In this document: positions 1 to 35,234 of the stretch, one piece after another
Layout: every line of letters starts with the position of its first letter
Position numbering within the stretch: the stretch's first letter is position 1
NCBI GenBank assembly: GCA_030041495.1
Contig: JASHNT010000061.1
Coordinates: 1-35,234, forward strand
Source: Bryobacteraceae bacterium
Lineage (GTDB): Bacteria; Acidobacteriota; Terriglobia; Bryobacterales; Bryobacteraceae
DNA: 35,234 nt
Direction of reading: 5' to 3'
Translations under genes and position numbers: made by a program
The notes under the pieces: model-generated
Databases searched by the model: none
What the model saw: the letters and a program-made list of their open reading frames with translations, nothing else
What the model was told of the DNA's origin: nothing

Positions 1-1368
1 AATGAGTTCCATCAGTGGCGTGGTCCATCCGATAAAAGCGAGGCAGGAGATCGCGGCGATGGACCGCAAGAGCAAGCCCAGCGCGAGGGGCAGGCTGCTC
101 CAGGCGATCGACACGGGCGCAGGTCCGCCGATCTGGATCAGGATGCCCAATGCGGTCAGCACGGCAAACGAGACCGGAACAGACAAAACGGTGAGCCAGC
201 TTGCGAGCGGAATTTGAGCGCCGGCGACGGCGGCCAGGGACACAATCAACGCGATGACGACGCATCCGGGGACGGGCGGAATCAGGAGGGCGATGAGGAG
301 AAAGCCTCCGCCGAAGAGCACCTTTTCCCACGGACTGCGGCCGCGCCAACGGTTGGTGAATGCGATGTCGCTCAAGTGCGGATGGAGGTGCATGTGACGC
401 TTGACCCGCTCCCCGCCTTTAACGCGTTCGATGCCCCGGCGCGCGCGCAATTTGCGAATCGCCCACCACAGAATGGCGACGCCCAACGCTCCCTGCAATC
501 CGAACAAGATCCCCTCGGCGAGAGGGCCGGGAACGTACAGCGAGGTCGCGATGGGGCGGAAGCCAGGCCGGAGAGCCTGAACGGCGCCCTCGGCCCGGTC
601 GTCGCTGCCCAAACGGGTTGTATTGCGATTCGCGAAGAACATGGCGATGACCAGAGACGCAAGCAAGCCTAGCGCGGCCGTGGCGCGCAAGCCGATTCTA
701 TGTTGCCTTGACCGCGGCTCATTGTGTTCGTCGAAGTCCGGCATCCGGCTGGCCGCGAGCGCCCCGAGCAAAGCCACGGTCAACATTCCTTCGGCGATCG
801 AGATGGGGATTTGAGTGATGAAGAAGATCCCCGAGAACTTGAGGAAGGAAGCCAGGAACCCGCCCTGCGGGGACGGGTAGGCCAGGCCCAACTGAGCCGC
901 CGTGGTGACGTAAGTGGCGAGATCGCCGGCGACGGTAGCGGAGAAGATGGCGCGCGCGTTCTTCCCGTGCTCGCGGGATCCGAAGCGCAACACCAGCCAG
1001 GTGACCCATGGCCCCACGATGCCGAGCGAGAATAGATTCGCTCCGAGTGTGGTCAATCCGCCATGCGCCAGCAGCAGAGCTTGAAACACCAGGGTGATCA
1101 ATGCCAGCGCCGGCATGGCCTCCGGCCCAAACAGATAGACTCCGACCGCGGTTCCGGTAGGGTGGGAGGAACTGCCGGTGATCGAGGGCAGCCGTAAGGA
1201 GCTCAAGGTGAACAAAAACGCTGCGGAAGCGGCCAGCAGCACGCGGTTCTCGCGCTTGATCTCCAGGTTGCGAGCAACCGCGCGCACACTTAGAACGGCT
1301 GGAGGAAGTGAGGCAAGCCCCCAGCCGATGCAGTGCGAAATGGGAAGGAAGCCCTCGGAGATATGCAT
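1..1368 (-). CDS. cbiM: CbiM-CbiN-CbiQ fusion, energy-coupling-factor Co/Ni transporter (3' end outside window)
   Basis: The frame is open for 456 codons from ATG 1368 to the window edge. It begins MHISEGFLP, the hallmark CbiM/NikM amino terminus in which Met1-His2 and a later His (here H69, in SSSHPTGT) bind the metal ion in the known family; this fixes the start. Residues 1 to about 210 are the membrane S-component. Residues about 225-300 look like CbiN (one membrane segment, then GSDDRAEGA and a LAEGILFGLQGALG stretch). From about residue 326 (MHLHPHLSDIAF) the sequence resembles the CbiQ T-component, with many membrane segments up to the edge. No stop separates the three parts. It starts 3 nt after the ATPase stop, so the two are probably co-transcribed; the CbiO ATPase should follow outside the window. 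Cobalt versus nickel cannot be decided from sequence. Confidence 0.88.
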   Translation of the reverse strand, partial: MHISEGFLPISHCIGWGLASLPPAVLSVRAVARNLEIKRENRVLLAASAAFLFTLSSLRLPSITGSSSHPTGTAVGVYLFGPEAMPALALITLVFQALLLAHGGLTTLGANLFSLGIVGPWVTWLVLRFGSREHGKNARAIFSATVAGDLATYVTTAAQLGLAYPSPQGGFLASFLKFSGIFFITQIPISIAEGMLTVALLGALAASRMPDFDEHNEPRSRQHRIGLRATAALGLLASLVIAMFFANRNTTRLGSDDRAEGAVQALRPGFRPIATSLYVPGPLAEGILFGLQGALGVAILWWAIRKLRARRGIERVKGGERVKRHMHLHPHLSDIAFTNRWRGRSPWEKVLFGGGFLLIALLIPPVPGCVVIALIVSLAAVAGAQIPLASWLTVLSVPVSFAVLTALGILIQIGGPAPVSIAWSSLPLALGLLLRSIAAISCLAFIGWTTPLMELI

Positions 1369-1371
1369 GGG

Positions 1372-3303
1372 TCAATCCTGCCCTCGCGCCAGGCTCGGCA
1401 GCAATCGAGCCGAGTTGCCGATGAAGAGCAACTCCGAAGTCACATGGATCAGAGCCGCGAGCACGGGGTTCAGCATGCCGCACGCGGCCAGCAGCACGCC
1501 AACGCCATCGACGATCAGGGTTCCGGCGAAATTGGCGTAAATAATGTTGCGGCAGCGGCGCGCGATTTTCAGCACCTGAGTAAACCGCAGGAGGTCATTG
1601 CCGAGCAGCACTACATCGGCGCTTTCGCGCGCGACCTCAGTCCCCGAGCCCATCGCAACGCCTGTATCCGCCTCCAACAAGGCCGGAGCGTCGTTGATGC
1701 CGTCGCCCAACATGACCACGTACTTCCCGGTAAGACGCAGGTCTCTAACCCACTCCACTTTGTGCTCGGGAAGCAATTTGGAATGAACCTCGTCGACGGC
1801 GAGTTGTTTGCCGATGGCTTCACCGATCTCACGGTGATCGCCGGTAAGCAGGACGGTGCGGCAGCCCATGGCTTTTAACTCGGTCATGGCGGCGGCGGCT
1901 TCGTCTCGAACGGCGTCAAGGACCTCGAGCGAGCCCAGATACTTTCCGCCAGCGGCTACCAGGACCTGGGAACTTCTCGGGGCCGAGGTTGAACCCCCGG
2001 GCACGGAAATCTGTTCCGCGGCCAGAAAGGCGTGGGTGCCGATGACGGTGCGGACGCCGTCCACGTAGCACACAATGCCTTTGCCGGGGAAGTACTGAAA
2101 ATCGCGCGGCTCTCCGGCCGGCACCGACCATTCCTGGGCTTTCGCGGCAATGGCTTTGGCGACGGGATGTTCGGAGAAGCGATCGGCGGAAGCCGCGACG
2201 GCGACCACATGCCTGGGGTCGACATTCCCGGCAGCGTGGACTCCGACTACTTGCGGCACGCCAAGCGTCAGCGTGCCGGTTTTGTCCAGGACCACGACAT
2301 CGGCGTTGCTCAACCCTTCCAGATACCGGCCGCCCTTGATGATGACGCCCTTCTGAGCCGCGCGGCCGATCGCGCCGAGGATCGCCAGAGGGGTTCCGGC
2401 GGCAACCCCGCAAGCTCCGCACACAAGAATGACGGAGATCGTAGAACGAGCGTCGCGCGTCACCACAAATGTGAAAGCCGCGCAGGCCAAGGCAAAATAC
2501 ACCAGATAGCCGGCCAGCCGGTCCGCGATTTTTTCGATCGGAGCGCGGGAATGCTCGGCCCGCTCCACCAATTCGATGATGCGTCCGAACGCGGTCTCAT
2601 GTCCGATCTTCTCGGTCTGAACCTCCAGTACGCCGGATTGATTGATCGTGCCCGCGAACACACGGGACCCTGGGATTTTTTCAACCGGCATCGACTCTCC
2701 GGTGATAGCCGCCTGATCGACGAAGGAGTGACCGCCGGCCACCAGGCCGTCCACCGGAATACGGGCGCCCGGTCTAACCAGTACGACGTCTCCGGTCCGG
2801 AGGTCCGCCAGCGTCCGCGGGGCCACTTGGCCCCCGTACCGAATTTCCGCAGTGGCCGGCAACAAGTCCAGCAACTGGCGGATCGCGCCCCGGCCTCGGC
2901 CGACCGTCATTCCTTCGACGATTTCGGCGATCAGCACGAAGACAGTGATGAGGAGGGCGGTGATGAATTCGCGGATGGCGGAGGCGGCGACAAGGGCGAT
3001 GGTCATGGAGAGTTCCATGGTCATACGGCCCTTGACCAGGTCCGCGAGAGCCTCTTTGAAGATGGGAAACCCGCCGATCAGGATTCCCGCCAGCGCAACG
3101 AAGTCCACCCCACGATAGCCGGGCACAAAGCCCCACCAAACCACGGCGATGACCAGCGCGACGAAACCGACCCGAATCCAGTCCTCGCGATGCCCCTGGT
3201 GATCCGCACCGTTTTGCTCTTGAGGGAGCGTGTGAAGAGGGCCGGGCGGCTCAGAGCCCGCTCCGGCCGGCGGTTTGTCAGCTTCCGCTAAATGGGTTGG
3301 CAC
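1372..3303 (-). CDS. heavy-metal P-type ATPase (P1B) with atypical GAC transport motif
   Basis: Inner-membrane cation pump of about 643 residues. Visible hallmarks are the actuator TGES near 201, phosphorylation site DKTGTLT (Asp about 340), SEHP of the nucleotide-binding domain near 377-380 and GDGINDAP near 532. There is no Cys-rich metal-binding domain at the N-terminus, only a short stretch with several His. The membrane motif that is normally CPC or SPC is GAC here (VCGACGVAAGTP, about 294-305), so the hallmark proline is Ala and one Cys is Gly. The following helix ends in HVTSELL. The frame is open upstream to 3513, but that would overlap the convincing 92-aa gene by 176 nt, so GTG 3303 is preferred; no strong ribosome site supports it. 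Neighbours suggest Co, Ni or Zn/Cd handling. Confidence 0.85.
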   Translation of the reverse strand: MPTHLAEADKPPAGAGSEPPGPLHTLPQEQNGADHQGHREDWIRVGFVALVIAVVWWGFVPGYRGVDFVALAGILIGGFPIFKEALADLVKGRMTMELSMTIALVAASAIREFITALLITVFVLIAEIVEGMTVGRGRGAIRQLLDLLPATAEIRYGGQVAPRTLADLRTGDVVLVRPGARIPVDGLVAGGHSFVDQAAITGESMPVEKIPGSRVFAGTINQSGVLEVQTEKIGHETAFGRIIELVERAEHSRAPIEKIADRLAGYLVYFALACAAFTFVVTRDARSTISVILVCGACGVAAGTPLAILGAIGRAAQKGVIIKGGRYLEGLSNADVVVLDKTGTLTLGVPQVVGVHAAGNVDPRHVVAVAASADRFSEHPVAKAIAAKAQEWSVPAGEPRDFQYFPGKGIVCYVDGVRTVIGTHAFLAAEQISVPGGSTSAPRSSQVLVAAGGKYLGSLEVLDAVRDEAAAAMTELKAMGCRTVLLTGDHREIGEAIGKQLAVDEVHSKLLPEHKVEWVRDLRLTGKYVVMLGDGINDAPALLEADTGVAMGSGTEVARESADVVLLGNDLLRFTQVLKIARRCRNIIYANFAGTLIVDGVGVLLAACGMLNPVLAALIHVTSELLFIGNSARLLPSLARGQD

Positions 3304-3337
3304 GATGAGTACCCGCTGCTGTGGTCCGGTCGAGATC

Positions 3338-3616
3338 CTAGGCCGCGTGCCGGTGATGCTTCGCAAGCTCCTGATGGATTCTGGCCAGGCTCCGCAGCGC
3401 CTCAGCGGCTTCACGGGAGTGAGCTGCGTAGTGCCGCGCTTCTCCGGCGAGTTGAGGATGGGTCTTCTCATACGGAGCCGCCAACTCTTCGTGAATTTTG
3501 GCGTCCTCCTCATGCTCGGCGGCGTGCGCGGCGAAATGCGTGGCGAGTTTAATATGGTCGTCGCCGGTCTTGTGGGTTAGGGCGAGGTTTCTGAACTCGG
3601 CTGCAGTCAGTTTCAT
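3338..3616 (-). CDS. small His-rich helical protein, unknown function
   Basis: A 92-residue protein starting at ATG 3616 with AAAGGAG a few bases upstream. It contains 13 His spread over the whole length (for example FAAHAAEHEEDAKIHEELA and the C-terminal ELAKHHRHAA) and many Ala, Glu and Lys, which predicts amphipathic helices. There is no signal peptide or membrane segment. I do not recognise the family. It lies 34 nt before the proposed start of the metal ATPase on the same strand, so the His content could reflect metal binding, such as a buffer or chaperone. That role is inferred only from composition and position. The frame extends upstream to 3649 but the ribosome site favours 3616. Confidence 0.7.
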   Translation of the reverse strand: MKLTAAEFRNLALTHKTGDDHIKLATHFAAHAAEHEEDAKIHEELAAPYEKTHPQLAGEARHYAAHSREAAEALRSLARIHQELAKHHRHAA

Positions 3617-3729
3617 GTTGGCTCCTTTCCCGGTGGAAGACCGGGTCACTTTCTGTCACTGGTGAATGGAGCACGTTGAAGACATTCCTGAGGCTCGGGG
3701 AACTGAATCGTAAGTTATTGAGCTAGAAA

Positions 3730-3767
3730 GACCCGCTACGCGCAGCGAGGGAGAAGCCGGGCGGGTC
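3730..3767. other. inverted repeat in the 230-bp gap between the metal block and the TIGR03435 gene
   Basis: GACCCGC (3730-3736) and GCGGGTC (3761-3767) form a perfect 7-bp inverted repeat around a 24-nt loop, with no T tract next to it. It lies upstream of the His-rich gene and downstream of the TIGR03435 gene, both on the minus strand. It could be part of a terminator-like structure for the gene upstream or a leader hairpin. I see no other gene in 3617-3847. Confidence 0.25.
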
Positions 3768-3847
3768 ACGTCCGGAGCTGGGTGATTTGGCGCGGGGGTT
3801 GCGTCTTCGGGCTTGAGGCTCGCGGTTCCTTGGTCACTTGCCGGGCT

Positions 3848-4627
3848 CTAGTCCGCAGGCGGCTTCTCAATGCGGTCGACGATTAACGTGTCCATTGGGG
3901 CCTTCCCGGAGTCGAACTTCAACCCGAGCTGGTCTTCCACCGCAGTCATGAAGGTCTCACCTTCCGCCCAAGATAAGGCAAAGAAGTAGTTCCCCTTGAG
4001 GCCAGTCCTGTCCAGCACGGGACGGCCAATGCTCGCGCTGGGGTCGCCCAGGGACAGCGTTGTCTCCGCGAAGTCCTGCATGCTCCCTCGGTAGACTAAA
4101 TTGCCGGCTGCACCCGGCGGCGGTGGGATTAGCCGGGGAGCAGGCTCTCCGGGCTTCCATTCGAGAAGTTTCGATTTCGGCCCGTTCTTGCCCACTGTCA
4201 GCAGATACACCTGCATTTCCCTGGTTTGGTGGCGTACCGCCAGTTGGGATCGGTCTGCCAGCATGGTCTGGAGCATTCGTCTGAGTTCCGGCGCGCTGAC
4301 GGGTTTTTCGGTCCTCGCCTCCAGATCGAATCTATCAGTGTCGAACCAAGCTGGTCCTCCAGAGAGTTGACCGTCTGTCAGATGGTACGCCTGGAGAACG
4401 ATCCGCCTGGCGGTGACCTTTGTTCCCACGGCCCTGCCAGTCGAGAAATAAAAAACATCTGCGCCACGGGGGTCCGCGGACTTATCCGGCTTAATGGACA
4501 CGGCGTCAAACGTGTGCGGGGTTTCTTGAGCCTTTGCCACAGGCGGCATTATGGCTCCGGCCACGATCAACGCCCGGAGCAGTCTATCCAGTTTGGCCAC
4601 TGAAGAAGGGGACGAGTCCTCCCGCAC
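3848..4627 (-). CDS. TIGR03435 (DUF3738) family secreted protein
   Basis: A 259-residue protein of a family greatly expanded in Solibacter-type Acidobacteriota, with no established function. Matching family landmarks are FDAVSIKPD after the signal region, the LSGGPAWFDTDRFDLEA block, LQTMLADRSQLAVRHQTRE, VYLLTVGKNGPK, RPVLDRTGLKGNYFF and the C-terminal EDQLGLKFDS...PMDTLIVDRIEKP. Residues about 12-34 are hydrophobic and end in AKAQE, giving a probable signal peptide. The listed start is GTG 4627; GTG 4600 would give a tighter signal peptide, so the start is uncertain. The gene follows the PQQ dehydrogenase by 54 nt on the same strand and may be cotranscribed. The gap carries a duplicated 14-bp motif. 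Confidence 0.85.
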   Translation of the reverse strand: MREDSSPSSVAKLDRLLRALIVAGAIMPPVAKAQETPHTFDAVSIKPDKSADPRGADVFYFSTGRAVGTKVTARRIVLQAYHLTDGQLSGGPAWFDTDRFDLEARTEKPVSAPELRRMLQTMLADRSQLAVRHQTREMQVYLLTVGKNGPKSKLLEWKPGEPAPRLIPPPPGAAGNLVYRGSMQDFAETTLSLGDPSASIGRPVLDRTGLKGNYFFALSWAEGETFMTAVEDQLGLKFDSGKAPMDTLIVDRIEKPPAD

Positions 4628-4639
4628 CGACGATTACGT

Positions 4640-4686
4640 CGCGCCATATCAGTCACAATGGCGCGGACACGCCGCGCCATATCAGT
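4640..4686 (-). repeat. 14-bp direct repeat with 33-bp period before the TIGR03435 gene
   Basis: On the minus strand ACTGATATGGCGCG occurs at 4686-4673 and again at 4653-4640, exactly 33 bp apart, about three helical turns. Between the copies lies an inverted GCGCCAT. The upstream copy overlaps the stop codon of the PQQ dehydrogenase. Same-face spacing is compatible with a tandem operator for the downstream gene. A chance short duplication is also possible. Confidence 0.4.
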
Positions 4687-6760
4687 TCTCCGGATCGGGT
4701 TGCGGGGCTCCGCGACCCCCGCGTCCTCCACGCCCCTTTGCGGGCCGGGCGGGGGGAATGCGGAAAGCCATGAATTCGGCTTGGGGTTTTCCGTCGATGT
4801 TGCCGCCAACGGGAATCACGATGTATTGCACACCGTCCACCGTGTAGGTCATGGGGCCGCCGGTGGCTTGGGCGGGCATGTAGACGGAGCCGACAAGTTG
4901 GCCGGTGGCTTTATTGTAAGCGTCGAGCATCGCGCCCTTGCGCCCGTCATCCATGGTCACGGTGCCTTTTTCTCCGGCGATGACCAGGGTCTTGGTCACC
5001 AGAGTGATCGCAGCGGGGCCGCGCCCAAGGCGCCCAACATTCAGACCCTTCAGGGCCGGGTTGTTGCGAATGTTGTCGGCAGTTTCACCGTGCGGGACGT
5101 GCCAGAGGATGGTGCCGGTCTTCAGGTCGATCGCCGAAATCTGCGCGTAGGGAGGCTTCAACAAGGGCAGTCCGTCCACGGTCAGTGCGCCTTGTGCGCC
5201 GGGAGCGCGTCCGGAAATATAGCCGACATCGGAACGCGTTCCTGAGGGTACCAGTCCGATACCAATCGCGCCGCGGGCGGAGCCGACGTAGACGACGCCA
5301 GTCTCTGGGTCGAGCGAGCCTCCCATCCAGTTGGAGCCGGACAGCGACGCGACCAGAGTGGCCCAAGGACCCTCGGCCTTGCTCACCACCGGAGGCGTGA
5401 AGATGGGACCCATTTTGTAATGCTTCACGAGGTCCAGAGCCTTCTGGTGCAGCTCCGGAGTGAAGTCGATCAGCACGCTTTCATCGACACCCTGGTTCTC
5501 GTAAGGCGGCGGAGCGGTGGGGAAAGGCTGCGTGGGCGAGTACCACTCGCCTGGAACGTCGCCCTTTTCCACGGGACGCTCATCGATGGGCCAAATGGGC
5601 TTGCCGGTCTCGCGATTGAACACATACAGGAACGCTTGTTTGCTGGGCTGCGCCACCACGGGTGTTCGCTTGCCCTTGATCTCGACATCGGCGAGGATCG
5701 GCGGGGAGGGGTTGTCATGATCCCAGATGCCGTGATGGACGAACTGATAATACCAGCGCATCTTGCCGGTTTCGAGATCCAACGCGACGAGGCTTTCACC
5801 GAACAGATTTTTTCCCGGACGCGGGCCGCCGTAGAAGTCGCCGGTTGGCTCCTCGACGCCGACGTAGACCACGCCGGCTTTTTCGTCGATCGAGGATTGT
5901 CCCCAGGAGCCGGTGTTGCCGGTGTAGGACCAGGAGTCCTGCAACCAGGTATCGAATCCGGGTTCGCCGGGTTTCGGGACGGTGTGGAAGATCCACTTAC
6001 GCTTGCCGGTGCGGACGTCGTAGCCGCGGACGTATCCCTTTACGTTCGTCTTGCTGGTGGGCACGCCGCCGGGTTTGTGCGCTGCGCCGACCACGATGGT
6101 GTCGCGGCCGATCATGGGAGTGGCGTGGATGCCGATCTCACTGCTCATCGGATCGATTTCCTGATCGTCATCGGTTTTGAGATCGACGACGCCGTCGACG
6201 CCGAAGGTGGGGATGCGGTTGCCGGTTTTCGCCTCGAGCTCAACCATACGATAGCCGGTGGTGAAGTAGACGATGCGCTTGTCGTTACCGTCGGCCCAAT
6301 ACGCGAGGCCACGGCCGGAGAGACGGCGGGGCGAGACATCGGCGCGCTTGCCTTCATCTTCGCGATGGGTCCACAGCAGCTCGCCGTTGGCGGCGTTGAG
6401 CGCGATCACGTCGCGACGTTCGCCGGCGGTGGAGTAAAGCACGCCGTCGATCACCAGCGGAGTCGATTCGAGATTGGTCTCCGGCGTCGGACCGAGGTTA
6501 GCGGTGGTGAAGGTCCAGGCGACTTCGAGCTTGGAGAAATTGCTCGCGTCAATCTGGCTGAGCGGCGAATAGCGCGTGTTGCCGGAATCGCCGCCGTAGG
6601 AGGTCCAATTGCCGTCCGCTGCGCCCTGCTGGGTTTGGGCGGGAAGCGTCAACATGAGGAGAAACGCGGCCGCACCCGCAATTGGTGGGGCAAACCGCGG
6701 AGCAAGCTTGAGCCATCGCCTGGTTCTGCCTGTGCGCCGTGAGTTCCTGCAACTTACCAT
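4682..6760 (-). CDS. exported PQQ-dependent dehydrogenase (quinoprotein beta-propeller)
   Basis: A 692-residue periplasmic quinoprotein that should oxidise an alcohol or sugar using pyrroloquinoline quinone. ATG 6760 has GGAGGG about 7 nt upstream. Residues about 15-43 are a basic, then hydrophobic export signal. The mature start NWTSYGGDSGNTRYSPLSQI is the standard opening of the membrane glucose dehydrogenase-like quinoproteins. Propeller-blade repeats of the type GVLYSTAGERRDVIALNAAN, VALDLETGKMRWYYQ and ISAIDLKTGTILWHVP run through the whole length. There is no CxxCH haem site and no multi-pass N-terminal membrane domain as in Gcd. The C-terminus is a short RGGRGGRG tail. Substrate is unknown. 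The TIGR03435 gene follows on the same strand. Confidence 0.9.
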   Translation of the reverse strand: MVSCRNSRRTGRTRRWLKLAPRFAPPIAGAAAFLLMLTLPAQTQQGAADGNWTSYGGDSGNTRYSPLSQIDASNFSKLEVAWTFTTANLGPTPETNLESTPLVIDGVLYSTAGERRDVIALNAANGELLWTHREDEGKRADVSPRRLSGRGLAYWADGNDKRIVYFTTGYRMVELEAKTGNRIPTFGVDGVVDLKTDDDQEIDPMSSEIGIHATPMIGRDTIVVGAAHKPGGVPTSKTNVKGYVRGYDVRTGKRKWIFHTVPKPGEPGFDTWLQDSWSYTGNTGSWGQSSIDEKAGVVYVGVEEPTGDFYGGPRPGKNLFGESLVALDLETGKMRWYYQFVHHGIWDHDNPSPPILADVEIKGKRTPVVAQPSKQAFLYVFNRETGKPIWPIDERPVEKGDVPGEWYSPTQPFPTAPPPYENQGVDESVLIDFTPELHQKALDLVKHYKMGPIFTPPVVSKAEGPWATLVASLSGSNWMGGSLDPETGVVYVGSARGAIGIGLVPSGTRSDVGYISGRAPGAQGALTVDGLPLLKPPYAQISAIDLKTGTILWHVPHGETADNIRNNPALKGLNVGRLGRGPAAITLVTKTLVIAGEKGTVTMDDGRKGAMLDAYNKATGQLVGSVYMPAQATGGPMTYTVDGVQYIVIPVGGNIDGKPQAEFMAFRIPPARPAKGRGGRGGRGAPQPDPEN

Positions 6761-7008
6761 CGTGGTTTCCCTCCTCGTCCTATCCTGGGACGACAGGAAG
6801 AGTTTACATCATTCACGACAGTTCCGAGGTGGAGACCGTTTTGGATCGAAGCCTCTCGAACTAAGTCGAGGATCTCGATGCCAGTTTCGGATGGAACCCA
6901 AACCAAAGGCCAGCTTGAGCAGCCCGGCAGCGGCGGAGTTAACGGCCCCTCTTGCTATTGGCTGGTTCAAGGAATCAGTCACGCCTTCTCCTCACGAGCG
7001 GGCCATGT

Positions 7009-7014
7009 TATTCT
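7009..7014 (+). promoter_or_regulatory. candidate extended -10 box for the exosortase gene
   Basis: TATTCT preceded by TG, in the context ATGTTATTCTG, lies 11 nt before the GTG start at 7026. No Shine-Dalgarno lies between them. The 265-bp gap 6761-7025 separates divergent genes and must hold both promoters; I see no gene in it. Confidence 0.35.
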
Positions 7015-7025
7015 GAAGCCCTAAA

Positions 7026-7586
7026 GTGTCCAGAATAGGTAAGGTTCGGCCTGATCGTAACAGGCCTACCGTCGCGAAAACCTCGTCGAGACGGTTCGTA
7101 GTGGTCTTCGCTCTGGCCGCGCTAGTGCAATTTGGACTCCTGCTGACTCCATGGTTTCGGCCGGCGATAAACTCCCTTTCTTTTTTTGCGGTCCGCATGT
7201 CCTCCGCAACGATCAACCTGTTGGGGGGACACGCGCTCGCCAGAGGAGCGTCGCTGGTGTCGTCGGTGAACGGATTCGGTGTGGAAATGAAGGACGGTTG
7301 CAATGGAGTGAACGTCGTGATCCTTCTCTGGTCGGCGGTTCTTGCCTTCCCCGGATCAGTCCAATGGAAAGCGGCCGGATTGCTCGCCGGGGCCTTAGCC
7401 GTTCAGAGCCTCAATTTCGTGCGCTTTATTTCCTTGTTCTACCTCGGCCAGTATAGTTACTCCTGGTTCGAGTTCGCCCATCTGTACCTTTGGGAGACTT
7501 TGATCCTGCTCGACGGCCTGGTCTTTTTCGGGCTATGGGTGAAGTACTCCTCGCGGAGCTTCAAGGGTCTGCTTGCTGCAAAATAG
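7026..7586 (+). CDS. xrtH: exosortase H (IPTL-CTERM protein sorting transpeptidase)
   Basis: A 186-residue polytopic membrane protein. Exosortases cleave C-terminal PEP/IPTL-CTERM signals of exported proteins and attach them to the envelope. The family's catalytic triad is visible: Cys92 in KDGCNGVN, Arg133 in LNFVRFISLFYLG and His152 in FAHLYLWET. About four to five membrane segments surround these residues. The short length and the neighbouring IPTL-CTERM substrate point to the exosortase H subtype. Start is GTG 7026 without a clear ribosome site; about 24 mostly polar residues precede the first membrane segment, so a later start is possible. The next gene overlaps it by 14 nt, so the two are a coupled pair. 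Confidence 0.87.
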   Translation: MSRIGKVRPDRNRPTVAKTSSRRFVVVFALAALVQFGLLLTPWFRPAINSLSFFAVRMSSATINLLGGHALARGASLVSSVNGFGVEMKDGCNGVNVVILLWSAVLAFPGSVQWKAAGLLAGALAVQSLNFVRFISLFYLGQYSYSWFEFAHLYLWETLILLDGLVFFGLWVKYSSRSFKGLLAAK

Positions 7587-8241
7587 TCCAGCTCGCAACC
7601 TCCTGCTGCGGGCGATTGGTCTCCAGATCGTCGCGCTTGGAACCTGGTGGCTTGTTCTTTATCAACCATCGCTGATGCTTCTGCGTGTTGCGGTGGAGGT
7701 ACCCTTTACCTTTCTGCTAAGCCAGCAATCGCCGCCGCCGCTCCAACTGGATGCCAAGGGCGATTGGAATTTCAGCATTCCGGTGAACACGGTGGTGAAC
7801 GATCCGAAGGAGGGATCGGGCCCAAGGCAGGTCGGCTCCATCGATTTTGCCGCTCCACCTGAGAACGTGGCGCCGTTCACGACGGGCTGGTTCGTCTATC
7901 TCGGCTTGGCGCTGAGTCTTCCGTTTACGAAAGCCCATCTACGGCGGACGCTAATCGGCATCGCGATCCAGACCGCCGTCAGTGTGCTGGCTCTGTTTGT
8001 TTATGCCGAGGTGAACGCGCTGGGAATCCTAGCCAGCCTCCACGCGGCGCCGGCCCCCTTCTATGAATGGTTGCTGAAATACGCGTACCATATCGATTAC
8101 CTTGTGATTCCTTATGCGGGCCCGTTCTTGCTCCTGCTGGTGATTCATCCGGCCTGGTGGGCGCAACTAACCGGCGAAAGCAGTGAGGCCCCGTTAAAAC
8201 GAGGGGACGCCGCGATCTCCGCACAGACTGCCGCGCGCTAA
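7573..8241 (+). CDS. exosortase H-associated membrane protein
   Basis: A 222-residue protein starting at TTG 7573 inside the end of xrtH. It has a membrane segment near residues 10-40, a periplasmic-type soluble stretch of about 65 residues, then further membrane segments from about residue 105 (FTTGWFVYLGLALSLPF) to about 195 (GPFLLLLVIHPAWW). The position immediately behind exosortase H and this topology match the partner protein usually found with that exosortase. Its biochemical role is not established; a chaperone or accessory subunit for sorting is an inference from gene pairing. The substrate gene is convergent 35 bp downstream. Confidence 0.75.
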   Translation: MLQNSPARNLLLRAIGLQIVALGTWWLVLYQPSLMLLRVAVEVPFTFLLSQQSPPPLQLDAKGDWNFSIPVNTVVNDPKEGSGPRQVGSIDFAAPPENVAPFTTGWFVYLGLALSLPFTKAHLRRTLIGIAIQTAVSVLALFVYAEVNALGILASLHAAPAPFYEWLLKYAYHIDYLVIPYAGPFLLLLVIHPAWWAQLTGESSEAPLKRGDAAISAQTAAR

Positions 8242-8276
8242 CCCGATTGCGGTTGGGGTTGCTGCTAGTGCGCCGG

Positions 8277-9155
8277 CTACGCTGTCGCTCGGTGGCGTAG
8301 CTTCCAGCTTCCGAACCCAGCCAGCATCGCCGTCAGGAGAATCATGCCCCACTCAGACAGCGTCGGGACCGGTAGGCTGAGACCGGGCGGTTGGGTGCCG
8401 GGTGTCAAGCCGCCGAAGAAGATCCCGTAAAAGTTCCCGGAAGTGAGGGTCACGTTGGAGAAATTGATGGGGATCGGGGCGAAATCAGCCCCCGAGAAAG
8501 TGTGGCCGGTCCAGCTTGTAAGCGTTGGGCATGTACTGAGGTCGACCGGGGTTTGCGCCAAAGGCGTTGCGGGGATCGTGTGCCCGCCGCTGTTGACCTG
8601 GTAAATTACCGCAAATAGGCCGGTGGGAGGCGATCCCGACGGGTTCAGACAAGTCATCGGCATGCTGAGCCCGCTCAGGGTGCCGGTCGCACTGGCTAGG
8701 AATAGTTGGCCAAAGGAATCGCTGTTGAAACAGTTGAACAAAGTCAAGGGCGCCGTCTCCGTCGGGATATCGCACATGCCATTCCAGGTCGAATAGACGC
8801 CGCCCGGCACTACAGCAGTCTGCGGCACGCCGCCAATGCTATAAGCAATGGCGAAATCGCATGCCGAGGTAGTGGCCGTCAATGATCCGATGGCGCAATC
8901 GTCGAGCGTCGCGCCAGAGCCGCTAGCGAACTCGATGAAGGAGGCAGTATACCCCGCCGGACCGTTGTTCCAGTTGAAGTCAAACCCGATATTGACGCCG
9001 TTGGGGCCCGCGCCTGAGTCTCCCGGTCCCGCCGCAGTCCACGACGGTGGCGCCGCCACCAGAAGACTCAAGCCTCCACAGCAAGTGAGTTGCAGAAGCA
9101 GGAGCTTCAGAAAACGAAAAATCATTGGTTGTACCACAACGTTTGCTCGGACCAA
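8277..9155 (-). CDS. IPTL-CTERM sorting-signal protein, exported
   Basis: A secreted protein of about 290 residues. The C-terminus has the tripartite sorting signal: VPTLSEWG, a hydrophobic helix (MILLTAMLAGFG), then a basic end (KLRHR). The N-terminal hydrophobic stretch FLKLLLLQLTCCGG is a signal peptide. The middle is Gly/Ser/Thr-rich with paired Cys (DDCAIGS, TSACDFA, GMCDIP, FNCFNS, TCLNP, STCPT), as expected of a disulphide-bonded surface protein. It is the only sorting-signal protein in view and lies convergent to exosortase H, so it is probably a dedicated substrate. Start is uncertain: TTG 9155 sits 5 nt after AAGGAG, GTG 9161 overlaps that ribosome site, and ATG 9125 would begin directly at the signal peptide. 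Confidence 0.82.
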   Translation of the reverse strand: MVRANVVVQPMIFRFLKLLLLQLTCCGGLSLLVAAPPSWTAAGPGDSGAGPNGVNIGFDFNWNNGPAGYTASFIEFASGSGATLDDCAIGSLTATTSACDFAIAYSIGGVPQTAVVPGGVYSTWNGMCDIPTETAPLTLFNCFNSDSFGQLFLASATGTLSGLSMPMTCLNPSGSPPTGLFAVIYQVNSGGHTIPATPLAQTPVDLSTCPTLTSWTGHTFSGADFAPIPINFSNVTLTSGNFYGIFFGGLTPGTQPPGLSLPVPTLSEWGMILLTAMLAGFGSWKLRHRATA

Positions 9156-9161
9156 GTTCAC

Positions 9162-9481
9162 TCCTTCCTAAAGCTGTTAAGAGCCAAGCGCAGCGCGCTA
9201 AACGCCCAGATGGTGGCTCATCGCACACGCTAAGCGTGGCAATTCCGCAACACGTCTTGAGCTGTTTGGGCTTAGCATAAAGATTATCATGAGGATGCCG
9301 CGATTTCACCTGGGTTCCCGCCGCGAACTCTCTAGGATAAATCCGACGCGCCCGGCGGAGCTACGGTCTGGCATTGTCGACCGTACAAAGCGGGACCAAT
9401 GGCCGGCAGTCGCCTCGATCCCGATCGGAATGTCAGGTAGGGGTATCGGAATCGACCTGCACCGTTGGCGTTGACGGCCGG
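9162..9481. other. 320-bp gap without a convincing gene
   Basis: This stretch separates the IPTL-CTERM gene (start side) from the end of the DinB-like gene. A 61-codon plus-strand frame (9289-9474) has no recognisable domain, ribosome site or membrane or signal pattern and is not called. The only structured element I see is the palindrome at 9226-9238. The promoter and long leader of the IPTL-CTERM gene probably lie here. Confidence 0.5.
9226..9238. promoter_or_regulatory. perfect palindrome upstream of the IPTL-CTERM gene
   Basis: CACGCT-A-AGCGTG is a perfect 13-bp inverted repeat with a one-base centre, about 70 bp upstream of the proposed start of the sorting-signal gene. It could be an operator or a small leader hairpin. 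No regulator can be named. Confidence 0.3.
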
Positions 9482-9997
9482 TTAGCGGCCTTGCGAGGCT
9501 TCGCGGATTTGCTCGGTATGACGCCTGCCATGACCTGCAATTAAAAGAAGAGCCTCGGCGCCATTAAGGGGTCCGAGCGCCTGATGGACGGCGCTGCGCG
9601 AAAGCAGGTTCGGGCCTTGCTCGGACGCAAATCGAAGGGTTTCGTCGCGGGCGGCATTGAAATCCGCAAGGGCTTCGGAAATGCTCGCGTACTTGCCGGC
9701 AGGATGGGTGGCTTCAGGCGCGGTTCTGCGGGTGCTTCGGTTCACCACGCGTTCCGCGAGAGCGGCTTCTTTTGCAGCATCGCGGGTTGCGGGAGTTCCG
9801 GGCTCGGACGCTTTCAGCATGCCGAGAAAGCGGCGCTCGACGTGGGTGAGATGCTCGAGACACTCGAGAACCGACCAACGATCCGGGGCAGGCCGGGTGC
9901 GTGCCTGCTCTTCGGTCAGACCGCTGACTGCGGCAATCAACTCCGCGCGGGCGCTTTCGAGTTGCCCGGCGACGTCTTGTGTTTCTTGAGGCGCCAT
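9482..9997 (-). CDS. DinB-like (DinB_2) four-helix metal-binding protein
   Basis: A 171-residue soluble protein. The pattern matches the DinB/YfiT-like fold: an N-terminal helix with LTEEQARTRPAPDRWSVLE, a first His in CLEHLTHVERR, and a C-terminal GHGRRHTEQIRE helix supplying the other two metal-binding His. Members bind a divalent metal and include thiol transferases, but most, including this one, have unknown substrates. Start ATG 9997 has no ribosome site; TAGACT lies 7 nt upstream, suggesting a leaderless message. It is divergent from the DUF6152 gene, 76 bp away. Confidence 0.85.
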   Translation of the reverse strand: MAPQETQDVAGQLESARAELIAAVSGLTEEQARTRPAPDRWSVLECLEHLTHVERRFLGMLKASEPGTPATRDAAKEAALAERVVNRSTRRTAPEATHPAGKYASISEALADFNAARDETLRFASEQGPNLLSRSAVHQALGPLNGAEALLLIAGHGRRHTEQIREASQGR

Positions 9998-10004
9998 ACG
10001 ATGA

Positions 10005-10010
10005 AGTCTA
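10005..10010 (-). promoter_or_regulatory. candidate -10 box for the DinB-like gene
   Basis: TAGACT on the minus strand ends 7 nt before ATG 9997, placing the predicted transcription start at or next to the start codon. No Shine-Dalgarno is present. Confidence 0.4.
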
Positions 10011-10073
10011 TCAAGGACGAGACCCGGAGTTCGCGATTGTGTTCTAGAATGGCTGCGAGGAGAGGAGCAAACG

Positions 10074-10451
10074 ATGAAAGCTCTGTGTGTTCCCGCATTT
10101 ATCGTCCTCGCGCTGGGCTCGGTTGTTGCGCCGCTCGCGGCGCATCACTCATGGCCGGTGAATTTCAACCAACTGGTGACCGTGAAGGGCACCGTGACCG
10201 AATTCGTGTGGACCAATCCGCACCCGATGATGACTCTGGAAGCTCTTGGTGCAAACGGCCGGACGGAGAAATGGGTGATGGGCGGGCCCGCCATCAATCG
10301 GATGGAGGCCAACGGCTGGACCAAGACGACGGTGAAGCGCGGCGACGTGATCACCGGCATCGGCTATCAGTTCGCCGACGGCGAAAAGATCCTCAGGCTG
10401 GAGCGCGTGGTGCTGGCCGACGGGAGGCAGTTGCCGCTGTACGGACGCTAA
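10074..10451 (+). CDS. DUF6152 family exported protein
   Basis: A 125-residue secreted protein starting at ATG 10074, preceded by GAGGAGAGGAG and, further up, a TAGAAT -10-like box (in TTCTAGAATGG). The signal peptide ends about residue 23 (APLAAHHSW). The family pattern is AHHSW...VTVKGTVTEFVWTNPHP followed by a small beta-barrel-like domain with GDVITGIGYQFADGEKILRLERVVLADG. The function of the family is unknown; a soluble periplasmic role is inferred. It precedes the DUF1592/DUF1552 pair by 60 bp in the same direction, but a separate TATCCT box sits before the DUF1592 gene. Confidence 0.82.
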   Translation: MKALCVPAFIVLALGSVVAPLAAHHSWPVNFNQLVTVKGTVTEFVWTNPHPMMTLEALGANGRTEKWVMGGPAINRMEANGWTKTTVKRGDVITGIGYQFADGEKILRLERVVLADGRQLPLYGR

Positions 10452-10511
10452 AAGCGCTTTCTCTGGACTGGTGTGGAATCTTGTATCCTTTGAGGAGCAG
10501 AGATTGCGTCC

Positions 10512-13001
10512 ATGAAGCGCTTCCTTTTTCCGGTTGCTGTTGTGGTTGCGATCGGTGCTCCTCTCGCGGCGAGCCAATCGACGGATTCCTACCGCGCGCT
10601 GATTTCGACGTATTGTTTCACTTGCCACAGCACACGCCTGAAAACGGGCGGTCTGGCGCTGGAGGGTCTGAACCTCGAATCGCCGGCGGATAACGCGCAA
10701 ATCTGGGAAAGGGTGTTGCGCAAGCTGCGGGGGCATCAGATGCCTCCGCCGGGCAGTCCACAACCGCCGCTGAGGGATGTCGATTCGTTCTCCACGTGGC
10801 TGGCCAACACGCTCGACACACATGCCAAGGGTCCGACCGCGGGCTACGTGCCGATCCAACGATTGAACCGGACGGAGTACGCCGCGGAAGTGAGAGCTCT
10901 GGTGGGCGTGGATGTGAACCCGAAGGAAGTTCTGCCGCAGGACATCCAGGTGGAGGGGTTCGATAACATCGCGGCTGCGCTGAGCGTGTCGCCCGCGTTT
11001 CTGGATCAATTTGTGGCGGCGGCGCGGCACGTTGCACAGCTTGCGGTTGGTAATCCCGATCCTCGCGTTTCCAGCACGACGTATGGGATCGATGCCAACC
11101 GGAATCCCGAAAATCCTCCGCCTCCCGGCACTCGGGAAGGCATCCGGTTCAGGCACAATTTCACGGCCGATGGCGAGTATCGCATCACGCTCGACAACCT
11201 GGCCGTGGGTCCGTACAGCAACGCTCTGGAGAATGAGAGCACGGTGGTGATTCTGATCGACAACAAGGTGGTGTTTCGCAAGTCAATCGGCGGGGCGGCG
11301 GATCTGGCGCTGGCGGATCGGCAAGCCGGAACCGGACGCGCGGAGATCATGGCTCGGTTTTCGAAGATTCCCGTGCAGGTGAAAGCCGGGGAGCACGACG
11401 TGGTGGTGGCGTTCGTGGACCGATCCCATGTGGAGACGGACGAGAACGTGGAGAACCTGGAAGGCTACAACGGCTTGACCGGCAGCCAGGCTCCCACTGA
11501 CAACAGAGCCCATCTTGTCGACGGCGTGGTGGTCGCGGGGCCGTACAATCCGACGGGCATTTCGAGAACGCCCAGCCGGGCGTTAATTTTTGTGTGCGAT
11601 CCCAAGACAGTAGGAGCCGGCGCAGGGCCGGTGCGGCCGTCGCAACAGCAAGGAACTTCGCCCTATCGAGCCGCGCCAGGCTCCGTTGTGCCGGCGAATT
11701 CAACGGGAGAATCCGCGTGTGCGAGGCAGATTACGGAGAATCTGGCTCGGCGGGCGTTCCGAAGACCGGTTAGCGCGGAAGATATGAACCGGCTGATGCC
11801 GTTTTATGAGGCGGGCCGCAAAGACGGCGGAACATTCGACCAGGGAATCGAGCAGGTGGTGGCCGCGGTGCTGGCCAGCCCGCAGTTTCTATATCGCGCG
11901 ATTCGGGGACCGAAAGGCACGTCGCCGGACACGGAGTTTGCGCTCACCGATCTGGAGCTGGCTTCGCGACTGTCCTTCTTCTTGTGGAACACGGGACCAG
12001 ACGACCAATTGTTGAAGCTGGCTGAGGCGAACGGGTTGAGCAAGCCGGGAGTGTTGAACCAGCAGGTGAAACGGATGCTGGCCGACCCGAAGGCCTCCAG
12101 CCTGGTCACCAGCTTTGCGATGAAGTGGCTGAATCTGACCGATCTCGATCAAGTGATTCCCGATCCGAAGTTGTTCCCCGGATTCACCGACGCACTGCGG
12201 CGCGATTTCCTGACGGAAGTTGAAGATTTCGTCGGCAGCGCCTTTTCCGATGACCGCAGCGTGGTGGATCTATTGACTGCTGACTATACCTACGTGAATG
12301 ACCGGCTGGCCCGCCATTACGGTATTTCCGGCGTCACGGGCTCGCAGTTCCGGAGGGTCTCGGCGATTCCGGACGTGCGCCGGGGATTGCTGGGCAAGGG
12401 CGCCATTCTGCTGCGGACATCGTACGGCGATCGTACCTCGCCCGTGCTGCGCGGAGCGTGGGTGCTGGATAAACTGCTCGGGACTCCGCCGACTCCGCCT
12501 CCGCCGGATACGGCGACGGACCTTTCGCAGAAGGCCGGCGAGCAACCGAAGACCGTGCGGGCGAGGCTGGAGCAGCATCGCTCCAAGGCGAGCTGCAGGA
12601 TGTGTCACGGGGTGATCGATCCGATCGGATTGGCTCTGGAGAATTACGATGCGATCGGCGAATGGCGGACGATGGACAGCCAGGCGCATGCTCCGATCGA
12701 TGCGAGCACGGTGCTGCCAACGGGAGTCGCGATCAATGGCGAGGGGGAACTGAGGAACCAGCTTGTGGCGCGACCCGAAGTTTTCGCGCAGACCGTGACC
12801 GAGAAACTGCTGATGTACGCGGTCAACCGGCAGCTCGAATATTTCGATATGCCTCAGGTTCGCGCCATTGTTCGCGGCGCGGCGAAGGATAACTACAAGC
12901 TGTCTTCGATCATACTGGGAATTGTGAATAGCGACGCTTTCCGCAAGCAGGGTGCGGAAGAGCCCGCGAAGGCGGCCGTAACGAAAGTGGCGGCCCGATA
13001 G
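10512..13001 (+). CDS. DUF1592-type exported haem protein (DUF1587/1595/1592/1588/1585 architecture)
   Basis: An 829-residue exported protein with a signal peptide of about 21 residues. Near the N-terminus is a haem-attachment site CFTCH (Cys35, Cys38, His39), then GHQMPPPG, typical of Planctomycete-type cytochrome c domains. The region PIQRLNRTEYAAEVRALVGVD is the DUF1587 start. A carbohydrate-binding-like beta domain follows (RHNFTADGEYRITLDNLAVGP region). The DUF1592 and DUF1588 blocks follow (LASRLSFFLWNTGPDDQL; ADYTYVNDRLARHYG; RTSYGDRTSPVLRGAWVLDKLLG). The DUF1585 end carries a second site, CRMCH (about 694-698), next to GVIDPIGLALENYDAIGEWR. Such proteins are thought to act in envelope redox or polymer breakdown; the actual reaction is unknown. 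The DUF1552 gene follows after 8 nt, so they form an operon. Confidence 0.9.
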   Translation: MKRFLFPVAVVVAIGAPLAASQSTDSYRALISTYCFTCHSTRLKTGGLALEGLNLESPADNAQIWERVLRKLRGHQMPPPGSPQPPLRDVDSFSTWLANTLDTHAKGPTAGYVPIQRLNRTEYAAEVRALVGVDVNPKEVLPQDIQVEGFDNIAAALSVSPAFLDQFVAAARHVAQLAVGNPDPRVSSTTYGIDANRNPENPPPPGTREGIRFRHNFTADGEYRITLDNLAVGPYSNALENESTVVILIDNKVVFRKSIGGAADLALADRQAGTGRAEIMARFSKIPVQVKAGEHDVVVAFVDRSHVETDENVENLEGYNGLTGSQAPTDNRAHLVDGVVVAGPYNPTGISRTPSRALIFVCDPKTVGAGAGPVRPSQQQGTSPYRAAPGSVVPANSTGESACARQITENLARRAFRRPVSAEDMNRLMPFYEAGRKDGGTFDQGIEQVVAAVLASPQFLYRAIRGPKGTSPDTEFALTDLELASRLSFFLWNTGPDDQLLKLAEANGLSKPGVLNQQVKRMLADPKASSLVTSFAMKWLNLTDLDQVIPDPKLFPGFTDALRRDFLTEVEDFVGSAFSDDRSVVDLLTADYTYVNDRLARHYGISGVTGSQFRRVSAIPDVRRGLLGKGAILLRTSYGDRTSPVLRGAWVLDKLLGTPPTPPPPDTATDLSQKAGEQPKTVRARLEQHRSKASCRMCHGVIDPIGLALENYDAIGEWRTMDSQAHAPIDASTVLPTGVAINGEGELRNQLVARPEVFAQTVTEKLLMYAVNRQLEYFDMPQVRAIVRGAAKDNYKLSSIILGIVNSDAFRKQGAEEPAKAAVTKVAAR

Positions 13002-13009
13002 GAGATTGC

Positions 13010-14347
13010 ATGTTCATCACCAAGAAGCACATTCCTCGCAGAAGGGTGTTGAAGGCTGCGGGAGTGTCGTTGGGGTTGCCGTTTCTGGACGCGATGGTGC
13101 CGGCGGGCAGGGCTTTTGCGCAAACCGCCGCGGCTCCCAAGTTGAGGATGGGCTTTTTCTATCTGCCTCACGGCGCGATCATGTACAACACGTCGCATGG
13201 TCCGGCGATGGACAAGTGGACGCCGTCGGGCGCGGGTGAGAGTTTCAAGCTCAACACAATTCTGGCTTCGCTCGAGCCCTACAAGAAATACGTTTCGTCG
13301 TTCGGGAATCTGGAAAATAAGGCGACCGCGGGGTCTGTTCACACCTTCACTCCAGCGACCTGGCTGAGCGCGACGCGTCCGGACACCGGCGCTCCGCACG
13401 CGCATATGGCCACGACTCTGGACCAGGTGATCGCGAAGATTATCGGGCAGGAGACCAGGTTGCCATCGCTTGAGATCGCGTCGGAGACGATTGTTCAATC
13501 GGCGGCCGGCGGAGGCGGATCGTATACCACGTTATCCTTCCGCGACGCGGAATCGCCACTGCCGATGGAGCCGAATCCGCGCAAGGTTTTTCTTCAGTTG
13601 TTCGGCGAGGGCGACACGCCGCAAGAGCGGGCGTCGATCTATCATCAAACCGGCAGCCTTCTGGATCTGATCCTGGACGGCACCAAGAGCATGCAACGCG
13701 ATCTAGGAAGCCAGGACAAAGCGGTGCTCGACGGGTACCTCGATAGCGTCCGCGAGATCGAGCGGCGCACCGAGAGAGCAGCGGCGCAGGATCTTTCCGC
13801 GCTCAAGATTCCGGAAGCTCCGGTGGGCGAACTGGATTCCTTTCCGGAGCAGGTGAAGTTGATGTTCGATTTGTTGGCGCTCGCCTATCAGGCCGATTTG
13901 ACTCGCGTGGCGTCTTACATCATGGTCGCGGAGGGCACCAACCGGACTTACAACCACATCGGCATTCCGGATTCTTTCCATCCGGTATCGCACCACGCCA
14001 ACGATATCGAGAGAATCAACAAACTGGTCAAGATCCAGACCTGGCACCTGGAGCAGTTCACCCAATTTGTCGCGAAGCTGGCATCGACGCCGGAGGGCGA
14101 GGGAACGCTGCTGGATCATTCGATTCTGATGTATGGATCGAACATGAGCAACAGCGACCTGCACAACAATTATCCGGAGCCGAATATTTTGGTCGGCGGC
14201 GGCAACGGCAAGATGAAGCTCGGCGGCCAGCATATCGTGCTGCCGGAACGCACGCCCATCGCTAACCTGCATTTGACCCTACTGCAAAAAGTCGGCGTGG
14301 AGCGGGACAAGTTCGGCGACAGCACCGGCACCATCGCGGGCGTGTAA
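13010..14347 (+). CDS. DUF1552 family twin-arginine exported protein
   Basis: A 445-residue protein starting at ATG 13010 with AGGAG upstream. The N-terminus has a Tat-type signal (PRRRVLKAAGVSLGLPFLDA) cut near AFAQ. The mature domain opens with RMGFFYLPHGAIMYNTSHG and contains GSVHTFTPATWLS, SHHANDIERINKLVKIQTWH and DHSILMYGSNMSNSDLHNN, which resemble the alkaline-phosphatase-like DUF1501/DUF1552 group. These are regularly encoded directly after DUF1592 haem proteins, as here (8 nt). Tat export suggests folding or cofactor insertion in the cytoplasm. The substrate is unknown. Confidence 0.9.
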   Translation: MFITKKHIPRRRVLKAAGVSLGLPFLDAMVPAGRAFAQTAAAPKLRMGFFYLPHGAIMYNTSHGPAMDKWTPSGAGESFKLNTILASLEPYKKYVSSFGNLENKATAGSVHTFTPATWLSATRPDTGAPHAHMATTLDQVIAKIIGQETRLPSLEIASETIVQSAAGGGGSYTTLSFRDAESPLPMEPNPRKVFLQLFGEGDTPQERASIYHQTGSLLDLILDGTKSMQRDLGSQDKAVLDGYLDSVREIERRTERAAAQDLSALKIPEAPVGELDSFPEQVKLMFDLLALAYQADLTRVASYIMVAEGTNRTYNHIGIPDSFHPVSHHANDIERINKLVKIQTWHLEQFTQFVAKLASTPEGEGTLLDHSILMYGSNMSNSDLHNNYPEPNILVGGGNGKMKLGGQHIVLPERTPIANLHLTLLQKVGVERDKFGDSTGTIAGV

Positions 14348-14410
14348 GATCGGCCAATGGACTCACCCTGGGGCAGGAGCGCAGGCGGTTACCTTGTGGA
14401 ACCGGCGGCA

Positions 14411-14436
14411 TACTCATTAGAGTAGTAGGCTATACT
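14411..14436 (+). promoter_or_regulatory. operator-like palindrome and -10 box of the vapBC operon
   Basis: TACTC-ATTA-GAGTA (14411-14424) is a perfect inverted repeat, and a further TACTC half-site (14432-14436) lies within TATACT (14431-14436), which ends 6 nt before the vapB ATG. VapB antitoxins commonly autoregulate by binding such repeats. The short distance and absence of a ribosome site suggest a leaderless mRNA. Confidence 0.45.
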
Positions 14437-14442
14437 CAGCAT

Positions 14443-14688
14443 ATGAGCAAGCGGTTACAGGTCGTCCTCCCGGATCAGGAGATGCTGGAAATCCGGCGGC
14501 TTGCCAAGGGCGAGCAGATCCCGGTGGGTGAATGGGTTAGGCGGACGCTCCGCGAGGCTCGCAAGCGGAAGCCGGCTACCGACCCGGAGACCAAGCTGCG
14601 GGCGGTGCGGCGGGCCGCCGAGTTCGCATTTCCCACGCCGGATATTGAGCAGATGCTGAGCGAGATCGAGCGGGGCTACAACGCTTGA
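14443..14688 (+). CDS. vapB: VapB-type antitoxin, ribbon-helix-helix-like
   Basis: An 81-residue protein whose N-terminus (KRLQVVLPDQEMLEIRRLAK, then VGEWVRRTLREARKRK) fits a ribbon-helix-helix DNA-binding fold. The C-terminal half (FAFPTPDIEQMLSEIERGYN) looks like the toxin-wrapping tail. It should neutralise the PIN-domain toxin encoded next and repress its own promoter; both roles are family knowledge. Stop codon and toxin start share TTGA (14685-14688). Confidence 0.82.
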   Translation: MSKRLQVVLPDQEMLEIRRLAKGEQIPVGEWVRRTLREARKRKPATDPETKLRAVRRAAEFAFPTPDIEQMLSEIERGYNA

Positions 14689-15086
14689 TCTTCATCGATT
14701 CGAACGTCCCGATGTACCTGGTCGGGGCGGCGCATCCCCACAAGGCTGACTCACAGCTCTTGTTGGAGCGTCTGATTGCCGCGGGGGAACGTCTGGCGAC
14801 TGACGCCGAGGTGCTTCAGGAGCTTCTGCATCGATATGCGGCCATCAACCAGCGAGAAGCGATAGAGCCGGCGATCCGGGCTGTTTTGAGCATCGTCGAC
14901 GAGGTTCTCGCCGTGGAAAAGCGGGATGTACTGCGGGCGGCTGAGATCTTGCGCCCTGGATCGATTCTATCCGCGCGGGATGCGCTTCACGTGGCCATCA
15001 TGGAGCGCCACCGCATTTCGTCGATCCTCAGCTTCGATGCCGATTTCGACCGGTGGCCGGGACTGAGGAGAATTCATCAGGTCTGA
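14685..15086 (+). CDS. vapC: VapC-type PIN-domain ribonuclease toxin
   Basis: A 133-residue PIN-domain protein starting at TTG 14685 within the antitoxin's stop codon. The acidic metal-binding residues are present: Asp5 (FIDSNVPMY), Glu46 (EVLQELLHR), Asp99 (SARDALHVAI) and Asp118/120 (SFDADFDRW). VapC toxins are Mg-dependent RNases that cut tRNA or rRNA in the cytoplasm. All key acids are intact, so the toxin looks functional. No mobile-element genes accompany the pair. Confidence 0.87.
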   Translation: MIFIDSNVPMYLVGAAHPHKADSQLLLERLIAAGERLATDAEVLQELLHRYAAINQREAIEPAIRAVLSIVDEVLAVEKRDVLRAAEILRPGSILSARDALHVAIMERHRISSILSFDADFDRWPGLRRIHQV

Positions 15087-15093
15087 GCCGGGC

Positions 15094-15867
15094 TCAGGCC
15101 TTCGCGAGCACGCTGCCGTAGCCTTTTACGCGCGGGTTGATCCCGACCAGGCGGACCGCGTTCATCAGGGCGTGCGGAGTGCTGGAGACCACGGGCACTT
15201 TGCATTTGGTCTCGAGCGGGACCAGCAGGTCGATGGTCTTCAATCCGCCGCAGGAAACCAGCAACGCATCCGCTTGATGAGCAGTCGAGAATGAGGCTAC
15301 AGAGAAATCGTAGAGCTGTTCTTGGGTAACTGCGCCGGTGGCGCGGATCAAGTTCAGTCCCTTGATGACCACTACTTCGAAGCCGCTTTCCTTGAGGAAG
15401 CGTTCCAGCGTGGCGTTGACGACGTCGGTGTAAGCCGTGGCCACGGCGACGCGTTTGGCTCCCGCGACTTTCAGGCCATCCACGATTCCATTGGACATCG
15501 AAGTCGAGGGAAGGCCGGTGGCATGATGCACGCGGTCGATCAGCTCCTGGTTGAACGCCGCGCCTTTATAGAAGGTGAGGGAGGTTCCCATGATGGAGAT
15601 GGCGGTCGCGCCACGTTCTTTAAGCTTGAGGGCCGCGGGCACGATGCGAGGCACGGCTTCGTCGTAGCTCGCGATGGTCATTCCCTTGAAGTCTAGGCCC
15701 TCGGCGAGAAAGTCGACGCCATGCGGGTAGAGCAGCGTGGCTTCCGGCGGGACCGGGTAGTTGGCCGGCGGAAAGATCATGCCCAGGACAGGCTCCGCGG
15801 CGGACGCGAGCGGCGCCGCCAGCGTGGCAGCCGCGACGGATTGAACGAATCGGCGTCGGGAAGTCAT
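15094..15867 (-). CDS. arylmalonate decarboxylase / Asp-Glu racemase superfamily protein with Tat signal
   Basis: A 257-residue protein from ATG 15867; the frame also opens at TTG 15894 but the Tat signal (MTSRRRFVQSVAAATLAAPLASA) fixes ATG. The body resembles arylmalonate decarboxylase and maleate isomerase: MGTSLTFYKGAAFN, HHATGLPSTSMSNGIVDGL, KRVAVATAYTDVVNATLERF and the catalytic-type Cys206 in VSCGGLKT. The first loop has Gly (GTSL, 94-97) where racemases have a second Cys, which is the decarboxylase pattern. These enzymes are normally cytosolic, so the Tat leader is notable. TATACT lies 8 nt before the ATG. It is divergent from an MmgE/PrpD gene 53 bp away. Confidence 0.83.
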   Translation of the reverse strand: MTSRRRFVQSVAAATLAAPLASAAEPVLGMIFPPANYPVPPEATLLYPHGVDFLAEGLDFKGMTIASYDEAVPRIVPAALKLKERGATAISIMGTSLTFYKGAAFNQELIDRVHHATGLPSTSMSNGIVDGLKVAGAKRVAVATAYTDVVNATLERFLKESGFEVVVIKGLNLIRATGAVTQEQLYDFSVASFSTAHQADALLVSCGGLKTIDLLVPLETKCKVPVVSSTPHALMNAVRLVGINPRVKGYGSVLAKA

Positions 15868-15920
15868 TAGCACCGAGTATACGCCTTGGCTCAACCGCTT
15901 GCGTGCTATGATCGCGGGCG
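15868..15920. promoter_or_regulatory. compact divergent promoter region between the decarboxylase-like and MmgE/PrpD genes
   Basis: Within 53 bp there is TATACT on the minus strand (15881-15876), 8 nt before ATG 15867, and TATGAT preceded by TGC on the plus strand (15907-15912), 8 nt before ATG 15921. Neither start has a Shine-Dalgarno. The two boxes are 25 bp apart, so the RNA polymerase sites would overlap. Shared control of both genes, probably with leaderless messages, is inferred. Confidence 0.45.
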
Positions 15921-17396
15921 ATGACCCGGCGGCAGCTCTTAGTCAGCGCGATCACCGCGGCGAATCTTCGCGATCTTCCGGCTATGGCGCAGGAATCAGC
16001 GGCGGAGGGGGCTGCGCTCAAGCTGGCTCGCGTGGTGGATGGAATCGGCTTCGGGAATCTCACGCCGGTGGCCGTCAAATACTCGAAGATGATTTTGGCG
16101 AGCACGCTCGCGAGCGCGTCGGCGGGTCGAAATCTGGATTCGGTGCGAATCATCCGCGAGCTGGTGAAAGAGAAATCGGGCAAGCGCAGTTCTAGCGTCT
16201 GGTTCGACAATGCGCGGCTGCCCGTCTTAGAAGCCGCGCGGGCGAATGCGATGGCGAGCGACGCGGCGGCGTCGGATGACAGCGACCTGCGCAACGTGGC
16301 TCACATCGGAACGTCGGTCACGGCAGTGGGACTGGCGGCCGCGGAGAGCACGGGCGCATCGGGGCAGGAGCTGCTGGCGGCGATCGTGGCGGGTTATGAA
16401 GCCGCGGGGCGCATCGGGGAAGCGATCCTGGCGAGCTCGGATCCCAGGCAGGCAAGCGGGGCGATCGACGGAAGCATCGGGCGTGGGTTTCATGCATCCG
16501 CGATCGTCGCATTCGGCGGAACGGTGGCAGCAGCGAAGCTGCTTCGCCTGACTCAGGAGCAGCTCGCCAATGCGCTGGGGATCACGGCGACCACGGTGGG
16601 CGGGATCTCGATCAGCTCGAAGACCGCGGCGCGGGAATATCAAGCCGGGAACGCGGTGATCACCGCGGTGAACGCAGTGCTGGCGGCCGCGCGAGGCTAT
16701 ATCGTCAATCCCGACATGATCGAAGCGCCGGGGGGCTTTCTGAATGTGTTCGCGGGCGGGATTCCGAATGCCAAGAGCCTGGAGGGGGAGATTGGCGGCG
16801 ATTACCAGATCTCGCGCTACCTGGCGATCAAGTTGGTGCCCGGCGCGCACGCTCTGCATTGTGCGGTGGAAGCGGCAATCAACGCGGCGAAGGAAATGCC
16901 CGGGACCGCGGATGACGTAGCAAAGATATTGGTCGCGGGTCCGCAAAGCGAGCTTGCGGCTTCCGGCAGTGTGCCCAAGAACGTAGACCAGGCCATCCAC
17001 AGCCTGCCTTACTATCTCGCCTCAGCGGTTGCCGACCGCAACTTCACCTGGTCGAGCGCGGACGCCAAGATGATCGAGCGGCCGGGGATTGCGCGCCTGA
17101 TCGCGTTAGTGGATAAGGACCCGCAGCCGGGCTCGATTCGGTACGAATGGGGCTGGAGCGCGACAGTCACGATCGTTGCGAAATCGGGCGAGAGATATTC
17201 GAGCACGGTGCAAGCTCCGCGAGGCTCCGCGCCGCGGGGGATTGAGTGGGACGATATCGACGCGAAATATCACGCACTTGCGCCGCAATCCGGGCTTCCT
17301 GCTTCGCGCCTGCAACAAACACTTAAGACGATTCACGATTTCGAGAATGTGAAGGACGCAGCGGCGTTCGCGCGCCTCCTCTCGACCGGCCGTTGA
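15921..17396 (+). CDS. MmgE/PrpD family protein with twin-arginine-like N-terminus
   Basis: A 491-residue member of the MmgE/PrpD family (2-methylcitrate dehydratase, cis-aconitate decarboxylase and relatives). Landmarks are LEAARANAMASDAAASDDSDL..HIG near the active-site loop, AAIVAGYEAAGRIGEA, GFHASAIVAFGGTVAAAKLL, LANALGITATTVGGI and the late PYYLASAV block. The N-terminus MTRRQLLVSAITAANLRDLPAMAQ looks like a Tat leader, although Arg and Asp interrupt its hydrophobic part. The usual His-Pro after the acidic loop is His-Ile here. The divergent neighbour acts on carboxylic acids of a related kind, so a shared pathway for a dicarboxylate is plausible but unproven. Confidence 0.85.
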   Translation: MTRRQLLVSAITAANLRDLPAMAQESAAEGAALKLARVVDGIGFGNLTPVAVKYSKMILASTLASASAGRNLDSVRIIRELVKEKSGKRSSSVWFDNARLPVLEAARANAMASDAAASDDSDLRNVAHIGTSVTAVGLAAAESTGASGQELLAAIVAGYEAAGRIGEAILASSDPRQASGAIDGSIGRGFHASAIVAFGGTVAAAKLLRLTQEQLANALGITATTVGGISISSKTAAREYQAGNAVITAVNAVLAAARGYIVNPDMIEAPGGFLNVFAGGIPNAKSLEGEIGGDYQISRYLAIKLVPGAHALHCAVEAAINAAKEMPGTADDVAKILVAGPQSELAASGSVPKNVDQAIHSLPYYLASAVADRNFTWSSADAKMIERPGIARLIALVDKDPQPGSIRYEWGWSATVTIVAKSGERYSSTVQAPRGSAPRGIEWDDIDAKYHALAPQSGLPASRLQQTLKTIHDFENVKDAAAFARLLSTGR

Positions 17397-17416
17397 AGGG
17401 CGTTCGGGAAGCAGCA

Positions 17417-17437
17417 TTGCCCGCTCTGCCGGGGCAA
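17417..17437 (+). other. GC-rich hairpin after the MmgE/PrpD gene
   Basis: TTGCCC (17417-17422) and GGGCAA (17432-17437) form a 6-bp stem with a 9-nt loop about 20 nt after the MmgE/PrpD stop. No T tract follows, so it is at most a weak or factor-dependent terminator. I see no gene in the surrounding gap 17397-17555. Confidence 0.25.
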
Positions 17438-17555
17438 GCTGGAAGTAGAATGAGCCAATGAGCGCTTCCGCCGTCCGCGGTGCATGTGCTCCCGTCAATC
17501 ATTAACCCTCTCAAATTATCTGCTTTATTCGAGGGTATTCAGGGCGAAAGCTTTT

Positions 17556-18185
17556 CTAATCGATTAACCCATTCCTCAACGCGAACCTCACCAGTTCCCC
17601 CGTCGAATGCAGATTAAGCTTCTCCATGATCCGCCCCCGGTGCGCTTCCACCGTGTACACGCTCAAGTTCAGCGCCGTGGCGATCTCTTTATTCGTCTTG
17701 CCTTCGGCGATGTGTTGCAGCACCTCGCGCTCCCGGCTGGTCAGCAGATCCAGGGGATCGGTCACGTGCTTGCGATAATCCGAAAGCACTGCATCGGACA
17801 CCGAAGGACTGATGTAGCCGTCGCCCTTCGCGATCGCCCTCACCGCGGCCACCAGGTCCGCGTCGCCCGAATCTTTCAGCAGGTACCCGCGAGCCCCGGC
17901 ACGCAAAATCTCGCGCACGTAGACCGAGTCCTTGTGCATGCTCAGCGCCAGCACCCGCGTGCGGGGCAGGGAAGTGGCGAGCCTCCGCGTCGCCTCGATC
18001 CCATTCAAATCCGGCATCGCCACATCCATCACCACCACGTCGGGCTTGAGTTTTTCGGCAAGCTCCACGGCTTCGTTGCCATTGCCTGCCTGCCCTACGA
18101 TCTCCATGTCCGGCTGAGCCTCCAGGATCATGCTGAAGCCCTGGCGCACCAGGGCGTGGTCGTCGGCCAACAGAATGCGGATCAA
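17556..18185 (-). CDS. NarL/FixJ-type response regulator
   Basis: A 209-residue regulator: receiver domain with acidic pair Asp8-Asp9, phospho-acceptor Asp54 (VVVMDVAMPDLNG) and Lys in GYLLKDS, then a LuxR-type helix-turn-helix (LTSREREVLQHIAEGKTNKEIATALNLSVYTVEAHRGRIMEKL, about 145-190). Start TTG 18185 is chosen because AAGGAG lies 5 nt upstream, the protein then opens as MIRILLADDH, and it overlaps the kinase stop as TTGA. The frame is open to 18236 but that extension lies inside the kinase. It should be phosphorylated by the adjacent kinase. Target genes are unknown. Confidence 0.92.
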   Translation of the reverse strand: MIRILLADDHALVRQGFSMILEAQPDMEIVGQAGNGNEAVELAEKLKPDVVVMDVAMPDLNGIEATRRLATSLPRTRVLALSMHKDSVYVREILRAGARGYLLKDSGDADLVAAVRAIAKGDGYISPSVSDAVLSDYRKHVTDPLDLLTSREREVLQHIAEGKTNKEIATALNLSVYTVEAHRGRIMEKLNLHSTGELVRFALRNGLID

Positions 18186-19507
18186 GCGAACTCCTTTTCG
18201 GGCTCGGCTGGCTGCGGCTCGGCGAGCGGCGCCCAAACTTCGATCGTCACTCCGGCGCCGGGCTTCGAGTCGATCTTGAGCCCGCCACCGGCGCTGGCGG
18301 CTCTGGCTCGCATGCCCGAGATCCCCATCCCTCCCTTGCGCGCCTCATTGCCGTTTCGCGACGCCACCGCGAAGCCGCGCCCGTTATCGGAAATCGTCAA
18401 ACGCAACGTTCCGTTCTCCGGCCGTAAATGAATCGCGACCCGCGTGGCCTGCGCGTGCCTTGCAATATTGGTCAGAGCCTCCTGCACGATGCGGAACAGA
18501 TGCGTTTCGGTCTGATCCGGCAGGCGGGCGTCAAAAGACGACGTATAGTCCACCTCGATCCGAGTGCGCTCCCGGAACCGTCCCGCCAACCAGCGCAGGC
18601 TGGCGTCGAGCCCAAAGTCGTCCAGGATGGTCGGCCGCAGAAGCTGCGACAGCTCCCGCACGTTGGAAATCGATTGCTCAACCAGCTTGACCGAATCGTC
18701 CAGCCGCGCCTTGTCGGACGGATCGGCAGCCAGCGCGGCCAAGTCGCTCTTGATCGCCGTCAGCGATCCGCCTAGCTCGTCGTGCAGCTCGTGGGCGAAC
18801 CTCCGCGCCACCTCCTCCTGCACCTGCAGCATGCGGAACGAAACCCGGCTCAGCTCGCCCGTCTGCGCTTGCATCTGGCGAAAAACTCGCGCCGCGATCC
18901 GCACCGTGAAGAAGGCGCAGGCCAGCGCCAGGCCTAGAGAAATCGCCACGAGAGCGGAAGATTCCGCCGCCAGCCGGTCGGATTGACGGCTGACTCGCTG
19001 CTCAGCGTCCCAAACTCTGTCGTAGGTCAGGTCCACCAGCGTCGCCACCTTTCCGGTTACGGCTTCGTGCCGCAGGAACAGGTCCCGTGAGGATGCTTCC
19101 TGTGCCTCCGGCCTCTGACCCTGAGGAAAGGCCAGCACGCGCCGGGCTTCCGCCGCAAAATCGTCCGTGGCGCGCCCCAGGCCTTGCCACAACTGGTAAT
19201 CCGGTCCAGACGCCGATTTGTCCACCAGGCGCTGAATCTCGTGGCCGGTTTGATCCAGGTCAGTCAGTACCTGCACCCTATCCACCGGTTGCCCATCGGT
19301 CGAAAGCCCGGTATAGCTGGCGTCAAGCACCCGCTGCTCTTGTTCCACCTCATCCAGCAGATGCGTGATCACCAGTTGATCGGTCACCACCTCGGAGGCG
19401 AAATGCGCGGTGGAGCGCACGTTGTTGGCGCCAATGAACGCCGCCGCGAACAGCAACACGATCACCGCGGTAAAGCCGATCGCCAGTACCCGGATCAGAG
19501 CTCGCAT
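18182..19507 (-). CDS. sensor histidine kinase, NarX/DesK (HisKA_3) type
   Basis: A 441-residue membrane kinase starting at ATG 19507 with GGAGGTAGAAGG upstream. TM1 is at about 5-27, followed by a helical extracytoplasmic sensor of about 155 residues like a four-helix-bundle ligand domain, TM2 at about 183-203, then a linker. The dimerisation box RRFAHELHDELGGSL has phospho-acceptor His242. The catalytic domain has the N-box EALTNIARHAQAT and G-boxes DNGRGF and GMGISGMRARA. It pairs with the response regulator through a 4-nt overlap. The signal is not evident. Confidence 0.92.
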   Translation of the reverse strand: MRALIRVLAIGFTAVIVLLFAAAFIGANNVRSTAHFASEVVTDQLVITHLLDEVEQEQRVLDASYTGLSTDGQPVDRVQVLTDLDQTGHEIQRLVDKSASGPDYQLWQGLGRATDDFAAEARRVLAFPQGQRPEAQEASSRDLFLRHEAVTGKVATLVDLTYDRVWDAEQRVSRQSDRLAAESSALVAISLGLALACAFFTVRIAARVFRQMQAQTGELSRVSFRMLQVQEEVARRFAHELHDELGGSLTAIKSDLAALAADPSDKARLDDSVKLVEQSISNVRELSQLLRPTILDDFGLDASLRWLAGRFRERTRIEVDYTSSFDARLPDQTETHLFRIVQEALTNIARHAQATRVAIHLRPENGTLRLTISDNGRGFAVASRNGNEARKGGMGISGMRARAASAGGGLKIDSKPGAGVTIEVWAPLAEPQPAEPEKEFA

Positions 19508-19634
19508 GTGCCTTCTACCTCCACACTAATGGTTTTTCATGAATAAATGCACACGAGCAATAGCCCACGAAAGTGGTATCTACTCACTTCGGGACGGGAT
19601 CGTCAGTTTACGGCCGCGCGCTGCATGATGGATT

Positions 19635-19664
19635 TGTGAGGTTCGGGAAGAGACAGTCCTCACA
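19635..19664. promoter_or_regulatory. inverted repeat upstream of the small secreted protein
   Basis: TGTGAGG (19635-19641) and CCTCACA (19658-19664) form a perfect 7-bp inverted repeat with a 16-nt loop, ending 18 nt before the ATG at 19683 and just before its AGAAGGAG ribosome site. It could be an operator, possibly of the divergent two-component system, or a leader hairpin. Confidence 0.35.
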
Positions 19665-19682
19665 GCCTTAGAAGGAGTACAC

Positions 19683-19898
19683 ATGAAAAAGATTATATTG
19701 GGCGCGATCGTGGCGGCAGGAGTTATTTTCGCTCAGTCGAGCAGCACTGCGTCCTCGAACTCCAACGCCAAGTCCGGCACTTCCGCGACCAAGTCCAAAG
19801 CGCAGGTCAAGCGGCATACCAAAAAGTCCAGCAAGACGGCCGCGGCGACCAAGTCTGCTAGCAGCAATTCCAGTTCGAGCAAGGCTCCGGCGAAATAA
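19683..19898 (+). CDS. small secreted Ser/Lys/Ala-rich protein
   Basis: A 71-residue protein from ATG 19683 with a strong AGAAGGAG ribosome site. The signal peptide MKKIILGAIVAAGVIFAQ is followed by a low-complexity mature part of about 53 residues made almost only of Ser, Ala, Lys and Thr (QVKRHTKKSSKTAAATKSAS). It has no Cys and no predicted fold. The protein would be a very basic, disordered periplasmic or secreted peptide. A clear terminator follows 35 nt after the stop, so it is a single-gene unit, divergent from the sensor kinase 175 bp away. The function is unknown. Confidence 0.75.
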   Translation: MKKIILGAIVAAGVIFAQSSSTASSNSNAKSGTSATKSKAQVKRHTKKSSKTAAATKSASSNSSSSKAPAK

Positions 19899-19933
19899 CC
19901 GGCGAAGTAAGCAATAGCTCGATCGTGTGACTT

Positions 19934-19976
19934 CTGGGGCCGGGCCGCGGCAGTGCGGCCTTCGCCCCAGGTTTTT
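19934..19976 (+). terminator. rho-independent terminator of the small secreted protein gene
   Basis: CTGGGGC (19934-19940) pairs with GCCCCAG (19964-19970), with an inner GGCCGC/GCGGCC pairing, followed directly by GTTTTT (19971-19976). Confidence 0.8.
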
Positions 19977-19983
19977 ATTCCTC

Positions 19984-21747
19984 CTAAGGGTCCACCCGGA
20001 TCAGTCCCATCATTCCCCCATCCTCGTGCTCGAGCAGATGGCAATGATAGACGAATGTGCCGATTGTATTCGGATCGCGAAAATTCATGCGCAGCCGGAC
20101 GCTCGGATACTGCAAAGCTCTGTCCGTAAGGTAGGGAACGTCGACCGTGTCGCGAAGGAACGGTTCGTTCACCTTCACTCCCATGTAATCCAGCAGCATG
20201 AAATGGAGCTGGTGGATGTGAAACGCGTGCAGCTCATTGGAAGGGTTTTCGACGAGGAAGGGTTTTCGACGATCCAGTCTTCCACCGTGCCCTGCTAGGC
20301 AACGATGTTGGGAACGCCGGAGTGGGGATCGAATACCCGCGGCTTCTGGCCCTCCACCATGAGGTAGAACTCAGCCGGACTATTGGGATCGCCGGGATTC
20401 AGCACCTTTCGGAGAAGTACAGCCGGCGCGTGCGCACCGGAGTCACGTTGCCCAGCCACGGCAGACTGGACGCTGGCAACGGCTTCGGCGACGAAGTTAG
20501 TCTCGACCGTGGCTCCGCTGCATCCTCCGAAGCCGTGATCGCCGCCGTCGTGCGATTGGGGTCGTTTTCGCCGCCCGGTCCTGTGTCGACGGTGCGAGTC
20601 ACTAATAATCCTGTAATTCCTTTCGGCGGTCCGTTCACAATGAACTCGACGCGAGCGTCCGGCGGCACTCCCAGGTGGTCCTGCCCACTAACGAAATCCC
20701 TCGGCGCCCCGTCCGTGTTCAGCGGTATTCCGTCCAGCCCGAGTAAGCCGAGTGGCTGCGGCGCGCGATCGAACAGCACCGCCGGATTCAGGTACGTGAT
20801 CGCCGACGCGTTCAGCACCCTCCATAGTTGCCTCTCGCCCGGCCTCACCTGGATTCGCTCCGGCGGATAGTCGGGGTACGGTACCGGAACGAAGTTGATC
20901 GGAAGATCCTTGGCCGGCTTGCCGAATCCGATGCCGTTGTTGGCGGCGTCCCCGTCGCGGCCGATCAGCATCTTCGGCAGCACCGGTTCGAACTTCGATG
21001 GCGGCGCGTTCGGGTTCAGCAGGTTCTGGTCGCGAACCACCAGCACTCGCTCCGGCAGTCCCGCCACGGCCGAGTCAGCGCTCAATCCCTGCCACAATCA
21101 GAGCGCCGGAAGCTCCGCCTAAAACCTGGGCCTTCGTGAATCCATGAATGTGGAGGTGGTACCAATACAAACCCGGCGGTTGATTCTCAGAAATCTTGAA
21201 GCGGTACTCGAACGGGCGATCTCCCGGGTCGATCAATGTGCTGAGGACTGTCGTCTTGATGACAGACCGGGGGAACCGTCAGCCCGTGAACGTGCAGATT
21301 GGTGGAAGCCAGCGTCATCGCGCCGCTCGTGCATGCGTGGCCGGTTTTTCCCGCGTGTATCTGCTCGTGGCCCATGGCCGGTGCGCCTCCGGCGCTGCCC
21401 GTCAACTCATTCTTCAAGTGCAGGATTAAGAGATCGCCGGGGTCCAGACGCAAATTGGGAGATTCGTGGCCGCTCGAGTCGAGGTAGCAGTAACGAGTCG
21501 AGCCATCCGGCTCGGCATAACTGCGGACCGTAAGGTCGACCTTGAGCACTCCATCGCGGCTCCGCAAGTCCACCGGCTCGGGAACCGCGCTTCCGGTCCG
21601 CGGCCGAAGTCACGGGTCTTTGCTCTGCCTTTCAGGACTCTGCTTGCCGGCGGTCTGCTGCTCCGCGCCCGGTTTTTCCGCGGCGACGCTGCCATGCCAT
21701 TGCGATAGAACCAAGCCGGCCAGGCCGGCCCAAACAAATTTGCTCAT
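19984..21747 (-). pseudogene. multicopper oxidase pseudogene with multiple stops and frameshifts
   Basis: Joined across frames, this is a complete exported multicopper oxidase of about 585 residues starting at ATG 21747 (MSKFVWAGLAGLVLSQW signal). All four copper motifs can be recovered in order: TNLHVHG, WYHLHIHG, HAFHIHQLHF and HCHLLEHEDGGMM. Lesions read directly are an in-frame TGA at 21612-21610 (codon 46), a one-base frameshift near 21250, a second frameshift near 21075, a third near 20405 (FSER then VLNPGDP in another frame), an in-frame TAG at 20297-20295 where CAG is expected (IVA-stop-QGTVEDW), and a 17-bp tandem duplication at 20239-20272. Six independent lesions make sequencing error an unlikely sole cause. 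Copper oxidation or tolerance would have been the ancestral role. Confidence 0.88.
20239..20272 (-). repeat. 17-bp tandem duplication inside the multicopper oxidase pseudogene
   Basis: TCGTCGAAAACCCTTCC (minus strand) occurs twice with no spacer. Removing one copy restores the frame VENPSNELHAFHIHQLHF into the third copper-site motif, so the duplication itself is a frameshift lesion. Confidence 0.9.
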
Positions 21748-21805
21748 GAATGTTCCGGTTGAAACACCGGGGCCGGAATCGTCCCGGCCCCGATGAGCAG
21801 CGTGC

Positions 21806-21964
21806 TTAGCGGTAATCTTTTACCTGTCCGGGAGCGAAGTTGAACAGATCGAAGAGATCGCTGATCGCCGGACTGTTCAGCGGCACGTAAGGGTTGGCAA
21901 AATCACTGACCGGGTTCGGAAAAGACCACCGGAAAGCGCGTGAGGCAACTTTTGCAAGTGACAT
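21806..21964 (-). pseudogene. 52-codon remnant resembling the C-terminus of an alkaline-phosphatase-family phosphoesterase
   Basis: A short frame from ATG 21964 to TAA 21806-21808, preceded by a good AAGGAGGAG ribosome site. The second half, FANPYVPLNSPAISDLFDLF, resembles the extreme C-terminus of alkaline-phosphatase-family or phospholipase C-type phosphoesterases, as I recall their endings. The catalytic body of such an enzyme (several hundred residues) is absent upstream. It lies 58 nt before the decayed multicopper oxidase on the same strand, so both may be relics of one operon. A genuine small peptide cannot be excluded because the ribosome site is intact. Confidence 0.45.
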
Positions 21965-22147
21965 GCTCCTCCTTGTGCCGCGTGTCTTCGATCAACGCAG
22001 ACTAATCTTCTTACCAGCCCCGTGTTGCAAGTCGCGGAACCGCCGGTTAAATTCGCAGCAAAGTTGTGTAACAGGAATCCGTGTCACTGATTTCGGGCCA
22101 CCGTTCGTCTGCCGTTTGATGGAAGCTCGCCCGATGCACCGGCGTTG

Positions 22148-22153
22148 TACCCT
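22148..22153 (+). promoter_or_regulatory. candidate -10 box for the cation diffusion facilitator gene
   Basis: TACCCT ends 6 nt before ATG 22160, with no Shine-Dalgarno between them, suggesting a leaderless message. The gap 21965-22159 holds no other visible element. Confidence 0.35.
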
Positions 22154-22159
22154 CAAAGC

Positions 22160-23080
22160 ATGGCCGCTACCGAAAGGCTGGCTGCGCGAGTCGCCTTGAT
22201 TGGAGTGGCGGCCAGTGTAGCTCTTGCGGTCATCAAGGTCGCCGTCGGTTTGGCCGGCAACTCGGTTGCGGTGGTTTCGGACGGAATGGAGTCCGCTGCG
22301 GACATCGTTACCTCCAGCCTCGTGTGGCTCGGATTGTGGATCGCCTCCAAGCCGGCCGATCGTGACCACCCCTATGGCCACGGCCGCTTTGAAATCCTTG
22401 CAGGTCTTGGCGTCGGCACGCTGCTCGCCGCCGTGGGAGCGGGCATCTGTGTCGGCTCAGTAGTGCAGCTTAACGATAAGCACGTGCCGGATCTGTTCGC
22501 GGCTTATGCGTCAGGCCTCTCCATTGCCGTGCACGGCATGTTCGCCGCAGTAAAGATGCGCGTTGGCAGGCGCGTCCAGAGCACGGCGCTCACCGCGGAC
22601 GCCTGGCACGACGCCGTGGACGTACTATCCGGGTGCGTCGCGATCAGTGCCGTGTTCCTCGCCGTTTTTGTGTCCGGAATGAGCGCGGCGGATCACTACG
22701 GAGGCTTCGTCATCGGCTTGATCGTCATCTTCTTGGGCGTGAGGGTAGCGCGTGAAACCGCCCTACAGTTGACCGATCAGATGCCTGACGACGAGCAGAT
22801 GCAGCAGATCCGGTCCTCCGCCATGCGTGTCCCCGGCGCGCTGGCGATTGAAAAATGCTTCGCCCGCAAAACCGGTCTTCGCTATCACGTGGACCTGCAT
22901 CTCGAGGTCGATCCCTATTTGACCGTGCTCGAATCGCACCAGATCGCCCACGAAGTTCAGCTCCGCGTGAAGACCGATCTGGGTTGGGTCGCCGACGTTT
23001 TGGTGCATGTCGAACCCCACGGAGCCCGCTTGCCCGAGGCGCGGCCCCCCGCCAAACTGAAGCGCCCCGCCGGGGGCTAA
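22160..23080 (+). CDS. cation diffusion facilitator family transporter
   Basis: A 306-residue inner-membrane metal/proton antiporter. Six membrane helices span about residues 10-200, followed by a cytoplasmic ferredoxin-like domain (about 205-290). The transport-site residues are in VSDGMESAADIV (Asp41, Glu44, Asp48) and in ADAWHDAVD (His150, Asp154); Glu44 takes the place usually held by Asp or His. The loop KPADRDHPYGHGRFE after helix II is a family signature. Substrate is likely Zn, Fe, Co or Mn. Start ATG 22160 is preferred over TTG 22145 because MAATERLAARVALIG is a typical opening. Confidence 0.9.
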   Translation: MAATERLAARVALIGVAASVALAVIKVAVGLAGNSVAVVSDGMESAADIVTSSLVWLGLWIASKPADRDHPYGHGRFEILAGLGVGTLLAAVGAGICVGSVVQLNDKHVPDLFAAYASGLSIAVHGMFAAVKMRVGRRVQSTALTADAWHDAVDVLSGCVAISAVFLAVFVSGMSAADHYGGFVIGLIVIFLGVRVARETALQLTDQMPDDEQMQQIRSSAMRVPGALAIEKCFARKTGLRYHVDLHLEVDPYLTVLESHQIAHEVQLRVKTDLGWVADVLVHVEPHGARLPEARPPAKLKRPAGG

Positions 23081-23106
23081 CCCTGCCGGAAGCCAGCGTT
23101 GACCGC

Positions 23107-23112
23107 TACACT
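23107..23112 (+). promoter_or_regulatory. candidate -10 box for polX
   Basis: TACACT ends 10 nt before the polX ATG at 23123. No ribosome site lies between them. Confidence 0.3.
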
Positions 23113-23122
23113 CATTGCATAG

Positions 23123-24850
23123 ATGGAAAATCGCGAGATCGCCGTTCTTCTTTCTGAAACCGCCGACCTTATGGAGATCGCCGGCGAGGATTCCTTCCGC
23201 ATCCGCAGTTACCGCAACGCCGCTTCCACCATCGAGAGCTATCCCGAATCCGTCTCGGCCATTCTGAAAGACCCTGAAAAACAAATCACAGATATTCCCG
23301 GCATCGGCAAAGGCATCGCCGCCGTGCTCGCGGAAATCGAGCAGCGCGGCACCTTCGAGCGCCGCGAAGAGATGCTCGAGAAATATCCGCCTACCGCGCT
23401 TGAGCTGCTGAAGATCCAAGGCCTCGGGCCGAAAAGCATCCGCACCATCTGGGACGTCTATCGCGTCTCCACCATCGATGGGCTGGAGAAGCTCTGCCAG
23501 GAGCACAAACTTCAGGAGCTGCCGCGCATGGGCGCCAAGCTCGAAGAAAAAGTGCTGCGCTCCATCGCCGGTTATCGCCAGCGTGCGGGCCGCTTCTTGT
23601 TGAGCTTCGCGCAAGGTGTCGCCGACGAGCTCACGGAGTATCTCGCGGCCGTCGATGGCGTCGAAAAAGTCACTCCCGCCGGCAGCCTACGCCGTGGCAA
23701 GGAAACCGTCGGCGATTTAGACCTGCTGGTCACCGGCCCGGGCTCGGAAGCCGCCCTCGATCGCTTCGTGAAGCATCCCAAGGTGCATGAGGTGCTCGGC
23801 CGCGGCGTCAACAAGGCCAGCGTGAAGTTCGGCATGGAAGGCTTGCAGGTTGACCTGCGCGCTTTACCTCGCGAGAGCTACGGCGCGGGCTTGCAATATT
23901 TCACGGGCAGCAAGGAGCATAGTGTGGCCCTGCGAGCTCGCGCGCAGAAGATGGGTCTCACTCTGAACGAATACGCGCTCGCGCGCATCGACTCGAAAGA
24001 GCCGGTGGCGCGCGAAACCGAAAAGGAGATCTATCAGGCCCTCGGCCTTCCCTGGATCCCTCCGGAGCTGCGCGAAAATCAGGGCGAGATTGAAGCCGCC
24101 GAAGCCGGCAAGCTGCCCAAGCTGGTCGGGCTCCGCGATATTCGCGGCGACCTCCACATGCACACCCGCGATAGCGATGGCCGCGCCACTCTGGAGGAAA
24201 TGGCGGAGGCCGCCCGCGCGCTGGGCTACGAATACGTCGCCATCACCGATCATTCCAAGGCTCTCGCCATGGCCAACGGCATGGATGAGAAGCGCGCGGT
24301 CGATTTCGCCCATCGCGTCCGTGCGATGGATCAGCGCGGTCTCGGCTTGCGCGTGTTCTCCGGTGTCGAATGCGACATCCGCCGCGACGGCGTCATGGAC
24401 CTGGAAAACGACGCCCTCGGCGAGCTCGACCTGGTCATCGGCAGCGTCCACAGCTACATGAACCAGGAATCGGGCGAAATGACGGATCGTCTGCTGCGCG
24501 CGCTGGAATGCCCCCATCTGCGCGTCCTGGGCCATCCCACCGGAAGGGTGCTGCTCCATCGCGATCCTTTTCCGTTCGATTTCGACGCCGTCGCCGCGGA
24601 AGCCGCGCGCAAAAACGTCTATCTCGAGATCAACGCCAGCCCGGAGCGGCTCGACTTGACAGCCTTTCTGATTCGCGCCGCCAAGGCAAAAGGTTGCAAG
24701 TTCGCCATCGACACCGACGCGCATCATCCCAAGCACCTCGCCAACATGCGCTATGGTGTTTCCATGGCGCGTCGCGGATGGCTGGAGGCCTCCGATATTC
24801 TGAACACCCTCCCCGCGGTCCAATTCGCGCGCGCAATTCACGCCAAATGA
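23123..24850 (+). CDS. polX: DNA polymerase/3'-5' exonuclease PolX
   Basis: A 575-residue bacterial family X polymerase. It has an N-terminal helix-hairpin-helix 8-kDa-like domain ([46 protein letters not shown]), the nucleotidyltransferase palm with [17 protein letters not shown] (Asp198, Asp200) and the third acid in LQVDLRAL. The fused C-terminal PHP phosphoesterase starts near [19 protein letters not shown] and continues through [28 protein letters not shown] and IDTDAHHP, all metal-ligand motifs. It should act in cytoplasmic DNA gap repair. The stop overlaps the next ATG by ATGA, so it is coupled to the Nudix gene. Confidence 0.95.
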
Positions 24851-25374
24851 AAACCATTTCTTCCAAAGAACTCATTCGTACTCCGATTTTTCACGTAACC
24901 ATGGATCACGCCCTCGACCCCGACGGGTTCGAGATCAAGCGCGCCATCGTGCAGCACGGCGGATCGGCCGTCATGATGCCGGTGGACGATAAGAAGCGCG
25001 TTCTTCTGGTCCGCCAATACCGCTTGCCCACTCAAAAATACTTGTGGGAGCTGCCCGCCGGCCGCTTGGATGAAGGCGAAACTCCGCTGCAGGCTGCCAA
25101 GCGCGAGCTCATCGAAGAAACCGGCTATCGCGCCAAAAAGTGGGAGAAGCTGGCGGTTTTCTATCCCAGCCCGGGATTCCTCGCCGAAAAAATGACCATC
25201 TTCCTGGCCCGGGACTTGACCGAGGGTGAAAAGAAACCGATGGAAGATGAACGCATCGAAACCCGCTGGTTCACCCCTAAGGAAATCGACGCGCTGATCC
25301 AGTCCTACAAGATTGTCGACGCCAAAACCCAGATCGGATTCATGAAGTGGCAGCGCTACTTCGGAGGTAAGTGA
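24847..25374 (+). CDS. Nudix hydrolase, ADP-ribose pyrophosphatase type
   Basis: A 175-residue protein from ATG 24847, which overlaps the polX stop (ATGA). The same frame is open far upstream inside polX, but this start gives the usual family length. The Nudix box is complete: GRLDEGETPLQAAKRELIEE then TGY (about 72-94), preceded by LVRQYRLPTQKYLWELPAG, typical of ADP-ribose or nucleoside-diphosphate-sugar pyrophosphatases. It probably clears ADP-ribose or a similar compound. Its last 35 nt overlap the convergent rdgB gene. Confidence 0.9.
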   Translation: MKTISSKELIRTPIFHVTMDHALDPDGFEIKRAIVQHGGSAVMMPVDDKKRVLLVRQYRLPTQKYLWELPAGRLDEGETPLQAAKRELIEETGYRAKKWEKLAVFYPSPGFLAEKMTIFLARDLTEGEKKPMEDERIETRWFTPKEIDALIQSYKIVDAKTQIGFMKWQRYFGGK

Positions 25375-25921
25375 ACATAGCGTTTAAAGCCTGCGCCCGG
25401 TGGCTGACCTTCATCTTGTCTTCGATTGCCGCCTCGCCGAACGTGCAGCCGAAAGGCTCGTGGAAGAACAACGGATCGTAGCCGAAGCCTCCGGAGCCTC
25501 GCGCGGCGTGGAGAATTCTGCCTTCCACCGACCCGCAAAACGCCCGCACCAGTATCCCGTCTTTGACTAGCGCAATCGCGCACACAAACCGCGCCGCGCG
25601 ATCCTCAGCATGTTTCAAGCGTTCGAGCAGCAGCGCGTTGTTCTGCTCATCCGTGGCGTCTTCCCCCGCGTACCGCGCCGAATACACTCCCGGAGCGCCG
25701 CCCAACGCGTCCACCTCAAGCCCCGAATCGTCCGCGAACAAATAGCCGTCGACGAACCGCCCGTAATATTCTGCCTTGGCGATCGCGTTCTCTTCAAACG
25801 TCGAGCCGCGCTCTTCCGGCGGTGCAACTTTCTTGGGAAGCGGCCGCACATCGAAATCCGGCGCGGCGAGCTGGAACTCGCGCAGCTTCCCGGGATTCGA
25901 TGTCGCGCAGTAGATCGTCAA
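25340..25921 (-). CDS. rdgB: RdgB/HAM1 non-canonical purine NTP pyrophosphatase
   Basis: A 193-residue protein that removes ITP, XTP and dITP from the nucleotide pool. Landmarks: substrate loop [12 protein letters not shown] (5-16), [37 protein letters not shown] (about 63-87), [12 protein letters not shown] and the C-terminal [11 protein letters not shown]. Start is TTG 25921, sharing TTGA with the rph stop, so translation is coupled. The 3' end overlaps the convergent Nudix gene by 35 nt. Confidence 0.93.
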
Positions 25922-26637
25922 TCCTCGCAGGTCCTTTGCAAAACGATCAGCTCCCGGATTCCCTTTCGCCCCAGCTCGAGCAGCGTACCGAGCTGCGCGT
26001 CGTCAAACGGAGTCTTCTCCGCCGTCGCCTGCACCTCCACGAATCGCCCGAAGCCGGTCATCACGATGTTCATGTCGACGTCGGCCTGCGAGTCCTCCTG
26101 ATAGCACAGGTCGAGCAGCGGCGTTCCTCCCAGGATCCCTACGCTGACCGCGGCGACATGATCCAGCAGAGGCGATTTCTTGAGCGTCCCGAACTTCACC
26201 ATCTGCCGCAGAGCGATTGACAGAGCGATGTAGGCTCCCGTGATCGCCGCGCAGCGCGTCCCTCCGTCGGCCTGCAACACGTCGCAATCGAGCACGATGC
26301 TGCGCTCGCCCAGCGCGGCCAAATCAACCACGCTGCGCAATGCGCGCCCGATCAGCCTCTGGATCTCCATCGTCCTGCCGGAAGGCCGCCCCTTGACGAC
26401 TTCACGCGGCGTGCGAGTGGCGGTAGCGCGAGGCAGCATGGAGTACTCCGCCGTCACCCATCCTTTTCCGGTCCCACGCAAAAAGCCCGGCACTGTCTCT
26501 TCCAGCGAAGCCGCGCACAACACGCGCGTGTTTCCGGCCTCGATCAATACCGATCCTTCGGCGGTGAGCAGATAGCCCGGTGTGACTTTCAGGGGACGGA
26601 GCTGGTCGGGTTGGCGTTGGTCGATGCGCATGTTCAT
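25918..26637 (-). CDS. rph: ribonuclease PH
   Basis: A 239-residue 3'-5' phosphorolytic exoribonuclease that trims tRNA 3' ends. Landmarks are [78 protein letters not shown] and [20 protein letters not shown]. Start is ATG 26637, which overlaps the stop of a 46-aa gene as ATGA; ATG 26631 is a second option. The frame is open to 26706 but that extension has no homology-like sequence. The rph-rdgB order with TTGA coupling is a common pairing. Confidence 0.94.
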
Positions 26638-26774
26638 CCGGACTTCATGACCTCGAACAGCAGCAGCGCGACCAGAAGGAATCCTATTCCCAGAAGCACG
26701 AGGCACGGAATCAGGCCCTTCTTGGACGCCTCCGTTTTGGGCTTTTTCGCACCGATGGGCTTAAACTTGGCCAA
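26634..26774 (-). CDS. 46-aa single-pass membrane peptide coupled to rph
   Basis: A small frame starting at TTG 26774 and ending in the TGA shared with the rph ATG (ATGA). The protein has a Lys-rich cytoplasmic start ([20 protein letters not shown]), one membrane helix ([20 protein letters not shown]) and a short EVMKSG tail. The sharp basic/hydrophobic split and exact overlap with rph argue that it is real. No domain is recognised and no ribosome site lies before the TTG. It may affect rph translation or membrane location of the operon products; both are speculative. Confidence 0.65.
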
Positions 26775-26881
26775 TTAAAATGTGTAGCACCTTTGCCCAG
26801 CGCCGCACAACGCTCCGGAGTCAGCGGACGGCGATACGGGAAACGCGTAATCGAACCGCGCAGGCCAAGCCCTGCTAAGCT

Positions 26882-27874
26882 TCACGATTCGTTGCGGCTA
26901 CTAAAAGCAGCCGTAGGGTGGTAAGTGCGCAGTTCGGCGGCGATTTCTCCGGCGGCCTTCCGTGCTGCCTCCACCGCGCCTTTCTCGAAGCTGATCGCGC
27001 CGACCTTGGGATGTCCGCCTCCGCCGTAGCGCTCGCAGATGGAAGCAAGATTAAAGGTGATCGGCTTCTTGGCCCACGGATTCGAGCCCACCGAAACCTT
27101 GGTGCGGAAGCTCGACGTGCTCACCGAAACCGTATAAACCGAATCGGGGAACAGATAGTAGGGGATGAACTTGTTGTAGCCTTCCAAGTCATGCCCCACC
27201 AGATCGAAGTACACCACGCCGTCGATGGCCTGCGCCTGCTTGCCGATGATGTCGATCGACTGTAGATGGCGCCGGTACAGCGGCTGGTACACCGCCTGAA
27301 TCTGCGGGTCCTCCACGATCTCGGCCAACTTACGGTGCCGCATCATGCCGATAATCGTCTGCACGATCTCCGACCCCTTCGCGCCCTCGATCACCAGCGT
27401 CAGCCGCATCGCCGGAGCCACCAGGTTCACGGCTTCCTCGGCCGAAGCGTATCGCGCCCCATCCACGATGTCGGCCCATTCCACCAGCTCTGCCAGGTCC
27501 GGCGCGTCGAAACCGAACCGCTCCCGTGCTACCGTGGCAATGTACATGGTGCAGGAGCGGAAGCTCGGGTCGTACATCTTGCGCCCGCTGGTGTCATGCC
27601 GGAAATGCTCGGCGTCTTCCGGAGTCAGAAACGCGCTCTGATGATGGTCGAACCACCACGTAAGCCTTGGATCCGTGGAATATTTGAAATCCACGATCGC
27701 GTTCACGTCGCCGTCAAAATCCTCCGGCTCGAACAATTGTGACGCCTTATGCGCCAGCCCCGTGTAACAGAATTGGGCATCCGGGTAGAACCTCGCTTCC
27801 ACAAACCGGCTGAAGAAGGCGGCCGAGGCCGCTCCGTCGAAGCAATGGTCGTGATAAAGAATTCTGACCCGCAT
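26882..27874 (-). CDS. DHH-family phosphoesterase
   Basis: A 330-residue protein from ATG 27874. It has the DHH-type metal-site motifs: ILYHDHCFDGAASAAFF near the N-terminus (D-x-DG-like), NAIVDFKYS, WWFDHHQSAF (the DHH motif) and EWADIVDGARY. The C-terminal DHHA1 signature is ERYGGGGHPKVGAISFEKG. It lacks RecJ's OB-fold and the CBS insert of pyrophosphatases. Relatives include nanoRNases and cyclic-dinucleotide phosphodiesterases, so an oligoribonucleotide or c-di-AMP-type substrate is plausible but not assigned. Confidence 0.87.
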   Translation of the reverse strand: MRVRILYHDHCFDGAASAAFFSRFVEARFYPDAQFCYTGLAHKASQLFEPEDFDGDVNAIVDFKYSTDPRLTWWFDHHQSAFLTPEDAEHFRHDTSGRKMYDPSFRSCTMYIATVARERFGFDAPDLAELVEWADIVDGARYASAEEAVNLVAPAMRLTLVIEGAKGSEIVQTIIGMMRHRKLAEIVEDPQIQAVYQPLYRRHLQSIDIIGKQAQAIDGVVYFDLVGHDLEGYNKFIPYYLFPDSVYTVSVSTSSFRTKVSVGSNPWAKKPITFNLASICERYGGGGHPKVGAISFEKGAVEAARKAAGEIAAELRTYHPTAAFSSRNES

Positions 27875-27961
27875 GATGGAAAACGTATCCGGGAAAACTT
27901 GCTAGTGTCTCGCAAACGGGGGGCCTTGCGCAAGTCCGTTTTTTCTGCGACCCTTTACAAC

Positions 27962-27991
27962 TTGCGGCATCCTACCCTTCATGGGTAGAAT
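27962..27991 (+). promoter_or_regulatory. acpP promoter with overlapping palindromic operator
   Basis: TTGCGG (27962-27967) and TAGAAT (27986-27991) are separated by 18 bp. CTACCC-TTCAT-GGGTAG (27972-27988) is a 6-bp-arm palindrome that covers the spacer and the start of the -10. A repressor bound there would block RNA polymerase. The acpP ribosome site GGAGG lies further down at about 28016. Confidence 0.45.
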
Positions 27992-28024
27992 CAATGAGTT
28001 TGTAGGCAAAATTCTGGAGGATGC

Positions 28025-28258
28025 ATGTCCGTTGAGCAGAAGGTCAAACAAATCATCGTCGAGCAACTCGGCGTGGATGAGGCCCAAGTCGACCCCACAG
28101 CGAGTTTCGTCGATGACCTTGGCGCCGACTCCCTCGACATCGTCGAGCTCGTGATGGCGTTCGAGGAAGCGTTCGACCTCGACATTCCCGATGAGGACGC
28201 CGAGAAGATCGTCACGGTCAAAAACGCGATCGATTACATCGAGTCCAAGAAGAAGTAA
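28025..28258 (+). CDS. acpP: acyl carrier protein
   Basis: A 77-residue acidic four-helix protein that carries acyl chains on phosphopantetheine at Ser36, in the motif [20 protein letters not shown] 28025 has CTGGAGG about 6 nt upstream. FabF follows after 23 nt, the standard fatty-acid-synthesis order. It is probably the housekeeping carrier, and possibly also supplies the downstream sphingolipid genes. Confidence 0.96.
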
Positions 28259-28281
28259 TCCGCCGTCACGGAGTTCCCCTA

Positions 28282-29532
28282 TTGCAACGTAGAGTCGTAG
28301 TGACCGGGGCCGGACTGTTGACTTCGGTCGGAATCGGCACCGAAGCCACTTGGGAAGCGATCAAGCGAGGCACCAGCGGCATCAGCCCCATTACGTCTTT
28401 TGACGCCACCCATTTCAGTTGCCGCATCGCCGGCGAAGTGAAAGACTTCGATCCAGCGGCCTACATCGAAAAAAAAGAAATCAAGAAAATGGGGCGGTTC
28501 ATTCAGTTCGCCATTGCCGCCTCCGATTTCGCCGTCGCCGGAGCCGGTCTCAAGATCGATCCGAGCGATACTGACGCCGCCGAACGGGCCGGCGTTTATA
28601 TCGGCAGCGGCATCGGCGGATTCGAAGTGATCGAGCGCGAGCACAAGAAGCTTCTGGAGGGTGGCCCCGGCCGCATCTCCCCGTTTTTCATTCCCGCGAC
28701 TATCGTCAATCTGGCGTCAGGCTGGGTCTCCATCCGCGCCGGCGCGAAGGGTCCCAATTCCGCCACGGCGACCGCTTGCACCAGCAGCGCTCACAGCATT
28801 GGCGATTCTTACCGCATCATCCAGCGCGACGATGCCGACCTGATGATCTGCGGAGGCGCCGAAGCCGCCGTCACGCCCATGAGCATCGGCGGATTCGCGG
28901 CCTTGCGTGCGCTGAGCCATCGCAACGATGAGCCCGCCCGTGCTTCGCGTCCCTGGGATGCCGGCCGCGACGGCTTCATCGTCGGCGAAGGCGCGGGTAT
29001 CCTGGTTTTAGAGGAACTGGAGCACGCCCGCAAGCGCGGCGCTCCCATCCTGGCGGAAGTGGCCGGTTACGCGACCACCGGCGATGCGTTCCACATCACT
29101 TCTCCGCCCGACGATGGCGACGGAGCCTATCGCGTGATGAAGCTGGCGCTTAAAGATGCAGGGCTCCAGCCGAGTCAGATCGATTACATCAACGCCCACG
29201 GCACCTCCACTCCAGTGGGTGACCGCATCGAAACCATTGCCATCAAGCGCGCTTTCGGTGAGCACGCGAAAAAGGTCGCGGTCAGCTCCACCAAATCCAT
29301 GACTGGGCATCTGCTTGGTGGGGCAGGCGGAATCGAGGCCGGCATCTGCGTCCTGGCTATCCGCGATCAGATCGCGCCCCCCACCATCAACTACGAAATC
29401 CCCGATCCCGAGTGCGACCTCGATTACGTTCCCAATCACGCGCGGCCGATCAAGATCAATTACGCTCTGACCAACTCTTTCGGCTTCGGTGGTCCTAACG
29501 GCTGCCTCATCTTCAAGAAATTCGATTCATGA
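28282..29532 (+). CDS. fabF: beta-ketoacyl-ACP synthase II
   Basis: A 416-residue condensing enzyme that elongates acyl-ACP with malonyl-ACP. Catalytic residues are Cys166 (TATACTSSAHS), His306 (NAHGTSTPVGD), Lys338 and His343 (STKSMTGHLLGGAGG). Start TTG 28282 gives MQRRVVVTGAGLLTSVG, the standard opening, 23 nt after acpP. The ending NSFGFGGPNGCLIFKKF is also typical. It shares a transcription direction with etfBA, 10 nt away. Confidence 0.96.
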   Translation: MQRRVVVTGAGLLTSVGIGTEATWEAIKRGTSGISPITSFDATHFSCRIAGEVKDFDPAAYIEKKEIKKMGRFIQFAIAASDFAVAGAGLKIDPSDTDAAERAGVYIGSGIGGFEVIEREHKKLLEGGPGRISPFFIPATIVNLASGWVSIRAGAKGPNSATATACTSSAHSIGDSYRIIQRDDADLMICGGAEAAVTPMSIGGFAALRALSHRNDEPARASRPWDAGRDGFIVGEGAGILVLEELEHARKRGAPILAEVAGYATTGDAFHITSPPDDGDGAYRVMKLALKDAGLQPSQIDYINAHGTSTPVGDRIETIAIKRAFGEHAKKVAVSSTKSMTGHLLGGAGGIEAGICVLAIRDQIAPPTINYEIPDPECDLDYVPNHARPIKINYALTNSFGFGGPNGCLIFKKFDS

Positions 29533-29542
29533 AGATTTTGCC

Positions 29543-30304
29543 ATGAAAATCCTCGTGGCCATCAAGCAAGTGCCCGTGCGCGATTCGCCCCTGCGAGTCA
29601 ACGCCGCCGGCAACTGGATCGCCGAAGACGATCTCAGCTTCGAAATCAATGAGCCGGACGCCTATGCGCTCGAAGAAGCATTGCAACTCAAGGAAAAACA
29701 CTCCGGCGAGGTGATCGCCATCTGCGCCGGCCCGGCTCGCGCGCAGCAGACCATCCGCGAGGCTCTCGCCAAAGGCGCCGACCGCGCCATTCACATCGAA
29801 ACCGGAAACCTGGCGGCCTTCGACACGCTTGGGATCGCCAAGCTTCTCGCGGCAGAAGCAGGCTCGGAGAGCCCCGATCTGATCCTCACCGGCCTCCAGT
29901 CCGACGATCTGGGCTACGGCCAAACCGGAGTGGTCCTGGCCGAGCTCATGGGCCTTCCGCACTCGACGATCATCATGCAGGTGGAAGTGAAGGGCTCCGC
30001 CATTCGCGTCAAGCGCGAGCTCGAAGACGGCTGGTTCCAGCACATCTCGATGCCTCTGCCTGCCGTGCTCACCATCCAGAGCGGCATCAATAAGCTGCGC
30101 TACGCCACGCTGATGGGCATCAAGAAAGCCAAGACCAAGGAGATTCGCCGCGTCTCAGCCGCCGCGCCCGCGGAGCCCACCGTGCGCATCGAAAAGATCT
30201 ACGCGCCCCAAAAGGCCAAGCAGGCGCAAATCTTCTCCGGCGACCCCAAGACCGCCGCCGCCGCTCTGGTCGAAAAACTGAAGTTCGAGGCGCGCGTGCT
30301 ATGA
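29543..30304 (+). CDS. etfB: electron transfer flavoprotein beta subunit
   Basis: A 253-residue ETF beta subunit that, with EtfA, carries electrons from acyl-CoA and other flavin dehydrogenases to the quinone pool. Landmarks are MKILVAIKQVPV, FEINEPDAYALEEALQL, ADRAIHIE and PDLILTGLQSDDLGYGQTGVVLAELMG, followed by the PLPAVLTIQSGINKLRYATL block. Start ATG 29543 is favoured over the upstream open frame, which lies inside fabF. Stop and the etfA start share ATGA. Confidence 0.94.
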   Translation: MKILVAIKQVPVRDSPLRVNAAGNWIAEDDLSFEINEPDAYALEEALQLKEKHSGEVIAICAGPARAQQTIREALAKGADRAIHIETGNLAAFDTLGIAKLLAAEAGSESPDLILTGLQSDDLGYGQTGVVLAELMGLPHSTIIMQVEVKGSAIRVKRELEDGWFQHISMPLPAVLTIQSGINKLRYATLMGIKKAKTKEIRRVSAAAPAEPTVRIEKIYAPQKAKQAQIFSGDPKTAAAALVEKLKFEARVL

Positions 30305-31266
30305 AAGTCCTCGCCATTCTCGAACACAACGCCGGACGCCTGCACCGCATGTCCTGGGAGTGCCTCGCCGCCGTCCAGCAGTTGGCATCCGAAGCCGAAG
30401 CCGCGCTCGTCGGCTCCAGTATCGCCGAGCTTGCTCGGGAAGCCGCGGCCAAGCAGGCCGCCCGTGTCTGGGCCGTCGAACACCCGCTTCTCGAAAACTA
30501 CACCGCCGACGGCTATACTGCGGCCCTCGAACAACTGCTTCGCAAGACCACCCCCGATCTGGTCCTGCTTCCGCACACCTACCAAACCCGCGACTTCGCG
30601 CCCAAGCTGGCAACCCGCTTCGGCCGAGCCCTCATCAGCGACGCCATCGCCGCGGGCCCCGAATCTGGCTCCGTCACCTTCGTCCGTCAATTCTTCCAGG
30701 GCAAGCTCAGCGGCGACGTCCGTGCTGCCGGCCCTGGCCCACACTTCGCCTCGCTCCAAGCGGGTGCATGGCGAACTGATGCGCTCGCCGCCGGCTCGGC
30801 AACCATCGAAAGGTTTGCGCCGCAATTGGACGCCGCACAAATCCGTCAGACGCCCGAAGCCCCCTTCCGCGAAGCCGAGCGCGCCGTCGATCTCACTGCC
30901 GCGGAGCTGATCGTCTCGGTCGGCCGCGGCATCGGCGAAAAAGACAGAATCCCCGTGGTCGAAGACCTCGCTAAGGCGCTCGGCGCGGAGCTCGCAGCCT
31001 CCCGCCCCATCTGCGACGCCGGTTGGCTTCCCATGGAGCGCCAGGTCGGCAGCTCCGGCCAAACCGTTTCGCCCAAGCTCTATCTCGCGGTCGGCATCTC
31101 CGGCGCCATCCAGCACCTGGTCGGCATGAAAGGCTCCAAAACCATCGTGGCTATTAACAAGGACGCCAACGCGCCCATCTTTGAAGTTGCAGATTACGGC
31201 ATCGTCGGCGACCTTTTCGAAGTAGTCCCCGCACTGGCCGCCGAGATCCGAAAAGTCAAATCCTAA
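30301..31266 (+). CDS. etfA: electron transfer flavoprotein alpha subunit
   Basis: A 321-residue FAD-binding subunit of ETF. The N-terminal half is the Rossmann-like domain ([34 protein letters not shown]). The C-terminal FAD domain is clear: [60 protein letters not shown] and [20 protein letters not shown]. It is coupled to etfB by ATGA. No dehydrogenase partner is in view. Confidence 0.95.
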
Positions 31267-31320
31267 TCCGCACGCCCGTCGTGCGATAGTGGAACAAGGT
31301 CCGGGAGTGGAGACAGGGTA

Positions 31321-31971
31321 TTGAAGACGCTTCTTTTCCTATGCTGTAGCGCTGTTTTTGCTTTTGAAGCTTTGGATTCGCCGTTGGCATTTGTGGTTCT
31401 GGACACCGCTAAAACGCCTGCCGGAAAGCTCCCCAACGGGTGGGAGCTAAAGGTGAACGCCGGAAAGCCGGACGCCGCGATCGCCGATGACAGCGGCGCA
31501 CCCGTGCTGCATCTCAAGAGCGTCAAGTCGTCGTTCGCGCTCGAACGCCCCGTCGACGTCGATCCCTCCAAAATGCCCTACCTGGCTTGGCGCTGGAAGG
31601 TTACCCAGCTACCCGCCGGCGGCGACTTCCGCCACTTCACCAAGGACGATCAGGCTGCGCAAGTCATGATCGCCTTCGACGACCGTCGTGTGCTCAGCTA
31701 CATCTGGGATACCACAGCTCCCCAAGGAACCACGCAGAGCCAGACTGCGCTGCCGCTCGTGCACATCTTTGTCATCGTCTGCCGCTCCGGCGCGACCGAC
31801 GAAAACCGCTGGCTGGGGGAAACTCACAACGTCGCCGCGGACTATCTCAAGGCGTACGGCAAGCCCGCGCCCCATGTCAAAGGCCTGCGCCTCCAGATCA
31901 ATTCCCAGCACACCGGCACTTCCGCGGAGAGCTACTTCACGGACGTGGAATTCCACAGCACGCCGCAATAA
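31321..31971 (+). CDS. DUF3047 family exported protein
   Basis: A 216-residue protein starting at TTG 31321 with GGAGACAGGG shortly before. The short hydrophobic start (KTLLFLCCSAVFAF) is a signal peptide. The domain shows the DUF3047 pattern MPYLAWRWKVTQLPAGGDFRHFTKDDQAAQVMIAF, then LSYIWDTTAPQGTTQ and GLRLQINSQHTGTSAESYFTDVEF. A periplasmic beta-sandwich is likely and the function of the family is unknown. It overlaps the SDR gene by one base (TAATG), so it belongs to the sphingolipid-type operon. A role in lipid handling is only suggested by that position. Confidence 0.82.
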   Translation: MKTLLFLCCSAVFAFEALDSPLAFVVLDTAKTPAGKLPNGWELKVNAGKPDAAIADDSGAPVLHLKSVKSSFALERPVDVDPSKMPYLAWRWKVTQLPAGGDFRHFTKDDQAAQVMIAFDDRRVLSYIWDTTAPQGTTQSQTALPLVHIFVIVCRSGATDENRWLGETHNVAADYLKAYGKPAPHVKGLRLQINSQHTGTSAESYFTDVEFHSTPQ

Positions 31972-32930
31972 TGATTCTCATCACCGGAGGAACCGGCTTC
32001 ATCGGAAGCCATCTGGTGGAAGCTCTGTGCAACCGCCGCGAGCCGGTTCGATGTCTGATCCGCAACGGCCGCAAGCTTCCCTCAGGCGCGCTAGCCTGCC
32101 ACGGCGATCTCGTCTCAGGCGCTAGCATCGAAGCGGCCCTCGAAGACGTCGATACGGTGATCCATCTCGCCGGCGTCACCAAAGCGCTTTCGCGCGATGA
32201 GTACTACGCGGGAAACGCCCGCGCCACCGAGAACCTGGTCAAAGCGATTCTCCAAGCCCGCCGCGAAATCCGCCTGGTCCACGTCAGCTCGCTCGCCGCC
32301 ATCGGACCCGGCCTCAACGGCGCGCCCGTCACGGAAGATACCGAACCTCACCCCGTCTCGTATTATGGGAAGTCGAAACTGGAAGGCGAGAAAATCGTGC
32401 ACGCGCTGCTGCCCCAGGCCGTCATCGTCCGGCCGCCTGTGGTCTACGGGCCCCGCGATACCGATGTCTTGCAGTTGCTAAAATCCGTCAACCAGGGTTT
32501 CGCCGTCGAAATTGCCGGCCCCGAACGCTGGGCACAGGTGATCTACGTCAAGGATCTCGTCGAAGGAATGCTCGCTGCCGCCCGCTCACCCCAAGCCTGT
32601 GGCAGAGCCTATTTTCTCGCCCACCCCCTAGCAGTTTCCTGGGCCGAGCTCCGTTCTACCGCCGCGCGTATCATCGGCAAGCAGCCCCGCGTGCTCAAAA
32701 TCCCGTCGAGCCTGGCCTTCGCCGTCGCCGCCTGCGCCGAGCTTTGGTCCAAGCTTACCCGCAAGCCCGGCATCATCTCGCGCGATAAAATCCGCGAAGC
32801 CCTCTGCCCCGCATGGACCTGCGATACCGGCCGCGCCGCAGCCGAGCTCGGCTTCCACGCGCAGACCAATCTCGAGACCGGCCTCGCCGCGACCCTCGCC
32901 TGGTACAAGGAGGCCGGATGGTTGAAATGA
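31971..32930 (+). CDS. NAD-dependent epimerase/dehydratase (extended SDR), candidate CerR-type 3-ketoceramide reductase
   Basis: A 319-residue extended short-chain dehydrogenase from ATG 31971. The nucleotide-binding loop is GGTGFIG (6-12), with the active-site Ser in VHVSSLAA (about 106-107) and the YxxxK pair Tyr132/Lys136 in SYYGKSKLEGEK, then VIVRPPVVYGPRDTDV. By family alone it could act on a nucleotide sugar or a lipid. Position three genes before an SPT-type gene, with a GNAT-fold ceramide synthase candidate between, favours reduction of a 3-keto-sphingoid or ceramide, as for CerR in Caulobacter. Its start overlaps the DUF3047 stop by one base and its end overlaps the PAP2 gene by 13 nt. 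Confidence 0.88.
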   Translation: MILITGGTGFIGSHLVEALCNRREPVRCLIRNGRKLPSGALACHGDLVSGASIEAALEDVDTVIHLAGVTKALSRDEYYAGNARATENLVKAILQARREIRLVHVSSLAAIGPGLNGAPVTEDTEPHPVSYYGKSKLEGEKIVHALLPQAVIVRPPVVYGPRDTDVLQLLKSVNQGFAVEIAGPERWAQVIYVKDLVEGMLAAARSPQACGRAYFLAHPLAVSWAELRSTAARIIGKQPRVLKIPSSLAFAVAACAELWSKLTRKPGIISRDKIREALCPAWTCDTGRAAAELGFHAQTNLETGLAATLAWYKEAGWLK

Positions 32931-33865
32931 GCGGGCTTGACGCATCCACGCTTCGCCCAGGTTTATGGGCCGTCGACAAGATTCATCTCGCCTTCCTCAC
33001 CGTTCTCGGCGCCTTCCTCATCGCCTACTCGAGGGATCTCCCTGACGCCCCCACGCTCCTCGCCATCCACATTGTCTCCGTAGCCCTGATTCTCCTGGCC
33101 TCTCGCGGGCGCCCTCTAAAGCACAGCCGCCTGGTCTATCTCTTCCGCCATTGGTATCCGCTCCCCTTGGTCTCCTTCTGCTACCGCGAAATGGCGATCC
33201 TGATCCCTGTGGTCTGGGGCCGCAGCTTCGATGGCCTGCTCGCCGACCTCGACTTCGCCATCTGGCGTGTCAACCCCACGGTTTGGCTGGAGCGGATCCA
33301 GACTCCCAACTTTACGGAGTTCCTGGAGATCGTCTACGCTCTGTTCGTTCCCGCTGTTCTTCTGATCCCCATCATCCTGTGGGCCCAGCGCCGCTACAAG
33401 GATTTCCGCTATGCCGCTTTCCTCACCGCCTTGGGATTCCTGGTCTCCTACGTCGGCTATATGATTGTCCCGGCGCGCGGTCCGCGATTCTTGCTGGCCC
33501 CCCTCCAGCACCACGCCCTTGAAGGCCGCTGGTTCTTTCACTGGATGCGCTCCACTTTGGACCGCCTGGAGTCCGCCCACTACGACTGTTTCCCCAGTGG
33601 CCACGTCGAGCTCACCATCCTGGCGTGGTGGCTGAGCCGTCAAATCTCAAAATGGCTCGGTCGGACCTATTTCATCTATACTCTTTGCATTATTTTTGCT
33701 ACAGTTTACCTTCGATACCACTATACGGTCGACCTTGCCGCCGGAGCTCTGGCCGCTGCGTTCTTAATTCGCAGTGCGCCCGGGTTCTATCGGCGATTAG
33801 GCGGTTCGGAGCTGGCCGAAAGCGGATCGAGGCTGGCAGGAAGAGAGGAACCAGTTGGCACTTGA
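32918..33865 (+). CDS. PAP2-superfamily membrane protein, Aur1-like; candidate sphingolipid headgroup transferase or phosphatase
   Basis: A 315-residue polytopic protein from ATG 32918 (AAGGAGG 5 nt upstream); ATG 32927 is an alternative. About six membrane segments are visible (near 24-38, 46-62, 82-100, 135-155, 168-185, 250-282). Catalytic-type motifs are MIVPARGPRFLL (about 182-193), CFPSGHVE with His229, and TVYLRYHYTVD with His268 and Asp272, matching the PAP2/Aur1 H-x3-D arrangement. The first motif lacks the classical KxxxxxxRP spacing, as in the Aur1 (inositol phosphorylceramide synthase) branch. It sits between the SDR and the acyltransferase with overlapping ends. Transfer of a phospho-headgroup to ceramide is an inference; dephosphorylation of a lipid phosphate is the main alternative. 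Confidence 0.82.
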   Translation: MVEMSGLDASTLRPGLWAVDKIHLAFLTVLGAFLIAYSRDLPDAPTLLAIHIVSVALILLASRGRPLKHSRLVYLFRHWYPLPLVSFCYREMAILIPVVWGRSFDGLLADLDFAIWRVNPTVWLERIQTPNFTEFLEIVYALFVPAVLLIPIILWAQRRYKDFRYAAFLTALGFLVSYVGYMIVPARGPRFLLAPLQHHALEGRWFFHWMRSTLDRLESAHYDCFPSGHVELTILAWWLSRQISKWLGRTYFIYTLCIIFATVYLRYHYTVDLAAGALAAAFLIRSAPGFYRRLGGSELAESGSRLAGREEPVGT

Positions 33866-34970
33866 AGTCATTACAGCGGAAGGCAAGCAAGCGCTGAAGG
33901 ATTTCGTCGAGTTTCCCTATTCGCTCTATCGCGGCGACCCGCACTGGGTCCCGCCTCTGCGGATCGCCGTCAAGGAACTGCTCGACCGCAAGAAGCATCC
34001 CTTCTACGCCAACGCCGATGCCGAGTTCTTCCTCGCTAAGCGCGATGGCCGCGTGGTGGGCCGCATCGCCGCCATCGTGGACCGCAACCACAACAAGTTT
34101 CACGAAGAGAACGCCGGATTCTTCGGTTTCTTCGAATCGATTGACCACGCCGAAGTGGCCAGGGCTCTGCTCCAGCGCGCGCGAGAATGGGTCTTTGCCA
34201 AAGGTGCGAAGTTCCTGCGCGGGCCCATGAACCCCTCCACCAATTATGAATGCGCCATGCTCATCGACGGCTTCGAATCCAGCCCGATGATCATGATGAC
34301 CTACAATCCGCGCTACTATCCCAAGCTCATGGAGCAGGCCGGTCTCACCAAGGTCAAGGATCTTTACGCCTGGGTCAACACGGCTGGAGCGACCCAGATC
34401 GACCGGATCGCCCGCGTGGCAGACCACAAACTTTCCAAAAGCGGCATCACCGTCCGCCCCATTAACATGAAGGATTTCGATGGCGACGTCGCCCGCGTCT
34501 GGGAGGTCTACAACTCGGCGTGGGAGCGCAATTGGGGATTTGTGCCCATGACCCGCGAGGAATTCTTCCTGATGGGCAAGGAGATGAAGCAGATTCTCAA
34601 GCCGGAGTTGGTGCTGATCGGCGAAAAGCAAGGCAAAACTATCGGCTTCGCCCTGGCCCTTCCTGATGTCAATGTCGCCCTCAAACCGGCCGGCGGCAAG
34701 CTGCTCCCCACGGGCCTCCTCAAAATTCTGTATTATCAACGATTGATCAAAAGTGTGAGGGTACTGGCCCTGGGCGTGGTGGAAGAGTACCGTACCTCTG
34801 GCGTCGCGCCCGCGTTTTACGCTACGCTGGTGCGGACCGCCAAGAAATTGGGCTACGACGGGAATTGTGAGATGTCGTGGATCTTGGAAAATAATGTTTT
34901 GATGAACCGGTCGCTCGAAGCGATGGGCGCCAAGCACTATAAGACGTACCGGATCTACGAATGGCACTAG
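33855..34970 (+). CDS. YghO-like GNAT-fold acyltransferase, candidate bacterial ceramide synthase
   Basis: A 371-residue soluble protein from TTG 33855, overlapping the PAP2 stop by 11 nt. The opening FVEFPYSLYRGDPHWVPPLR, then KKHPFYANADAEFFLAKRDGRVVGRIAA, GFFGFFES, GPMNPSTNYECAMLIDGF and TYNPRYYPKLMEQAGL, is the pattern of the YghO-like family. The C-terminal half carries a GNAT-like acyl-donor region (VLALGVVEEYRTSGVAPAFYATLVRTAKKLG). In Caulobacter a member of this family (bCerS) N-acylates the sphingoid base. Adjacent location of an SPT-type gene, overlapping by 10 nt, supports the same role here. Acyl-donor type (CoA or ACP) cannot be read. Confidence 0.85.
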   Translation: MALEVITAEGKQALKDFVEFPYSLYRGDPHWVPPLRIAVKELLDRKKHPFYANADAEFFLAKRDGRVVGRIAAIVDRNHNKFHEENAGFFGFFESIDHAEVARALLQRAREWVFAKGAKFLRGPMNPSTNYECAMLIDGFESSPMIMMTYNPRYYPKLMEQAGLTKVKDLYAWVNTAGATQIDRIARVADHKLSKSGITVRPINMKDFDGDVARVWEVYNSAWERNWGFVPMTREEFFLMGKEMKQILKPELVLIGEKQGKTIGFALALPDVNVALKPAGGKLLPTGLLKILYYQRLIKSVRVLALGVVEEYRTSGVAPAFYATLVRTAKKLGYDGNCEMSWILENNVLMNRSLEAMGAKHYKTYRIYEWH

Positions 34971-35234
34971 ACCCATCCCAGACGGCCATCGCCCCGCAGA
35001 AGAGCGCCTGCAACGATATTTTCGAGAAGTGCCGCGTCTTCACGCGCCCGCACGATCTGCAGCAGGCCGGCCTGTACATGTATTTCGAGACCTTCGGCGA
35101 CCGCGAAGGGTGCGCCCCCGGCGAAGTTCGTCTGGGCTCGGACGGCAAGAACGTCCTGATGTTCGGGTCGAATGACTACCTGGGCCTGATCACCGACCCT
35201 CGCGTCACCGAAGCCGCCGCCGGCGCCATCCATA
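34961..35234 (+). CDS. spt: serine palmitoyltransferase-type alpha-oxoamine synthase (5' part only)
   Basis: The first 91 codons of a PLP-dependent enzyme are visible from ATG 34961, which overlaps the upstream stop by 10 nt; the rest is outside the window. The region LQQAGLYMYFETFGDREG followed by LGSDGKNVLMFGSNDYLGLI (about residues 58-77) and TDPRVTEAA is the N-terminal substrate-entry pattern of the alpha-oxoamine synthase family and especially of bacterial serine palmitoyltransferases. The PLP lysine lies outside. Other family members (KBL, BioF, HemA, CqsA) are less likely because of the neighbours. It would condense serine with an acyl thioester to 3-keto-sphinganine. Confidence 0.82.
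   Translation, partial: MALDPSQTAIAPQKSACNDIFEKCRVFTRPHDLQQAGLYMYFETFGDREGCAPGEVRLGSDGKNVLMFGSNDYLGLITDPRVTEAAAGAIH

Follow-up and report, generated by a model that had tools for sequence, protein, structure and literature searches.

The window analyzed here, a 35,234-nucleotide stretch of Bryobacteraceae DNA, ends in five plus-strand open reading frames that follow one another with successive overlaps of 1, 13, 11 and 10 nt. The first (31321..31971) encodes a 216 aa DUF3047 protein with a TTG start (Pfam PF11249, E 2.3e-29) and is followed by an extended SDR of 319 aa (31971..32930; PF01370, Epimerase, E 7.9e-34). The third gene, which runs to 33865 from a start at either 32918 or 32927, specifies an integral membrane protein of the PAP2_3/Aur1-like type (312-315 aa; PF14378, PAP2_3, E 6e-18); if the ATG at 32927 is used, the second overlap shrinks to 4 nt. 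Next lies a gene for a YghO/bCerS-like GNAT-fold N-acyltransferase, a predicted ceramide synthase (33855..34970; 371 aa, TTG start; Acetyltransf_1, E 3e-7), and the series closes with the first 91 codons of an SPT-type alpha-oxoamine synthase (AOS; 34961 to the contig end at 35234). These coordinates, overlaps and Pfam matches agree with the five overlapping genes and the families named in a preliminary description of this DNA, which had also suggested looking beyond the contig end for the catalytic lysine of the truncated AOS. The last 197 bases of the window are the exact start of another contig of the same genome, C58, whose bases 198-1168 complete a 414 aa protein with the PLP lysine, K263, in a GTFSKA motif; the 91-codon stub alone gave no Pfam match. 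Since the gene 3' of the AOS on C58 is convergent, the cluster consists of exactly five genes. No Rfam model matched at its gathering score in 27000-35234.

The GNAT protein shows full-length homology to E. coli BL21 YghO (235 bits with phmmer, 34% identity), which is listed, in the portion of the source available, as the N-acyltransferase of the E. coli ceramide pathway and a cerS homologue (PMC9386255). An SPT gene was present within the fetched locus for 67 of 80 named relatives of this GNAT. No credible relative was found among PDB sequences, no NCBIfam family was matched by the window GNAT, a Myxococcus GNAT or E. coli YghO, and blastn of the GNAT across E. coli genomes returned no match. 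We predict that the protein is a YghO/bCerS-like ceramide synthase that would N-acylate sphinganine or 3-oxo-sphinganine.

The SDR falls in a 36-row clade (support 97/97) together with E. coli BL21 Epi, a CerR homologue, and with SDRs encoded beside other SPT genes. This tree included the best 18 of 27 SDR paralogues from the same genome, 17 of which lie outside the CerR-type clade, as does EcRfaD; the remaining paralogue (L259) lies inside it, and the EcEpi branch is long. The SDR is thus placed as a predicted CerR-type ketone reductase. CerR of Caulobacter is reported to be periplasmic; the Rossmann motif begins at residue 5 in the window protein and at residue 8 in EcEpi, leaving scant space for an N-terminal signal. 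For both enzymes, the bCerS and CerR types originally proposed are supported, with the E. coli BL21 proteins standing in for Caulobacter CerS and CerR.

The identity of the AOS is central to the pathway, and the preliminary description had named a BioF/KBL placement of the full-length protein as one of the results that would overturn its proposal. In a tree of full-length sequences, the AOS belongs to a 42-row SPT clade (support 100/99) with Sphingobacterium SPT (SmSPT), E. coli Spt and Myxococcus SPT, while EcBioF and EcKbl lie outside, and we therefore rejected a BioF/KBL identity. Pairwise scores are 342 bits to SmSPT, 192 to BioF (1bs0) and 211 to KBL (1fc4). The top NCBIfam model is the Bacteroidota-type SPT, SerpalmtaseCFB, at 443.9 bits; as this lies under the curated cut-off of 640, and two other SPT models also score under theirs (360.4 versus 500 and 288.4 versus 670), we label the protein SPT-type rather than a curated equivalog. 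The BioF model also matches, at 373.2 bits, which speaks for regarding the cluster as an unrelated cofactor or envelope operon. A second AOS in the genome (L008) groups with EcBioF, albeit on long branches, and the window AOS co-occurs with a YghO-type GNAT; together with the SPT clade, these observations make such an operon very improbable. Some AOS genes adjoining a GNAT in other lineages (L023, L024 and L207) fall outside the SPT clade. Somewhat less remote, yet still unlikely, is that the enzyme takes alanine, glycine or cysteate, in which case the operon would yield a 1-deoxyceramide or related N-acyl amino-ketone lipid, or else a sulfonolipid. Amino-acid choice varies among members of the AOS family, and SmSPT itself accepts L-alanine and glycine, at much lower efficiency, according to the available part of a study (PMC10196870) from which the active-site residues used for our mapping were also taken. 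In the alignment, three SmSPT positions are altered (Ser53 to Asp, Ala79 to Ser and Met271 to Val), whereas seven mapped active-site residues are kept (N52 as N71, H138 as H157, S185 as S204, D210 as D229, H213 as H232, T241 as T260 and K244 as K263). Against the solved cysteate acyltransferase the AOS reaches 217 bits, below its score with SmSPT, and the adjoining predicted headgroup transferase would require a C1 hydroxyl, which serine supplies. The AOS is accordingly described here as serine palmitoyltransferase-type, with predicted activity on serine and a long-chain acyl thioester.

The function of the membrane protein is where a competing reading carries more weight. Under that reading, which we consider possible though doubtful, the operon makes ceramide and the PAP2 protein is an LpxE/PgpB-type lipid phosphatase acting on ceramide-1-phosphate or another lipid phosphate. 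Membership of the PAP2 superfamily speaks for this, as do matches to the LpxE phosphatase model in 11 of 33 relatives (E<=0.01, best 4.5e-5); undecaprenyl-diphosphatase models are matched by 4 and 3 of the 33, and PgpB by 3. When a profile of the 33 relatives was compared with PDB sequences, fungal Aur1 ranked first (E 3e-4), with LpxE, YodM and PgpB next in the list, but the alignment spanned most of the protein for Aur1 alone, the phosphatases matching the C-terminal part. The structural model (pLDDT 91.5) yielded only two Foldseek matches with E<=1e-3, both of them fungal Aur1 structures (3.1e-4 and 4.1e-4), whereas the nearest phosphatase structure was 5jki (0.063), with LpxE at 0.20 and PgpB at 0.27. 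The PS[GSL]H and HYxxD motifs are present in all 33 relatives and K-x6-RP, which we take to be the phosphatase motif, in none of them; moreover, Pfam identifies no lipid kinase among the five genes. With its PAP2_3 domain, His and His-Asp motifs and overall Aur1-like fold, the protein is predicted to be a phosphosphingolipid synthase. It may work like a phosphoinositol-dihydroceramide synthase. The corresponding bacterial model, NF052609, is matched by 11 of the 33 relatives at E<=0.01 (best 5e-9); the window protein, at 19.2 bits against a cut-off of 480, is not filed as a member.

The DUF3047 protein begins with a hydrophobic, signal-like segment, as judged from hydropathy rather than a signal-peptide program. 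Its model (mean pLDDT 90.7) comprises a helix at residues 2-17 followed by strands in a beta-sandwich (jelly-roll) fold; Foldseek matches reached TM 0.37-0.54, and a profile search of PDB sequences produced nothing credible. On this basis, an exported accessory protein is predicted. DUF3047 occurs in 27 of 33 family loci. It was found in 20 of 20 carriers, most of which were chosen after DUF3047 had already been seen there, so this figure is no independent test; its absence from all nine non-carrier genomes tested is one. Across the phylum, DUF3047 is present in 18 of 297 genomes, 12 of which are not GNAT carriers, and we therefore rejected it as a general sphingolipid marker. The idea of a variant pathway set apart by PAP2 and DUF3047 is thus supported in part, with the Aur1-like PAP2 gene present at all 33 family loci and DUF3047 at most of them.

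To describe the conservation of the cluster, gene order was inspected in 33 of 36 strong carriers in the family, the window itself not counted; the other three are the fragments G388, G344 and G313. The full five-gene order, whose conservation in related bacteria had been suggested for survey, was conserved in 23 of the 33 Bryobacteraceae loci, and three more are cut by contig ends. With script-picked starts, 108 of 114 spacings from one gene to the next fall at -35 to +11 nt and the other six at +19 to +83. As order and tight spacing recur across the family, the five-gene cluster is more than chance. In two genomes (G311 and G323) the PAP2-GNAT pair is present with only a weaker AOS (258 and 274 bits). 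Within the phylum (297 genomes; minimum scores of 200 bits for the GNAT and 300 bits for the SPT; lists copied by hand), 57 genomes have both a strong GNAT and a strong SPT, 11 only the GNAT, 11 only the SPT and 218 neither, such that 57 of 68 genomes with a strong GNAT also have a strong SPT; these counts omit genomes such as G258, G274, G088, G229 and G269, in which an AOS of 226-287 bits lies near the GNAT. Among 121 family genomes, 32 have both, five only the GNAT, none only the SPT and 84 neither. The family GNAT list (n = 37) excludes three weak matches (G326, G317 and G342; 23-27% identity) and retains the fragments G313, G344 and G388.

Taken together, the SPT clade, the YghO-like GNAT, the SDR clade with a CerR homologue and the conserved order support the ceramide assignment made in the preliminary description, the chemistry being an inference from them: the operon very probably makes ceramide-type (sphingo)lipids. 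We put a probability of roughly 0.78 on a single operon that produces (dihydro)ceramide and then a phosphosphingolipid. Gene content, the retention of catalytic residues, clade placement, gene order and co-occurrence are observed directly, and from them we infer the substrates, the order of the second and third steps, the headgroup and everything about DUF3047. In this pathway, SPT would condense a long-chain acyl thioester with L-serine to give 3-oxo-sphinganine; as the acpR/aasR pair is missing from the cluster, the thioester is probably acyl-CoA. The GNAT would N-acylate and the SDR reduce the 3-keto group, in either order, to yield dihydroceramide, after which the Aur1-like protein would attach to the C1 hydroxyl of the ceramide a phospho-headgroup taken from a glycerophospholipid. 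Once exported, the jelly-roll DUF3047 protein might then bind, present or move the product outside the cytoplasm. The genome encodes a PF07994 protein, which we take to be a myo-inositol-phosphate synthase (MIPS), and a PIP-synthase-like (BT_1523-like) CDP-alcohol transferase, which makes phosphoinositol the most likely headgroup; phosphoethanolamine is the alternative. These inositol genes sit on contigs other than that of the operon, inositol-phosphate synthase NCBIfam models score 126.5-155.2 bits, under cut-offs of 170-350, and PF07994, present in 29 of 29 family genomes irrespective of whether they are carriers, does not track the operon. A more specific proposal remains tentative: that in Bryobacteraceae a single operon covers the whole route from serine to phosphoinositol-ceramide, including an Aur1-type synthase, a cytoplasmic SDR and, in DUF3047, a new kind of exported protein that binds sphingolipids or takes part in their trafficking. 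Such lipids would then be confined to a patchy subset of a common soil phylum.

The operon is a variant of the known ceramide pathway. It shares spt, cerS and cerR homologues, here in one cluster, with the Caulobacter crescentus and E. coli BL21 set (aasR, cerR/epi, acpR, spt and cerS/aca) but lacks acpR and aasR from that cluster and has PAP2 and DUF3047 in addition. A search covering the window and the first 12 kb of C58 gave no AasR match, and the only ACP, located before fabF, scores 26 bits to EcAcpR. By score, the SPT is closer to that of Sphingobacterium than to the alphaproteobacterial SPTs 2x8u and 2jgt. Fungal Aur1, an inositol-phosphorylceramide synthase, is the best PDB match of the PAP2 protein by fold as well as by profile (TM 0.61), and the FPS-x-H and HYxxD motifs align, although identity is about 15%. 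Bacteroides thetaiotaomicron (SPT BT_0870; BT_1522 to BT_1526) offers a likeness in its AUR1-like headgroup transferase, PF07994 protein and BT_1523-type CDP-alcohol transferase; according to the available portion of the report, BT_1522, which has AUR1 homology, is required for phosphoinositol-dihydroceramide and lies in an inositol-lipid cluster (PMC9246714), whereas the window's Aur1-like gene lies within the ceramide operon, and its product, as given above, reaches just 19 bits with the model for phosphoinositol dihydroceramide synthase. Excerpts of a Black Sea survey report that MAGs from 38 phyla have Spt-like genes, partly with CerR and bCerS nearby, and that in Bacteroidota the spt, cerS and cerR genes do not lie near one another; these excerpts make no mention of Acidobacteriota, PAP2 or DUF3047, and Acidobacteriota may be among the 38 phyla (PMC11334938). 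The tight packing of cerS, cerR and spt in one unit is contrary to a statement, in the part of the source available, that bacterial cerS is always in a separate operon (PMC11324152). Soil lipidomics, as far as the accessible text goes, correlated ceramides with an acidobacterial ASV and raised the question of sphingolipid production in the phylum (PMC9969633). The operon supplies genes and lineages for testing such production directly, offers a likely headgroup enzyme and ties DUF3047, a family of unknown function, to sphingolipid genes.

As for the origin of the locus, recent transfer was considered: the GNAT, a strong SPT and DUF3047 were not found in three other same-genus genomes examined, in which the genes after ETFA also differ from those on C58. 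The SPT and SDR of the window group with copies from the same family, so that transfer within the family and repeated loss are indistinguishable as histories of the locus. Contamination of the bin was considered as the source of the contig and judged unlikely: FabF, ETF beta and ETF alpha, encoded just upstream of the cluster, share 60-79% protein identity with the three same-genus genomes, and GC content is even (0.607 in the cluster and 0.612 in the window).

Five consecutive plus-strand ORFs occupy the end of the window and carry the Pfam domains DUF3047 (31321-31971), Epimerase (the SDR, 31971-32930), PAP2_3 (32918-33865) and Acetyltransf_1 (the GNAT, 33855-34970), followed by an alpha-oxoamine synthase (AOS) ORF that starts at 34961 and runs for 91 codons to the contig end, a portion for which a Pfam search returned no match. 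Successive ORFs overlap by 1, 13, 11 and 10 nt, in agreement with the end-to-start overlaps claimed in the preliminary description. The window is an entire contig of a genome assembled to 6.12 Mb and 98% completeness, and another contig of that genome (C58) has a 5' start identical to the window's last 197 bases. Joining the two completes the truncated gene, as that description had proposed, giving an AOS of 414 residues with its PLP lysine at position 263. The next gene on C58 is convergent. On the upstream side, 54 nt separate DUF3047 from the end of a block of ACP, FabF, ETF beta and ETF alpha genes. This block is kept in three other genomes of the same genus, which are without the GNAT, a strong SPT and DUF3047 and have sequence after ETFA unlike that on C58; even within the genus, in the four members compared, the operon's distribution is thus patchy.

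Judged by sequence, the cluster synthase is of the serine palmitoyltransferase (SPT) type. Comparison with PDB sequences gave 342 bits for the Sphingobacterium SPT and about 255 bits for the SPTs 2x8u and 2jgt, against 217 for cysteate acyltransferase, 211 for the KBL 1fc4 and 192 for the BioF 1bs0. An SPT model of NCBIfam ranked top at 443.9 bits, under its cut-off of 640, with the BioF model at 373. A BioF/KBL-like identity, the alternative first raised for the truncated gene, was rejected on the full-length protein: in a 55-row tree it lies within a 42-row clade (support 100/99) that also holds the SPTs of Sphingobacterium, E. coli BL21 and myxobacteria, and E. coli BioF and Kbl lie outside. 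The AOS keeps seven active-site residues known from the Sphingobacterium enzyme (passages of PMC10196870), but differs from it at the latter's Ser53, Ala79 and Met271. At three other loci (L023, L024, L207) AOS genes adjoin a GNAT yet fall outside the SPT clade, which argues against a simple story. At L024 and L028, and partly at L023 (genomes G258, G274, G196), the GNAT is accompanied by a divergent AOS scoring 218-227 bits and by a fatty acyl-AMP ligase resembling AasR, possibly a further version of the pathway. At L155 and L156 (G259, G009), the SPT-type gene adjoins a FabF-like ketosynthase, with a weak ACP match besides at L155, and the GNAT is on another contig; this arrangement suggests that the acyl donor is supplied differently.

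The proposed kinship of the GNAT with bCerS and of the SDR with CerR held with E. coli homologues as references. YghO of E. coli BL21 is a homologue of the GNAT (235 bits, 34% identity) and is the aca (cerS) member of the E. coli gene set described in PMC9386255. A clade with 97/97 support unites the SDR with E. coli Epi and with SPT-adjoining SDRs from several phyla. RfaD lies outside it, as do 17 of the 18 paralogues from the same genome that entered the tree (27 were found); the long-branched paralogue L259 falls inside. Because the Rossmann motif of the cluster SDR starts at residue 5, an N-terminal signal peptide hardly fits, which bears on Caulobacter CerR, reported to be periplasmic and to draw its reducing power from a source that is not explained (PMC11087976). 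Homologues have been characterised in Caulobacter, E. coli BL21 and Bacteroides (PMC11087976, PMC11324152, PMC9386255, PMC9246714), and a Black Sea survey places Spt-like genes across 38 phyla (PMC11334938). Among the matches listed from open-licence PMC literature we found no paper on acidobacterial sphingolipid genes; a soil lipidome study raises the question of acidobacterial sphingolipid production (PMC9969633). Three loci in myxobacterial MAGs (L177, L178, L185) each have two ORFs matching the GNAT profile around SPT and SDR.

The GNAT is present in 40 of 121 Bryobacteraceae genomes and in 85 of 297 sampled Acidobacteriota genomes (E<=0.001), and its named relatives at 67-72% identity belong to Bryobacteraceae, Bryobacterales, Solibacteraceae and Candidatus Solibacter MAGs. 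The order DUF3047-SDR-PAP2-GNAT-SPT on a single strand, whose conservation had been left to be surveyed, was found at 23 of the 33 family loci inspected, and three more (L126, L141, L144) show the first four genes before the contig ends on the SPT side. One locus is without DUF3047 (L142), two are PAP2-GNAT-SPT (L146, L149) and three are PAP2-GNAT (L150, L151, L153, the last cut at a contig end). Another (L135, genome G406) has the other four genes in order without the SDR and offers a natural test of whether a different reductase serves in its place. Junctions are tight, with 108 of 114 within -35 to +11 nt. Of the family genomes, 32 have both a strong SPT and a strong GNAT match, 5 only the GNAT, none only the SPT and 84 neither; across the phylum sample (at least 300 bits for SPT and 200 for GNAT) the figures are 57 for both, 11 and 11 for either one and 218 for neither. 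These counts, like those of loci, ignore relatedness, so p values calculated from them overstate independence. Among the five GNAT-only family genomes, G390 and G396 have the locus at a contig end, G388 has an interrupted GNAT, and G311 and G323 carry the L150 and L151 PAP2-GNAT pairs with no strong SPT match genome-wide. In 80 named loci chosen by GNAT similarity, many ending at contig ends, SPT was within reach in 67, SDR in 46, PAP2 in 18 and DUF3047 in 5; for 40 other phylum loci, SPT, SDR and PAP2 were within reach in 20, 18 and 5.

For the PAP2 protein, a lipid phosphatase and an Aur1-type synthase were weighed. All 33 aligned relatives have PS[GSL]H and HYxxD, and none has K-x6-RP, which we take to be the lipid-phosphatase signature. 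Their profile, searched against PDB sequences, placed Aur1 top (E 3e-4, positions 65-282 of 293), with LpxE, YodM and PgpB after it and matching the C-terminal part. When the predicted structure (pLDDT 91.5) was searched with Foldseek, only two entries, both of them Aur1, reached E<=1e-3; the closest phosphatase came at E 0.063. A bacterial phosphoinositol-dihydroceramide synthase model was matched by 11 of the 33 relatives (best 5e-9), and the LpxE model likewise by 11 (best 4.5e-5); a few matched other phosphatase models. The PAP2 protein is most likely to work like an IPC synthase, as a prediction, but since it lies far below the curated phosphoinositol-dihydroceramide synthase cut-off and its relatives also match phosphatase models, we do not class it as one. 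The source genome encodes a PF07994 protein, presumably MIPS. Also encoded is a CDP-alcohol transferase, best matched by models for archaetidylinositol-phosphate, BT_1523-type and PIP synthases, in every case below the cut-off. As PF07994 occurs in 29 of 29 family genomes tested, GNAT carriers and non-carriers alike, an inositol headgroup is permitted but unproven.

DUF3047 is modelled as a beta-sandwich behind a hydrophobic N-terminal helix (pLDDT 90.7). Its Foldseek matches (TM 0.37-0.54) are GH11/GH12 folds, carbohydrate-binding modules and doublet-microtubule jelly-roll proteins, presumably CFAP20-type, which the predicted fold resembles. The domain occurs at 27 of 33 family loci, in 20 of 20 carriers tested (most chosen when already known to have it) and in none of 9 non-carrier family genomes tested. 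Elsewhere in the phylum it was found in 18 of 297 genomes, and because 12 of these are without this GNAT it looks like a general, predictedly exported domain recruited into the cluster. Where named in open-licence PMC literature, it is given no function. We put at roughly one in four the probability that this one operon would lead from serine to phosphoinositol-ceramide, with an Aur1-type synthase, a cytoplasmic SDR and DUF3047 as an exported sphingolipid-binding or trafficking factor.

Elsewhere in the window, two neighbouring hydrophobic ORFs (7026-8241) without a Pfam match resemble, by eye, membrane proteins of the exosortase type; a protein close by (8277-9161) has a sorting-like tail at its C-terminus. 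At 10512-14347, a Planctomycete-type cytochrome protein (DUF1592/1588/1585/1595/1587) adjoins a DUF1552 (HXXSHH) protein.
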